This document shows positions 1 to 64,000 of a stretch of DNA of 64,000 nt, one piece after another. The stretch covers positions 126,298,295-126,362,294 of the forward strand of contig CM060977.1 of the NCBI GenBank assembly GCA_030765065.1, given 5' to 3'. Within the stretch, counting starts at the first letter, position 1; each line of letters begins with the position of its first letter. The stretch is from Deroplatys truncata (lineage: Eukaryota > Arthropoda > Insecta > Mantodea > Mantidae). A model generated the notes under the pieces. The model made no database searches. It was not told the DNA's origin and saw only the letters and a list, made by a program, of their open reading frames with translations. A program made the translations under genes and the position numbers.

Positions 1-904
1 TTTGTGAATGATGTAAAGGCACCATGTTTAATATTCAATAAACCACAGGTAATATGTTTAATGAAAAATCTCGTGTATTTTGTTATAAATGTCCCACGCC
101 TGCTTTGAAAAGTGTAGCTAAGATCCTGGTCCTCTTGTTTGCCTCTGATGCTATGCTCCCAATGTTTAATGTTGGGGTATCTAAAATTTAATAACTAGCT
201 TCAACCCTTCTGGCCTCACGCCGGTATATAACAATATAGACCAAGTGATCATATTTTCTTTATAAACTCATGTCCAGAAACAACGAAACGGGAAGCGAGT
301 TGACTGTAGGTAAACAGTAGATGTTTACCACTGAACTGCATCATCTGTTACGTGATGCATACTTTACATTGTTCATTTGTGTGGTTATTTTAAGTAGGAA
401 TGAACGATGAAGAAGAAACTGTCATTGATTCGCTAGAAGTATGAACTCTAAAATGGTACGAACAAAAAGAGAATAAAGGAGGAAGTATGGCCAAAGAGTG
501 TTGTCAACTGGTCAACTCTTGTTGGAAGGAAGAGTGAAAAAGCAGTCTTGCCTGGATGGATGGAGTCAATTTGCTAAGAGGCACAATGATAAAATACAAA
601 AAAGCGACTAATGAATTGCTGAAAATTTCAGCTTTGTGTATTTTTTTCAGATAGTCTTTTGTTCATAAGGCTAACAGGAATCGCCATCATTTAAAAAATA
701 AGACTTAAGTGCACATTTACCTATTATGCTCTTAAAATGAAAGTTCAAGTGGGTGTTAACAACTGATTATATAGTTTTATTAATTTGTAGTGTTAAATTA
801 GTTATACTTTATTCCTTATATAAAAGGACCATTTTGAAACCAAGCAGCTATCAAGTTCTTCTGTGAACATCTGGTATTAAGTTTTAGTAGTATATTATGC
901 AACG
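1..904. other. A+T-rich DNA, no recognisable gene
   Basis: I see no sustained coding frame, RNA gene or repeat related to the rest of the window. The stretch is interrupted by stops in all frames. Confidence 0.5.
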
Positions 905-1000
905 AGACTGTAATGGTAGTAATTAAAGCGCGAGCATTATTATTAACCGAGCGAGCGAAGCGAAGCTTATCATACGAGCGCTTTAATCACCATTATAGTC
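905..1000. repeat. Imperfect hairpin, MITE-like fold-back
   Basis: The left arm reads GACTGTAATGGTAG then AATTAAAGCGCGAGCA. The right arm, read in reverse complement, gives GACTATAATGGTGATTAAAG followed by CGCTCGTATG. The arms enclose a CGAGCGAGCGAAGCGAAG core. The structure resembles a short fold-back element; no target duplication was identified. Confidence 0.55.
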
Positions 1001-1016
1001 AAGTTTCATAAGACTG

Positions 1017-1330
1017 TTTATGCTCGATCATGTATCTAAATTAAAGGTTTCATAAGTATTCGTTTCTGGTTTGAGTGATGTGTTACAATCGTTATTCCTT
1101 TATCTATGGTTACAATACAATGACCTTGTAGCACCTGTGTCAAACAAAGTTGCTAGAGTTGTGAGACGTACTACGTAGAATAATCGATACTTGCGCTTTC
1201 ACAATGTTACGTGACCACTTCTGATTGGTCGAATACCAATACTTTAATGAACAGGTGTACTTTAATGAGGCCCATTAAAGTACTGCTACCAGTCGTATAA
1301 ATACTACATTTTCGCATGGTCGAGCATAAA
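1017..1330. mobile_element. Candidate MITE with 16-bp terminal inverted repeats
   Basis: TTTATGCTCGATCATG at 1017-1032 is matched 15 of 16 by the reverse complement of 1315-1330. The 314-bp interior has no coding frame. It contains a second near-perfect palindrome at about 1257-1283, built on GTACTTTAATG and CATTAAAGTAC. This is the layout of a non-autonomous DNA element. The family and target duplication are unknown. Confidence 0.45.
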
Positions 1331-2063
1331 ATAACATTTGTGCTTAGAAAAACTAAGAAGATAACTGTTATTCATTGCAAAAATGCAGTGAAAACCGATC
1401 AACTTTTATAGCATTTTTCGTTTGCTAACAACTACATAATAATATATGTTTACCTGATAACTCATTTAAACCAATAATGAATAATGTTTAAATTTTTATG
1501 TGGTGAATTATCAATGCAGAATGGTAAAACATGGCTGAACACAACTCTCACGTTATATTCTGCATGTCAAAATATTAGTGAAGTTAAAAATAATAAGGTA
1601 ATTTGTGTTTAATTTGTCAGAATCAATGAATGTAAATTGCATGTAAAATACCTACAGGGCACTAACTCGCTCCAGCCTGATGCTGGTCATTTGTTTGATA
1701 CTGCTTTCGGCCATATGTCAAAATTACACAGTGTAGCGGTGAGGCGAGCCAGATGAATCCTTCAACTATTATTATTATTATTATTATTATTATTTAATAA
1801 TATCATAGATCATCATACGTCACTGGCACCACACATAATGTGATGGCACCCAGAACATAATATGGTAAGTATTTACTTTGCTTAATATCAATTAATAAAA
1901 CTATGATATTTTAGGATGTCGTTTTGGGGCAAAAGCATAGCTTCGGAAAGAAATACAAAATTTCTTATGTATTACTTAATACGGCTTTGTCTACCCACTC
2001 TTCGACCAACTGTTCTTACATATGCTTTTCCTTTTATTAAATTAATGTTAATCAGCAGTGCTT
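1331..2063. other. Non-coding stretch with an ATT microsatellite
   Basis: A (TTA)n tract lies at about 1768-1796. Otherwise I see nothing beyond A+T-rich sequence up to the start of the Rep1 copy. Confidence 0.5.
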
Positions 2064-2735
2064 TTATTACATGTTTCCTTGTAGGTACAATGGGAATAGG
2101 GGAATACAGTTGGCTTAAGTCAAATCATTTAAGACCTGGTCGATATTTCATGGTTTTGAAATTCCGTTCTCTTTGTATGCTCACGAGAAAAGAAAAAAAA
2201 TACTTCCCATTTAAGAAAAGTATAAGTATTTGAAAATTCCAACCAGTAAAAAGGAATATCTCGGAAATGGTTAATAAGAAACAGTATTTGACGTAAATTG
2301 TGTACATTAACGAGATCTACATCTTTTGTGTAGTAAGATTTTATCTACCTCTTATGGCTTACCATAATGAGGTATTCAGAGTCTATTCCCAGAAAGTTCA
2401 AGATATTCATTTATTTGTCATAAAATATCTAAAACATACGGTATTTTAACCAAAATCATAGGTGCCTTTTTAAGAAAATAAAAATTTTCGAAAAATTTTC
2501 CATGTAAAGTGCGGTTTGAGTTGGGCGATTTTCTTAAACATCTTTGTGTCACATGCTTGAAAGATGCTGAACTTAAAATACCAAGTTTGATACTTAACAA
2601 ACTTATCGTTTTTGAGCTACAGATTTTTCTAAAAATGATTTTTGAGGGTTCAGAGGTCTCAAAACGTTTATTTCCGGTAAAATCTCGGTATCGGTAATAC
2701 TTGCCCTACTTACTATGCGTAATGAGAAAGTAAAA
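2064..2735 (+). repeat. Rep1 copy, plus orientation
   Basis: It carries the ordered Rep1 landmarks: a mid-section near TCGGAAATGGTTAATA, GATCTACATCTTTTGTGTAG, TTTCGAAAAATTTTCCATGT, the ATTTCCGGTAAAATCTCGG box, and the closing ACTTACTATGCGTAATGAG followed by AAAGTA. The first part is diverged, and the CA microsatellite is deleted relative to other copies. Confidence 0.75.
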
Positions 2736-3180
2736 ATTTAAACCAATATTAACAGATATTTGGAAATAGCTGATCCCGTAACAAAGTTGTTTAAAAGAAG
2801 TCTCTTTTTAAAAAGATTCACATTTTTTGTGTAGTAAGTTTTTGTCTATTTATTATGGTTTATTAGTTATGCAAAACTGCTTACGAATGAAGTGGATCTC
2901 TCAGGCTATTCCCAGAAAAATCAAGATATACATTTTATTTGTCATGTAAATAGCTTGTGGATTTTAATCAAAATCGTTAGATCTATGTTTGAGAAAATGA
3001 AAAGGATCGAAACATTTTCCAGGTAAAGGGTAGTTTGGGGTGAAGGGGTTTGCTTGAAAATATTTGTGTCGCATCTTTGGAAGATACTTAACTCAAATAA
3101 CAAGTTTGGTATTTACCCGACTTTTCGTTTTTGAGATGTATTTTGAGTTCATAGACAAACACATAGACAGACACAATGAT
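2736..3180 (+). repeat. Rep1 fragment, plus orientation, adjacent to the previous copy
   Basis: It repeats the Rep1 middle (ACATTTTTTGTGTAGTAAG, then the TTTTCCAGGTAAAGGGTAG box, then AAGTTTGGTATTTACCCGAC) and stops at the ACACATAGACAGACACA microsatellite position. SINE-related sequence follows. The terminal 150 bp of the family is missing. Confidence 0.7.
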
Positions 3181-3181
3181 A

Positions 3182-3484
3182 CCAAATACCTGACCGATGT
3201 CAGTAAACAAACCTCTACAAAGCTCACATCCAACTCCACTTCCTAGCCATGACCCGATGAACACCGTCGCCTGGTCTTACATACAACCCTGAAACTGATA
3301 ACAATGAAGGAGATGATGTGTACAGGAAATGAGGGGCAGGAATATCGTGGTAGAAGAGAAACCACCCCAGCATTCGCCTCTCGACCCAGGGAAACCACGA
3401 AAAACCAATGGTCGGTCGCCGGGGATCGAACTCGGGACCTCGCAAATATGAGTTGCACACAACGAGGCGCTACCTCGCACGATT
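3182..3484 (-). mobile_element. SINE-B, tRNA-derived SINE
   Basis: Read on the minus strand, the head is tRNA-like. It has an A-box-like GAGGTAGCGCCTCG and a B-box-like GAGTTCGATCC, followed by the family signature TCGTGGTTTCCCTGGGTCGA and a tail containing TTTCAGGGTTGTATGTAAGA. No protein is encoded; SINEs of this kind depend on a partner LINE. Short frames on either strand here are by-products. Confidence 0.75.
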
Positions 3485-5759
3485 TCGAAAGTGTGTAAAA
3501 ATTATTTTTTCTGTACAGAATTCAAAGTATAAATGGCATATGCAGTAACATTTTTAAAATTATATTGAAATATAAGCATGTCTATAATTATAAAATAGTA
3601 TCAAATTAAAGAGAAAAGCCCATTAATAAAACTAAACAAAAATAAATTAGTAGATTATGATACCGGAAGTAACAATAGGGTTTTATTTTGCGAGTAGAAT
3701 GTCCTACAAGTAAAACAAGACCACTTTTAACACGTGTGACATATAGTATTTTTTAGACGGCGCTCGAATTTGTAACTTATATAAATTCCTGAAACTAACA
3801 GAGATCAGGTTTAGAACACGTTTCTTGAAACAAGAGAAATGACATTTAAAAAGCGAGATGCGAGATGTTTTGTTGATTCGCTAGCAGTCATTTTCAGTGA
3901 AACTATTTTCATAATGCCTTCCCTTACAGCAGGCAATGAAGCGATTGAATCCTGTATCCTAATGCTTTCTGTATTATTTGGGGGATAAGTACTTTTAGTG
4001 TTATTGTTTCTTCTGAATTTCCGCCATTTAATCCTTATGTCGATTACAATGCATGAAATAATAACGTGGCTGCCAATATAACGTTTAGGTTAACTCTACA
4101 ACGAATTGCGATAAATCGAAGTATGACGATTTGTATCGTGAAGAGATAATGAGAAATTAATCACGTACAAAGACGTAATAAGCAGTAAAAACCTAATCAA
4201 ACCAAGTAGAGTAATTAAATATGCGCAAATACAAAGGGTAAATGCCATATGACTGGACTTGGAACCAAACTTGGTCACAATGAAACTGTGTACTGTGTTA
4301 GATGTTCTACTTTAGGCCATGCTGTCTAAAGATGTCATTTCTGGGGCACTTTTTGGGAGCTGTTGTCGCCTTATTGTGGGACTGCCATGACTCATGACGT
4401 AATATTACTGTTTTTAAACACTTATTGTGGCCAAACTAAGCTTTGGCCCCAAAAAGACACCACGAAATGTCATTAGGGTATATTTAGCACATATGAAAAG
4501 AGGTTTGAAACAATCGGTCACCAGGTGCTAAAGTAAATAGCCATTATACTAAAGATTCCGTGACACAGTGGTATGATAGCACGTAGTACCGCTGAAACGG
4601 GACACGAAGTTACCACAAGTTAATTCAATAAGGTAATTTGATAAGAGTACTTTGTGTGGTAGATCGTTAGCAGCTAAGATATGTTGGTGTGTTCACTCAA
4701 ATTAAACGCCGCTTGGATAACCACCAGTTCAGATATGAGCGAAGTAACTTTAACCACTGCAGAGAATCTACCGCAAATGGTGTGTCAAATATACGGTTCA
4801 TGGCTTCTATTTGCCTCTGCACTATTAGTTCATGAACAAACACACATTTCGGGTACATAACTGAAACAAAGTTTCGGGATAGGTAAAGTTATACTCCAGT
4901 TTGAAAGACATTAACGTTTTGCTTTAATGTCTCTTGCATTTGTAGTTTTAGATTTTGTGCATATTTACACGTTTTTAGGGAGACTTGTTATGAATAAGTG
5001 GAAATATCAACATGTTTGCTGTATTTTAAACTGCAGGTATACAACATTTTGCTTTCATGACTGATTATATTTAGTCATGTAACGTATCTTTTAATGAAAA
5101 AGTAACTTTTTAATTTTATTTAAACTGTTTAATCTAAATTCTTCCAAATTTGGAAATTTTACTTAATCTATCTATATAACTCCAAAATGTTCTGTCTTTG
5201 CTACCATAAATAGCCCAATATTTTTGTAAAAATACTGTCACGTGTACAGTTGCAGGCAGCAAGATAATTTGTCACAGATTTGATACTTTATTATATTGGG
5301 CAAACTCTTACATTTTATCACATTTGGTCATTTTTATATTTCATGCTCTTTCTTGACTTGGGATTGTAGTTGAAGCTAACTTATAACAGGACACCGTGGT
5401 CGGCCACTTTCCTTGGCATTTCAAAGGGATTTCATCATGCCATAATTTCCTTAGGAATACGTGCCTTTCTGCACATCACCCGATGGATCACATGATTCTT
5501 AAGAAATCCTGAGCCCACGAACTTTCAGGGTGGCGACACACCATACTTGGTAATGCTCATGGTATGATTGTCGAGACCCCCCTAGGCAGTGACTTTCTTT
5601 ATGAGCTGCAGACCCTTGTTGGGGGTCGTTCACATTCTGAACTCGTCAACAGGCCGTGCTGTTGGACATGCAACAAGATACCTGACAACTCTCTAAGGTA
5701 AGATCCCGTTAGGGGAACTCAAAATAATTTATGTAATACTTAAAGATCACATCATTATA
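3485..5759. other. Long non-coding stretch, nothing recognised
   Basis: No transposase, polymerase or tRNA-like motif was seen on either strand. The 5380-5720 part has higher G+C than its surroundings but no coding frame. Confidence 0.45.
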
Positions 5760-7004
5760 CACTATGTGATCAAAAGTATCCGGACGCCCCACAAATATAC
5801 GTTTTTCATCTTATGTGCACTATGCTGCCACCTACTGCCTGGTACTCATTATCCGCGACCTCAGTAGTCATTAGACATCGTGAAACAGCAGAATGGGACG
5901 CTCCGTGGAACTCACGGACTTCGAACGTGGTCAGGTGATTGGGTGTCACTTGTGTCTGAAGTCTGTACGCGAGATTTCCACACTTCTAAACATCCTTAGA
6001 TCCAGTGTTTCTGGTGTGATAGTGAAGTGGAAACGTGAAGGGACATGTAAGCACAAAGGCGTACAGGCCGACCTCGTCTGTTGACTTACAGAGACCGCCG
6101 ACATTTGAAGAGGGTCGTAAAGAGTAGGTAATAGACAGACATCTATCCAGGCCATCACATAGGAATTCCAAACTGCATCAGGATCCACTCCAAGTACTAT
6201 GACAGGCGTGAGGTAAGAAACCTTGGATTCCATAGTCAAGCGACTGTTCATAAGCCACACATCACGCAGGAAAAAGCCAAACGACGCCTCCGTTGATGTA
6301 AGGAGCGTCAACATTACACGATTGAACAGTGGCAAAACGTTGTGTGGAGTGACGAATCACGGTACACAATGTGGCGATCCGATGGCAGGGTGTGGGTATG
6401 GCGAGTGCCCGGTGAACGTCATCTGCCAGCGTGTGTAGTGCCAACAGTGAAATTCGGAGGTGGTGGTGTTATGGTGTGGTGTGGTTGTGTTTTTCCTGGA
6501 GGCGGCTTTTACCCCTTGTTGTTTTGCGTGGCACGATCACAGCGCAGACCTACGTTGATATTTTAAGCACCTTCTTGCTTCCCGCTTTTGAAGAGCAATT
6601 CGGGGATGACGATTGCATCTATCAACACGACCAGCACCTGTTCATACTGCACGACAATATTGGTTACACGACAATAACATCCCTGTAATGGACTGGCCTG
6701 CACAGAGTCCTGACTTGAATCCTATAGAACACCTTTGGGATGTTTTGGAACGCCGACTTCGTGCCAGGCCTCACCGACCTACATCGATACCTCTCCTCTA
6801 GTTCCGCACTCCGTGAAGAATGGGCTGCCATTCCCCAAGAAACCTTCAAGCTCCTGATTGAAAGTATGCCTGCGAGAGTGAACGCTGTCATGAAGACTAA
6901 GGGTGGGCCAACACCATATTGACTTCCAGCATTACCGATGGAGGGCGCCACGAACTTGTACGTCATTTTCAGCCAGGTGTCTGGATACTTTTGAACACGT
7001 AGTG
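5760..7004 (+). mobile_element. Tc1-like DNA transposon, copy 1
   Basis: Terminal inverted repeats CACTATGTGATCAAAAGTAT (left) and CACTACGTGTTCAAAAGTAT (right, reverse complement) bound a 1245-bp unit. It is flanked by TA at 5758-5759 and 7005-7006, the target duplication of the Tc1/mariner superfamily. It contains one decayed transposase gene and shares end and protein sequence with the element at 21449-22592. Confidence 0.9.
5893..6921 (+). pseudogene. Tc1-like transposase, frameshifted
   Basis: The start codon at 5893 opens MGRSVELTDFERGQVIGC, the N-terminal DNA-binding region of Tc1-like transposases. Coding similarity then moves between frames through WSDESR-like, DGRVWVWRVPGE and [20 protein letters not shown] motifs, ending at GGPTPY and a stop at 6920-6922. 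The last block carries the glutamate of the DDE catalytic triad. At least four frame breaks and internal stops prevent a single product, so this is a dead copy. The enzyme would have cut and pasted the element at TA sites in the nucleus. Confidence 0.88.
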
Positions 7005-8404
7005 TATGTTATGTGTGTTGAGCCTTAAGTCATTTTAAGTCTGAATGTTAAGTCCCTTCAGGACTGGATTGTTAAATACATAACTGGTCTCTTCAAAACC
7101 CAAAGCTGGGAACTGAAGCCCAGCATTATCATATTCAGTTAATATAATAAAAAGGGCCACCAGGAAACATTGCGAGTTATTTATTCTACTATCTACCTTC
7201 ACCTCTAAGCTACGTTCCCCAGTCACAATCCCTAAGGTTGCGACAATACATCTAACTTTTTATTTACACAACACAACAGTATGTTACAATTAAGCATTAC
7301 TATATTTATAAAAAGGAGCGAAATGTTCTATATTGATTTATGTGTAAAATATGTTAATAACAAATCAAAGCAGGCTGTATAAAACCTTACTTCAGGAATT
7401 GGAGCAAAACGTTTCTCTAACTTCTTTAGGTTAAGTTAAAAAACAAATACTCCTAAACTTTTTGTAGCTATAGTTTAAATGTTGGCGAATTTTGTTTCGA
7501 AATTTCTATTGGTTCACATACTGATCCCCTTAAAATACTTCCTTTAATTCGTTTTCTAAAATTGAAATAAAATATGCCGTATACTTAAGAATCGAACATA
7601 CGCGATATTTTCCTTAGTTGTGCTGTTGATTTACTGTTGTACCAGTAAAGAAAAACGCATACCTATATTCAAAGAAATCAATAATTTGTGCACTTTTGTT
7701 TCTTTCCAGTTTCTATTAAGGTCGATAATTGCAGGTATGATTGCAGAACGTAAATATGACACAACAGAGTTCTTCAATGATGCAAGGTAAAAAACGAATA
7801 TTTTTATATTTTTATCCATAAAAAGAAACATGGGCAAAAGTCAGAACTGTTTTTTTTGCCACAACTTTCTATATGAATGAATGATTTATTGTCTGCTTTG
7901 AAACTTTCATACAATTTATACAACGTTTACAATACAATGGAGTTGCTTATTATTTCTCTTCCCATTATATTTAACATTGTTGTATATATATAATGGGGAA
8001 GTATAATGTATCCACTATTTACTTTTTTGCCTTGTTACCTTTTTTTTTTGCATTTTCTCCAATTTGCTTCACATTTCTTTTAACCATTTTAACCTTAATT
8101 TTCCTAAATATTTTCCTGCCTTCTCCACAAGTTCATTTGATCTTATATTAAGGTGTTTAGGACTTTTATATAATTGGGCAAAGAAGAAATTTAAGGCGGA
8201 AAGATCCGTTTAGCGCAATATAATTGTTAAATGCTTCTAAAATCCAATTTCCAGAAAAAGGAGAATGCCTATTGTTTGTATTGCCATATTCAAAATAAAT
8301 CTAATTTCCGACCACGAAACGGCAGAAACAAACGCTTTAGGGAGTGTAACCACGGGGCCTGGGAGATATGAACCTTAGTAATTCAAGGTTCTTTTTTGTC
8401 AAAT
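7005..8404. other. Non-coding stretch, nothing recognised
   Basis: A+T-rich with poly-T runs near 7850 and 8040. No coding or repeat-family signal was identified. Confidence 0.45.
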
Positions 8405-8880
8405 AAAATATGGATAACGTTCTTTATTGACTTCAAATTATTAAAAGTTATTACACAAATATTTAGTGCATGGAACATTGACCGTACGTGCATATTTAAG
8501 ATACAAGTTAAAGGCGACAAAAAGAAAAAGAAAAAAAAAATAGAAATAAATTGCCTCTGACTAACTGAACAAATTTGACCTGACCTCGCATACTTTAGCC
8601 AGTATTTTTCCAGTTTTTCTGGTCAGCCAGTAGATCCCAACATGCCAATCTCCTTCTATCAGGGCTTAAGAATTTTTCTTTGAGTTTTAATTGTTCGCCG
8701 GTTCTTCCACTGTGCGCGTTCCGCCAAAATATGTACGCAATCTTCATCCAAACCACAGAATGAACAAATTCTCCTGCCAGAATCTTCAGTCATTTTCTGT
8801 GCCCAGAATCAGAGCTGGGCGACACAGCTTTTACACAAACACTCCTGTAACGAGGAGTACACATCGTCCACGTCAATGAT
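8405..8880 (-). pseudogene. Non-LTR retrotransposon 3' end (C-terminal zinc-knuckle region)
   Basis: On the minus strand about 8660-8790 reads as a short frame, SGRRICSFCGLDEDCVHIL, a C-x2-C-x7-H pattern like the cysteine/histidine cluster after the RT or RNase H domains of jockey/R1-type polyproteins. A stop and an A-rich 3' region follow toward 8405. Only the last part of the element is present, which is typical 5' truncation after target-primed reverse transcription. A second copy of the same 3' end lies at 50098-50985. Confidence 0.6.
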
Positions 8881-9263
8881 GTTGCTTGTATGTACCGGCT
8901 TTGTCAGCTTGTTGCTGCATCATGATGTTACGATAAGGGGACCTGCATGTATATACAAAATATACTGAGGTGTCATCTACTGTAGCCCCTTTCTACTCAT
9001 AAGGTTGAATAAAACCTCTACTTAGAAACTTGCCACTACACGGAACACCCTTCCTTTAAGATGCTTTAATGCACTACAAAGAAGAAGTTTGTTGAGAACT
9101 GCATTATGTCCTTTGGTGTTAAGTGCAAAAGTATGTTGCGGTCACTAAAAGAAGGCAAGTAGAAATTATATAAATAATTTGTTTTAAGAATAGCACAAGT
9201 ACCAAAAGTAGAATTTTACGAGAATAAAGAACAAAGGAAAATAGGATGTGTTATATTTACACG
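8881..9263. other. Non-coding stretch
   Basis: No recognisable gene or repeat family. Confidence 0.4.
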
Positions 9264-9945
9264 ACTTTCTCTACCACGTATATAGTAGGTAGAGATGGTA
9301 TTTGCATTCCACTAAAAATTCGATGCCGAGATTTCGCCGGAAATACATATTTTGAGATTCCCTACATGAAAAAAAAATCATTTTTACTTTTCTACCACAC
9401 ATAGTAAACAGAGAAAGTACTGCATGGCACAAAACATTCGGTACTGAGTTTTCAGCGGAAATACATATTTTGAGGTCCCTTGAATCCAAGAAAGTTTTAG
9501 TAAAAGATCCATGTGTGTATGTGTGCGTGTGTGTGTGTCGGAACAGCATAACTAAAAGCTAAAAGTAGGATAAATACCAAACATTTATACCTATAAAACA
9601 CCTACACAAAATATGTAAACGTCTTTAAAACCATAATTTATTTCAAATAACTTTGTTTTATTTTTGGACATCAACCATTTTCGAGATATCCGTTATTAAT
9701 GGTATTAATTGTTCAATTTTTTGTCACTGTTTTAAAGCCCTGTCGACGACATTCAATTGTTTGTCGCGGTTACATGGAAGGAGTACGGCTATTCGTGTGT
9801 AATCTAACTGCTTCTGTAAAGATTTATCTCGATTAAAATGAAGTAGATTAGAAAATAAGCTTTTTTAAGAATAGTTTCTACACCAATTAATAAATGATAG
9901 AGGACAGAGAAAGTCATGTGAATGTACTAAATTAGATTTTTTTTA
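9264..9945 (-). repeat. Rep1 copy (older subfamily), minus orientation, duplicated terminus
   Basis: It begins with the reverse-complemented terminus (GACTTTCTCTACCACGTATA, then GCCGGAAATACATATTTTGA). The same terminus occurs again at 9383-9500 before the GTGTGTGTG microsatellite, so about 120 bp is tandemly duplicated. The far end is AGAGAAAGTCATGTGAATGT at about 9907, the opposite family terminus. Confidence 0.75.
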
Positions 9946-10703
9946 TATAGCAACTACAAACTACTCTTACAAATGATTCCAAATGATTCCTTTTTCTATC
10001 TACTTCATTATAATCGAGATAAATCTTGCGAGAAATAGCTACATTACGGATAGGATACAGCGACAGTAAAATTTATAGGAATTGAGTGCTATAAATTGAC
10101 CTTAAAATTCTATACTCTTTCTATGCAATCGCGAGAAAAAGCTGAACATCAAGAGGACTTTAAAAGGATGACAAAGTATTAACGAATTGAAGCATTAATA
10201 ACGGATATCTCGGAAATGGTAATGCCACAAAAGAGTTATTTGAAATTAATTGTGTATTTTAAAGATATCTACATATTTATGTTGTACGTTTTCGTCTATC
10301 GCTTAACGTGATACAAGATTATACAAAATTCCTTCTGGATGAAGAGGACCTCACAAGTTATTCGTAGAAAATTCAAGATATACATTTTTTGTCATACAAA
10401 TATCCTAAATATATGGTGCTTTAATCAAAATTGTTGGAGACATTTTTGAGAAAATAAAAACTTTCGAAAAATTTTACAGTAACTTTCTTGAAAAAATTTG
10501 TGTCACATCTTTAGAAAATTATGAAAACTAAATACTAAGTTTGGTATTTATCCGACATTTCGTTGAGTTTTGATTTCGCACAGACGGACTTTTTTCGGAT
10601 TCAGGGGGCCACAAAACGTATATTTCCGGTGACATCTCATATATAATTTTAAGTGGAATACAATACTTTGTCTACCTCCTAGGTATTGCTGGAGAAAATA
10701 AAA
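9946..10703 (+). repeat. Rep1 copy (older subfamily), plus orientation, head-to-head with the previous one
   Basis: The order is ATCTACTTCATTATAATCGA, TCTCGGAAATGGTAATGCCA, a CAAGATATACATTTT box, AAGTTTGGTATTTATCCGAC, CGTATATTTCCGGTGACATC, then a degraded terminus. It abuts the inverted copy at 9264-9945, so the pair could fold into a long imperfect hairpin. The CA microsatellite is almost lost. Confidence 0.72.
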
Positions 10704-11095
10704 ATGTGTTGAATATTCCATATTTAGAAGATGACTACAGACGAATGCACAGAGTTCGAAATTGGAATAAAAGACAGAAAAGAAGAAAAAAAGAGAATAT
10801 ACTATCTTAGGTTTCACATCAATGATAACAGATTCCCGCTGTCATACTCTTACTCTCAATGAATTTATCAGTGAAATATATTTCAGTAATGAAGCGGTTC
10901 AATCAACCTGACTTTTATGGGGTGGACGATCTGCAAATGATCTCTCTAATCACTAAGATAGAAACTTCAGAATCTGACACACGCAAAATTATGAAACTTT
11001 ATGCAGATATCAGCATCTCAAAAGTTTTCAAATATTAAAATGTCGTTTATAAATATGAGCATTGGTAGACTATTGTACGTTGTGAATACAATACA
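10704..11095. other. Non-coding stretch
   Basis: No gene or repeat motif recognised. Confidence 0.4.
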
Positions 11096-11373
11096 CATTG
11101 TGAGTGTTGCACTCACATGACTTTCTCTGCTCCTATACAAACTATTTTTACAAGTGCTTATTCTCCATCTAGAGATAAACATTTGCAGAAACTATCCTAT
11201 TGCTAATTTCTGTAGGTGTAAGGGGAATGTGGTAGACTTTAAGTGATAGTCAAATCTTTTAAGAGCTGGTTGCTATGTGGAGCATTCCATTCTCTTTGCA
11301 TGTCCAGGACATAAAAAAGCGAATAACGAATTCCCATTTGAGAAAAAGTATAAGTATTGGAAATTTAAAAAAA
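11096..11373 (+). repeat. Rep1 5' fragment
   Basis: Only the first 280 bp of the family is present (GCACTCACATGACTTTCTCT through CGAATTCCCATTTGAGAAA). A second, complete copy starts exactly where this one breaks off, giving a partial tandem. Confidence 0.75.
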
Positions 11374-12215
11374 ATCTGATGTGTTACACTCACATGACTT
11401 TCTCTACTCTTGTACAACTATTTTTACAAACGCTTATTCTCCATATGCTTCATGTTAATCGAGATATTGAGATGTTAATCTTATTGCTAATTTTCTTGTA
11501 GATGCAAGGGTATTTGGCTTTAAGCGTTTAAGAGCTGCTTGCTATGTGGAGTTTTCTATTCTCGTTGCATTACCAGGACAAAAAACTGAATAAAGAATTT
11601 GAGAAAAAGTATAAGTATTGGAACGTTTAAGGGAATAACAAGCAATATCTCGAAAATGGTTCACTCAACAAAAGAAATGTATATGACATAAATTGTGTAT
11701 TTTAACGCGATCTACATTTTTTGTGTAGTAAAATTTTGTCTATCTCTTATGGTTTACCAGTTATGCAAAAGTCGTTCACAATGAAGAACACTTTTGGAGA
11801 CATTCCCAGAAAATTCGAGATATACATTTCATTTGTCATGAAAATATCTTAAACATATGATATTTTAATCAAAATCATTAGAGCCATTTTTGAGAAAATT
11901 AAAATTTTCGAAAAATGTTCCATGTAAACGGAGTCTGGGGTGGGGGATTTTCTTGAAAACCTTCGTGTCGCATGTCTGGAAGATACTAAATCTAAATACC
12001 AAGTTTGGTGTTTATCCGACTGTTCGTTTCTGAGTTATGCTGTTCACAGACAGACTGACACACACAGACAGACACACACACGGACATGTTTCCAAAAATG
12101 CTTTTTTTGGATTCAGGGGGTCTCAAAACATGTATTTCCGGTGAAATCCCGGTACCGAATTTTTGGGTGGAATACAATACTTCCCCTACTTACTATACGT
12201 AGTAGAGAAAGTAAA
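11374..12215 (+). repeat. Rep1 copy, near complete and little decayed
   Basis: One of the best copies. It starts with CTGATGTGTTACACTCACAT and ends with ACTATACGTAGTAGAGAAAG. The CACACAGACAGACACACACA microsatellite lies at about 12058-12082. A 94-codon frame at 11940-12224 (MGDFLENLRVACLEDTKSKY at its start) recurs in other copies. I treat it as part of the repeat, not as a proven gene. Confidence 0.82.
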
Positions 12216-12343
12216 AATGTGTGACATAAATTGTGTGTTTTAACGAGCTCTACATTTTTTGTGTAGTAAAATTTTGTATAGCACTTACAGTTACCAGTTA
12301 TGCAAAAGCCATTCAGAATGAAGAGGACTTTTGGGGACATTAC
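12216..12343 (+). repeat. Rep1 internal fragment
   Basis: The segment GACATAAATTGTGTGTTTTA to TTTTGGGGACATT repeats the Rep1 middle directly after the terminus of the previous copy. It corresponds to the block amplified at 28.8-30.1 kb. Confidence 0.7.
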
Positions 12344-13580
12344 AATGAAATGTAACTCACGACAAGCGTATATGTACTGTGTCAATTAACAGTATTGTTA
12401 CTCAATGAGAAACCAATCCTTACGCATATGCACGTAATGTAGTACTCTGTATTGAAAACGACGAACGTTAAATGTCACCGTATCATCCAGTAGGTATTAC
12501 ATCAGACACACTTAGCGACAGTGACTAGCTATACAAGAGTGACGCGTGATACGAGAAATATAGTCGCCAGTTTGATACGGGAACAATGGTCGGCTCTGAC
12601 GATGTCGCGATTGTGCGACAATTTTGAAGCAATATACTTAACCTGCTTCGTTGTTGATTCTGCTGCCGTAATCTCGTAGCTCGTTTTGTTATCTCGTGTA
12701 CCAGCTGCTCCAGCGGTAAGCTATGCATCTCTCTCTCAGGGTATACGTGGATGTATTGTGAAAAGACCATATCAGTTTAAACTGATTGAGAAATTTTATG
12801 TGATCTAGTACTTGAGCTACTGAACCTGCAAGAGAGTTGGTGACCGTTTGAAGATCAAGAATAAAATTGATTATGAATCGTAGTACTAAAATTGTAAGAA
12901 CTGAATTATTGTACGTGCTAACTTCTACAGTATCAATTTTACGATTTTAAATAACTGTTTCTCACATGCGCGTCACTAAGCGCTTAAAATATCACTCGAG
13001 CAGTACGCACCGAAGACGGTACCAGATTCAGAGTAATGTATGTACAACTGTGTGCACGAACAACTCTAAGTACCAGTGCCTGTAGCAAAAGTAACTCTCT
13101 GAACTAAAATTACACGCCTTTATTACTTTTAGCCCCGCTTACTTCATTACTCTCCACCAACGCTATTTTTCACGCGAAACCAATAAATCTTAGTGTGCCT
13201 CTGTTACTTTGTTAGAAAGGGCTTGGCTAAAATCCGGTAAATGCCTTTCAATTCTCTTTTTCGAATTCTACCTAGGTGAACCAGCGAACGTATTGAGCTT
13301 ATTAACTAACCGAATTCCCAGAATCTTTAAGCTAATGCGTTCGCTGCTTCGGCTGTCGCTAATAACTTTGGTTAACATGACTCGCTAATGACCTGTTTCT
13401 CGGACAAATCTTTCAACACAAGCTTGTTACATTATACATTGATTTAATATACGGAAATTATTTACTACAATTATTTCTCTAAATCGCTGCTATTTCTTTA
13501 TCTAATTATTTATATCTTGTCATCAATAATTGTGGTATCACGTACCACAAACAGTTTCACAATTGGAGACTCTACGACTA
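12344..13580. other. Non-coding stretch of mixed composition
   Basis: No transposon signature or coding frame recognised. G+C is somewhat higher than in the flanking Rep1 copies. Confidence 0.4.
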
Positions 13581-13584
13581 TGAC

Positions 13585-14092
13585 TAGTTGACGGATGGGA
13601 CATCGTGCCCCTCGACTCCCAATGAATATTTTGTGCATAAATCTCCGGGAAGAACACATGGCATGGGGGACCGAAGGAGACGCACGGATTGCATAGCAGG
13701 CTGACGCAAGTCGACAGATATCCGCAAAGAACCCTAATAGTTCTAGGCTTGACCACCCGCCCGGGAGGGTCGCTCGGAGACGTCCCTCAAGTGGGACTGG
13801 GGAAACACAACTCACAAGGGAAGGCTCGACAGGCTTCCCTCTAGCAGGGCCGAAAAATTCTAATTCGTAAGCTTCTGCACCATCTGCCCGAAACCAACCA
13901 AACCACAGGAAACGGGGAGAGAGGAAATCCGTGGTAGAATACACCACTCCAGGATTTGCCTGTGCCAACCAGGGAGAACCAAAGAATCCCATGGTGTCAG
14001 AGTGGGCGGCCATCGGAAAACGAACCCAGGACCTCCCGAATGCGAGTCGCACACGTTAACGCGGCGCCACCTCGTTCGGTTATCGGGGACAC
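13585..14092 (-). mobile_element. SINE-B, long copy
   Basis: The minus-strand head has an A-box-like GAGGTGGCGCCGCGTTAACG, TGCGACTCGCATTCGGGAGG and a B-box-like GGTTCGTTTTCC. The conserved TGGTTCTCCCTGGTTGGC and a 350-bp tail follow. It is the longest member here. Open frames on the minus strand within it are incidental to its high G+C. Confidence 0.7.
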
Positions 14093-14159
14093 TAACATCA
14101 CGGATTTAATGTTGATTAAGGTAGCGCAGTAAAAACGCTTTTGCACATTCCTATTCTAA

Positions 14160-14935
14160 ACATCTGGTGTGTTGCACTCACACGACTTTCTCTACTCTTG
14201 TACAAACTATTTTTACAAACGCTTATTCTCCATCTACTTCATGTTTATCGCGATGTTAATCTTATTGTTAATTTTCTTGTAGAATGGTAGGGGAATTGGT
14301 AGGCTTTAAGCGATAGTCAAATATTTTAAGGGCTGGTTGCTATGTGCAGTATTCCATTCTCTTTGCATATCCAGGACATAAGAAAACAAATAACGAATTC
14401 CCATTTGAGAAAAGGAAAATTCAAACAAATAACAAGTAATATCTCGGAACTCGTTAACTCAAAAAAAAAATGTATATGATATACATTTGTGTTTAAGCGA
14501 ACTCAACATTTTTTGTGTAGAAAAAAATTTGCCTCTCACAGTTTACCAGCTATTAAAAAGTCATTCAAAAAGAAGAAGACTTTTGGAGACATTCTAAGAA
14601 AATTCAAGATAAAATTTTGTCATAAATTTGTCATTTTTTTTCGAAAAATATTCCAGGTAAAGGGTAATCTGAGGTGGGAGGTTTTCTTGAAAAACTTCGT
14701 GTCGCATCTTTGAATGATACTGAAACTAAATACCAAGCTTGGTATTTATCCGACTTTACATTTTTGAGTTATGCTGTTCATAGACACAAGGCACACACAC
14801 GGAACTTTTTCTAAAAGGGCTTTTGTTTGGATTCAGGTCACCTCAGAATATATTTCCGGTGAAAACTCGGTATCGAATTTTTGGGTGGAATGCAATACTT
14901 CCCCTTCTTGCTATACGTAGTAGAGAAAGTAAAAA
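14160..14935 (+). repeat. Rep1 copy, near complete
   Basis: It runs from GTTGCACTCACACGACTTTC to CTATACGTAGTAGAGAAAGT. All family boxes are present, with small deletions around 14430 and 14620. The microsatellite is reduced to a short CACACACACG. Confidence 0.8.
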
Positions 14936-15860
14936 TGATTATTTTGCCACTGAATTTCTACTCTAAAATTTTCTGCACACTTTTTTCCCCACCCAGAGTA
15001 AGTTTTAGAACATTAACTTCTTTTATATTAGGCTGTTGTCTACTAAATTCCTGAAAACTGTTAGACAGGTTAATTCATTTACAGAAATAAGTAAACAAGA
15101 TTTAATGTAACACAGAATTCGACAGTAATTCTGACACTAACGCAGAAACTGAGTTAGGGTATAATGCTAATCTGAGATAGGAACTTAAAAGCAGAGAGAA
15201 GTATGCAGAATGGAAAACATTCAATTTTATTACAAATAAGTATGACGAGTCCTGTAGTTTCAACACGTTTGGAAAATCAAGAAACTAAATTGCAGTGCTT
15301 GTTATTTGTATGACGTATTGCAATAAACATATTCCGACGTGCCTTCTTGAACAGCTCATTGCCTTAGTTTATGTTGAAAATAATTCAATTTAGCAAATAG
15401 CGGCACAAAAACCATACACATATTTGGGACACTCTCACAACTAGCATATGTGTATCTAAAACAATTTTGTATTTAGATAATGATGTTGACCGAAGCCTAA
15501 AAAATGGGGCGATGGAAATAATGCAGGAAGTCCAGAAGTTTATAGTAACACCAAGCAGCGTATTCTTTAATATATTTCATCCCATTTATTTGTTATAATT
15601 TTCATCGTGATTCAGATAATATAACCATGGATTTATATTCGCGTCATTTATAAAACAAAAGCTATTTCAACATCACGTACGTGTTAAAATTGTTGAAATT
15701 CGTATGAAATCTTAGCTCATTTGTCAATAAAAATTTAGATAGGAAGCGGGAATAATTATTATTTTAACTACCACATGAAAACGAAAAATTCAAATACCAT
15801 ACTCCACACTTAACGTTTGAGTCAGGATGAGATACAAAAAAATTATGAAAGGGTGCCGGA
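14936..15860. other. Non-coding stretch
   Basis: A+T-rich, with no recognised gene or repeat up to the SINE-A target duplication. Confidence 0.4.
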
Positions 15861-15871
15861 GTAGCACAAGT

Positions 15872-16169
15872 AGTCGTCCTCCGTGGTGTAGTGGTTACCA
15901 TGCTCGCCTCTAGTTCCGAGGTTGCGGGTTCAAACCCGGCGGAGGGCGATGGATTTTTTTCGGGCGTAAAAATCCTTAGCATTGCTTCCTTCGGAAGGGA
16001 ATTAAAGCAGGTGATCACGTGTCGTAGATTTACGGCACATAAAAGAACCTCAAGCTTGATAAAGAGGCCTCTGAGCAAAATTACCGGTCTTTCACGCCCG
16101 ATATAGAATGGGACGCTAAGGTCCACAGTAGCTAAAGAACGTCCATAAATAAAACTCAATTTAAATTTT
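15872..16169 (+). mobile_element. SINE-A with 11-bp target-site duplication
   Basis: tRNA-like head with A box TGGTGTAGTGG and B box GGTTCAAACCC. The body contains CTTCGGAAGGGAATTAAAGC, AGATTTACGGCACATAAAAG and ATATAGAATGGGACGCTAAG, and the 3' end is CATAAATAAAACTCAATTTA. The direct repeat GTAGCACAAGT occurs at 15861-15871 and 16170-16180, showing insertion by LINE machinery. The intact promoter boxes suggest a young copy. Confidence 0.92.
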
Positions 16170-16195
16170 GTAGCACAAGTCGGAGATGAAGTATC

Positions 16196-16712
16196 TCAAG
16201 GCCCAACTAGTAGCAAAGGTAAGGTACGTATCACGGAGGGGTCCCCGGAACCGCGGCAGAGCAGCGCAAGCAGGTCAGTCTGCCCTTTATGCTTCCAATG
16301 TGAGCGAAAGATGAGGGGAGAGACACGAAGGGCGATCCGGATGCCGACGGGCGCAAGCATGGACGGGATCCTTAATGTTTCCAGATAGAAAACATCTGAC
16401 ACCGCACATCCCTGCCCAGAAGCCACCTCCAGGGTCCCCCGGAGCGAGCCCCACGCTGAGGAAAGACCTAACTGAACGGTACCTTTACAGAAGGCAAGCC
16501 ACCGCCCAGCCACATCCGCCGAACACTCGTCTGGTCCTATAACCCTGAAACAGATGACAAGGAAGGTGATGAGTACAGGAAAATGAGAGGAAGGAGAGTC
16601 GTTGTAGAAGATGAACCACCTCACAATCACCTGGCGACCCGGGGAAACCATGAAAAACCTATAGGTCAAAGTGGGCGGTCGTCGGGGATCGAACCCCCCA
16701 ACGTAGTGGTGT
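16196..16712 (-). mobile_element. SINE-B, tRNA head partly truncated
   Basis: On the minus strand it has GGGTTCGATCCCCGACGACC followed by TCATGGTTTCCCCGGGTCGC and a tail including GTTTCAGGGTTATAGGACCA. It continues with a G+C-rich extension shared loosely with the copy at 40.3 kb. The A-box half of the head is lost at the right edge. Confidence 0.7.
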
Positions 16713-17800
16713 CTAGGTAAAAGCTGTAGGTCCTCTCATTCCAACGGCATCCTTATCTTCACCCTACCTCATCGTAGGCAACAGATTCCGCCCACTGGGC
16801 ACCTCCTTCTCAGAAATGCGTCCAGTCATGCTTGGTGGAATGAGGTAGCTTACGAAGATCATAGGCCACAGGAGGAGCTTAAAAAACGACAACAAATTTA
16901 TGGAATGAAATACAGAGTGTTGCCTTTAAAGGTACACAGTTTATGTTACGATCATCAGTATAACGTATATATAGAATTATTTTAGATAACACTACGCTAT
17001 GATAGTTTGGGATGTCTTAAATATTATGGGACACATTGTATTTTGCAGGCTGCTGCTATCTTTACAAAGATATGTTACAAGATTAGGAAGGTTCTTCTGG
17101 AGAAAAGTATCATCATGTATACTTTTCCCCTAAGGGGTAATCTTAGAAACCATTTCTATTCTTTTCTCACGTGTTATCAGTTTTATAGTATACCTTGTTT
17201 TTACGCTGTCTTGAGCGAGATTCTCTTTCAAAGTGGAACTTACTAGTTTTTACATTTCTTTACTGAAAAAAAAGAGTTTAGTACTGACAAGGGAAACCGA
17301 GACATTGTTCTAGAGTGTATTAAGGTATTCATTGGCATTATTGTGCATGTACATTCTCACTTTGAACGTTCCTTATTGACATACAAAGCATTAAAGCTGA
17401 TCCTATAGAACCCTGGAGAACTTCTCTAGAGAGCGTTGGAGCTGGCTTATGAATTTATGAATTCGCGAAAAGGAATGGAAAATTCAAGAATTCGCCAAAC
17501 AACTGGCGCAGTTCCAATGCCACTGGTCTGTACCTAGCCTTGTTGGTTGGTTTGTTCCATATTTATACACATTTATTTTTAGCTTTCTATTTTTCTTTTT
17601 TTTGCAAAAAACTCGACATTGATTTATTTACAACCCATAGAACGCTGACGGCTATGCTGGTGCGTTAAGGGAATCCAAATCTTTCCAAGTATTGGCTTAC
17701 ATTTGCTCAGGTTAGCCGAATTACACCCGGTGAACTAGCTATCCCAGATATCGGTATCTATGCAACCCGCAAATTTATTTTTACATGAAAACACCTTCCG
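16713..17800. other. Non-coding stretch
   Basis: No gene recognised. Poly-T occurs near 17590. Confidence 0.4.
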
Positions 17801-17804
17801 TTTT

Positions 17805-18574
17805 AAAAAATTCTGATGTGTTACATTCAAATGACTATCGCTTATTAGTGGATATACAAATTATTCTTACGAAGGTTTGTTTTCCTACTTCATTTTAGTA
17901 GCGATAGTCAAATGTTTAAGAACTGGACACTATGCGCTAGCCTGAAAATTCTATATTCTTTCTACGATAACGCTAGAAACAACTGAAAACGACAGGACTT
18001 CAAAGGAATGGCTAAGTATTGAGCAGTTCGAACCATTAATAACGGACATTTCGGAAATGGGCTGATGTAAAAAAAAATAGTTACTTGAAATGAATTGTGT
18101 TTTTGAAGAGATCTACATTTTTTTGAATGGTATGTATACGTGTATCGCTTAGTGTTTTGCGGTTATACAAGATTATCCGAAATTCCTTCTGAATAAAGAG
18201 GACTTCACAGGCTATTCCCAAAAAATTGATGATACGCGTTTTATTTTTCATATAAACATTTTAATTTACGGCATTTTAATCAAAATCGTTAGAGAAAGTA
18301 TTTATAAAATAAAAAAAAATATTCCCTGTAAAGGATAGTTTGGGTGGGATGTGGGTTTTCTTGAAAATCCTTATGTCGCATTTTGGAAGACACTCAACCT
18401 AAATACCAAGTTTAGTATGTTTGGTATTTATCCTACTTTTCGTTTTTGAGTTATGCTGTTCACGGAAACACCCACAGAGGATACAACGATCTTTTTCTAA
18501 AAATACTTTTTAGGGGCCTCAAAAATGCATTTCCGATGAAATATCGACATCGAATTTTAGGTTGAAATACAATA
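17805..18574 (+). repeat. Rep1 copy (older subfamily), left part, interrupted
   Basis: It starts with TTCTGATGTGTTACATTCAA and runs to GAAATACAATA. The copy is split at the TA by a 1.8-kb insertion and resumes at 20377 with TACTTCCTCGACG and the GAGGTAGAGAAAGTA terminus. Confidence 0.8.
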
Positions 18575-18815
18575 CGAGGCGAGTTTTTAAAGTACAGTTT
18601 TAATAATATTTAGCTGCAGTCGCGATTTTGAGCATGCGCGATCAGTTCCTCCACTCATTAGGAAGCCAGATGTAGCTGCGTGCAGACTTGACTTTCAGCA
18701 CCCGCGGCATCATTCTTTAATGAAGGCATATGAAAACTAGTTTGTCGTTACAAGTGCCTGAATATCAGCGGTGTATATGTGAAGAAGCAGTGTAAGGTAA
18801 TGAAACATAAATGCA

Positions 18816-20306
18816 CACTGGCATGCAAAACCTAAGGACGAAAGTAATATTCGCATGCCGTGACACTGCCAAGTAACATAGCTCGATGAAATAGTAGCAG
18901 CAGTAGAGAGAACTGCTACAGTAGGCAACTAAACGAAATATGCAATGAGACGAACAGAAATGCCACTTTTATTCATAGATCATAATCTACACTAAAGTCA
19001 ATACGACATATGATGACTCTCTAGATTTACAGAAACAGATATATGGTGCTTAAAATAGTGTATGATCACCACGGACAGCAATGCAAGCTCTGCATGGTGC
19101 TCCCATGCTGGCCACAAGGTTGGTAAGCAGTTCTTGTGGTAGGGCGTTCCATTCCTCCGTCAGCGCTGTTGACAACTGTTTGATGGTCTTTGGTGCATGT
19201 GAATATGCTGCAATGCGTCTCACCAAAGCATCCCACACGTGTTCGATGAGATTTAAATCGGTAAAACGGGCAGGCCAGCCCATTCGCCTAATATCCTCCA
19301 CCTGCGCTGTTCGATGCGGTTGCGCATTGTCATCCACAAAAACGAAGTCAGGGCCAACTGCATCCATGAAAAGACGCACATGGTGAAGGAGTACAGTATC
19401 ACAATAACGTTGACCAGTGAGCGTACCATGTTCAAAGATTTGGAGTTATTCGGTGCGCCCATGCAACATTATGCCTCCCCAAACCATAACACCTGGACCA
19501 CCAAAACGATCATGTTCAAGGATGTTCCTGGGTTCATTACGTCTTCCCACCTCTCGCCAAATGAGGGTACGTCAAGAAGCACAACTAAGATTGAATCTGC
19601 TCTAATCCAAGAAGAGCACGTGACCCCATCCTCGTTGGTCCAATTTTGATACTCTTGAGACCATCGCAAACGATGCCGCCGATGTGCGGATGTCAGTGGA
19701 ACACAACGTACTGGCCGTCGGGCAAAGAGACCACCTCTGTATAGTCGCCGTGTCGCTGTGTATCGTGAAATTGCGTGCCTAGCTGTCCTGTTAAATGCGG
19801 TAGCAATTGCATCCTCTGTTTGGCGTGGACGCCTTCTTGCCTATTGCACAATGTAGCGGTCATCTGCTGCTGTAGTTGAGCGTGGTCAAACACCAGCTGC
19901 CCTTGGGACAGCAGTGCCTGTTGTTTGGAAGGTTCCCCACGCACGTGAAACAATGCTGTGAGAAATTCCAAACTCCTGAGCAACACTCGTCACACTTAGC
20001 CCTTCTTCCAGTTTCCTGATGATTCTTCCCGTGTGAAGTCATTCAAATGGCCACGTTGCAATGAAGAACACTATTAAAGTGCACCGTAACAGCTCGCTAA
20101 TTGCCACACACCGTCTTATCCTGTTTCGTGAACTGTCCCGTGTTGCGGGACCAGACCCATTTGGCACTATAGGCTCGCTACACTCACGCCATGTGACATC
20201 TAGCTTTCTGTGTACGTGTGAGAGGCCTCTGGCAACATGTTACTACCAAGTAGTTCATTTGGTATGTTACTTTACCCATCTCGTCCTTAGGTTTTGCACA
20301 CCAGTG
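18816..20306 (-). mobile_element. Tc1-like DNA transposon, distinct family
   Basis: Inverted ends CACTGGCATGCAAAACCTAA (left) and CACTGGTGTGCAAAACCTAA (right, reverse complement) are followed by GGACGA on both sides. TA follows the right end, while CA (a decayed TA) precedes the left. The 1491-bp unit carries a transposase pseudogene on the minus strand and lies inside the MITE at 18575-20376. Confidence 0.88.
19050..20045 (-). pseudogene. Tc1-like transposase, decayed
   Basis: On the minus strand GRIIRKLEEGLSVTSVAQEF opens the helix-turn-helix region, with VSRAWGTFQTTGTAV following. The C-terminal third is a clean frame (19050-19379) with VFVDDNAQPHRTAQVEDI, then DLNLIEHVWDALVRRI, and a stop after DHTLF. 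I count 28 residues between the second aspartate and the glutamate, against 34 in active Tc1 enzymes, so about six residues are deleted in the catalytic core. Several frameshifts lie between the two parts. It would act in the nucleus on its own ends but must be inactive. Confidence 0.88.
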
Positions 20307-20376
20307 TATTTGGAAAATAATACTGTGCTATTTTTTTTATAAAAATCATCGGTAATTGCTTTAAAAACACACCTCG

Positions 20377-20419
20377 TACTTCCTCGACGTACTATACGAG
20401 GTAGAGAAAGTAATAAATG
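20377..20419 (+). repeat. Rep1 right terminus, separated by insertion
   Basis: TACTTCCTCGACG followed by the TACTATACGAGGTAGAG and AAAGTAA terminus completes the copy that begins at 17805. Confidence 0.8.
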
Positions 20420-20859
20420 CTAATGCAGCTATTCTTCTTGCAACTTATTCACTCCTACAACGAACAACATTAATTAATGCATGCAAATACAAAAAAGCTG
20501 CAGAAAGCTTAAAAATAATCGACTGGCTTAGAGGCTGAATGTACGATACTTGCAGAAATATTTCTGTAGTGTGTCTCGGCAAAGATTCCATATGGTCCAA
20601 TAGACTAGTGCTCCAAAAATAGTGATATGCACTCTAGGATAACTGGTTCAAATGTGATGCCATAAGTTGGTTTCTATTTATTCGGCGCTAACTTTTAGAA
20701 CCTGAGCACTCATGTCAAACGTAATGCAATAGTTCACCCAGAATTGAAATATTAACTTAAGCGTACATTTAACATATGTGATTGTGTAATATTCATTTTG
20801 GGTCCAGGTGTATCTCTAATTGGTCCTAGAGTATCGATCTATAATTTCATACATGTCTA
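20420..20859. other. Non-coding stretch
   Basis: No gene or known repeat recognised. Confidence 0.4.
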
Positions 20860-21085
20860 CGTTTTATGCCAAGGCCACAACCGCCTTATATGCGTATCGG
20901 CCGAGACGGCAGTGAGCTCGGTATTATGCCACTGCGCAACAGCGGAGCAGGACGTGTCGAGGGTACGTTTATCAGCTGTGAGCAGTCTCAGTCCTTGGTT
21001 TGTCTTCTTCTTGTGAACTGTTTCGACAATACGTGCGTCGAGTGTAATTTCCTTAGGAACTTTATTCTCTTATTAGTCAACGGAA

Positions 21086-21426
21086 ATGCCTGCCAACAAA
21101 TTCACGCTTGAACAGAGTATTTTTATGTACGTTACATACTTGAAAACTGAACCATGTAGACAGTTGTGTAGACAATTTCAGTAGCAGGTTATGCAGTTCC
21201 GGATTAGAGAGTTTGGTCGATAAATTTGGAACAATGGGATCGCTAAACGCTAAAAAATGAAGTTTATAGGAACAATCCCCACACTATAGACGAAATTAAG
21301 GACACTAGAAAAGCAGAAATTATGAAAATTACACAAGAAGAACTTATGCGTGTGAATGGTAACTTCATCCAACGATGTCAAGAATACATTCGCGCAGATG
21401 AACACCACTTTCAACAACACTTATAA
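21086..21426 (+). pseudogene. Mariner-type transposase remnant, middle deleted
   Basis: The start MPANKFTLEQSIFMYVTYLK resembles the N-terminal helix-turn-helix of a widespread insect transposase-like family. The distal part NNPHTIDEIKDTRKAEIMKI, then MRVNGNFIQRCQEYIRADEH and a stop at 21424-21426, matches the C-terminal end of the same kind of enzyme. A stop and a frame change lie between, and the whole catalytic domain is absent. The family assignment rests on remembered motif shapes. The product would be non-catalytic. Confidence 0.6.
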
Positions 21427-21448
21427 CAAGATTAGTACTCATTACGTA

Positions 21449-22592
21449 CTCTACGTGATCAAAAGTATCCGGACACCTGGCTGAAAATGACGTACAAGTT
21501 CGTGGCGCCGTCCATCGGTAATGCTGGAAGTCAATATGGTGTTGGCCCACCCTTAGCCTTGATGACATACTTTCCATCAGGTGCTGGAAGGTTTCTTGGG
21601 GAATGGCAGCCCATTCTTCACGGAGTGCGGAACTGAGGAGAGGTATCGATGTAGGTCGGTGAGTCCTGGTACGAAGTCAGCGTTCCAAAACATCCCAAAG
21701 GTGTTCTATAGGATTCAAGTCAGGACTCTGTGCAGACCAGTCCATTACAGGGATGTTATTGTCGTGTAACCACTCCGCCACAGCCCGTGCAGTATGAACA
21801 GGTGCTCGATCGTGTTGAAAGATGTAATCGACATCCCCGAATTGCTCTTCAACAGTGGGAAGCAAGAAGGTGCTTAAAATATCAATGTAGGTCTGCGCTG
21901 TGATCGTGCCACCAAAATAACAAGGGGTGCAAGCCCCCTCCAGGTGAAACACGACCACACCATAACAACCTCCGAATTTCACTGCTGGCACTACACACGC
22001 TGGCAGATGGCTTTCACCGAGCATTCGCCATATCCACACCCTGCCATCGAATCGCCATATTGTGTACCGTGATTCGTCACTCCACACAACGTTTTGCCAC
22101 TGTTCAATCGTGTAATGTTGACGCTCCTTACACCAAGGACGCGTGGCGTCGTTTGGCATTTTCCTGCGTGATGTGTGGCTTATGAGCAACCGCTCGACCA
22201 TGGAATCCAAGGTTTCTCACCTCACGCCTAACTGTCATAGTACTTGGAGTGGATCCTGATGCAGTTTGGAATTCCTGTGTGATGGTCTGAATAGATGTCT
22301 TCCTATTACTCTTTACGACCCTCTTCAAATGTCGGTGGTCTCTGCCAGTCAACAGATGAGGTTGGCCTGTGCGCTTTTGTGCTGTACATGTCCCTTCACA
22401 TTTCCACTTCACTATCACATCACAAACAGTAGACCTAGAGATGTTTAAGAGCGTCCCATTCTGCTGTTTCACGATGTCTAATGACTACTGAGGTCGCAGA
22501 TAATAAGTACCAGGCAGTAGGTGGCAGCATAATGCACCTAAGATGAAAAACGTATGTTTGTGGGGTGTCCGGATACTTTTGATCACATAGTA
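21449..22592 (-). mobile_element. Tc1-like DNA transposon, copy 2
   Basis: Ends CTCTACGTGATCAAAAGTAT (left) and ACTATGTGATCAAAAGTATC (right, reverse complement) match the element at 5760-7004, with TA on both sides. It is about 100 bp shorter because of internal deletions, and lies in the opposite orientation. Confidence 0.88.
21531..22459 (-). pseudogene. Tc1-like transposase, DDE core readable
   Basis: Better preserved than the copy at 5.9 kb. One frame (22128-22472) covers the DNA-binding region, with RSTVCDVIVKWKCEGTC and EVRNLGFHGRAVAHKPHIT. An overlapping frame (21677-22210) carries WSDESRYTIWRFDGRVWIWR, FQHDRAPVHTA and [16 protein letters not shown]. Between the second aspartate and the glutamate I count 34 residues, the DD34E spacing of Tc1 enzymes. 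About 80 bp just after the start codon is deleted and the two frames are shifted, so no functional protein is expected. Confidence 0.9.
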
Positions 22593-22709
22593 TATATGCT
22601 ACTAACACTCGTAAGTAATGAGGAAGTTATGGAATGGAAAACCCCGCAGTGTAGTAGACTGTGTGCGGAGCATGCATTCGTGCGATTCGCGGCCTTGGCA
22701 TAAAACGAA

Positions 22710-23325
22710 GGCACTGCATATTCGGTGGTTTTACATTGTGCGAGACAATGAATCAATGTTTTTAGGGATGTTTTTCTGAAACATTTTGGATATAGGTAAC
22801 AATGTATACTTAAAATCGACGAGAAAAGTGATGCAGCTCTCAGTAGAAAATTAGCGTGTTTGTGAGAGGGATTTCAATCGTGAGTATTCTGTTTCGCTTG
22901 AACTGATTTTTTGCCGATTTCAGAAACTTCATTTATATAAATACTGCTAAGTAGGTTGTGTTATTATAAGATGCCTAGTGGCGACTGGGTTACTTGATGC
23001 AAATTGTTTCTAGTGAGAGTAAAAGGGAAATTATAGAATTCCTCTATATAACATTAAGGGAACGGCAGTTTCCTTCTGCATCAGTTCGTAATAGGTGTAT
23101 GGTATATATCGATTTGTTAGATCTGGGATGACTGTTCACATCTTGCAAGAGGGTATATTGGAATGGGAGGAATCTTTGCTATAAAAGCTTCTCTGAAAAC
23201 TGTACTTTGAAAAGTTACTGTTTTGAGGAGATCAATGCTCGTGGGAGAGGGGACATATCAACGCATGGAGCATATACCTTGAAGAAAAAACTGAGCATAT
23301 AGAAAAAACATTTGAAACGTCGATC
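22710..23325. other. Non-coding stretch
   Basis: No gene or repeat family recognised. Confidence 0.4.
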
Positions 23326-23490
23326 TTGGGTTTGCCATGTCGGTGCTCTAACCAACTGAGATACCACGGCAACATGCTGTCGTGACATTCAACTGAGGCA
23401 TTTAATGCCGTGATTGCTCAGTTGGTTAGAGCAGCGACACGCTGACTGAAGATCCGTGGTTCAAAAACCGACAATGACATTGAATTTATC
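23326..23490. mobile_element. Two opposed tRNA-like SINE heads (SINE-D)
   Basis: The minus strand at about 23335-23375 reads CCGTGGTATCTCAGTTGGTT, then AGAGCACCGACATGG. The plus strand at 23408-23485 reads GCCGTGATTGCTCAGTTGGT, then AGAGCAGCGACACGCTGAC and the B-box-like GGTTCAAAAAC. Both copies have a tRNA D-arm (A box) in mirror arrangement. A related head lies at 60950-61080. These are pseudo-tRNA/SINE pieces; I do not call a functional tRNA. Confidence 0.55.
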
Positions 23491-23499
23491 AATCGGCTT

Positions 23500-23835
23500 A
23501 TACCTTCCCAACTTTAGCTTAAGCATATCATCTGTGGAAAAAAAAACAATTAATTAGCATCTTTGGATAGTTTATTCTGTAGAGATGTAATGAATTTTGT
23601 TTGTTTACAATATGCCATTGACAATAATCCTAAATTTCTATCTCCAACATCTTTTTGGAACAGAGTATAGCTATTATGTGGGCCTGAAGTATTTTGTTCA
23701 GATGATTAGTAAGATTTATCTTATTTTGTCTTTAATCTAATGTTTAAGCATAATCGTAAGGAGAAAAAGGACATTAAAAGGTGAATCACTGTCTTAGACA
23801 ACGTATGATGCTGTTTTTCTCACTTGTAACAGACG
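23500..23835. other. Non-coding stretch
   Basis: Nothing recognised. Confidence 0.4.
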
Positions 23836-24407
23836 AAATAACTTCCTCTACCACGTATGTACTAAGTAGATAAGGTATTGCATTCCACCCAAAAATTCGA
23901 TACTGAAATTTCATCGAAAATACATGTTTTGAGGATCTCTGAACCCAAAAAAGCAGTTTTAGAAAAAGCTCCGTGCACGTGTGCGTCTGTGAAATGCAAA
24001 AAATAAAAATAAAATGAATACCAAACTTGGTATTTAATTTAAGTATTTTACAAAGATGCAGAATACGAAATTTTCAGGAAAATCCCATCACCCTCAGCTA
24101 CCCTTTACACGTAAAATTTTTCAAAATTTTTTTGTTTCGCAAAAATGTCTCTTAACGATTAATTGAAATACCATACATTAAAGACATTTGCATGACAAAT
24201 AAAATGTATATCTGGAATTTTCTTGGAATAGCCTGTGAAGTCCTCTTCATTTGGCAGGAATCTTTTTATAATTTGCTATAACTGGTACCTTTGTGCTTAG
24301 CGATAGGCGAAGACGTACATACTAAAAAGAAAAGTAGACCTCTTTAAAGCACAAATTTATTCCAAATAACCTTTTTTGTGGCATAAGTCATTTCCGAGAT
24401 ATTCATT
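23836..24407 (-). repeat. Rep1 copy (older subfamily), interrupted
   Basis: It opens with CTTCCTCTACCACGTATGTA and runs through the reverse-complement boxes to TAAGTCATTTCCGAGATATT. It is broken at about 24407 by inserted LINE, SINE and protein-like sequence, and its remainder is found at about 25690-25850. Confidence 0.75.
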
Positions 24408-24505
24408 AATAATAATAATCTTTATTGTACTAAGCCATGTACAAATAAAATACAAGTAATATGACCGGCATTCAGCCTGGATCTTTACCAGTCATATTCA
24501 TATTA
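24408..24505 (-). mobile_element. Possible LINE 3' end
   Basis: On the minus strand this is a short non-coding tail ending in AGTACAATAAAGATTATTAT, an AATAAA followed by simple A/T-rich sequence at the break point in Rep1. It resembles the 3' terminus of a non-LTR retrotransposon. No coding part is present. Confidence 0.4.
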
Positions 24506-24513
24506 CAACACTT

Positions 24514-24758
24514 CCTTGCTGTGCGAGGGGTCCTGGGTTCGATTCCCGGCTGGGGCGTGGGAATTTTTCTCTAGCCTTGATTAAGCCCTATCCTCCCCAG
24601 AGTCTGGAAGTATGAACGAGAGTGTATGTATGAACTAATTTTAACAAAAAGAAGTGTAAGAAACCCAACGATAAGAGTTACACGAATTAACACCATTGCC
24701 ATAGGAAATAAGTTCCAAAAGGAAAGGCCGCCGATAAGAGGAAATAAGAGGTTTTTAC
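24514..24758 (+). mobile_element. SINE-C, head partly lost
   Basis: CTGTGCGAGGGGTCCTGGGT and the B box GGTTCGATTCCC are followed by the body TTTTCTCTAGCC, CCCCAGAGTCTGGAAGTATG, and GGAAAGGCCGCCGATAAG. It matches the complete copy at 39168-39415 but lacks the A-box half. Confidence 0.75.
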
Positions 24759-24759
24759 A

Positions 24760-25510
24760 CAAAATAAGAAGTAATGTTTTGACAATTTTACTAATGAGCG
24801 TAGAAAAGTATTGAAATACCATTTCACACAAGGTAAGTTTTTAGTCAAGAAACATTTTAAGAATACTCTCAGGAACTCCCTTAATTTATTTTATGACTAC
24901 ATTTTAACAAAACAAGAAGCCAAAGTGTTTCATTTAATTTTTTTCAAACTTTCTCTTCTTTGACTTGCAGATCCTTGAAGATGACTGTCTCTCCTCAACA
25001 TCCAACAGTAGTCAACCATCATAGTTTCATTCCATCTCCCATTGTACCTACTCTCCATTTCCTTAATATCTTGGTGAAAATGTTCATCCTGCTCTTCACT
25101 ATAATGTCCCAGATTTTCTGGAAAGTAGTCGATATGTGAATGCAGAAAATGCACCTTTACACTCATGTTACAACCCATCTTCTTGATATTTTCCAACATT
25201 GTTTCGACAACGGCCTTGTAATTAGGATCTTTGTTATTGCCTAAGAAGTTTTCAGTAACTGATCGGAAGGCGGTCCATGCTTCTATTTCTCTCTCATTCA
25301 TTGTCTTCTCAAAATCTTCACCTTCATCAATTTCTTTACTTGAAGACCAACAAAAATACCAGCCTTTAATATGTCTTATGTAATGAAGGGAGATTTCTTG
25401 GAAAGGTACTTGAAGCAGGGTCCATCCTGTGGTAGAGTCCTTACAAATTGCTTCATCAAGCCCAATTTTATGTGTAGTGGCGGAAGCAATATCTTTATAT
25501 CTCTATATTT
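24760..25510 (-). pseudogene. Repeated arthropod-type protein of unknown function, copy 1
   Basis: On the minus strand the reading starts near ILLPPLHIKLGLMKQFV (about 25500), continues DGPCFKYLSKK, hits an in-frame stop, then GIFVGLQVKKLMK, and after a frame change runs clean through MNEREIEAWTAFRSVTENFL, NMSVKVHFLHSHIDYFPENL, GHYSEEQDEHFHQDIKEMES and the end at 24930. It is about 80% like the copy at 31204-31707, and the homology includes 170 bp of 3' non-coding sequence. From memory this resembles an uncharacterised protein present in many copies in arthropod genomes. I assign no function. Confidence 0.7.
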
Positions 25511-25689
25511 TTGAAGTGAAATTGTGAAAAAAAAACTGTACGTGATAGAAAACAAAACTAAAAGCAGTTCTCAAATCAGCATACAAAAGTGAGTCAGAAT
25601 CACTTATTAGTTTTCAGTCATCCGATATCATGCAGACTAGTGTTATACGTTCGACATCTTCATTTCCACCACATATGGGATATTAGTTT

Positions 25690-25850
25690 TGAGGTATAAT
25701 GGTTCGAATTGGTCAATAGTTTTCTCACATTTTTAAGTCCTGTTGACATTCAGTTGTAGATAGCAAAATAAGCTTTTGTAAGCACAGCTTGTATAATCAC
25801 AGAGGGTAGATAAAGTCATGTGAATGCAACTTATCATATTTTATAACATT
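25690..25850 (-). repeat. Rep1 remainder after insertion
   Basis: AATGGTTCGAATTGGTCAAT and AGGGTAGATAAAGTCATGTG match the distal part of older Rep1 copies such as 55463-56345, completing the copy interrupted at 24407. Confidence 0.65.
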
Positions 25851-25943
25851 TTGTAAAAATCACATTTTATGAATTTCATTATTCTGTTAATTAGACAGCA
25901 AGGTGGTACTGACTGATATAATGACGCTCAACTGGCATAACAG

Positions 25944-26190
25944 AAAAAAAATCTGATGTGTTACACTCACATGACTTTCTCTACTCTTGTACAAACTATT
26001 TTTACAAACGCTTATTCTCCATCCACTTCATTTTAATCGAGATAAACATTTGCAGACTCTGTCTTATTGCTAATTTTCTTATAGATGCAAGGGGAATATG
26101 GTAGGCTTTAAGCGATAGTCAAATATTTTAAGAGCTGGTTGCTATGTGGAGCATTGCATTCTCTTTGCATGTCCAGGACATAAAAAAATA
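25944..26190 (+). repeat. Rep1 5' segment
   Basis: CTGATGTGTTACACTCACAT to CATGTCCAGGACATAAAAAA is the standard Rep1 start. It then joins abruptly to an inverted Rep1 segment. Confidence 0.78.
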
Positions 26191-26830
26191 AAGCATTTTT
26201 GGAAACTTGTCCGTGCGTATGTCTTGTGTGTCTGTGTTTGTGTCTGTCTGTGAACAGCATAACTCAAAAACGAAAAGTCGGATAAACACCAAACTTGGTA
26301 TTTAGGTTCAATATGTTCCAGGAATGCGACATGAAAGTTTTCAAGAAAATCCCCCACCCAAGACCACTCCTTACATGGAACATTTTTCGAAAATGTTTAT
26401 TTTCTCAAAAACGGCTCTAATGATTTTGATTAAAGTATCGTATGTTTAAGACATTTTTATGGCAAGTAAAATATATATCTTGAATTTTCTGGGGATGTCC
26501 CCAAAAGTCCTCTTCATTCTGAACGAGTTTTGTGTAACTGGTAAAGCACAAGAGATAGACAAAATTTTACTACATAAAAATGTAGATCTCGTTAAAACAC
26601 ACAATATATGTCAAACATTTTTTTTTGTAAAGTGAACCATTTTCGACATACTCCTTATAATACTTACACTTTTTCTCAACTGAGAATTCGTTGTTCTTTT
26701 TATGTTCTTGACATGCAAACAGAATTACATTTTACACATAGCGACCAGTTCTAAAAATATTTGACTATCGCTTAAGGCGTACTATGTTCCCCTTGTTTTG
26801 CATTTGCAAGAGCAATATAGAAATACAGTA
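26191..26830 (-). repeat. Rep1 inverted segment inside a composite
   Basis: It reads from the microsatellite region (TGTCTGTGAACAGCATAACT) back to the 5' part (ACTATCGCTTAAGGCGTACT) in the opposite orientation to its neighbours. A minus-strand frame at 26142-26357 repeats the MGDFLENFHVAFLEH start seen in other Rep1 copies. Confidence 0.75.
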
Positions 26831-27484
26831 GCCTTTAAGCATAAACATATCTTAATAGCTGGTTGCTACGTGCAGCACCGTTCTCTTTGCCACTAATTAA
26901 TACTCTTTGCATATCCAAGACAAAAAAAAAAATGAATAACGAATTCCCATTTGAGAAAAAGTATAAGGATTGGAAAATTCAAGGGAATAACAAGCAATAT
27001 CTCGAAAATGGTTCACTCAAAAAAAAGTATATGAATAAATTATGTATTTTAACGCGATCTACATTTTTGTGTCGTAAACTTTTGTCTATCTCTTATGGTT
27101 TACCAGTTATGCAAAAGTCGTTCACAATGAAGAATACTTTTGAAGCCATTCCCAGAAATCTCAAGATGTACATTTTATTTGCCATAAAAATGTCTTGAAT
27201 GCTATGATGCTTTAATCAAAATCATTAGAGCCGTTTTTGAGAAAATAAAAATTTCAAAAAATGTTCCATGTAAGGGATAATCTGGGGGATTTTCTTGAAA
27301 AAAAAACACACACCACACCACACCACACCACACACACATACACACACAGGGACATGTTTCCAAAAATACTTTTTTTGGATTCAGGAGGTCTCAAAACATA
27401 CATTTCCGGTAAAATCTCGGTATCGAATTTTTGAGTGGAATGCAATACTTCCCCTACTTACTATACGTAGTAGAGAAAGTAATT
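26831..27484 (+). repeat. Rep1 3' two-thirds, plus orientation
   Basis: It runs from AGCTGGTTGCTACGTGCAGC to CTATACGTAGTAGAGAAAGT. The microsatellite has become a CACACCACAC-rich tract at 27305-27350. With the two preceding segments it makes a plus/minus/plus fold-back of about 1.5 kb. Confidence 0.78.
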
Positions 27485-28097
27485 AACTTGCATAATATAC
27501 AAGTTGTTAAATTGCAATACAGAAAATTGCCTTTAGTATAACCCCTTCTATTCACTCGTGAAGAAACTCGAAGCCCCGTTCAGAGAATAGCAACTCACAA
27601 AAGGACACTTACGTCCAACGGCTGAGTGATGCGACACACAGAGAAGCCGCGACACAAAGAAGGGATTAACGCGCACTTAGTCTTTACCGTCACGGAGTCA
27701 TACAGAGAACAGTGTAGACGACGCTCGTTGATAAACACAACGCAGGTGCCTTTCGGGACACATAGCAGTCCATTAGCGTCGGACACTCGTAGGCTATTAA
27801 CGGTACCACAGCACCAATGTTTATCAATGTTGTGGCCCGCACAAGGCCAATTGGCTGTGTTACATATTCTGATTTCAGCTGTATCCTGCCCTCACTGCGA
27901 CACCTATCGTGCTGCTATGTAACAGGCATATCGGTTACCTCATTCTCCACCTCCGAGCCCAAACGCTGTATAACTTTATACATTTACAACTGAAACTGTA
28001 GTGCTATGTGTCAGCCAACCATTTCTGTGAAAGCTGAATTCGTTGGTGTAATGCCGATCTAAAAGGCAATAAAGTATTGTGGAAACAAACTGGGTAT
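27485..28097. other. Non-coding stretch of higher G+C
   Basis: Modest G+C and open frames of about 60-100 codons on both strands, none with a recognisable domain. An AATAAA motif occurs near 28069. I cannot say whether it is host sequence or an old element. Confidence 0.35.
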
Positions 28098-28109
28098 TTG
28101 CTAGCATAT

Positions 28110-28435
28110 TTTCTTTTTTCTCTTTAATCGATTACCCTCCTCTTTGTAGCACTTACAAGCCAATGCCTTGGGTCGAGGAGCAAGCAAACTTTGGATTATA
28201 GCATATCTAGGATGGGTGGTTAGCCTAACGCCTGTTCTGGTGTGACAGTGAAGAAGAAGAAAGTGTACTGTGGGGTAAAAAATTTCACAGATCAAATTAT
28301 CCAACCCAGCATTCACCTAGCGACCGAGGAAAACCGGAAAAAAAACCTTCGGTCAGATTGGTCCGTTCCGGAGCTTTGAACCGGGACCTCCCGAATGCGG
28401 GCCACAGACGTCACCAGCTGAGCCAACCCGCTCGA
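28110..28435 (-). mobile_element. SINE-E with 12-bp target-site duplication
   Basis: On the minus strand the head GAGCGGGTTGGCTCAGCTGG (A box) and GGTCCCGGTTCAAAGCTCCG (B box) leads to TTTTCCTCGGTCGCTAGGTG and a 3' domain with ACCACCCATCCTAGATATG and GCTTGCTCCTCGACCCAAGG. TTGCTAGCATAT flanks it at 28098-28109 and 28436-28447. The pyrimidine-rich left edge is the reverse complement of its 3' tail. Confidence 0.88.
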
Positions 28436-28447
28436 TTGCTAGCATAT

Positions 28448-30505
28448 CAGAAATTAAAAATCTGATTTGTTGCACTCACATGACTTTCTCTTCGCTTGTA
28501 CAAACTATTTTGCAAATGCTTATTCCACATCTACTTCATGTTAATCGAGATAAACATTTGCAGACTATCTTATTGCTAAGTTTATTGTAGATGCGAGGGC
28601 AATATGGTAGGCTTTAAGCGATAGTCAAATGTTTTAAGAGCTGATTGATATGTCGAGTATTCCATTCTCTTTGCATTACCAGCACATAAAAAATCGAATA
28701 ACGAATTCCCATTTGAAAAAAGTAGTGGAAAATTCAAACTAATAACAAGGAATATTTTGGAAATGATTCACCCCCAAAAAATGTATTTGACATAAATTCT
28801 GTGTTTTAACGAGATCGACATTTTTTTGTGTAGTAAAATTTTGCTACCTCTTACGGTTTACCAGTTCTGCAAAAGTCATTCAGAATGAAGAGGGCCTTTG
28901 GAGACATTCTCAGAAAATTCAAGATATACATTACTATCTACATTTTTTGTATAGTAAAATTTTGTCTACCTCATACGGTTTACCAGTTCTGCAAAAGTCA
29001 TTCAGAATGAAGAGGACCTTTGAAGACATTCTCAGAAAATTCAAGATATACATTACTATCTACATCTTTTTGTGTAGTAATATTTTGTCTACCTCTTACG
29101 GTTTACCAGTTCTACAAAAGTCATTCAGAATGAAGAGGACCTTTGGAGACATTCTCAGAAAATTCAAGATATACATTACTATCTACATTTTTTTGTGTAG
29201 TAATATTTTGTCTACCTCTTACGGTTTACCAGTTCTACAAAAGTCATTCAGAATGAAGAGGACCTTTGGAGACATTCTCAGAAAATTCAAGATATACATT
29301 ACTATCTACATTTTTTTGTGTAGTAATATTTTGTCTACCTTTTACAGTTTACCAGTTCTGCAAAAGTGATTCAGAATGAAGAGGACCTTTGGAGACATTC
29401 TCAGAAAATTTAAGATATACATTACTATCTACATTTTTTGTGTAGTAAAATTTTGTCTATCTCTTACGGTTTACCAGTTCTGCAAAAATCATTCAGAATG
29501 AAGAGGACCTTTGGAGACATTCTTAGAAGATTCAAGATATACATTACTATCTACATTTTTTGTGTAGTAAAATTTTGTCTACCTCTTACGGTTTACCAGT
29601 TCTGCAAAAGTCATTCAGAATGAAGAGGTCCTTTGGAGACATTCTCAGAAAATTCAAGATATACATTACTATCTACATTTTTTGTAGTTATATTTTGTCT
29701 GCCTCTTGGTTTGCCAGTTCTGCAAAAGTCATTCAGAATGAAGAGGACCTTTGGAGACATTCTCAGAAAATTCAAGATATACATTACTATCTACATTTTT
29801 TTGTGTAGTAAGATTTTGTCTACCTCTTACTGCTTACCAGCTCTGCAAAAGTCATTCAGAATGAAGAGGTCCTTTGGAGACATTCTCAGAAAGTTCAAGA
29901 TATACATTACTATCTACATTTTTTGTGTAGTAAAATTTTGTCTATCTCTTACGGTTTACCAGTTCTGCAAAAGTCATTCAGAATGAAGAGTTCCTTTGGA
30001 GACATTCTTAGAAGATTCAAGATATACATTACTATCTACATTTTTTGTGTAGTAAAATTTTGTCTACCTCTTACGGTTTACCAGTTCTGCAAAAGTCATT
30101 CAGAATGAAGAGGACCTTTGGAGACATTCTCAGAAAATTCAGGATATGCATTTCATTTGCCATGAAAATATCTTAAACATATGATCTTTTAATGAAAAAG
30201 GTTAGAGGCATTTTTGAGAAAAATAAAACTGTTCGAAAAATGTTCCATGTAAAGGGTAGCCTGAGGAGGGGGGATTCTTGAAAATCTTCGTATCGTATCT
30301 TCGTATACTAAACTCAAATACCCAGTTTGGTATTTATCCGACTTAGTTTTTGAGTTATACAGACATACACACAGACATATTTCCAAAAATATTTATTTGG
30401 ATTCAGGGCACCTCAAAATATGTATTTCTGGCGAAATCTCCTTATCGAAATTTTGGGTGCAATGCAATACTTCCCCTACTTACTCTACGAGTAGAGAAAG
30501 TAAAA
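28448..30505 (+). repeat. Rep1 copy expanded by an internal tandem array
   Basis: The 5' part (CTGATTTGTTGCACTCACAT) and 3' terminus (TACTCTACGAGTAGAGAAAG) are those of a single Rep1 copy. It is about 2.06 kb because the middle segment is repeated in tandem (see 28810-30150). The CA tract is reduced to ACATACACACAGACA. Confidence 0.85.
28810..30150 (+). repeat. Minisatellite: 11 units of about 122 bp
   Basis: The anchor CCAGTTCTGCAAAAG (or a close variant) occurs at 28861, 28983, 29106, 29229, 29352, 29474, 29596, 29714, 29837, 29959 and 30081, a period of 118-123 bp. Units differ by a few substitutions and small indels. Because 123 is divisible by three, some runs stay open and give peptides with the motif SYGLPVLQKSFRMKRTFGDI. 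That is a by-product of the repeat, not evidence of a gene. There are no unique spacers. Confidence 0.95.
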
Positions 30506-31010
30506 ATACCGTCGTACAAACGCATGCCTGCAAATGGTTATTTGGATGACATTTCACTTCGAAATGTATTATGAATAACACTTGGCCTGCATTACACGAG
30601 CAACTGGAGCCTAGCTCATCCATGAATCAGGTCCGACCCATTTAACTTTTCGAGCCACTAAACTTAGAGCAATGAACAGGCCTAGGTTTACCCGCAACAT
30701 GGGTTTTGCTTGAAGGGATATGGCGAATTGGTTTTGTAATAATGTCTTTGAAAGGAATTTTAGTGTACTTCGTGACCTCTGGGTATGACTAATCAGAAAG
30801 GATGATCGCTTTGAGCATTTCGAGATGGTACTACTAAATATTCATACTGTAGTCTACGATACATTTTTGGGTATTCACTCCAGAATGATTTAATATTTGT
30901 TTATTCCTGTAACACTAGTCTGCATTTTCAAACTTTTTGTCAGATGATTTCTTAAAAGTGGGTATTCTTGAATAAAGTTTTTATACTGATTCCAGAAATA
31001 ACTTCCGTTT
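30506..31010. other. Non-coding stretch
   Basis: No gene recognised. The last part approaches the shared 3' flank of the repeated-protein element. Confidence 0.4.
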
Positions 31011-31735
31011 TATTCTATTACGTCAGGTGTTTACACAAAAATAAGCAATGTTTTGACAATTTTACTAATAGGTGTAGAAAGGTGTTCAAATACCATTTCA
31101 CACAAGGTAAGGTTTTATTCAAGAAACATTTTAAGAATACTCTCAAGAACTCACCTAATTTATTTCATGACTAAATTTTAACAAAACAAGAAACTAAAGT
31201 GTTTCATTTAATTTTTTTCAAACTTTCTTTTCTTTGACTTCCTTGCAGATCCATAAGATGACTGTCCCTCCTCAACATCCAACAGTAGTCGGCCATCATA
31301 GTTTCATTCCATCTCCCCTGGTACTTCGTCTGCATTTCCTTAATATCATGGTGAAAGCGTTCACCCTGCTCTTCACTATAATGTCCCAGATTTTCTGGAA
31401 AGTAGTCGATATGTGAATGCAGAAAATGCACCTTTACAGTCATGTTACAACCCATCTTCTTGAAATTTTCCAACATTGTTTCGACAATGGCCTTGTAATT
31501 AGGATCTTTGTTATTGCTTAAGAAGTTTTCAGTAACTGATCGGAAGGCGGCCCATGCCTCTATTTCTCTCTCATTCATTGTCTTCTCAAAATCTTCATCC
31601 TTCATCAATTTCTTTATTTGAGGACCAACAAAAATACCAGCCTTTAATTTGTCTTGTGTAACGAAGGGAAATTTCTTGGAAAGGTACTTGAAGCAGGGTC
31701 CAGCCATCGTCTTGAAATAAGTAAATAAGGATCCT
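31011..31735 (-). pseudogene. Repeated arthropod-type protein of unknown function, copy 2
   Basis: A 167-codon frame at 31204-31707 opens with MAGPCFKYLSKKFPFVTQDK, then GIFVGPQIKKLMKDEDFEKT, MNEREIEAWAAFRSVTENFL, VKVHFLHSHIDYFPENLGHY and ends ESLKKIK. It lacks the frameshift of the copy at 24760-25510 but is missing the upstream PPLHIKLGLM part; unrelated sequence begins near 31708. The 3' flank (31011-31200) is shared with the other copy, so both belong to a mobile or duplicated unit. No catalytic motif or membrane segment is visible. An expressed exon cannot be excluded. Confidence 0.6.
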
Positions 31736-31869
31736 ATTCTTCTCGAATGTCTTGATGGCTTGAGGAGGGTTACAGTTGGTGTCAGTGACCGTGTAGCTTA
31801 GAGAGTCACTGATCACATGCTTATGTTGCAGAAAGTTTTTGTTTCGGACAGAATTTGAGCACATTTTAA

Positions 31870-32489
31870 GCTGTATTTAAACGTTTATAAACACATAACC
31901 ACAATGTTCTACTGTAAACTGGATAATTTGACAATGATTATTAGAAAAAGAAAGGAAGGGAAGGAAAGAGACAAGAGAAATGTTTGCAGAAACATGTGGT
32001 CACAATACTCTCAGCTCGTTTCAACTACAGTACCCACCTCGTACAACAAAGACACGTGTCTTGTTGAAAGTTTGCGTTTAGGGTTTCTTACAAAGAAGTG
32101 GGATATCGTTTGTACCTTTTCTAAATTTTGCAAGAAGTGTATCCAGCATCCGCACAACAGAGTGCAGCGGCTGCCATATCTGAAGCGACTCCACCCATGT
32201 TAAACTTCACACCACCAAAATAAAGTTCTTCTTGCCAGTTTGCGCAACGAAATCAGAACTCTTAACTACTCAGTGTTAGATGAATACTCTTTTTCTTCTT
32301 TTACAGAAAACAGTGACTCTTCAATGCACTGACAGTTTATTTGCAGTTGTTAAACGCAAGTAGAGAATTGGGTTGGATGGTTCTGAAGAGAACTCAGCTG
32401 CGAGTCGCTTTTATAATACATGGGTTTGTGGAGCCGTCTATCGAAACTCATTTAGCTTACCTTGCGGAGCTATTTTTGGTAAATCCGTA
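31870..32489. other. Non-coding stretch
   Basis: Contains a 99-codon plus-strand frame at 31904-32203 rich in K/R and C with no recognisable domain. I do not call it a gene. Confidence 0.35.
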
Positions 32490-32585
32490 AATGAGTGATG
32501 ACCCAGAAACGTTATTTCATATGGACTGTGTATTTTAAATGGCTCTACATATGTTAGTAGTACATTCTTGTCCATCTATGATTTA
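32490..32585 (+). repeat. Rep1 fragment left of SINE insertions
   Basis: GACTGTGTATTTTAAATGGC, TCTACATATGTTAGTAGTAC and TTGTCCATCTATGATTTAC match the Rep1 middle. The copy resumes after two SINEs at about 33220. Confidence 0.55.
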
Positions 32586-32616
32586 CTCTTCTTCAAAGGA
32601 TTACCGTCCTCTTTGG

Positions 32617-32908
32617 TGTCGTCCTCCGTGATGAAGTGGTTACCATGCTAGGTAACTACATTACCTCTAGTTCCGAGGTTGCGGGTTCAAACCAGGCGGA
32701 GGGCGATGGATTCTTTTTCGGGGTAAAATCCTTAGCATGGCTTCCTTTGGAAGGGAAGTAAAGCTGATGGTCCCGTGTCGTAGATTTATGGCACGTAAAA
32801 GAACATCAAATCTGATAAAGAGGCCTCTAAGCAACATTTCCGATCTTTCACGGCCAATATAGAATGGGACGCTAAGGACTATAGCAGTTGAGAAGTGTCC
32901 ATAAAAAG
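32617..32908 (+). mobile_element. SINE-A, head insertion
   Basis: GTCGTCCTCCGTGATGAAGT starts the head; the B box is GGTTCAAACC. An extra 14-15 bp (AGGTAACTACATTAC) sits between the A and B boxes. CTCTTTGG flanks it at 32609-32616 and 32911-32918. The body is diverged relative to the 15.9-kb copy. Confidence 0.85.
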
Positions 32909-32924
32909 TGCTCTTTGGAGAACT

Positions 32925-33214
32925 TACAAAACAATGCCTTGGTTCAGTAGCCTGTCGAGGAGCAAGAAAACTCTGGATCATAAAATATTCAGGATGGGTG
33001 GTCAGCCCAATGGCTGATATAGCAGTGAAGGAGAAAATGGAATGTAGTGATGAAAGGGATAATATGAAACTTCGCGGATAAAGTTATCTAACCCAGCAAA
33101 CCAGGAAAACCTAGGAAATCCTTCGATCAGGTCGATCAACTGGGAGTTTGAAACCGGGACCTCCCGAATGCGAGTCATACGCGTTACCGCGGCGCCACCT
33201 TGTTCGGTTTATGC
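32925..33214 (-). mobile_element. SINE-E tail with a SINE-B-like head
   Basis: The minus-strand head CAAGGTGGCGCCGCGGTAAC and GGGAGGTCCCGGTTTCAAAC resembles SINE-B. The 3' part, with GGGCTGACCACCCATCCTGA and CTTGCTCCTCGACAGGCTAC, is the SINE-E tail. The conserved TAGGTTTTCCTGGTTTGCTG joins them. Confidence 0.75.
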
Positions 33215-33219
33215 TTTCC

Positions 33220-33636
33220 CATTAAACGAAATCTCTTCAGAATGGAGAGGTTTTCACAGGCTATCACCAGAAAATTTATAACGTATATTTAATTTTTGAT
33301 GTAAATATTATATATATATATATATCGTGAGAAACTAAAAAATATCAAACACTTTCTATGTAAAGCGTACTTTGGGCGGGGGAGGTTCTCTTTAAAATCG
33401 TGTTGCATCTTTGTAAGATGCTGAACTTAAATACACATTTTGGAATTTATTGACTTTTCCTTGTTGAGTTATGCTGCTCACAGACAGACGCAAATCAACC
33501 TTTTCTAAAAAAAAATGTTCTTTTTGGATGCAGGAATCTCAAAACATACATTTTCGGTGAAATCTGGGTATTGAATTTTTGGATGAAATGCAATACTTCC
33601 TCTGCTTATTATAGGCAAGCAGTTGAGAAAGTAAGA
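33220..33636 (+). repeat. Rep1 3' half
   Basis: It carries CTTCAGAATGGAGAGG, a (TA)n run at 33308-33325, TGCTGCTCACAGACAGACGC, TTTTCGGTGAAATCTGGGTA and the degraded terminus CAGTTGAGAAAGTAAG. It continues the fragment at 32490-32585. Confidence 0.7.
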
Positions 33637-34740
33637 GGATTCGCCAGCTTCCAAGACAAGTTCCGTTTGGGAGGTAGGCCGAAGGAGATCTTGCCAGAAC
33701 TTCTCGTTGTCTCTGTATAGCAATATCTTGGCTGCAGCAGGCGGCCGGCTTTGTAGCTATGTCAGTTTGTTAGCAAGCAAACAGACACACACATACACAC
33801 GAGAGATGATTAGGGGCTTATTAGGGTATGTGTGTGTGTGTCTGCATTGCCCGGGAAACTAACTGTGATTAGTGGCAGTTGTGGTTACAGTGGTGCTCTC
33901 TGCAAACTCAGCCACCACCGCCGCCCCGAGCAGCCCTTCTCCCCCGCTCCTCAAGCCGAACGTCTGCTTGTGGTAGAGCTATACACTGTTAGGTTGCCTT
34001 CTCTCTGTTTGACTGCCAACTTCTCCTCAAACGTTTCGCATTTGTCTTTACGGCTGCATACCTCACCCCATCCCTCTGCTATGTTATTCACTTTAAGTCG
34101 CAGGCTGGGAAATTTTCCCCGGCAAACAGAAACAGCGCTAAATGTTTCTGAAAAGACCTCCAGGGCTCAAAGCAAACCAACTTCTTTGCTCCCCTTGTTC
34201 TTTATGAATGTCCGTGCACGTGTATAATTATATGTTTAATCCATTGTAATGAAGCTAAAAGGGGTCTTCATAAACCCAGCACTGCTACGGAGTGACCAAC
34301 AGTAACGAAGTTAAATGCCACTGCAAAGAAAACTTCTGGTTCTACACGCTCTGTCTCTAGAGGCCCAAATAACCAGCCTTTGCAACATGTCTTTGTAGGC
34401 TGAGGGAAAAATATTGTATTAAAATATGACAAAACATTTACTGAAAAAACCGCATACTCCGCAGTAAAATTAGAGAATAGAATAACTTTGCCATCTCTCA
34501 GAAGTTTTCACATCCGATGATGACGATAATTAATTTCTCTTATGCCTGACGTTGGGCTACACCGAGTTAAAGCCTTTGTTCCCTCGTTCTTGAATCCTTT
34601 ATTTTGGAAATAGCCTTTCATTGGGACAGAAAAGTTAGGTTGAAGCAATGACTTTCTTCTTCGTCGTCTACAGGGTGATACCAGAGTTATTAACTCGTAT
34701 GATTAGCTAATCGTATACAAACATGATAATAAAATAGATA
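33637..34740. other. Unassigned stretch with a CA/GT hairpin and a G+C-rich open frame
   Basis: ACACACACATACACACG near 33785 faces TATGTGTGTGTGTGTCT near 33825, giving a potential hairpin. A 131-codon plus-strand frame follows at 33832-34227 in locally G+C-rich sequence. It has no domain I recognise and no clear promoter or splice context, so I do not call it a gene. Confidence 0.35.
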
Positions 34741-35575
34741 AATACTTGCAATAAATAATTTCCATTAATTGAATCAATGCAAAGGTTTACAACTTTGTAA
34801 GTGAATAAGGAAGTTAATAGCAGGCAGATTACGTGTTCAGAAAAAGTAATTAGTTAAAGTAGAGCAGCTAAGCTAATTAAACATTCTGGCGTACTTAAGT
34901 CAACAAAAACACATTAGCTCAAGGTTCAGGTAGCTAGAATTCAAGACGTTAAGATATAAGAGACGCGAAACTGCATGTAGGTTAGTTCGGAAATTTGAAA
35001 ATGTAATTGAAATCTGAGAATTTGGTAATCAAAGAGTAAAAGATTTGGCAATGTATAATGCAGGAACTTTGGTGGGGTAGTTCTTAAGTAGGCGGAGCTT
35101 AGGTTAATAATTAGCGTCTGTCTTTCTTGTCTTTCGTGTACAGCTTTAGGAGTTTAGTCTTTTATGATGATCGGCAGTTCGTAGCGCCTAAGACCGCGCT
35201 GGGTTATCAGTTACTTAGCGGTAACCGCGAGGGGATTTGTGGGTAAGCATTTTAGCGACTCACGGCAAGTTACGCTTCTAGTTTCTTTTATTGTGGAAAC
35301 AGTTATTTCAAACCGTAAAATTGATACTGCAGAAGTTAGCAGATATGATAATACAATTTTTGTGGTTTCGAAAACTACGATTCATAATCAGTTTCATTCT
35401 TTATCTTCAAATGGACGGCAACTCGCTTCAATAGCTCAAGTATTAAATCACATTCAATTTCTCAGTAAATTTAAACTGGTGTTGTGTTTTTACTCTACAC
35501 CTACACATGCCCTGAGAGAAAGAACTCGTAGCCAACCACTGTAGCAGCCGGCAGCAGAATCAACAGCAGATATGT
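34741..35575 (+). repeat. LTR-like repeat, copy 1
   Basis: It is related over most of its length to 56880-57715. Shared blocks include ACAATAAATAATTT-like sequence at the start, TTACGCTT(C/T)TAGTTTCTTT, GAAACA(G/A)TTATTTC, AAACTGGTGTTGT and GCAGCCGGCAGCAGAATCAA at the end. The frame at 35239-35544 is not conserved between copies. The length, lack of coding and a PBS-like sequence after the end suggest solo LTRs or LTR fragments. Inference only. Confidence 0.45.
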
Positions 35576-35589
35576 GAGTCGACGTCATA

Positions 35590-36190
35590 AGATGACAACG
35601 AGTATGGTTTCAAGGGATTAGGCTTCTTGGCCAGTTCCGTTTTCAAGTCTATCTCGTCTATCCATCATTTCTATGTCCTCTTGGTTAGTAATAACCATTC
35701 CTCTAATATGATGATACCAGGCTTGTTTCTGCTTTTGTTTTATTTCAGTAAGGCTGAATATGTTTAGTTGTTAACGAATGTCTTCATCTTTTTTATAATC
35801 TAACAACTTAAGACCAGAAACACTGCGCAGCAGTTTCAATTTTCCTTTTAGCTGTTTGGTTCAATGGCCAATTTTCAGAGCCTTAAGTTAATATTGGGAC
35901 AGCTTAAGTTTTGTAAAATTTTAGTCAAATTGGCTGTTGTGTTTTATTTTTTTAAAGTTCTTCGTATGTCCCAGACATCTTTTGGTGTCTGAAAAATTTA
36001 ATAGCAATGTCTTGTTCTTAAGTATGATATCCTAGAGTCTAAATAATTAAACGATGTGACCTGTTCAATAATACCACGATTTAAAACTGTTTTGCACACC
36101 CTATATTCCAATCCTTTAAAACCCATTGTTTTTGTTTTGTTGAATGAAATTTTGGAAATATAATCGAGAATGTTTACTTAAATTAACTCC
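35590..36190 (-). pseudogene. Non-LTR retrotransposon reverse transcriptase, C-terminal part
   Basis: On the minus strand KTKTMGFKGLEYRVCKTVLN, then GIIEQVTSFNYLDSRISY, then, after stops, LKFYKT-AVPILT-GSENW and LNQTAKRKIETAAQCF follow one another. That is the order seen downstream of the RT active site in many insect LINEs (the 'FNYLG...I' thumb, then 'YGSE.W'). Many stops and frame changes mark it as old. It would have reverse transcribed its own mRNA at a nicked target. A SINE-A copy is inserted next to it at 36215. Confidence 0.65.
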
Positions 36191-36214
36191 ATTTCTGCCA
36201 CAACTTGTACACAA

Positions 36215-36494
36215 AAATAAATAGAGTTTTATTTTTGGACGCTCTTTAACTATTGTGGTCCTTAGCGTCCCATTCTATATTGGGTAATTTTGCTCAGAGG
36301 CCTCTTTATGAGACTTGAGGTGCTTTTCGTGCCGTAAATTTACGACACGGGACCACCGGCTTTACTTCCCTTCCGAATGATGCCATGCTAAGAATTTTTA
36401 CGCCCAAAAAGATCCATCGCCCTCCGCTGGGTTTGAACCTGCGACCTCGCAAACTAGAGGCTATCATGGTAACCACTACACCACGGAGGACGAC
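36215..36494 (-). mobile_element. SINE-A
   Basis: Minus-strand copy with B box GGTTTGAACC (as read on plus), TTTACGACACGGGACCACCG and TTAGCGTCCCATTCTATATT. Part of the CACGCC-containing motif is deleted (TTGGGTAATTTTGCTC). A short ACACAA repeat flanks it. Confidence 0.88.
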
Positions 36495-36939
36495 ACAAGT
36501 TGTAACGTTTTACCTTAATAATAAACTGAAGACTTTACAGATGTAATCTTGTTAACTACAAACATGCTGTTGCATCTGAAATCATGTATAATTGGCTCTT
36601 CATGGCTACTGTAGCAAAACGATGTCTAGAATCAATGATGTAATAATTTCTTGAGCGGTATCTTTTGTTTTTCGATATGCAGTTTTTACCGAAAGAAAGT
36701 ATCATTCTTAGTTATGTAATGGATTTGATTTTTGTTTCAGGTGATACTGCTGCTTGAAAATAATAGCCCAAATCTTCTTTCTGTGGTATAAAACTTGTAC
36801 AATGGGCTGGTAACCCACCACAGAAAAGTAACTTTCTCATAAACTTCAAAATATAAACAACAATTCCATATAGAAGAACTAAACACTGCTGAAACGAAAT
36901 GCAGGGCACAATGGACCAACACATAGAATGACTAAGTAA
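36495..36939. other. Non-coding stretch
   Basis: A minus-strand open frame of 156 codons (36712-37182) overlaps it. The frame is rich in L, F, S and C with no domain and is opposite LINE-like sequence, so I do not call it. Confidence 0.35.
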
Positions 36940-37080
36940 TAACAAGATACCAAAAGCAAGTTTACAGTGCACATTCAAGGAAAACACAAACCAGGAAGAC
37001 TGAGAAAGAGACGAACAGAACATTAATTTGAAGTCGGAACGGGCAGACAGCCATGATGGAGAAGAAGAAGAAATTAGCAG
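36940..37080 (+). pseudogene. Possible LINE 3' end
   Basis: GKHKPGRLRKRRTE followed by a stop, a short tail and GATGGAGAAGAAGAAGAAAT resembles the 'GRPRKRW' end and the GAA-rich 3' terminus of insect LINE polyproteins. It is only about 140 bp and weak. Confidence 0.35.
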
Positions 37081-37207
37081 ATGATTCAAATTACACTGTA
37101 ATAACAGGTTGTCGTGAGCACATGGGTTCCAGAAACACTGCACACTGAGAAAACACTCAAGCAGGTAAAATACGAGTTCCACATTATATTTAATTCTGCA
37201 TTAAGTA

Positions 37208-38479
37208 TAGGGTCTTTCAACAAGAGTGTCCTATCTTTGAACTTAAATAAAACACGTTCTATAAATGATAGAGGTTTATTTCTTTTTTATTTTGGAACAT
37301 AATTAATGTTATTACGCGTGGAAGAGAATATCAGTTAAGTGACCGCCGCGACTTCGTTGGGTTGCGCGTATACGGTTGACCCAGTTTTCAATGACAGAAG
37401 AACGTAAATTATTACCAACTTCACGAATAACACACATGATGTTATTCATAAGATCATTTACTGTTTCTGGCTTGTTGACATAAACTCGAGATTTAACATA
37501 ACCCCACAAGTAGTAATCCAACGGCGTTAAATCACATGAGCTCGGGGGCCAGTTAACATCACCACCACGGCAAATAATTAAACCTCTGAACTTCTCCTTC
37601 AAAAGATCGATCGTTTCGAGAGCAGTATGACATGTGGCACCATCTTGCTGGAACCAGATGTTTCTAAGATCCATAACATCCAATTGAGGCCAAAAATAGT
37701 CCCTTATAAGAGCCCGGTATCTTTTTCCAATGACAGAGCTCCTCCATCTTCATCTTGGAAAAAGTATGGACCAAGGATTCACCATACCAAAATCCACACC
37801 ACACAGTAACCTTTTGTGGATGAAGTGGTCGTTCTTGAATCTGCATTGGATTGTGATTGCTCCAATGGCGGCAATTTTGTTTGCTAACACAACCATCCAT
37901 CCAAAAGTGGGCTTCGTCACAGAAGATGATTTTTCGACAAAAATCCGGGTCAGCTTCCAATTGCTCCATAGCCCAGTCAGCGAATACACGGCGCAACCTA
38001 TGGTCGTTGGGCTTTAGTTTTTGAGTTAACACCATTTTGTAAGCATGAAACGCCAAGTCCAGATGCAGAATTCGGCAAGTTGTGGTCGGCGAAAGCCCCA
38101 ATTCTTGCACTCGACGAGCAATTGATTTGTTTCCGTTCTCGCGTACACTCTCACGAACGGCGCCTATGTTTTCGTTGGAGCGCTTACGTCGATTACGTAC
38201 AGGCGTTCTTTGATCGCTGACAGAACCACTTCTTTCAAATTTATCGATCAAACGCCGAATCGTTCTCTCGCAGGGACGATTATGCACACCATAAACTTCA
38301 CGCAATACACGAACAGATGATCCATTTTGATAATTTCTAGCGTTGCCGAATGCTGTAACGTTCCATGGCTATTTGTCAATATCAACTGTAAGCACATGAA
38401 CAAAATTACTGCTGTAACTCAATAACAACGGCAGCTATCACATGTTAAAGATAGGACACTCTTGTTGTGCCTGTGCGGG
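37208..38479 (-). mobile_element. Mariner-like DNA transposon
   Basis: CAACAAGAGTGTCCTATCTT near 37218 recurs as its reverse complement near 38447-38466. TA lies at the outer edges, although the right-hand outermost bases are diverged. The 1.27-kb unit holds one transposase on the minus strand. Confidence 0.85.
37312..38366 (-). pseudogene. Mariner-superfamily transposase, frameshifted
   Basis: The start MERYSIRQR is followed at once by a stop. A second frame (38305-37664) gives VYGVHNRPCERTIRRLIDKF, IARRVQELGLSPTTTCRIL and IIFCDEAHFWMDG. A third (37683-37312) gives WFQQDGATCHTALETID, RGGDVNWPPSSCDLTPLDYY and ends HLTDILFHA. These are paired helix-turn-helix DNA-binding domains and a DDD catalytic core. 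I count 36 residues between the second and third aspartates. A small N-terminal deletion and one frameshift near 37670 inactivate it, but decay is light. Confidence 0.92.
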
Positions 38480-38954
38480 TAAGTTCCTGTGTGTATAAGT
38501 TCCTATATAAGAGAAAACCCGAATGATGTTCTTACACACAAATGTATTGGAAGCGGATCACTACATTTACCGGAACATCTGTTATGGCCACCATTTCCTA
38601 CGATCGCAAAAAAGCGTTATTAGACAACAACGAGCTGTTCAGATGCATTTGCTTCCATCACGCCAGCGGAGAATTTCACGTCGCACCGGAAGCGAATAAT
38701 TCAATGCCATGAACATGGGGGTGTGCAAACAGATCCTGTGGATTAAACTGTGGACACCTGTTTTAGGTGTATACTATCCTCTCGTCATATACCATGTGGC
38801 CCACACAAGCCGTCCTTAGCTGAAGTTAGTTTCTACTGGATAGCGCGGATGCCAAAAGGTTTGCCTAAGTAGAACTGCAAAGGGGACTCCACACCGACAG
38901 ATAGGAGATCGCTAAATGAAAGACCAGTGCTTCAAAACAAACATTTTAACTGCT
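38480..38954. other. Non-coding stretch
   Basis: No recognisable gene. Confidence 0.4.
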
Positions 38955-39040
38955 ATTACTGGTCCCAGAGCTCATTCGGGGAGAAACTGCCTGCTATGCG
39001 AGGTATTCCCGGTTCAATTCCCGGCTGGGCTCCAGAAAGT
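38955..39040 (+). mobile_element. SINE-C head fragment
   Basis: CAGAGCTCATTCGG, AACTGCCTGCTATGCGAGG and the B box CGGTTCAATTCCCGGCTGGG match the head of the neighbouring SINE-C; the body is absent. Confidence 0.6.
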
Positions 39041-39167
39041 TGTATTTAAATAAAAACAATTCACGGTATGCCCAGAGTTTGTTGTTTGAATATGAGAGTA
39101 CCCACGTGTGTGTGGGGGTGTTATCGATTATTTAATAACCAATTTGCCATTAACAAGGATTCAGACT

Positions 39168-39415
39168 GACCCCGTAGCTCAGTCGGTAGAGCACCTGCCT
39201 GCTGTGCGAGGGGTCCCAGGTTCGATTTCCGGCTGGGGGTGGGAGCTTTTCTCTAGCCAAGACTAATCCCTATCCGCCCCAGAGTCTGGAAATATGAATA
39301 AGTGTGGATGTGTGTATGATCTACTGGTAAAAAAAAGGTTTAAGAAACCCGACAAAGCAATAAGTTCCAAAGGAAAGGCCGCCGATAAGACCAATGTAGT
39401 TAAAGGCGGAGTATA
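39168..39415 (+). mobile_element. SINE-C, complete head and body
   Basis: GACCCCGTAGCTCAGTCGGT carries the A box, then GCACCTGCCTGCTGTGCGAG and the B box GGTTCGATTTCC. The body has TTTTCTCTAGCC, CCCCAGAGTCTGGAAATATG and AAGGAAAGGCCGCCGATAAG. The head is close to a real tRNA, but the same body follows it as at 24.5 kb, so I call a SINE, not a tRNA gene. Confidence 0.8.
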
Positions 39416-40308
39416 AATGGAGAAAAAAAAAGAATTCAGGATTGTCGCTTGACGCTAACCTGAGCACACGTGTTAAGTCAACAAGTTCTATGATAGTTCA
39501 TCTACTCGTGTATATATGTAAATATTATATATATAGTACTATGACACCAATTGGTGCAGCAAAATTAAGAAGATTAAACGAATTTCTATTTTTATTATAT
39601 TTATATACTTTTAAATGTGTGTTAGAATTACATTATTTTCTATTAGTGCATTATCCATAATAAGCATGTGCAAAATATGCCCTGCCCTTGATGGACGAAT
39701 TGATGTAAGGGCCTTTCAGGTCCATGTTATAGCTGGAATGATCAATAATTTCTTAATATCATATCTGTAGGTAATAAATAAATAAATACATAAATAAAAA
39801 TAATAAAACATGCACCGAAGACATGCTGCACTTGGAAATATTCAGAACATAGCCTTCGAACCTCTGCTCATTTTGGTGCAGGCGACCACGCGATGCTTAT
39901 CAACTACCAAGTAAACACATGCAGACAGCAGCACTACCTCAGTGACCTTTAGCTTTGTACTTGCACTGCCCCTTTGGCCATCAGTGATGCGGCAACTTCT
40001 TTTGCACCTATGTACGAAGGAAGTATAAAACGGCAAAGGACGGCTTGTTTGGGCCACCTGGTACATGGTATTGAAATTATAATTCAGAGGGGGAGTAATG
40101 GGAGTTCTGGCATACTTTGCACATTTTACAATTGCAACCAGGGAGGAAGTGAATGAGTGAACAAAAACTACTTATGGACTTTGAAACGTGTTTATGAAAT
40201 CAATTGTGAAACATAAGATAAAACCATAATTTAAATAATAATTTTGCAAAATTTGGTATTTTGTTTGGTTTTAGAGGTCATTCACAATGAAAGTTAACTT
40301 TTTACTAT
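39416..40308. other. Non-coding stretch
   Basis: A short (AAAT)n run lies at about 39776-39805. Nothing else was recognised. Confidence 0.4.
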
Positions 40309-40309
40309 C

Positions 40310-40783
40310 AACGTGACCCTTGAGAGGGAGGAATGAGAGGAAGATCGAAGGGCGACCAGATTCGTACGACAGTGCGCTAGCATAGACGGGGTCCCTAACG
40401 ATTCCAGACGGAGCACATCCTGGCGCCGACTAGCTGTGAATAATTCCGTGCTCCCCAGGGGTTCCTATGGCAACAAGACCATAGCAGACCCACCAAATGC
40501 CAGGGAGAAATCTTTTCCAAAGCACACAATCCACCGTTCAGCCGTAACACACCAAACGTTGTGGCCTGGGCCTTTAACCGTGAAACAGACGAAAGGTAAT
40601 GATGGGGACAGGAGATGATGGACAGGAAATTCGTGGTAGAAGTATAACTACCCCAGCATTCGCCTACCGAACTGGAGAAACCACGAAAAATATCCATGGT
40701 CAGTGTAGCCGTTTCGAGAATCGAACCCCAAACTTCCCGAATACGAGCCTCATACGTTACCGTGGAGCCATCACGTTCGGTAT
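40310..40783 (-). mobile_element. SINE-B, long copy
   Basis: The minus-strand head has GTGATGGCTCCACGGTAACG, TATGAGGCTCGTATTCGGGA and GGTTCGATTCTCG, then TCGTGGTTTCTCCAGTTCGG and a 300-bp tail with TTTCACGGTTAAAGGCCCAG. It resembles the copies at 16.2 and 59.0 kb. Confidence 0.72.
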
Positions 40784-41470
40784 GCCCACGTCAAGCAAGA
40801 AACTAGGCAACCAGAGAGCGATCCTGCATACCCTCATCATATAATCATTCTGATATCTGGCACCAGATTCTCTTTGCCATCGCTAACTGCCTTTATGTGT
40901 AACATCATGGGTCAGCAATCACTACGAGGGTAAACCAGGAAGTAACGACCGTTTCGCTTTAAAAAATAATAAAAGAACCATGAAGCTTTCAAAATTGAAC
41001 TTCCGTTATTTATGCATCTGTTATATCCTCCTTGAGCTTTGGAATTCCCATGTTGTAGTCGGCTGCCGCCCGTCTATTAACCCAAAATCTTCAGACACAG
41101 TTCACCATGAGGAAAATATTAATTAGACTTAATCACACACAGTTCATTATTCTGATTAACATAGAACTTTTGTTTCAATTAAATTAGTCACCTGAACAAT
41201 AAAATTCTGTTCCAGAAAATTCAAACACAGAAATACGCACATCTTACTAAAGGAAGGAAGGGAGGCGGAGGTCCATTACAAAACTTCTTGCTAAATTACA
41301 TTTTCAAACGGTGATATGAATACGACAATCTCATAACCTGAAAATACCTTAATCTCTCTTCTGTTATACATACTACAACGCGCATATCTACCTCTTTAAT
41401 TCACCACAACTAGGTAGCATATTTGTAGATTACAATGTTCGAATATATGTGTAGAAATAATTTGTGGGTG
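40784..41470. other. Non-coding stretch
   Basis: No gene or repeat recognised. Confidence 0.4.
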
Positions 41471-41479
41471 TAATAAAAA

Positions 41480-42437
41480 ACATCTGATGTGATACACACA
41501 CATGACTTTCTCTACTCTTAAATTATTTTTACAAACTCTTATTCTCCATATATTTCATATTAATCGAGATAAACATTTGCAGAAACGATCTTTTGACATG
41601 CAAAGAGAATTACATTTTACACATAGCGAACAGTTCTAAAAATATTTGACTATCGCTTAAGGCGTACTATGTTCCCCCTGTTTTGTATTTGCAAGGGCAA
41701 TATAAGCACAGACATATCTCTTAATAGCTGGTTGCTATGTGCAGCACCATTCTCTTTGCCACAGATTAATACTCTTTGCATATCCAAGACGAAAAAATGA
41801 ATAACGAATTCCCATTTGAGAAAATAAGTATTGAAACATTTAAGGGAATAACAAACAATATCTCGAAAATGGTTCACTCAACAAAAAAATGTATATGACA
41901 TAAATTGTGTATTTTAACGCGATCTACATTTTTTGTGTAGTAAAATTTTGTCTAGCTCTTATGGTTTACCAGTTATGCAAAAGTCGTTCACAATGAAGAA
42001 TACTTTTGGAGACATTCCCAGAAAATTCAAGATAGACATTTTATTTGTCATGAAAATATGTTAAACATATGATATTTTAATTAAAATCGTTAGAGTCATT
42101 TTTGAGAAAGTTAAAATTTTCGAAAAATGTTCCATGTAAAGAGTAATCTGGGGTGGGGGATTTTCTTGAAAACCTTCGTGTCGCATCTCTGGAAGATACT
42201 GAACCTAAATACCAAGTTTGGTGTTTATCCGACTGTTCGTTTCTGAGTTACGCTGTTCACAGACACACAGACAGACACACACATAGATACACACACAGAC
42301 ACACACGGACATGTTTCCAAAAATGCTTTTTTGGATTCAGGGGCTCTCAAAACATATATTTCCGGTGAAATCTCGGCATCGAATTTTTGGGGTGGAATAC
42401 AATACTTCCCATACTTACTATACGTAGTAGAGAAGCA
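41480..42437 (+). repeat. Rep1 copy with an internal inverted segment
   Basis: It starts CTGATGTGATACACACACAT and ends TACTATACGTAGTAGAG. Bases 41591-41700 are in inverse order (ACTATCGCTTAAGGCGTACT) relative to normal copies, then normal order resumes. The composite at 25.9-27.5 kb has the same junctions. The microsatellite ACACACAGACAGACACACAC occupies 42262-42308. Confidence 0.82.
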
Positions 42438-42880
42438 ATAAGTAGTGGCTGTAAAAAGAAATTTCCGGTGTGTAAAAAAATTACACACTTAGTTTCATTA
42501 CAACCATTTTACTTCAATTTAATTTCGAGATCTTATCTGGATGGTTTGCGGTAGGTTTTGGTATGCGTGAGTTGGTGTATAACGGATGCCCTCAGCGGAA
42601 AGTCTTCCACTTCTGCTGAGTAAGTTGCTGATAGAAGTCACGCAGATAGTCGTCTTTCTGCACCATCTGCTTTATTTATACGTATTTTAATATGGGGGTG
42701 AAGCTCATCTGTCTTGTCTTATTCGATACAGATTTCCATCGTTGCTCCGGACGCACTTCAGCCTTGTACTTGTTGTGCTACCTGTATCGTTTTAAAGCCA
42801 ATTCATTACGTCTGCACCCTTTACCAAGGAATGCAGCCTCATAACATACATAGTTACAAATTCTTTGGTTCTAAAAACAT
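42438..42880. other. Non-coding stretch
   Basis: May include the 3' untranslated part of the LINE that follows on the minus strand. Nothing diagnostic. Confidence 0.35.
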
Positions 42881-44335
42881 TTTCCCAAAGGCAATATTTT
42901 TCCTCTAAGCCAAGGCCCCACAAGAGCATATAATATGCTAGGCTGTTTCAGTTTCTTTCTTGCACAATCTGCAATCCAAGTTACCCTGAAAGACTTCCAT
43001 CGTGTTAAGATACCTCTTGTGAAAAATGCAATAACTGTTCTCAGCTGAAGTTTGTTATATTTAAGTAAGCTTTCAGCTCTTTTCTTACGTGGTTTTACAA
43101 TAAATAGTTTACCATGTTTGTTTCCTGAAGATTTAAACCTTCAGGAAAGGAAGGTTTTATGATGTTTTACTTTGGATCAGTTCTTAATAGGCTCTTTCAT
43201 TAAACGTCGAGATATCCCTAGAGCCGGTTCTGGTCAAATAAATTGCGAAGCTCCTCCTTGTTTTCTAAGTTAATCACCTTTTTCATTTCCCTCTATGCCA
43301 CTATGACCCAACACCCAGATGAGTTGAAGCTCATTCTGTTCTATCAAGCTTGTGAGCATGTTTAAGCAATATAAAACCAGTCCTGAGTTACCTTATGGCT
43401 ACTTAGAGCCTGAAGTACAGCCTGACTATCTGAGAAGATAAGGATCTGTTTACCAGTGTAACCTCCCATATTTTATGTATGTATTTTTAATAGCACAAAT
43501 TTCTGTTTAAAAAACAATAGCATATTCACCCGGAAGAAACCTTTTGCGCCTTGGTCTTATGCCAATTATATAAACTCCGAATCCTGATCCTGAGCCATTC
43601 GTGGAGCCGTCTGTAAACCACATCAAAGTTTTCTCAGGAGTTCCCAGAGTTTTATTCATCCAACGTGCAGGATCAACAATGACCCTGAAGTTCTTTATAA
43701 AACGTTTATTTGGAATTATATAGTCTGATTGCGTTTCTAAAATTGCATTGTATTTCCTAATTCTTAGCAAACCCGAGTCTATTTGAGGGATTCTCAGTTG
43801 CTTAGCGTGTTGCAGTCTATAGAGTGTCATTCTTGCCTCCTTCATTCAAATAATGCCCTACGTGGGTGTCAGGTTCAAGAGTGTCTCCAGAGAGTTGTCA
43901 TTGCATGGTAACAGCCATCCATGCTGTTATTTGAACTTTATTTAGTTGGTTTTTAGAGGCTGTTTGGACAGGCCACTAAAGCAGTGCTCCATAGGTTATG
44001 GATAGTATGCTTGTCCTGGTATATATACAATGGACCATAGCAGGTCTTAGTCTCCATCTTTTACCAAGCGTGCGTCTAACTACTTCAAAGGTTGTTTTCA
44101 CACGCTTTATTGTTTTCTTGAAATCTTATTCCAGTCCAACATGGAGTCAAACGTGATCCCCAAATATCTGACTTCCAGACATTTTAAGTTGTACCTTGAA
44201 GATAAAGAGGTCCCTTCCCTTTATGTTTCTTCTTCTGGTAACTGGTACTATGGCTGTTTTATGAGGACTAACAGTTAAGCCCTCATTCACAGCCCATGGT
44301 GAAGGTTGCTATCATGGCATTTAAATAACTAACCC
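42881..44335 (-). pseudogene. Jockey/R1-type non-LTR retrotransposon: RT end, RNase H, zinc knuckle
   Basis: Reading leftward on the minus strand: WAVNEGLTVSPHKTAIVPVT (RT palm end, 'GL.VNP.KT'), then TTFEVVRRTLGKRWRLRPAM and ILSITYGALL (RT thumb), then a 112-codon frame (43845-43507) with LMWFTDGSTNGSGSGFGVY, the first aspartate motif of RNase H. Next come DSQAVLQALSSHK and LIWVLGHSGIEGNEKGD, the RNase H histidine motif, and finally CRLCKKETETA-HIICSC, a CCHC-like cluster. Domain order and spacing are as in full elements, but several stops and shifts interrupt it. It is the 3' part of a 5'-truncated element. Confidence 0.85.
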
Positions 44336-44446
44336 TGGCCTAATTAAAGAAATTACGAAAAATCTCCAGTCAGATTATCAGGTACACGAGATTTGAACTC
44401 GCGACTTTCCGAATACAAGCCGAAGATGCTACATGTTTGAGCGGTA
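44336..44446 (-). mobile_element. SINE head fragment
   Basis: The minus strand reads TTCGGAAAGTCGCGAGTTCA then AATCTCGTGTACCTGATAAT, a B-box-like GAGTTCAAATC with SINE-B-like flanks. Confidence 0.45.
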
Positions 44447-46666
44447 ATGGGGATGTTTGAAGGTCCTGATGTGGAATATGAGACTCCTCCTCAAGTGCTC
44501 AGCCATCTGTTCTCCAGGGATCACGTCCGTGATGTAGCATGTGCACATTCTGTGAATGCGTGAATGAGGAGATGGTATGGAGCTAGTACCAACATCTTGT
44601 TACGTCTACCACAAGAGGTACAACAGCGACTGCTTAAAAAGTTTATTAATAACGGTATGTTGATATTGGTCCAGACCATTGCGGGTTAAACTGGGTAACG
44701 TTAACTCCAAATGAACCGCTCAAAGAGAAGCGTGGAGGTAATAGTCGTAACATAGTTGATTACTGAATGCTTGGTTATGAGCAGCGGAAGCTTTTAATTA
44801 GCCTGGCATACTAGTTATTACAGGGCATACGCGCTCAAAATAATCACTGAAGACACAAACAAAAGCTAAGGTCCCATGCGGTATACTCGTGGTGGGAGAG
44901 CATAACTCGCAGTATGTCCGATATATTAATATATGAACTATGGGGATACTGATAATTATCTTGTGTTTAAGTTGTTACCCTTAAAGGGTTATTTTTATTT
45001 CTTGCCACGGCTGCTGTTATTTGGGTTTTTGGTAGAGCTTGTTTAACTTTGCAGGGTGTGATACGGGAAGGAAGGTAATAAGTAACAACTCTAACAATAG
45101 ATTAAGTCATGAAGAACACTATGATTTAATGGCACATGCATTTACTGTTTTAGTAATAAGCTACACAGTTACTTAAGTTAGTTGGAGCTGTAGAACGGTC
45201 AAGCCCTACCACGTTCGTGCGCCAAACTTGCGGTCGCTGAGCAATCAAGTATTTTATACGTGCTCTAGAAATAATTGTAGTATTTATCACACGTTCCCAT
45301 GAACTTTTAAATTGATAACATTTCAACGTTCCTACTACATTATAAGAAGTAACTAATAACGCCTGCTTCGTAGCGCTTACATGTATGTTATTCACATCGC
45401 AGCACTTTATACTCAACCGCCTTGGCTGATGGGATCGATACAACTAACATTTCTGTACTTAAAGATTTTAAACATATTCTTCCTTAAAATTTCATTGTCT
45501 GTCTTCGTTCAGCTTGGAACCTTCCAGAAGACTTACCCGGCCATTGTTCGACGTTTGCAAGCATGTGACCTCTCTTCAAAAATATGTTGTGTTCGCTTGT
45601 CGCCTTTTCTATTTCACAAACACTCAAGGTCTGGCTTTTATGACTTTCCCGTACAAGTCCTTTTTGCCTGGGCTCTAATTCTAACGCTAAGATATGTTTG
45701 TCGGCTTTTAACAAGGGTTCCACAGCTCCAGCTACACTTGCACATACATACACCTTATGCCTTAACTTCTATTTCTATAACCAGTATTTTGGTTATTAAT
45801 ATTATTTTACATTATAATTTACATTAATGTATATATGGCATATATACATATATACATATAAAACCATAGTTACTGTCTCACCCATTCACAACGTAAACGC
45901 AACGCTTTAATAACAACAGGCGTGTGTTAAGACCATTCACAACGCAGCTGTAGCGTAACGCAAACGCTTGATACTTGTTTCCAAATCCATAGATTGCATG
46001 CGAAAATCTTTCGAGCGTGCCGCAAGTTTTAAATTGCATAACGTAACCAATAATATTCAATATTTGTATTTGTTTATTTGTGCTAAGCTGTTTACAGAGT
46101 TCCTACGGCTCGGAGCTCACCCAGGTTCCAGACCATACACGATAATTAATAACACTAGTTCTACAACTATTAGCTCCTACATTGCTGTTACCAAACTATG
46201 ATTATTACTTTATACTTAGCAAACTACTTTGTGCTACGTACTTCAGTTTAATTTACTGACCAGGTCCATTTCTTAACTCTAAATAAGTACTTTCCTAAAT
46301 TAATAATTTGAGATTGTTTACAAAACTTATTTTGAATTACTACTATTTTTGCCATCTTCAACCATTTATTTTGGATAAACTCTTTCCTCCAGATATCCGT
46401 GCTTTGCATTCAAATAAAATATGGATTGCATCTTCTTTATCGCTGCATATAGAGAAATCGCTGCTTCTGTCCCTCTCCTGTAAAATTTAACCTCCTAACT
46501 CCTAGTTCAAACTAACTTCTCTTTGATCCCTATTAATGTTCAACATGAAGATGCTTCCAGTCTCTATAAATAAATAGTACATAAAAAGTGGTGCACCTAG
46601 CAAACAACAGAGCAGCGTCTGATGTCACCATTTAAAACGGAGTGGCGCGGTCAAATGGAAGAGCAT
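44447..46666. other. Unassigned stretch; possible retroelement piece
   Basis: TTTGGCGCACGAACGTGG on the minus strand near 45207-45224 resembles a retrotransposon primer-binding site next to an LTR. Open frames of 148 codons (plus) and 89 codons (minus) at 45.4-45.8 kb have no domain I recognise. Short repeats of ATTCACAACG and AACGCAAACGC lie at 45.88-45.97 kb. Confidence 0.35.
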
Positions 46667-46678
46667 CACGACTGTACA

Positions 46679-46970
46679 AAAAAAATTGAGTTTTATTTAT
46701 GGACGCTCTTTAACTACTATGGTTCTTAGCGTCCCATTCTATATTGGGCGTGAAACACCTGTAATTTTGCTCAGAGGCCTCTTTATCAGGCTTGAGGTTC
46801 TTTTACGTGCCGTAAATCTACGACACGGGACCACCGGCTTTACTTCCCTTCCGAAGGAAGCCGTGCTAACGATTTTTACGCCCGAAAAAATCCATCGCCC
46901 TCCGCCGGGTTTGAACCCGCGACCTTGGGAACTAGAGGCTAGCACGGTACCACTAGTCCACGGAGGACGA
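46679..46970 (-). mobile_element. SINE-A with 12-bp target-site duplication
   Basis: A complete minus-strand copy, with TTTACGTGCCGTAAATCTAC, GGACCACCGGCTTTACTTCC and the B box as GGGTTTGAACCC. CACGACTGTACA occurs at 46667-46678 and 46971-46982. The A-box side reads AGCACGGTACCACTAGTCCA. Confidence 0.93.
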
Positions 46971-46982
46971 CACGACTGTACA

Positions 46983-48509
46983 GTAGACGGCGTATACTCT
47001 CACAAGGCGATCATGTGCTGTTCAGAGGCTAGCAATGCATGGAGAAAGAAAGGTAGAATTCTTCCTGTATGTATGTAACGCAAGCATAAGGTTTGGAATT
47101 TACTGCCTTTTGCGTTACGTAGCGCGTTACGTAATTCTGTGTGAATACTTCCATTAAATAACAAGGGTGCGAAGTGTTGTTTCATGCTGCGTCTGCGCTT
47201 ACTTTTCATTGTTAGTGGAACTTTTACTGTTTGCAATGAACTATCTCTTTAGTACAATAACCGAAGAACATTTGTACAAGATTGCCATACTTTATGATCC
47301 CATCTGCAGAGATGTTAAAAGAATTGTTGATTATTATCTGCTTATTAATGCAGAACTCGTGCTATTCAACGAGCAAAGTACTTTTCGGTTCAAGAAATTA
47401 TAAAGATTTTGATGCGATATCTACAGGGAAAGTAGCATTGTTCGTTTAAGAGAATAAATCATTTTACTAGACTGTACGTAACAGACCAAGATTGGTCTCG
47501 TTACTTAGGCCAGGCATCATCAGAATGAGGCTCTAGGGAGCCGGCTAAACCTGCTCCACTCAGGTTAGCGTCTGCTGCAAAGAAAGCTGAGCAGTAGGCC
47601 GGTTTGTAAACTCAGTGGCGTTTCCTGTAACTACACGGGAGTAACTCTGCGATATAAATTTATTTGAAGTGTTATAATCATATTGTGTTATGGAATCATA
47701 TTTCTTATAAGACATTATTATTAAATAATAATATAATTGCAATGTTCAATACGCCAAGATATGGTAATTTGTGCATTGCATCCTAGGAGGGATTATAAAG
47801 CAATAAATAATAAAATTATTTAATAAAAACCTGATAATTGGTATCTTCAAAGGCAAAATAAACAAGTTGTGAGTCTGGCCAGCATGAATAAATTCAGCAA
47901 TAGCAATAAATTGCAATAAAATAAAATGTACTGGACTTACATCCACAAATGTACATTTAGTTATTCCAATTGAGGTGATATTTCTTCCCATTGGTATTTT
48001 TAATACTGATTCGCATGACAAGATAAACTTAAGAATCTCAAAATGTGACGATGCTTTTGTTTCTTATAGAGTTTCTTTATTTAATGTTGGTGGAGTCGTC
48101 TTATCATCTGTGTTCCACACTAACTCTGGGATAGTCAATCTATTATTGGTTTGAATTCAAGTTCGACATACATGCGCTAGCCTATGAACAAAGGTCAGAC
48201 CTTCACCCGAATGGTTGGAAGGTATGCTTCGCAACGACGTTCCACATCAGCCCCTGTTAAGTCCTTCTCGTATTGGTTTGATCTTAAAAGCTTGGACTCA
48301 AACATTAACCTGTAACATTAACGCCTATCAGGATCAGGAGCGAAGCAAAAGGGGAGAGTAGAACAAATATTAAGTAGAGTGCTACAATCAGGTAAGGAGT
48401 GGGGGTTGGGCCTGATAGAGGCGTTTAGTATGGGCAACACTGCCCATTAAATCGACATGATTTCATGCACTACTTGACTGTAAGCGTTTTGAGAGTATAT
48501 TGGCGTGCA
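46983..48509. other. Non-coding stretch
   Basis: No gene recognised; several A+T-rich tracts. Confidence 0.4.
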
Positions 48510-49075
48510 TAAAATATGGCCCATAATGGAACGGAGCAGAGTGACCAGCTCTGTTTTTCGAGCATAATTCTAGCCATTGCATTGATAGGGTGCTTTACCT
48601 CCCTAAGTATGGCCGAACTTCCGAAGAGTAACATTGCAACTTAAACCTTATATTTTCATGCTGCATTACTGATCTCTCAATGCCGGTTTTCTTATTTCAG
48701 TAGCAACAACTACTTTAACCTCACTTTTCATGTCGATGATGAAAACTCTCGTATATGTAAATATTATAGCTGTTGTTCAGTTCACCACGCATACAAATAA
48801 TTCTTTACCCCTTCTTCTAAAAGGTCGAATTATTTGTAATTGGTTTAGCCTTTCCTTGTATACCAATCGTAGCGAAACTCTTTCTTAGAGGTGGTATCCT
48901 AAATCCCTTCGTTCACTTAGATTATAAACATCGTTCGTTGGTTAGTATGTATGCCACTATATTGTTATTCAGACCAGTCATATATAGAGCTGATATCGAC
49001 TGGGTGGTCACCTGAAGGTGAAAACCTCACGGAGAGAAAAGCACTATGGCGATCTAGGTCACTTCACGATAGTAT
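48510..49075 (+). repeat. Uncharacterised repeat, left member of an inverted pair
   Basis: It shares ordered blocks with the reverse complement of 51660-52250: AAAATATGGCCCATAATGGA, AGGGTGCTTTACCTCC, GTATGGCCGAACTTCC, AACTTAAACCTTATATTTT, TTAGCCTTTCCTTGTATACC, AGAGGTGGTATCC and ATTATAAACATCGTTCGTTG. There is no coding frame. The function and class are unknown. Confidence 0.7.
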
Positions 49076-49744
49076 AAACATTCCTTATAAGGAAACAGAT
49101 TAAATCACTCTATCGAACACATGTCTGTTTTGCAGTTTCTAGTGCATTTTCTCCCCGTTTCAGCTATCAGCTTTTAAAACGTGATTTATATTCAACAAAG
49201 GCGTTGAATTATTTTTATTTAAGTATCCTCTGGGCTCAGAATCTGTGGAATTCTTGTTCCCTAGTCCAGATATTCAGTTAACTACTGCGATTATAGAGTT
49301 TTACTTATTGGGTTTACCTGAGACAGAAGACCTGTGGACGCAGTGTTTGAAAAATAAATTCTACTAGACTAGACTTCTCATCCAGAAGATGTTTCGAATT
49401 ATAATTTTGACTCCTGCCATGAAAGCCTACGCTTACACAGAAAGAAGACGGTTAGCAATTTTAATGCTAAAGGGACGTTTTTGGTTGTAAATTCTGCATT
49501 CTAATGTGATACTGAATAGATATACTATAAAGTCTGATTTATGAAAAATGACATCTAAGAGCTTGCACCTGAAACATATTTCAGCATTGCTTTAAGAACG
49601 CAGACAACCAACTTGGAAAGCAAATTCCTTTTCCTACTCCTCCCTTCCCTGCTTGGTCAGGAAAGGTATCGATTATTTTATGTCCCTTGTCAAGGTGTTA
49701 TTCTTCGTAAATCAGCCTATAGGAGGGAAACACAGCCCTAAAAT
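49076..49744. other. Non-coding stretch between the inverted-pair arm and Rep1
   Basis: Nothing recognised. Confidence 0.4.
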
Positions 49745-50097
49745 CTTATATGTCACATGATTTTCTCCACAACTACCGTTTACTTTTATATAACTAATAC
49801 AAAATATTCTTACAAAAACTTAATTTTCTGTCTACTTCACGTTAATCAAGTTAATCTATGCAGAAATAGTTACAATTACAAATTTCGTTGTAGGTACCAG
49901 AGGGACTGAGGAAGTCAAATGATTAGTTAGATGTTTAAACACGGGCCGCTATAAGCTGATCTTGAAAATCTTTGCTTGACATCGCGAGAAACAACTGAAT
50001 AGCGACAGCACTTCAAAGAAATGCAAAGTATTGAACAACTCAAGCCAATAATAACGGATGTTTCAGAAATGGCTCATGCCTTATTTGAAATAGATGT
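49745..50097 (+). repeat. Rep1 copy (older subfamily), left part
   Basis: TTATATGTCACATGATTTTC to GGCTCATGCCTTATTTGAAA. It is interrupted by a LINE 3' end and resumes at 50990. Confidence 0.75.
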
Positions 50098-50985
50098 GGC
50101 TGCTAGATAAGATATCTTTATTAGTTTCAAATTATTAAATTTATTACACCAATTCTTAGTGCATGGGCCATTAACCGTACATTTAAGATACAAGTTAAAG
50201 GTCATAAAGGAAACAAAAGTAAAGGAAAGAAACAAAAACAAAGAAAAATAGAGGTAAATTTCCTCTGAATAACTGAAAAAATCTGATCTGGTTTCGCGCA
50301 CTTTAGCCAGAATTGCCCATGTTTTGACAGTTCCACTGGTCAGCTAGGAGATCCCAACATACAAATCTCCTTCTGGCAGAACTTAAGTATTTTTCTGCGA
50401 GTTTAATTGTTCAGTGGGCGGCGCCGTGGCCGAGTGGTTAGATCGCTCGCCTCCCACCGAGGCGGCCCGGGTTCAATCACAGGGACCTGCATGTGGGATT
50501 TGTGGTGGACGAAGCGGCGTCTGGGCGGGTTTTCTCCGGGTTCTCCGGTTTCCCCCGCCATTCATTCCACCAACTGCTCCATCATCACCTTCCCTTTCAT
50601 CCATTTCACCAACATTTCATTTCATCCCATACCAGGCATCGGGCTGATCACCCATCCTGGATGCTCTGTCTGATCCATGAGTGTCTGCTCCTCGACGGGC
50701 CTCTGACCCCAGGCACCCGCTTGTAAGTCCTGGGGGTGTAAGTCCTACATAAGAGGAGGGTAAACAGATAATGAATGAATGAATTAATTAATTGTTCAGT
50801 GGTTCTCCCATTGTGCACAGATATGTACGCAGCCTTCATCCAACCCACAGAATGGACAGATTCTACTGCCACAGTCATTTTTGTGCCCTCCAGCCTCCCA
50901 GTCTAAACCATACCATTCCTGACCTTTTCTTTCTTTCTAAGTTAAGTAATTATGTGTGCCTCTTTACCCCTAAGTTTTTTTCTGT
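50098..50985 (-). pseudogene. Non-LTR retrotransposon 3' end with a SINE inside
   Basis: The flanks of the SINE at 50418-50787 match the LINE tail at 8405-8880. On the minus strand RICPFCGLDEGCVHICAQWE gives the same C-x2-C-x7-H cluster, followed by an A-rich 3' part ending near 50098 with AATTTAATAATTTGAAACTA. Only this terminal piece was integrated into Rep1. Confidence 0.65.
50418..50787 (+). mobile_element. SINE-E with a Leu/Ser-type tRNA head and 15-bp target duplication
   Basis: The head GCCGTGGCCGAGTGGTTAGA is an A box of the class II tRNA type; the B box is GGGTTCAATCAC. It is followed by GTTCTCCGGTTTCCCCCGCC and the shared tail GGGCTGATCACCCATCCTGG with GCTCCTCGACGGGCCTCTGA, ending in (ATGA)n. 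TTAATTGTTCAGTGG flanks it at 50403-50417 and 50788-50802. All open frames here are incidental. Confidence 0.93.
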
Positions 50986-50989
50986 CCCT

Positions 50990-51430
50990 TAAGGTTTGCA
51001 GTTGTACAAAATTATACTAAATTCTTTCCGAATGAAGAGGACTTCTTACTCCCAGAAAATTCAGATATACGTTTTGTTTCTCTTATAAATATCTTAAATA
51101 TACGGTATTATAATCAAAATCGTTTGAATAACTTTTGAAAAAGTAAACAAATTCCGGAAACATTCCCATGTAAAGCTTAGTTTGTGATGCGGGATTTTGT
51201 TAAAAAGCTTCGTGTTGCATCTTTGTAGCTATCGAACTTTTCATTTTTGAGTGATGCTGTTCATAGACACACGTGCGCGCGTGTGCAAACCGTTTTCTAA
51301 AAATGCCTTTTTGTATTATTCAGGAGGTCTCAAACCATATATTTCCGGTGAAATGTCGACATCAAACTTTTGTGTGGAATACTATAGTTCCTGTTGTCTC
51401 CTATAGGTAGCTGGCAGAGAATACAAAAAT
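50990..51430 (+). repeat. Rep1 copy, right part
   Basis: It continues 49745-50097 with GAATGAAGAGGACTTCTTAC, TGCTGTTCATAGACACACGT, a short CGTGCGCGCGTGTG tract, ATATTTCCGGTGAAATGTCG and a degraded terminus. Confidence 0.75.
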
Positions 51431-51659
51431 ATAGTTATTATGTATTATCTGGATAAACCTAGCAGAATATATATGGCTGCCTAAGAATACTTAACATTAA
51501 TGTGATAAGATCTAAGAAAAGTAAATCTATTCATTTCATTATTTTCTAAAGCTTTATCACACTGCAATTAAACTTGCAGCAAATAGATCACTGGCGTTGA
51601 GACTTCAACTAGTGTCTGCAGAAAAACATGTACATTCCCGTGCATAAAAATGGTCCATT

Positions 51660-52250
51660 TACCTAGATCGCAATAGTGTTTTATCCTCCGTAAGGATTCC
51701 ATCTTAAGATAAACTTTTGACTCCACTCAGCCGGTATCAGTTCTCTATGTGATTAGTCTGAAAAACAATTCAGGGACATAGAGAACTAACCAATGAACGA
51801 TGTTTATAATTTATGTGAAATGAAGGGATTGTTCAGATACCACCTCTATTACAGTTTTGCTACGCTTGGGATATAAAGAAAGGCTAAACCGATACAATAT
51901 AATTCAGACTTTTAGAGGAAGGGGTGAAGTTTTATTTGCATGCGAGGTTACACTAAACGACAGCTTCGAACATATATAAGGGCTTTAATCAGCGACATGG
52001 ACGAAGGTTAAGTCGTTGCCGTTACTAAACGGCAATAAGAAAACGGCAGTGTAGCATAAAAATATAAGGTTTAAGTTGTAATATTAACCTTTGGGAGTTC
52101 GGCCATACTTTGGGGGAGCACCCTGTCAATCCAGTAGCTAGAATGATGCTGGAAAAACAGAGGTGGTCACGCTGGTAGTGGGTGGGGCTATATTTTGTCA
52201 GTACCAACATAAGCAGCTCCATTCCATTATGGGCCACATTTTATACACGG
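51660..52250 (-). repeat. Uncharacterised repeat, right member of an inverted pair
   Basis: It is the reverse-complement partner of 48510-49075, with the same block order. The pair brackets 2.6 kb containing the nested Rep1/LINE/SINE. The two arms differ enough to be old. Confidence 0.7.
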
Positions 52251-53527
52251 AAGTACACGTTATAAAACTCACGCACTCAAGATACTTTTCAGAGGAAGTT
52301 GATGCAAATTTGCCTGCCATTTATTCAATTGTTTCGCTACAAAGTGAAAGGTACAAAAGCCTGATCCAACTTTAGACACCGCATGAGCTTCACCTTTGCT
52401 GGAAACAGGTTCAAAGTCGTCCGCTAAGTGTTATTGCAACAGGGGACTTTCAGGAAAAGACGATGCCGTCTCGGCTCATTGATTGAAGATGTCCAAGATA
52501 GTTGAGGCAGAGTTTTCTCTCTCTCTGCCCCTTTGCGATCTTGCCGAGATTTCTCCCTTCCACCCTTCCGGCTACCCAGCCGAGGTTTCTACCTAAATTT
52601 CTCTTTATCTTCTCTCCCCCAGCTTTCATTCTGCCCCTGTTGTTTCACTCCCCTATACTGTAACTCCTCCCCTCAGGTTCCGCCATTAAAGTGTACCTGA
52701 CCCATCTCTTAGAGTCAAAGCATTGCATAAAACGTGTTTCAGATTTGTCAAAAGAACACAAATAAATATTCACATACGTAAGGAGTAACTTGAATGTCAC
52801 TCTAAGCTGCAGATTTCAGAACAGAGCTTGTATAATTATACATCGAAATTATGTGTGTGAACCAAAAATTAAAACTTTCAGGTACGTCGGGATGATAATC
52901 AATGGTTAGTCCTTTGTTTAAGTTTTGCAGTTATTCACTAAGATTAAGCGAGTAACTTTATATAATAAGTGAATTATATACAAGAATATTTCTATCGTTT
53001 CCGTTGTGACGGTGCTTTGTCCTTATCAGTTTAAGTGTGTATAAATCGAAACTATGGACATTATTTGAATTCATTGGTTTCTTGCAATGAATCAGTATAT
53101 CTGCTTCTCTGACGTTGAAGTTAAATACTGATTAGTGGAATGATTGAAACATTTCCCAGAAAGGCTGTGTAAATAGATTTGAGTATTTTCTGTACTAATT
53201 ATTGGCGCAAAGGTGGAATTAGGATGAGAAATGGGAAACTTCAATCAAACAAGAATTATTCTTATTATCAGTACTCAAAGTAGCACAGTGTGAGCCATGA
53301 AAAATCTCTTCCTTCCTCAAGTACCATGTATTAACTAACTTTCTTTGTATTCTTTTTTAATTGTTTCGTTTGTATAGCCCCCGTTAATTTCTGCGATCAC
53401 ATCGGGGGCTTTACCTTGAGAAACAACTACTTCGACTATAGGCTTTTAAGCTCTTGATTTTACTAATTTTCACTAGAAAATACATTCACTACCAAATTCA
53501 CATTTCCAGACTGTACGGAGGGTAAAA
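52251..53527. other. Non-coding stretch with a C/T-rich segment
   Basis: A pyrimidine-rich tract lies at about 52510-52680. No coding signal recognised. Confidence 0.4.
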
Positions 53528-53816
53528 TTAAATTGAGTTTTATTTTGGACGCTCGATAACTACTATGGTCCTTAGCGTCCCATTCTATATTGGGCGTGAA
53601 ATACCGGTAATTTTGCCCAGAGGCCTCTTTATCAGGCTTGAGGTTCTTTTACGTGCCGTAAATCTACGACGCGGGACCCCCGGCTTTACTTCCCTTCCGA
53701 AGAAAGCCATGCTAAGGATTTTTACGCCCGAAAAAAATCCATCGCACTCTCCCGGGTTTGAACCTGCGACCTCGGAACTAGAGACTAGCAGGTAACCACT
53801 ACACCACGGAAGGCCA
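53528..53816 (-). mobile_element. SINE-A
   Basis: Minus-strand copy with TTAGCGTCCCATTCTATATT, GTGCCGTAAATCTACGACGC and the B box GGGTTTGAACC. A GAGGGTA repeat flanks both ends. Confidence 0.9.
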
Positions 53817-53854
53817 CTACCGAGGGTAGTGAATTATTCTGATTAAAGAAAAAT

Positions 53855-53915
53855 TCCCCCGCCCCAGCCGGGAAACGAACCCGGGACCTCTGGGTTGTGA
53901 AGACAACCCTGAACA
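53855..53915 (-). mobile_element. SINE-C head fragment
   Basis: CCCGCCCCAGCCGGGAAACG, AACCCGGGACCTCTGGGTTG is the reverse complement of a tRNA-like B-box region as in SINE-C. Confidence 0.5.
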
Positions 53916-54266
53916 TTAAAAAAAACTTGTTAAAAGATGGTCTTAGTCTTTAAGTAATATGATGTGTTTTATATCTAATTCTGAGTTGTAATATTCCAAC
54001 ATATGTACTATACGACCACGATGTTATTACACTTGGCCTTGCGGAAGCCTGCATTTGAATGCACGCGGAAGACAGTCCAGCGAAGTGCAATACTATTGTG
54101 GTTGAGTTATACATCATGGCGGCGCTTGCTTGCTGCTGACTGGGAAAAACAAACAGGTTAGACTGGTCGGTACACGGAAATCAAGTCCCGACACCATCGC
54201 CAAGGCCTTCACGGTCGGTATTTGGATTTTAGATCATACAGTATTACCATTTTTGAACTTCAGATT

Positions 54267-55401
54267 TAGGGATGAGACCTAGATACTGTCGATACCTCGA
54301 TATTCGGCAGTACCGAGGTTTTTCTAATACTTTTAGATAAACCTTCGATACGTTTTCCATACTTTTAAATTTTTAAACCTTGTTGAAAGTTTTTGTGTTT
54401 AACTTTATGCTGCATAAGGAAAGAAAGGAGTCGAGAATCCACGTCATTGCCTCGCACTTATCTCCAAAGGGTTGCTGGACTATAGTTGTTTATAGACCTT
54501 GACTGCGTTTCCAGCGAGTGGATCAATGCACCATTCCATAAACTCTTGTGTCTAAATGAAAACATGCAGACAATGGGGGAAGGAGGAGGGGTACTCATGT
54601 AACATACAGCGTTAACTAGTTCCGAATCAAGCTTCATATTTCTTCTTTCCTTTCATCTATCAGTGTGTGTTTACTCAGATCAAACTCGGATCACGAGTAT
54701 AGCTTACGGATATAACGCACGACTAATTTCCTTTAAAAGAAACTTTTCAGCACACAATATAGTTACATAAAAAGGGAAGCAAAGAAATCGTTATTAATAT
54801 TATTATTATTATTATCCTTGACTAGCAATAGGGGATATATAATCTGCAACATTATCAAGATAAAAAAGTGCTGCCAATGGAGAATGTCAAACAGGAACAT
54901 TTTCGGAATTAGTGTACAATGCAACATTGATTACATGCATTTACACACAGAAAACTATTAATAAGAACATAATTCAGCTTGTCGTCCTCCGTGGTGTAGT
55001 GGTTACCATGCTGGCCTCTAATTTCCGAGGTCGTGGGTTGAAACCCGGCGGAGGGCGATGGATTTTTTCGGGCGTAAAAATCCTTAGCATGGTTTCCTTC
55101 GGAAGGGAAGTAAAGCCGGTGGTCCCGTGTCGTAGATTTACGGCACGCAAAAGAACCTCAAGCCTGATAAGGAGGTCTCTGAGCAAAATTACCGATCTTT
55201 CACGCCCAATATAGAATGGTACGCTAAGAACCACCGCAGTTAAAGAGCGTCCATAAATAAAAAAAAACTCAATTTAAAACAACTCACTCAGTGAAAAAGC
55301 AATCGTGTTTACAGTTTTGTATAAAGTGGGTATCCAGTATCGGTGCTCAAAATGAGTATCGGTATCGAGTATCGAGAAATAGTGATATCGTCCCATCACT
55401 A
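54267..55401 (+). mobile_element. hAT-like non-autonomous element, copy 1, with a SINE inside
   Basis: The left end TAGGGATGAGACC faces right end TAGTGATGGGACGATATC (reverse complement). The neighbouring 8-mers TTCAGATT and GTGAGATT match at 6 of 8. Both ends carry CGATAC-rich subterminal motifs. The interior is homologous to the element at 61979-63870 in the opposite orientation, including the (TTA)n tract near 54800. No transposase is present. Confidence 0.7.
54981..55275 (+). mobile_element. SINE-A inside the hAT-like element
   Basis: GTCGTCCTCCGTGGTGTAGT to AACTCAATTTA, with B box GGTTGAAACCC and the full body. Sequence on both sides aligns continuously to the other hAT-like copy, so this is a clean later insertion. 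Confidence 0.9.
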
Positions 55402-55462
55402 GTGAGATTCAACGAAGACCATCTGGAAAGTGAAATGTAGTTATATCTCCCAACTATTCTGT

Positions 55463-56345
55463 AATTACTTTCTCTACTACGTATAGTACGTAGGGGAAGT
55501 GTTGTATTCCACCAAAAAAATCGATACCGAGATTTCACCGGAAATACATGTTTTGAGACCCCCTGAATCAAAAAGAGCTTTTTTGGAAACATGTCCGTGT
55601 GTGTGTCTCTGAACAGCATAACTCAGAAACGAACAGTCGGATAGACACCAAACTTAGTATTTAAGTTCATTTCCTTCCAAAGATGCGACAATAATATTTT
55701 AAAGAAAATTACCCCACACTAATGACCCTTTAAATGGAGCATTTTTCTAAACTTTCGATTTTCTTAAAAATGCCTGTTATGATTTTTATTGAAATGCCAT
55801 ATATTAAAGATTTGCAAACGAAAAGTAAAACGGATATATATATATATATATAATTTTCTGAAAATAGCCTGTAAAGTCCTCTTCATTCAGAAGGAATTTT
55901 GTGGAATCCTGCATAACTGGTAAACGTTAAGTGATAGATAAAAAAGCACTACACAAAAAATATAGGTCTCATTAAAACACACAATTTATTTCAAAACACT
56001 TTTTTGTGGCATAAGCCATTTCCGAGATATGCGTCATTAATGGTTCGAATAATTGTTCGATACTTTGTCATTCCTTTTTAAGTCTTATCGACTTTCAGTT
56101 GCGACTATATGGAAAGAGTATATAAGGTCGGCATATAGCATCAAGTTTTGAAATGTTTTATTGTCCCTATTCTCTTTGCATTTATAACGAAATGTATCAT
56201 GCAGTTGTCTCTGTAACTGTTTATCTCGATTAAAATTAGATAAACAGAAAAATAATATTTCCTAAGATAAGTTTTTATATCAATTAACAAATGATACAGG
56301 GTAGAGATAGTGATGTAAATGTAACACATCAGATTTTTTTTCTTC
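55463..56345 (-). repeat. Rep1 copy (older subfamily), complete
   Basis: It runs from TTACTTTCTCTACTACGTAT to GTAACACATCAGATTTTTTT. The microsatellite TCCGTGTGTGTGTCTCTG, the TTCCGAGATATGCGTCATTA box and AGGGTAGAGATAGTGATGTA are in order. A (TA)n run lies at about 55836-55852. It is a good reference for the older subfamily. Confidence 0.83.
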
Positions 56346-56879
56346 AAAATAACTTTGTACAATGGATGACCGTTAAGCAACGAAATGATAAGATTGCTTT
56401 AAAATAAACTCAGGATAGTCCAAGATACTAAATGGATAGGATGTATAATAATATATAGGAATGGATGCATGTTTAGCGTTTTAAAGAAGGGTAGAGTACT
56501 GAGGGTGGCCCACCACTTTGAGGATCTTAGTCAAATTCCTGGCAGGACTCGATAATTTTTTTTGTCCTACTTAGAAGGTTCTTTGATACCTCTAAGGCCT
56601 TGTATTTGCATGCCACGGAACTAAGTAATTAAATCTAACTTAGATTTTTCCCACGAAATGAAGTAATTATAAGTCTATCTTAGATTATGCATAGACAGGT
56701 GAGAATCCATGTTCATAGAAGACACAATGCGTTGCCTACAGCTGTATAATGCTCATATGTGTTGGAAAATTAACTAATAAAAATGTTTCGAACTCGCTAG
56801 TGAATCTAACTTACTGATTTGTGACACCGTAATTATGGACGGGAAGATATAAATAATTAAATAAAGAAATAACAGTAAG
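56346..56879. other. Non-coding stretch
   Basis: Nothing recognised. Confidence 0.4.
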
Positions 56880-57715
56880 GTAGAGACATAATTACAATAA
56901 ATAATTTCGTATATTAAATCAGTGTATAATGTAACAGATTTGAGCTGAAATGTTTGTCCGGAAAGATGAAGGCAATTAGGAGTCGGGTAAACGAAAGTCA
57001 GTAGTAAGCCATGTAAGAAATTCATTAGCAACAGCCGAAGGAGCAAACACGTTAGGCATAAAAGTTCTGAGAACGCAGTTTAGATGTAAGTTTAGTACGC
57101 TTGGACATGCACGTAGGTCAATTCTGGAAATTGAAGAGTTGAAGGAAGCCCTTAGAAAAGTGAGCCATCACCTGGTAACTTTCACATACGTTTACTTAAA
57201 AGTATGAGATTTGCCAACGTATAAGGTAGAATGTTGGTGGAAGTAATTCTAATGTAGGCATGGCTTAAGTAGTAAGAAGGCGTGTAATTAAGTCAGGGAG
57301 TTATTCTCTCTGGTACCGCCAGTGGTACTTGCTTGTGTGATATTTTAAGCGTGCGGCCAGTGATGCGCTTGTGTGAGTAACGGTTAGCGCGAAAGATCTT
57401 GCCGATATGGTTACGCTTTTAGTTTCTTTTATTGCGGAAACAATTATTTCCAACCGTAATTTCGATACTGCAGAGGGTAGCAGTTTAACAATTCAATTGT
57501 TATAGTTTCGAGTGCTACAATTTAGAGGCAATCTATTTTTCATCTCAGACAGTCGGAAACTCACTTTAATAACTCAAATAATAGTTCACAATAAATTTGT
57601 CATTCAATTTAATCTGGTGTTGTCCTTCATAATAAATCCACGCATACCCTGAGGGAAAGTACTCATAGCTCCACCACTGGAGCAGCCGGAAGCAGAATCA
57701 ACACAAGATATTGGA
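56880..57715 (+). repeat. LTR-like repeat, copy 2
   Basis: It is related to 34741-35575 over about 0.8 kb. Past the shared end (GCAGCCGGAAGCAGAATCAA) it reads TATTGGAGACAACGAG, which resembles a retrotransposon primer-binding site. No gag or pol sequence follows. Confidence 0.45.
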
Positions 57716-58260
57716 GACAACGAGAAAAGGTGGCAACTACAATCCTGCTTCAAATGTCGCACCATCATAGCAGTTTCTCGTTTACGGTTTCATTTGTAAG
57801 ACGCATAACCAAGGGATTCTTGCACCGTTACACCATAACGTTTCCTTTAGACAATGAGGGAGAGTTGTAATTCAGCATTTTAAAGCATTCCTGATGGGGT
57901 AATACCATATTAGATAACACACGGATTGCTATTAGTCTTTCGTTGTGGAGTTAATTAAAACACACTATTTTTATGATGCCATGAAACTACTTTCCGTGCT
58001 GCCTATGCCATGCGTTCACCTTGTTCAGCACCTAATAATTTTCCACGTGTTATTATGAGAAATTCAGATATCAACCACATCTCGACGAAAACCTTTCGCT
58101 AACAAATTCTCCCGCAGTTAATGAAGGAATGTCTTGGGGGGGGCATCAATTTTAGCCAAGCCTCTGATGTTCAAAGAAGCTGTCAGCGAAATAGAGACCT
58201 GATATTAATGAAGTTTCATGAATCGTAGCTTATGTGAAGTTTTGACTTTTTCAAGCTATA
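57716..58260. other. Non-coding stretch
   Basis: Nothing recognised. Confidence 0.4.
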
Positions 58261-58261
58261 A

Positions 58262-58650
58262 CAAACATTTTTACTTTTATAGCACGTGCATAGTAAGTAG
58301 AGAAGGTATTGCAGTCCAACCAAAAATGCGATACCGAGATTTCACCGAAAATACATATTTTTGAGACCCCAAAATAAAAATAAAAGCATTTTTAGAAACA
58401 AATGTCCGTGTGTGTGTCTCTGTGAGCAACATTAACTCAAAAACGAAATGTTGGATGAATACCTAACTTGGTATTTAAGTTTAGTATTTTTAAAGCTGCG
58501 ACACGAAGATTGCCAAGAAAATCCTCCCCCCCAAACTACCGTTTACAGTGAACATTTTTAATTTTTTTTATTTTATAAAAAATGGTCTAACGATTTTTAT
58601 TAAAATACCATATATTAAATATATTTACATGGCAATATGAATTTTCTTCA
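58262..58650 (-). repeat. Rep1 copy, truncated
   Basis: ATAGTAAGTAGAGAAGGTAT to AATATGAATTTTCTTCAAAT, with TGTCCGTGTGTGTGTCTCTG and AACTTGGTATTTAAGTTTAG. The distal half is lost where SINE-B sequence begins. Confidence 0.75.
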
Positions 58651-58687
58651 AATATTTCTTGAATTTTCTTTTGAATTTCTTCATTTC

Positions 58688-59036
58688 AGCTGTTTTAGGG
58701 TTGTAGGACCAGGTGACAGCAGTTGGTTGTTGCAGCAGGATGATGGAATTTGCGCTATGGAAAGATTTCTCCACGGGGCCCCCCATAAGAGTATCTCTTC
58801 TATTCCTGGAACCTCCAAGTTGCGGGTTGCTAAGACAGGGCTAGCCGGTGTCATGTTAGAATCGCTAGGGATTCCCTCCGTGCTACCGATTTCCTCTTCA
58901 TCCGTTCCTCCCAGGGGTCACTTTGGAAGCACAAAGAATCCATTATGACCTACGTGCGGGGTTGTGCTCCTGTTACTAGTGACTTCTTCGTCTGACCATT
59001 TCTAACTCCTAGCTCTCCTATTTCCAAAGAGAAAAT
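58688..59036 (+). mobile_element. SINE-B tail fragment
   Basis: TTTTAGGGTTGTAGGACCAG matches the tail of SINE-B copies in the opposite orientation to the next one. The tRNA head is missing. The 103-codon frame at 58637-58948 lies over it and is not called. Confidence 0.5.
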
Positions 59037-59047
59037 TTGACGCAATA

Positions 59048-59469
59048 GTGAGAGTTAGGTTTTCAGAAGCGGAGGAGGATTTCACTAATGCGACCGTGAG
59101 GAAGGGATCAAGCGAGAAAGTAATAATGGAGCTAGATCTAATGGCGACAGAAGTAGCGCAACGGGTTCCCTAACGCTTCCCTCGATGCCCCTCCCATATC
59201 CGGATGGATGGGTTTGGGCACAAGAGCAATCACCGCATTCACCACACACCATCGATCATCGTGCCGGTCCTACAATCCTAAAAGATGGAAGGTAATGAAA
59301 TGGGAGCAAATGATGGACGGTAAACTTCGTGCTAGTATAAAATCCAGCCCAGCATTCGCCTAACGACCTTGGAAAATCACGATATAACCCAGGTTAGGTA
59401 TGCTCGGTCAACCGGAAATCGAACCCAGAACCTCTGGAATATGAGCTTCAGATGCTACTATCCGCTTAT
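59048..59469 (-). mobile_element. SINE-B with 11-bp target-site duplication
   Basis: TTGACGCAATA occurs at 59037-59047 and 59470-59480 and defines a complete 422-bp unit. On the minus strand are the head AGTAGCATCTGAAGCTCATA, B box GGGTTCGATTTCC, then TCGTGATTTTCCAAGGTCGT and a tail with TTTTAGGATTGTAGGACCGG. It gives the true length of the SINE-B family. Confidence 0.88.
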
Positions 59470-59480
59470 TTGACGCAATA

Positions 59481-60506
59481 ACTACACCGAGCTGCTGATT
59501 TTGCACCCTGCTCGCACTGCTTCACAGTTTCGAACAAGCAGACAGCCAGGGACAAGAGCGCCATGCCCTCAAGGACAGTAACGTGGTCCTTTTGCAGGTA
59601 GCTCTTTGCGTACGCCCCAGGCAATCCCATATATTGGACGTATCGAGTTTATCTGACACTTTTAGAAACGGAGCTGGTACTCTATCACAATAATTTGTGC
59701 GATATTTCTGAAAGAGAAAAAAAGAGGTGGAATTAGAAATTAAAATGTGGCAATAAGCAGGACTGACCTGCAGTGAAAGAGATGGAAGGGAGTAATATCG
59801 ATACCTCGTTCTACTAACTATCGGCCTTCCTAACTGTGTTTACCGTATCAGCATGTGAGCTCGGAGAGCAGAATCATCTAAAGCCACGTGATATTTGCCA
59901 TTAAAAAGCTCTGCTTGATCGAACCGGACTGGAGCCTACATCTGACGCAAATGTAAATTGGGTCGTTCAAACAGATTGACCATCGTACCGGGATGTTCCG
60001 ATATTATGATAAGAGGAGGATAATGCAGTTCGCTCCTAAGGCAAGAGATTTCTAATATGCAATCCTAACACTGTTATTAGGTAGCTATAGCATTCAAGAT
60101 CATGCATAAACGGCTAATTATGGCACGCATGGAGATGGCATCATTACCACTACCTAAACACAGTTTTACTCAAGTTAGCAAAAATAAACAAAAATGTTCA
60201 ACTAAAATTCCCACCCTAAACGTCATCTCACCGTCTTCAGTGCAACCATATGAATGAAATTGAACTATGACTTCAAATTTTATGTCATGACCTAAATTAT
60301 GCTAATTACTTATTTTTAGTGATTGTAATATACAATTGTTTTAATACACTACCTGTTACGATATAAATGTTAACATTACTGTTTTGTTTGTTACATCAAC
60401 TTTTCTTGACATTTGCTAAACGACAAACTTATCATACTCAATTTTTGCGGAATTAAAAGATATTCCGCAGCCTTCGCTTCTTCTCTAATTTCAATTGGAA
60501 TTCATT
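59481..60506. other. Non-coding stretch
   Basis: No gene recognised. Confidence 0.4.
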
Positions 60507-60515
60507 CAAAAGCTC

Positions 60516-60765
60516 GTCGTCCTCCGTGGACTAGTGGTACCATGCTAACCTCTAGTTCCCGACGGCAGAGGTCGATGCATTTTTCTGGCGTAAAAACCAG
60601 TGGTCCCGTGAAGTAGATTTACGGCACGTAAAAGAACCTCAATCCCGATAAAGAAGCCTCTGCGGAATATTACCGGTATTTCACGCCCAATATAGAATAG
60701 GAGCTAAGGACCATAGTAGTTAAAGAGCGTCCATAAATAAAACTCAATTTAATTAATTTTTATTC
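60516..60765 (+). mobile_element. SINE-A with internal deletions and 9-bp target duplication
   Basis: CAAAAGCTC occurs at 60507-60515 and 60766-60774. The head starts GTCGTCCTCCGTGG, but the B box is destroyed (CGGCAGAGGTCGATG) and about 30 bp near the TTCGGAAGG motif is missing. The body otherwise matches the family. Confidence 0.9.
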
Positions 60766-60949
60766 CAAAAGCTCAAGGCTTTCATTCTCCTTATTTATAT
60801 CAATACAGATTCCCTTGGAGACGCAATCTTATAAAGACTGACGTCAAAATGTCACACACATCTTCCTTTTGCATTCTAATTTATAAACATAAATTATAAA
60901 TTATACTTATAATGGAATTAATTGTTCTTCCACACCAGCCGTGTGTTTG

Positions 60950-61080
60950 ACAAGGTTGGAAAGGAATCAGACGACTGTAAAATTGAATGCCATAGCCGGC
61001 ATTTGAAGCATGGATCTCCTGGTTCTCCGTCCGGTGCTCTAACCTCTGAGTTACCATGGAAACATGCCAGTACGGAATTA
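60950..61080 (-). mobile_element. SINE-D, tRNA-like head
   Basis: On the minus strand CATGGTAACTCAGAGGTTAG carries the A box, then AGCACCGGACGGAGAACCAG, a B-box-like GCTTCAAATGC and CCGGCTATGGCATTCAATTT. It is the same family as 23326-23490. Confidence 0.55.
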
Positions 61081-61643
61081 AATTCTCCAACTGATTGTGC
61101 ATTTATATTTATAATGCTTAAACATTCACTCTGGCCACAATCCTACAATTGAGGGGCCCAGTGGAAAAGAGCCACATGCAAGCTGTCCAGTAATTTTGGA
61201 ACAGGGAGACGTCGATGCCATTTGGTATCATAACTGGTAACTCCTAGCAGAATAGCATGTGTCCATTCTTTGAAAGAGAGCAATAAATGTTTGCTAACTT
61301 ACAGGACTGACACATTCCCAGAGGAAAAAAGATCCATGCTATTTATTTCTGTAGGTTTTATGAGTCAATACTTCTCATTGGCCAGCTTGATTTCAGACAA
61401 CCAAACAGAAAGTGTCTCTCAAAGTTTGTTTATAAGTTTCCAAAGATAGCAGCAGAAGGTGTTGATATTAGTGCTGTTGAAAAATAACATACAACAATAC
61501 GTGTGAAGTAGTTACAGATCCAAGTAATATGAATTTATAAAATGCTTAAAACTCATTTAATTACCAATTTACCTGCTATGATTGGAACATTACCTACAAA
61601 GAATAATACAAATGTGAGAACATTCCAAAGAGGCTTTCTGTTT
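61081..61643. other. Non-coding stretch
   Basis: Nothing recognised. Confidence 0.4.
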
Positions 61644-61785
61644 AATTATTTATTTTCTTCAGCATTTTCTAGGTGGGCCCACCTAGAAAATGCTGAAGGA
61701 AGTGAGAAATAATGGAATAAATTACCTTAGGAGCGAATGTAAAAGTAGGTGTGAACTGGTCAATATCTGGTCAATTATTTATTTT
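61644..61785 (+). repeat. Templated insertion with a perfect palindrome and 13-bp direct repeats
   Basis: AATTATTTATTTT occurs at 61644-61656 and 61773-61785. Between them, 61657-61698 is a perfect 42-bp palindrome (half-site CTTCAGCATTTTCTAGGTGG plus G). Bases 61675-61771 are identical over 97 bp to 62154-62250. The left half of the palindrome is the inverted copy of the start of that 97-bp segment. Confidence 0.9.
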
Positions 61786-62135
61786 AAGTTGCTATAAAAC
61801 TGCATAATACCAAACCAATATTAATTAATACTTAATGATATTTGCAAAAAATGATCTAGTTTGTGCAACACGTGTTGATATAACAGCAGGAGTTTACATT
61901 TCCCATACAAAATCAGATTTTCTAAATTCCCTTTTCCTGATAAAACACACTCTGATGGCATGTGCCCATTTTCCCTACAAGTGATGGGACGATACCACTA
62001 TTTGTCGATACTCGATACCGATACTGATTTTTGAGCACCGATACTCGATTCTCGGTACTCACTTTATAAAAAATGTAAAGGCGAGAGATTGTTCACCTAA
62101 GTTCTTATTAGTAATTTTCTGTGTATAAACGCATG

Positions 62136-63108
62136 GGCAAAGTTGCCTTTCTTGGGCCCACCTAGAAAATGCTGAAGGAAGTGAGAAATAATGGAATAAA
62201 TTACCTTAGGAGCGAATGTAAAAGTAGGTGTGAACTGGTCAATATCTGGTGCCCACCTACCCGCCCTTTTTTGGTGTTACTTATATAGGTGAATTGTGAT
62301 ACGAACACGAAAAAACATGGCCATCTTCACGGTAATACTGACGCTCATTCGGAAGTGCCAACTTAAGAAATTGGGGAATCCGCTAAATATGCGATGTGTT
62401 CTTCTTCTTCTACTTATTATTATTATTACTATTATTATTATTATTATTCATGTAGTATAGCCGCAGAAAAAAGCGCCACGCATTCAGAGAAAGCTGTGCA
62501 GAAGAGGCTAACCTTACATGAATTCAGAAACCTAAGCTTATATAAAAAAACCTAACCTAAGGCTAACCTTGTGTGAATTCAGAAACCTAAGCTTGTATAA
62601 AAAAAACCTAACCTAAGGCTAACCTTGTGTGAATTCAGAAACCTAAGCTTATATAAAAAAACCTAACCTAAGGTAACCTTGCGTGAATTCAGTAACCTAA
62701 GCTTATATAAAAAAAAACCTAACCTAAGGCTAACTTTGCTTGAATTCAGAAACCTAAGCTTATATAAAAAGAAACCTAACCTAAGGCTAACCTTGTGTGA
62801 ATTCAGAAACCTAAGCTTATATAAAAAGAAACCTAACCTAAGGCTAACCTTGTGTGAATTCAGAAACCTAAGCTTGTATAAAAAAAACCTAACCTAAGGC
62901 TAACCTTGCGTGAATTTAGAAACCTAAGCTTATATAAAAAAACCGGAAACCGAGCGAGTTGGGAATATATCTCCGCATTTGGCGGCATTACTTATTCATA
63001 TATTGCCAGCATTACGTTACAGCCAGCGAATGACATACAGTGACATCTGTTGGACATATAAGACATCACTTTCGTCGCTAATGTGGGCCCAAGAAAGGCA
63101 ACTTACCC
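62136..63108 (+). mobile_element. Unclassified 973-bp element with 26-bp inverted ends and 8-bp target duplication
   Basis: GGCAAAGTTGCC then TTTCTTGGGCCCAC at the left pairs with GGGTAAGTTGCC then TTTCTTGGGCCCAC at the right (reverse complement), 24 of 26. AACGCATG occurs at 62128-62135 and 63109-63116. It interrupts the hAT-like element and contains the 54-57-bp minisatellite. There is no coding sequence; 8-bp duplications fit hAT or P-type superfamilies. Confidence 0.8.
62500..62945 (+). repeat. Minisatellite of 54-57 bp, 8 units, with CCTAACCTAA cores
   Basis: The anchor CCTAAGCTT occurs at 62531, 62586, 62642, 62696, 62753, 62810, 62867 and 62923. Each unit also has AACCTAACCTAAGG and GTGTGAATTCAG or a variant. 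The peptide motif NLSLYKKKPNLRLTL in one frame is a by-product of the repeat. Confidence 0.93.
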
Positions 63109-63238
63109 AACGCATGTAACTAATTTTGTATTGTACGCTAATTGTAATTCCAAAATTTGACATTCTCCAACTGGCAGCAATTTTCTTTATCTTGAGAATA
63201 CTATAGGTTATATATTCCCTTTCTCAATGATGATGATA

Positions 63239-63268
63239 AATAATAATAATAATAATAATAATAATAAT
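63239..63268 (+). repeat. (AAT)n microsatellite
   Basis: Roughly nine AAT/TAA repeats inside the hAT-like element, at a position matching the (TTA)n of the other copy. Confidence 0.85.
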
Positions 63269-64000
63269 TTCGTTGCTTCCCTTTTATGTAACTACATTTT
63301 ATGCTCAAAACTCTCTTTTAAAGAATTTTCTATCTATATTACAGAAATTAGACTACGGTATACCTGTAAGCTACGCTCGTGACCCAAGTTTATAATTTGC
63401 GTAAATCCAAACTAACAGATGGAAAGGAAAAAAACAACTTTTTCCATGCGCTGCATTATCTCGCATCTCAAGTTCTAATTTGCTTCTTCTGGATGGATTC
63501 GCAGATTTTGGTCACCGGAGCAGGTAACTAATTTAAGGCTACAAGTTACATGGGTACCTCTATTCCTTCCCACATTGTTTTGCATGTTTTCATTTATACA
63601 CAATAGTCTATGGTATGTAGCATTGATTCACCCACAGGAAACGCAGTCTAGGTCTATCAAGCACTATAGGGCAGAAAAGTTTTGGTGACAGGTACAAGAC
63701 AATAACGTGAAGTCTCCACTCCTTTCAGCATAAAGTTTCTAGCATAAAGTTAAACGCAACATATTCAATAATGCAAAACTTAAAAATGTAAAAGTATCGA
63801 AGGTTTTACTCAAAGTATTAGATATACTTCGATACTACCGAGTATCGAGAGTATCGATGTCCCATCCCTAGTCCCTACAATTGTAGACACTCTATTTATT
63901 TATTTATTTACTTCATAGGTATCCAATGCATTATTCTTAAAGAACATTATTTGAAAAGATAATAACTTGAATTTCAAATGCAAAAAAGCTGTCAATTGAT

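Follow-up and report, generated by a model that had tools for sequence, protein, structure and literature searches.

The window analysed here, a stretch of 64,000 nucleotides from the mantis Deroplatys truncata (contig CM060977.1), contains towards its right-hand end two transposon-like elements, one inserted in the other. The outer, hAT-like element (61980–63871, forward strand) is flanked by 8-bp duplications, TCCCTACA, at 61972–61979 and 63872–63879. It contains a nested element of 973 bp (62136–63108, forward strand), which belongs to a large family, has inverted ends and is flanked by 8-bp duplications of its own, AACGCATG, at 62128–62135 and 63109–63116. A relative of the outer element on the reverse strand (54289–55403) lacks the nested element and carries its site only once, with one base of the 8-mer different, thereby representing the empty site. 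The names hAT-like and transposon are assigned from the ends and the lengths of the duplications, and not from a protein. The nested element has a terminal inverted repeat with exact arms of 22 bp (62140–62161 and 63083–63104), and in its interior a 57-bp unit containing CCTAACCTA, which resembles the insect telomere repeat, is repeated in tandem about 8 times (62505–62942).

Several further repeats and predicted genes were found in the window. A tandem array with a 122-bp unit in about 11 copies is located at 28814–30152, and related pieces occur at several other places. A SINE-like repeat is present in seven copies (15873–16180, 32616–32911, 36203–36496, 46675–46973, 53520–53820, 54976–55290 and 60511–60760), six of which have an exact flanking repeat of 7–12 bp (8–12 bp in the clearer ones) and the seventh none; at least one of these repeats, that of the copy at 54976, is not convincing as a duplication, and the duplication at 60511 starts with CAAAA after TT. 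Open stretches at 19469–19837, 21677–22213 and 37664–38365 match the Pfam families HTH_Tnp_Tc3_2 (transposase), DDE_3 (endonuclease) and DUF4817 (helix-turn-helix), 8 of the 20 stretches listed having been scanned. A single tRNA is predicted, tRNA-Ser (gct) at 39168–39241, and no known RNA family was detected in the window at Rfam gathering scores.

Insert and donor

Upstream of the outer element, an insert of 116 bp (61657–61772) is bracketed by two identical copies of the 13-bp sequence AATTATTTATTTT on the forward strand (61644–61656 and 61773–61785), which is found at only these two places in the window and forms the target site duplication. Most of the insert (61674–61771, forward strand) is an exact 98-bp duplicate of 62153–62250, with 98 of 98 bases identical. 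The initial annotation had recognised an identical nearby copy but made it 97 bp long, starting from 62154, and placed it 480 bp upstream of its source; the offset is 479 bp, and a gap of 381 bp separates the direct copy from the donor. At its left the insert is capped by 61657–61681, on the reverse strand, which is the exact reverse complement of 62153–62177. The inversion had likewise been recognised, as a repeat of the first 24 bases of the copy, but comprises 25, the last 8 of which, TGGGCCCA, are common to the direct copy. From left to right, the insert therefore reads as donor 62177–62153 reversed, donor 62153–62250 direct, and one extra C. At the right edge CTGGT is followed by this C (61772, forward strand) and then by the 13-bp duplication; the C corresponds neither to the donor, which has G, nor to the target, which has T, and represents one filler base. 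No poly(A) is present in the insert.

Because the reversed cap and the direct copy overlap in TGGGCCCA, they form a perfect 42-bp palindrome without a spacer (61657–61698), in agreement with the initial description of both this palindrome and the 13-bp direct repeats. In a survey of 162.5 kb, consisting of the window and 38 family loci (L003–L040), no other perfect palindrome with a G+C content of 25% or more exceeded 22 bp, the length of one at 14727, and palindromes exceeding 42 bp were TA runs. The longest flush direct repeat obtained by chance in 200,000 random window intervals of 115–116 bp was 11 bp, when a slack of up to 2 bases was allowed.

The family of the 98-bp unit is large, and a search of the 4.29-Gb genome for it returned 984 first-look candidates. 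Among the 40 of these 984 that were scored, the only perfect matches are the insert and the neighbouring copy; the other full-length matches reach at most 96/98 identical bases. Two rare bases are particularly informative. At position 62221 the donor A is found in none of the 38 other best-scored copies (37 have G and one T), and at 62228 the donor G is found in one of them, so that all 38 lack one or both. A 27-mer carrying the two bases together occurs exactly twice in 4.29 Gb, in the donor and in the insert. This test is conservative, since the 38 compared copies are the best scored of the 984. At the level of sequence, these matches identify the neighbouring element as the donor, copied in cis. 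Moreover, all 38 other best-scored copies run on upstream into the end of the family, where a few are diverged, so that no isolated 98-bp copy is among them.

The nested element's terminal inverted repeat contains, at its inner end, the start of the donor segment (62153–62250, forward strand), and the 8-base palindrome TGGGCCCA located here (62153–62160) is where the two inverted pieces join. The initial annotation had correctly placed the start of the source in this inverted end, and the joining point lies at this GGGCCC inverted end. The donor is also bracketed by a direct repeat, GCCCACCTA, at 62156–62164 and 62251–62259, and the direct copy ends exactly where the second of these repeats starts (62251). 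Because of this coincidence, a circle excised between the two repeats was considered, but such a circle would not yield the inverted cap.

Empty site and uniqueness of the junction

The flank into which the insert was placed (61380–61974) is a dispersed repeat that the outer hAT-like element also entered. Searching the genome (818 contigs) with the left flank (61380–61656) gave 152 first-look candidates, of which 40 were scored, and revealed at least 40 matching places, 39 of them outside the window. Seven paralogous copies of the target repeat with 80–83% identity (L045–L051) were taken from these 39 places for examination. All seven are continuous across the site, containing one 13-mer and no insert; the 13-mer is exact in L046 and L047 and differs by one base in the other five. 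The matches to the left and right flanks overlap by exactly 13 bases in five of the seven (L045, L046, L048, L049 and L051) and by one base fewer in L050, while the copy L047 is broken up soon after the site, so that its main right-flank match falls at another position. The absence of any difference between insert and donor over 98 bases, together with the identical 13-mers, indicates that the event is recent relative to the flanking repeat with its 80–83% relatives.

The palindrome junction, TTTCTAGGTGGGCCCACCTAGAAA, occurs at one place in the 4.29-Gb genome, allowing up to two mismatches, and this place is the locus described here; the insert is thus not a member of a mobile family recognisable within this tolerance. 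The proposal of a recent insertion made from a nearby element is borne out by the seven examined empty relatives, the donor-private bases and this single junction, and the arrangement is not one that recurs at many unrelated loci. Comparing the window with itself (dust filter on, arrays at 28.7–30.2 and 62.4–62.95 kb excluded) revealed no other pair of segments of at least 30 bp and more than 95% identity lying within 6 kb of each other. Exact pieces of the 98-bp unit or of the terminal repeat were not found in viral contigs, nor was a piece of the unit found in bacterial and archaeal genomes, the 231-bp target region in phages, or the nested element in plasmids.

Routes to an inverted insert

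The insert is very probably the scar of a single repair event, in which a staggered break was followed by copying of the nearby transposon in cis and by joining of the inverted pieces inside TGGGCCCA. The old repeat would have been broken at 61644–61656 with a stagger of 13 bases, as inferred from the duplicated 13-mer, and repair then copied the nearby transposon in cis, as the donor-private bases show. Two pieces running in opposite directions, 62177 to 62153 and 62153 to 62250, are joined within the self-complementary TGGGCCCA, as can be read directly from their overlap. Finally, the 116-bp insert and its duplication would be produced when the ends were joined with one filler base and the 13-base overhangs filled in; since the 13-mer is duplicated, both overhangs would have been retained and filled in. 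The position of the copy only 479 bp from its own donor despite many other donors, together with the lack of poly(A), suggests that a break was repaired from DNA close by, and argues for repair of a staggered DNA break rather than reverse-transcribed RNA. The initial annotation had offered a snap-back reverse-transcribed RNA as one source of the insert. This proposal is unlikely on the same observations, because a retrotransposed RNA acting in trans would not explain why a neighbouring member of a large family served as the donor.

How the two pieces met can be narrowed down by their pairing energies. Two ends terminating in TGGGCCCA pair at −11.4 kcal/mol, whereas a forced snap-back hairpin on a 3′ end with this octamer has a stem of 2 bp and +1.9 kcal/mol, and the minimum-energy fold of the single copied strand contains no structure at its 3′ end (DNA parameters throughout). 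Thus, two strands meeting is favoured over one strand snapping back, and the most likely course is that two separate strands paired via TGGGCCCA and were then filled in. Both 3′ ends of the break might have copied the same donor strand, so that their tips, both ending in TGGGCCCA, annealed; alternatively, one growing strand might have switched at TGGGCCCA onto the opposite donor strand. Annealing and strand switching leave an identical product, so the sequence cannot tell them apart.

The first of these options, in which the two ends of the staggered break copied the same transposon strand and the identical tips were joined via the self-complementary octamer, is a tentative suggestion. Identical tips cannot normally pair, and an ending in a self-complementary octamer would allow them to be joined. 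The 3′ end at the left of the break can be aligned with donor positions 62178–62189, immediately adjoining the first copied base (62177), with 7 Watson-Crick and 4 G-T pairs in 12 positions, a match noticed post hoc and terminating in a G-T pair. Of shuffled primers, 1.5% equalled this number of pairs and 2.4% a weighted score; of the 918 window 13-mers that end in TTTT, 13 and 16 did so, respectively. Among nearby positions, the pair number was equalled at 1 of 137 on the same strand, which is its own, and at none of 137 on the other, and the weighted score at 3 and 1 of 137. In terms of duplex energy, 23 of 2000 random 15-mers were as good or better, and in the pairing with the best energy the final 5 primer bases remain unpaired (DNA energies). 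We regard this complementarity as a hint of priming. At the right end of the break only 3 Watson-Crick pairs and 1 G-T pair of 12 are formed with the donor at 62250, which amounts to no complementarity and leaves two-ended priming unsupported on this side. Furthermore, a 13-base 3′ overhang is an unusual form for an accidental break, which counts against the repair reading. If same-strand copying did take place, it would be the DNA-repair counterpart of LINE twin priming, with the palindromes of transposon ends setting the joining point.

An unlikely alternative to the meeting of two strands is that one DNA strand ending in TGGGCCCA folded back on itself and was extended by 17 bases, and that the opened hairpin was captured at the break. 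Fold-back inversions, mostly of about 5–34 bp, do occur at yeast breaks, and transformed single strands with an inverted microhomology of 8 nt can fold intramolecularly, as seen from identical barcodes in 16% of the 342 barcoded inversions, as described in PMC11724301. According to PMC11292364, polymerase theta is able to extend a stem of two base pairs, which is what TGGGCCCA permits, with a 4-base loop. Against this, the hairpin is unfavourable by the energies given above, an additional opening step is required, and the complementarity of the break end at 62178–62189, itself only a hint, would be left without a role. Of the hairpin-primed repair synthesis of the initial annotation, the repair synthesis is borne out, and the hairpin would be the less likely route.

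It is quite improbable that a LINE reverse transcriptase generated the insert by twin priming, in which both nicked ends would have primed on one RNA of the local element and the two cDNAs annealed at TGGGCCCA. The 13-bp duplication and the TTTT/AA cut are compatible with an endonuclease of this kind, and both fit human L1. The left primer also pairs well once G-T pairs are admitted, and the geometry matches that of twin priming with microhomology at the junction (PMC2912911). However, the insert lacks poly(A) as well as a LINE 3′ end, terminating instead in CTGGT and the filler C, and its template was the neighbouring copy despite 984 first-look candidates in the family. In addition, the seven SINE-like copies of the window, inspected by eye, do not display a consistent TTTT/AA cut.

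A fold-back chimera arising in the library or the assembly is very improbable, as an artefact would create neither a 13-bp duplication of a site that is single in all seven examined relatives nor a copy with one filler base. That the insert represents a separate, small family of mobile elements, which its target duplications outwardly suggest, has a negligible chance of being correct given the single junction in the genome at up to two mismatches and the continuation of all 38 other examined 98-bp units upstream into the terminal repeat.

Comparison with known systems

The locus is apparently a clear, isolated example of a type of repair that is already known. It constitutes an unusually complete natural record, as donor, empty site, stagger, filler base and strand change can all be read, and it suggests that the palindromes of transposon ends can act as joining points and thereby create new, longer palindromes. 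A search of one open-access library listed no papers on inverted templated insertions with target duplications, or on templated insertion together with target duplication, palindrome and snap-back.

The insert resembles the proximal repair-mediated duplications described in primates (Pace et al. 2009, PMC2671141), which have a donor less than 5 kb away, a copy shorter than 619 bp, filler bases and no poly(A). The donor of the insert lies within 5 kb on the same chromosome, and the insert combines a filler base and a target duplication with the lack of a poly(A/T) tract. None of the 39 proximal primate cases has such a tract, and 6 of them show target duplications (PMC2671141), which range from 4 to 21 nt over the whole table, compared to 13 bp here. 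The 33 of 39 proximal cases without a target duplication would, by analogy, count against the repair reading. An inverted cap is not reported in the main text of that study, from which the words inverted, palindrom, hairpin and fold-back are absent, and its breakpoints are those of primates.

Twin-primed, 5′-inverted LINE insertions share with our insert the opposite copies of one template, annealing by microhomology and flanking duplications (PMC2912911), but differ from it in that here poly(A) is lacking, the template was adjacent DNA, and the piece copied is DNA transposon-like.

Insertions at yeast breaks provide the parallel for the inverted arrangement. Two inverted fragments of one locus have been described there, with 2–11 bases of microhomology at the join and 0–4 bases at the break ends, and they overlap in rad27 mutants (Yu et al. 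2024, PMC11724301). Our insert likewise combines overlapping copies of a single locus in opposite orientations, joined at a microhomology, and its inner join (8 bases) and outer joins (0 bases) fall within these ranges. In contrast, the yeast donors are distant and the insertions, found mainly in mutants but also in stationary wild-type cells, were made at HO breaks with 4-nt overhangs, whereas here the donor lies 479 bp away. The insert also carries a 13-bp duplication, while the term target site duplication is absent from the main text of PMC11724301. The spacer between the inverted microhomologies, about 2–20 bp in the rad27 mutants of that study, is 0 here, as the octamer is itself a palindrome. 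The locus shows, in a natural chromosome, a templated insertion of the overlapping inverted type known from yeast.
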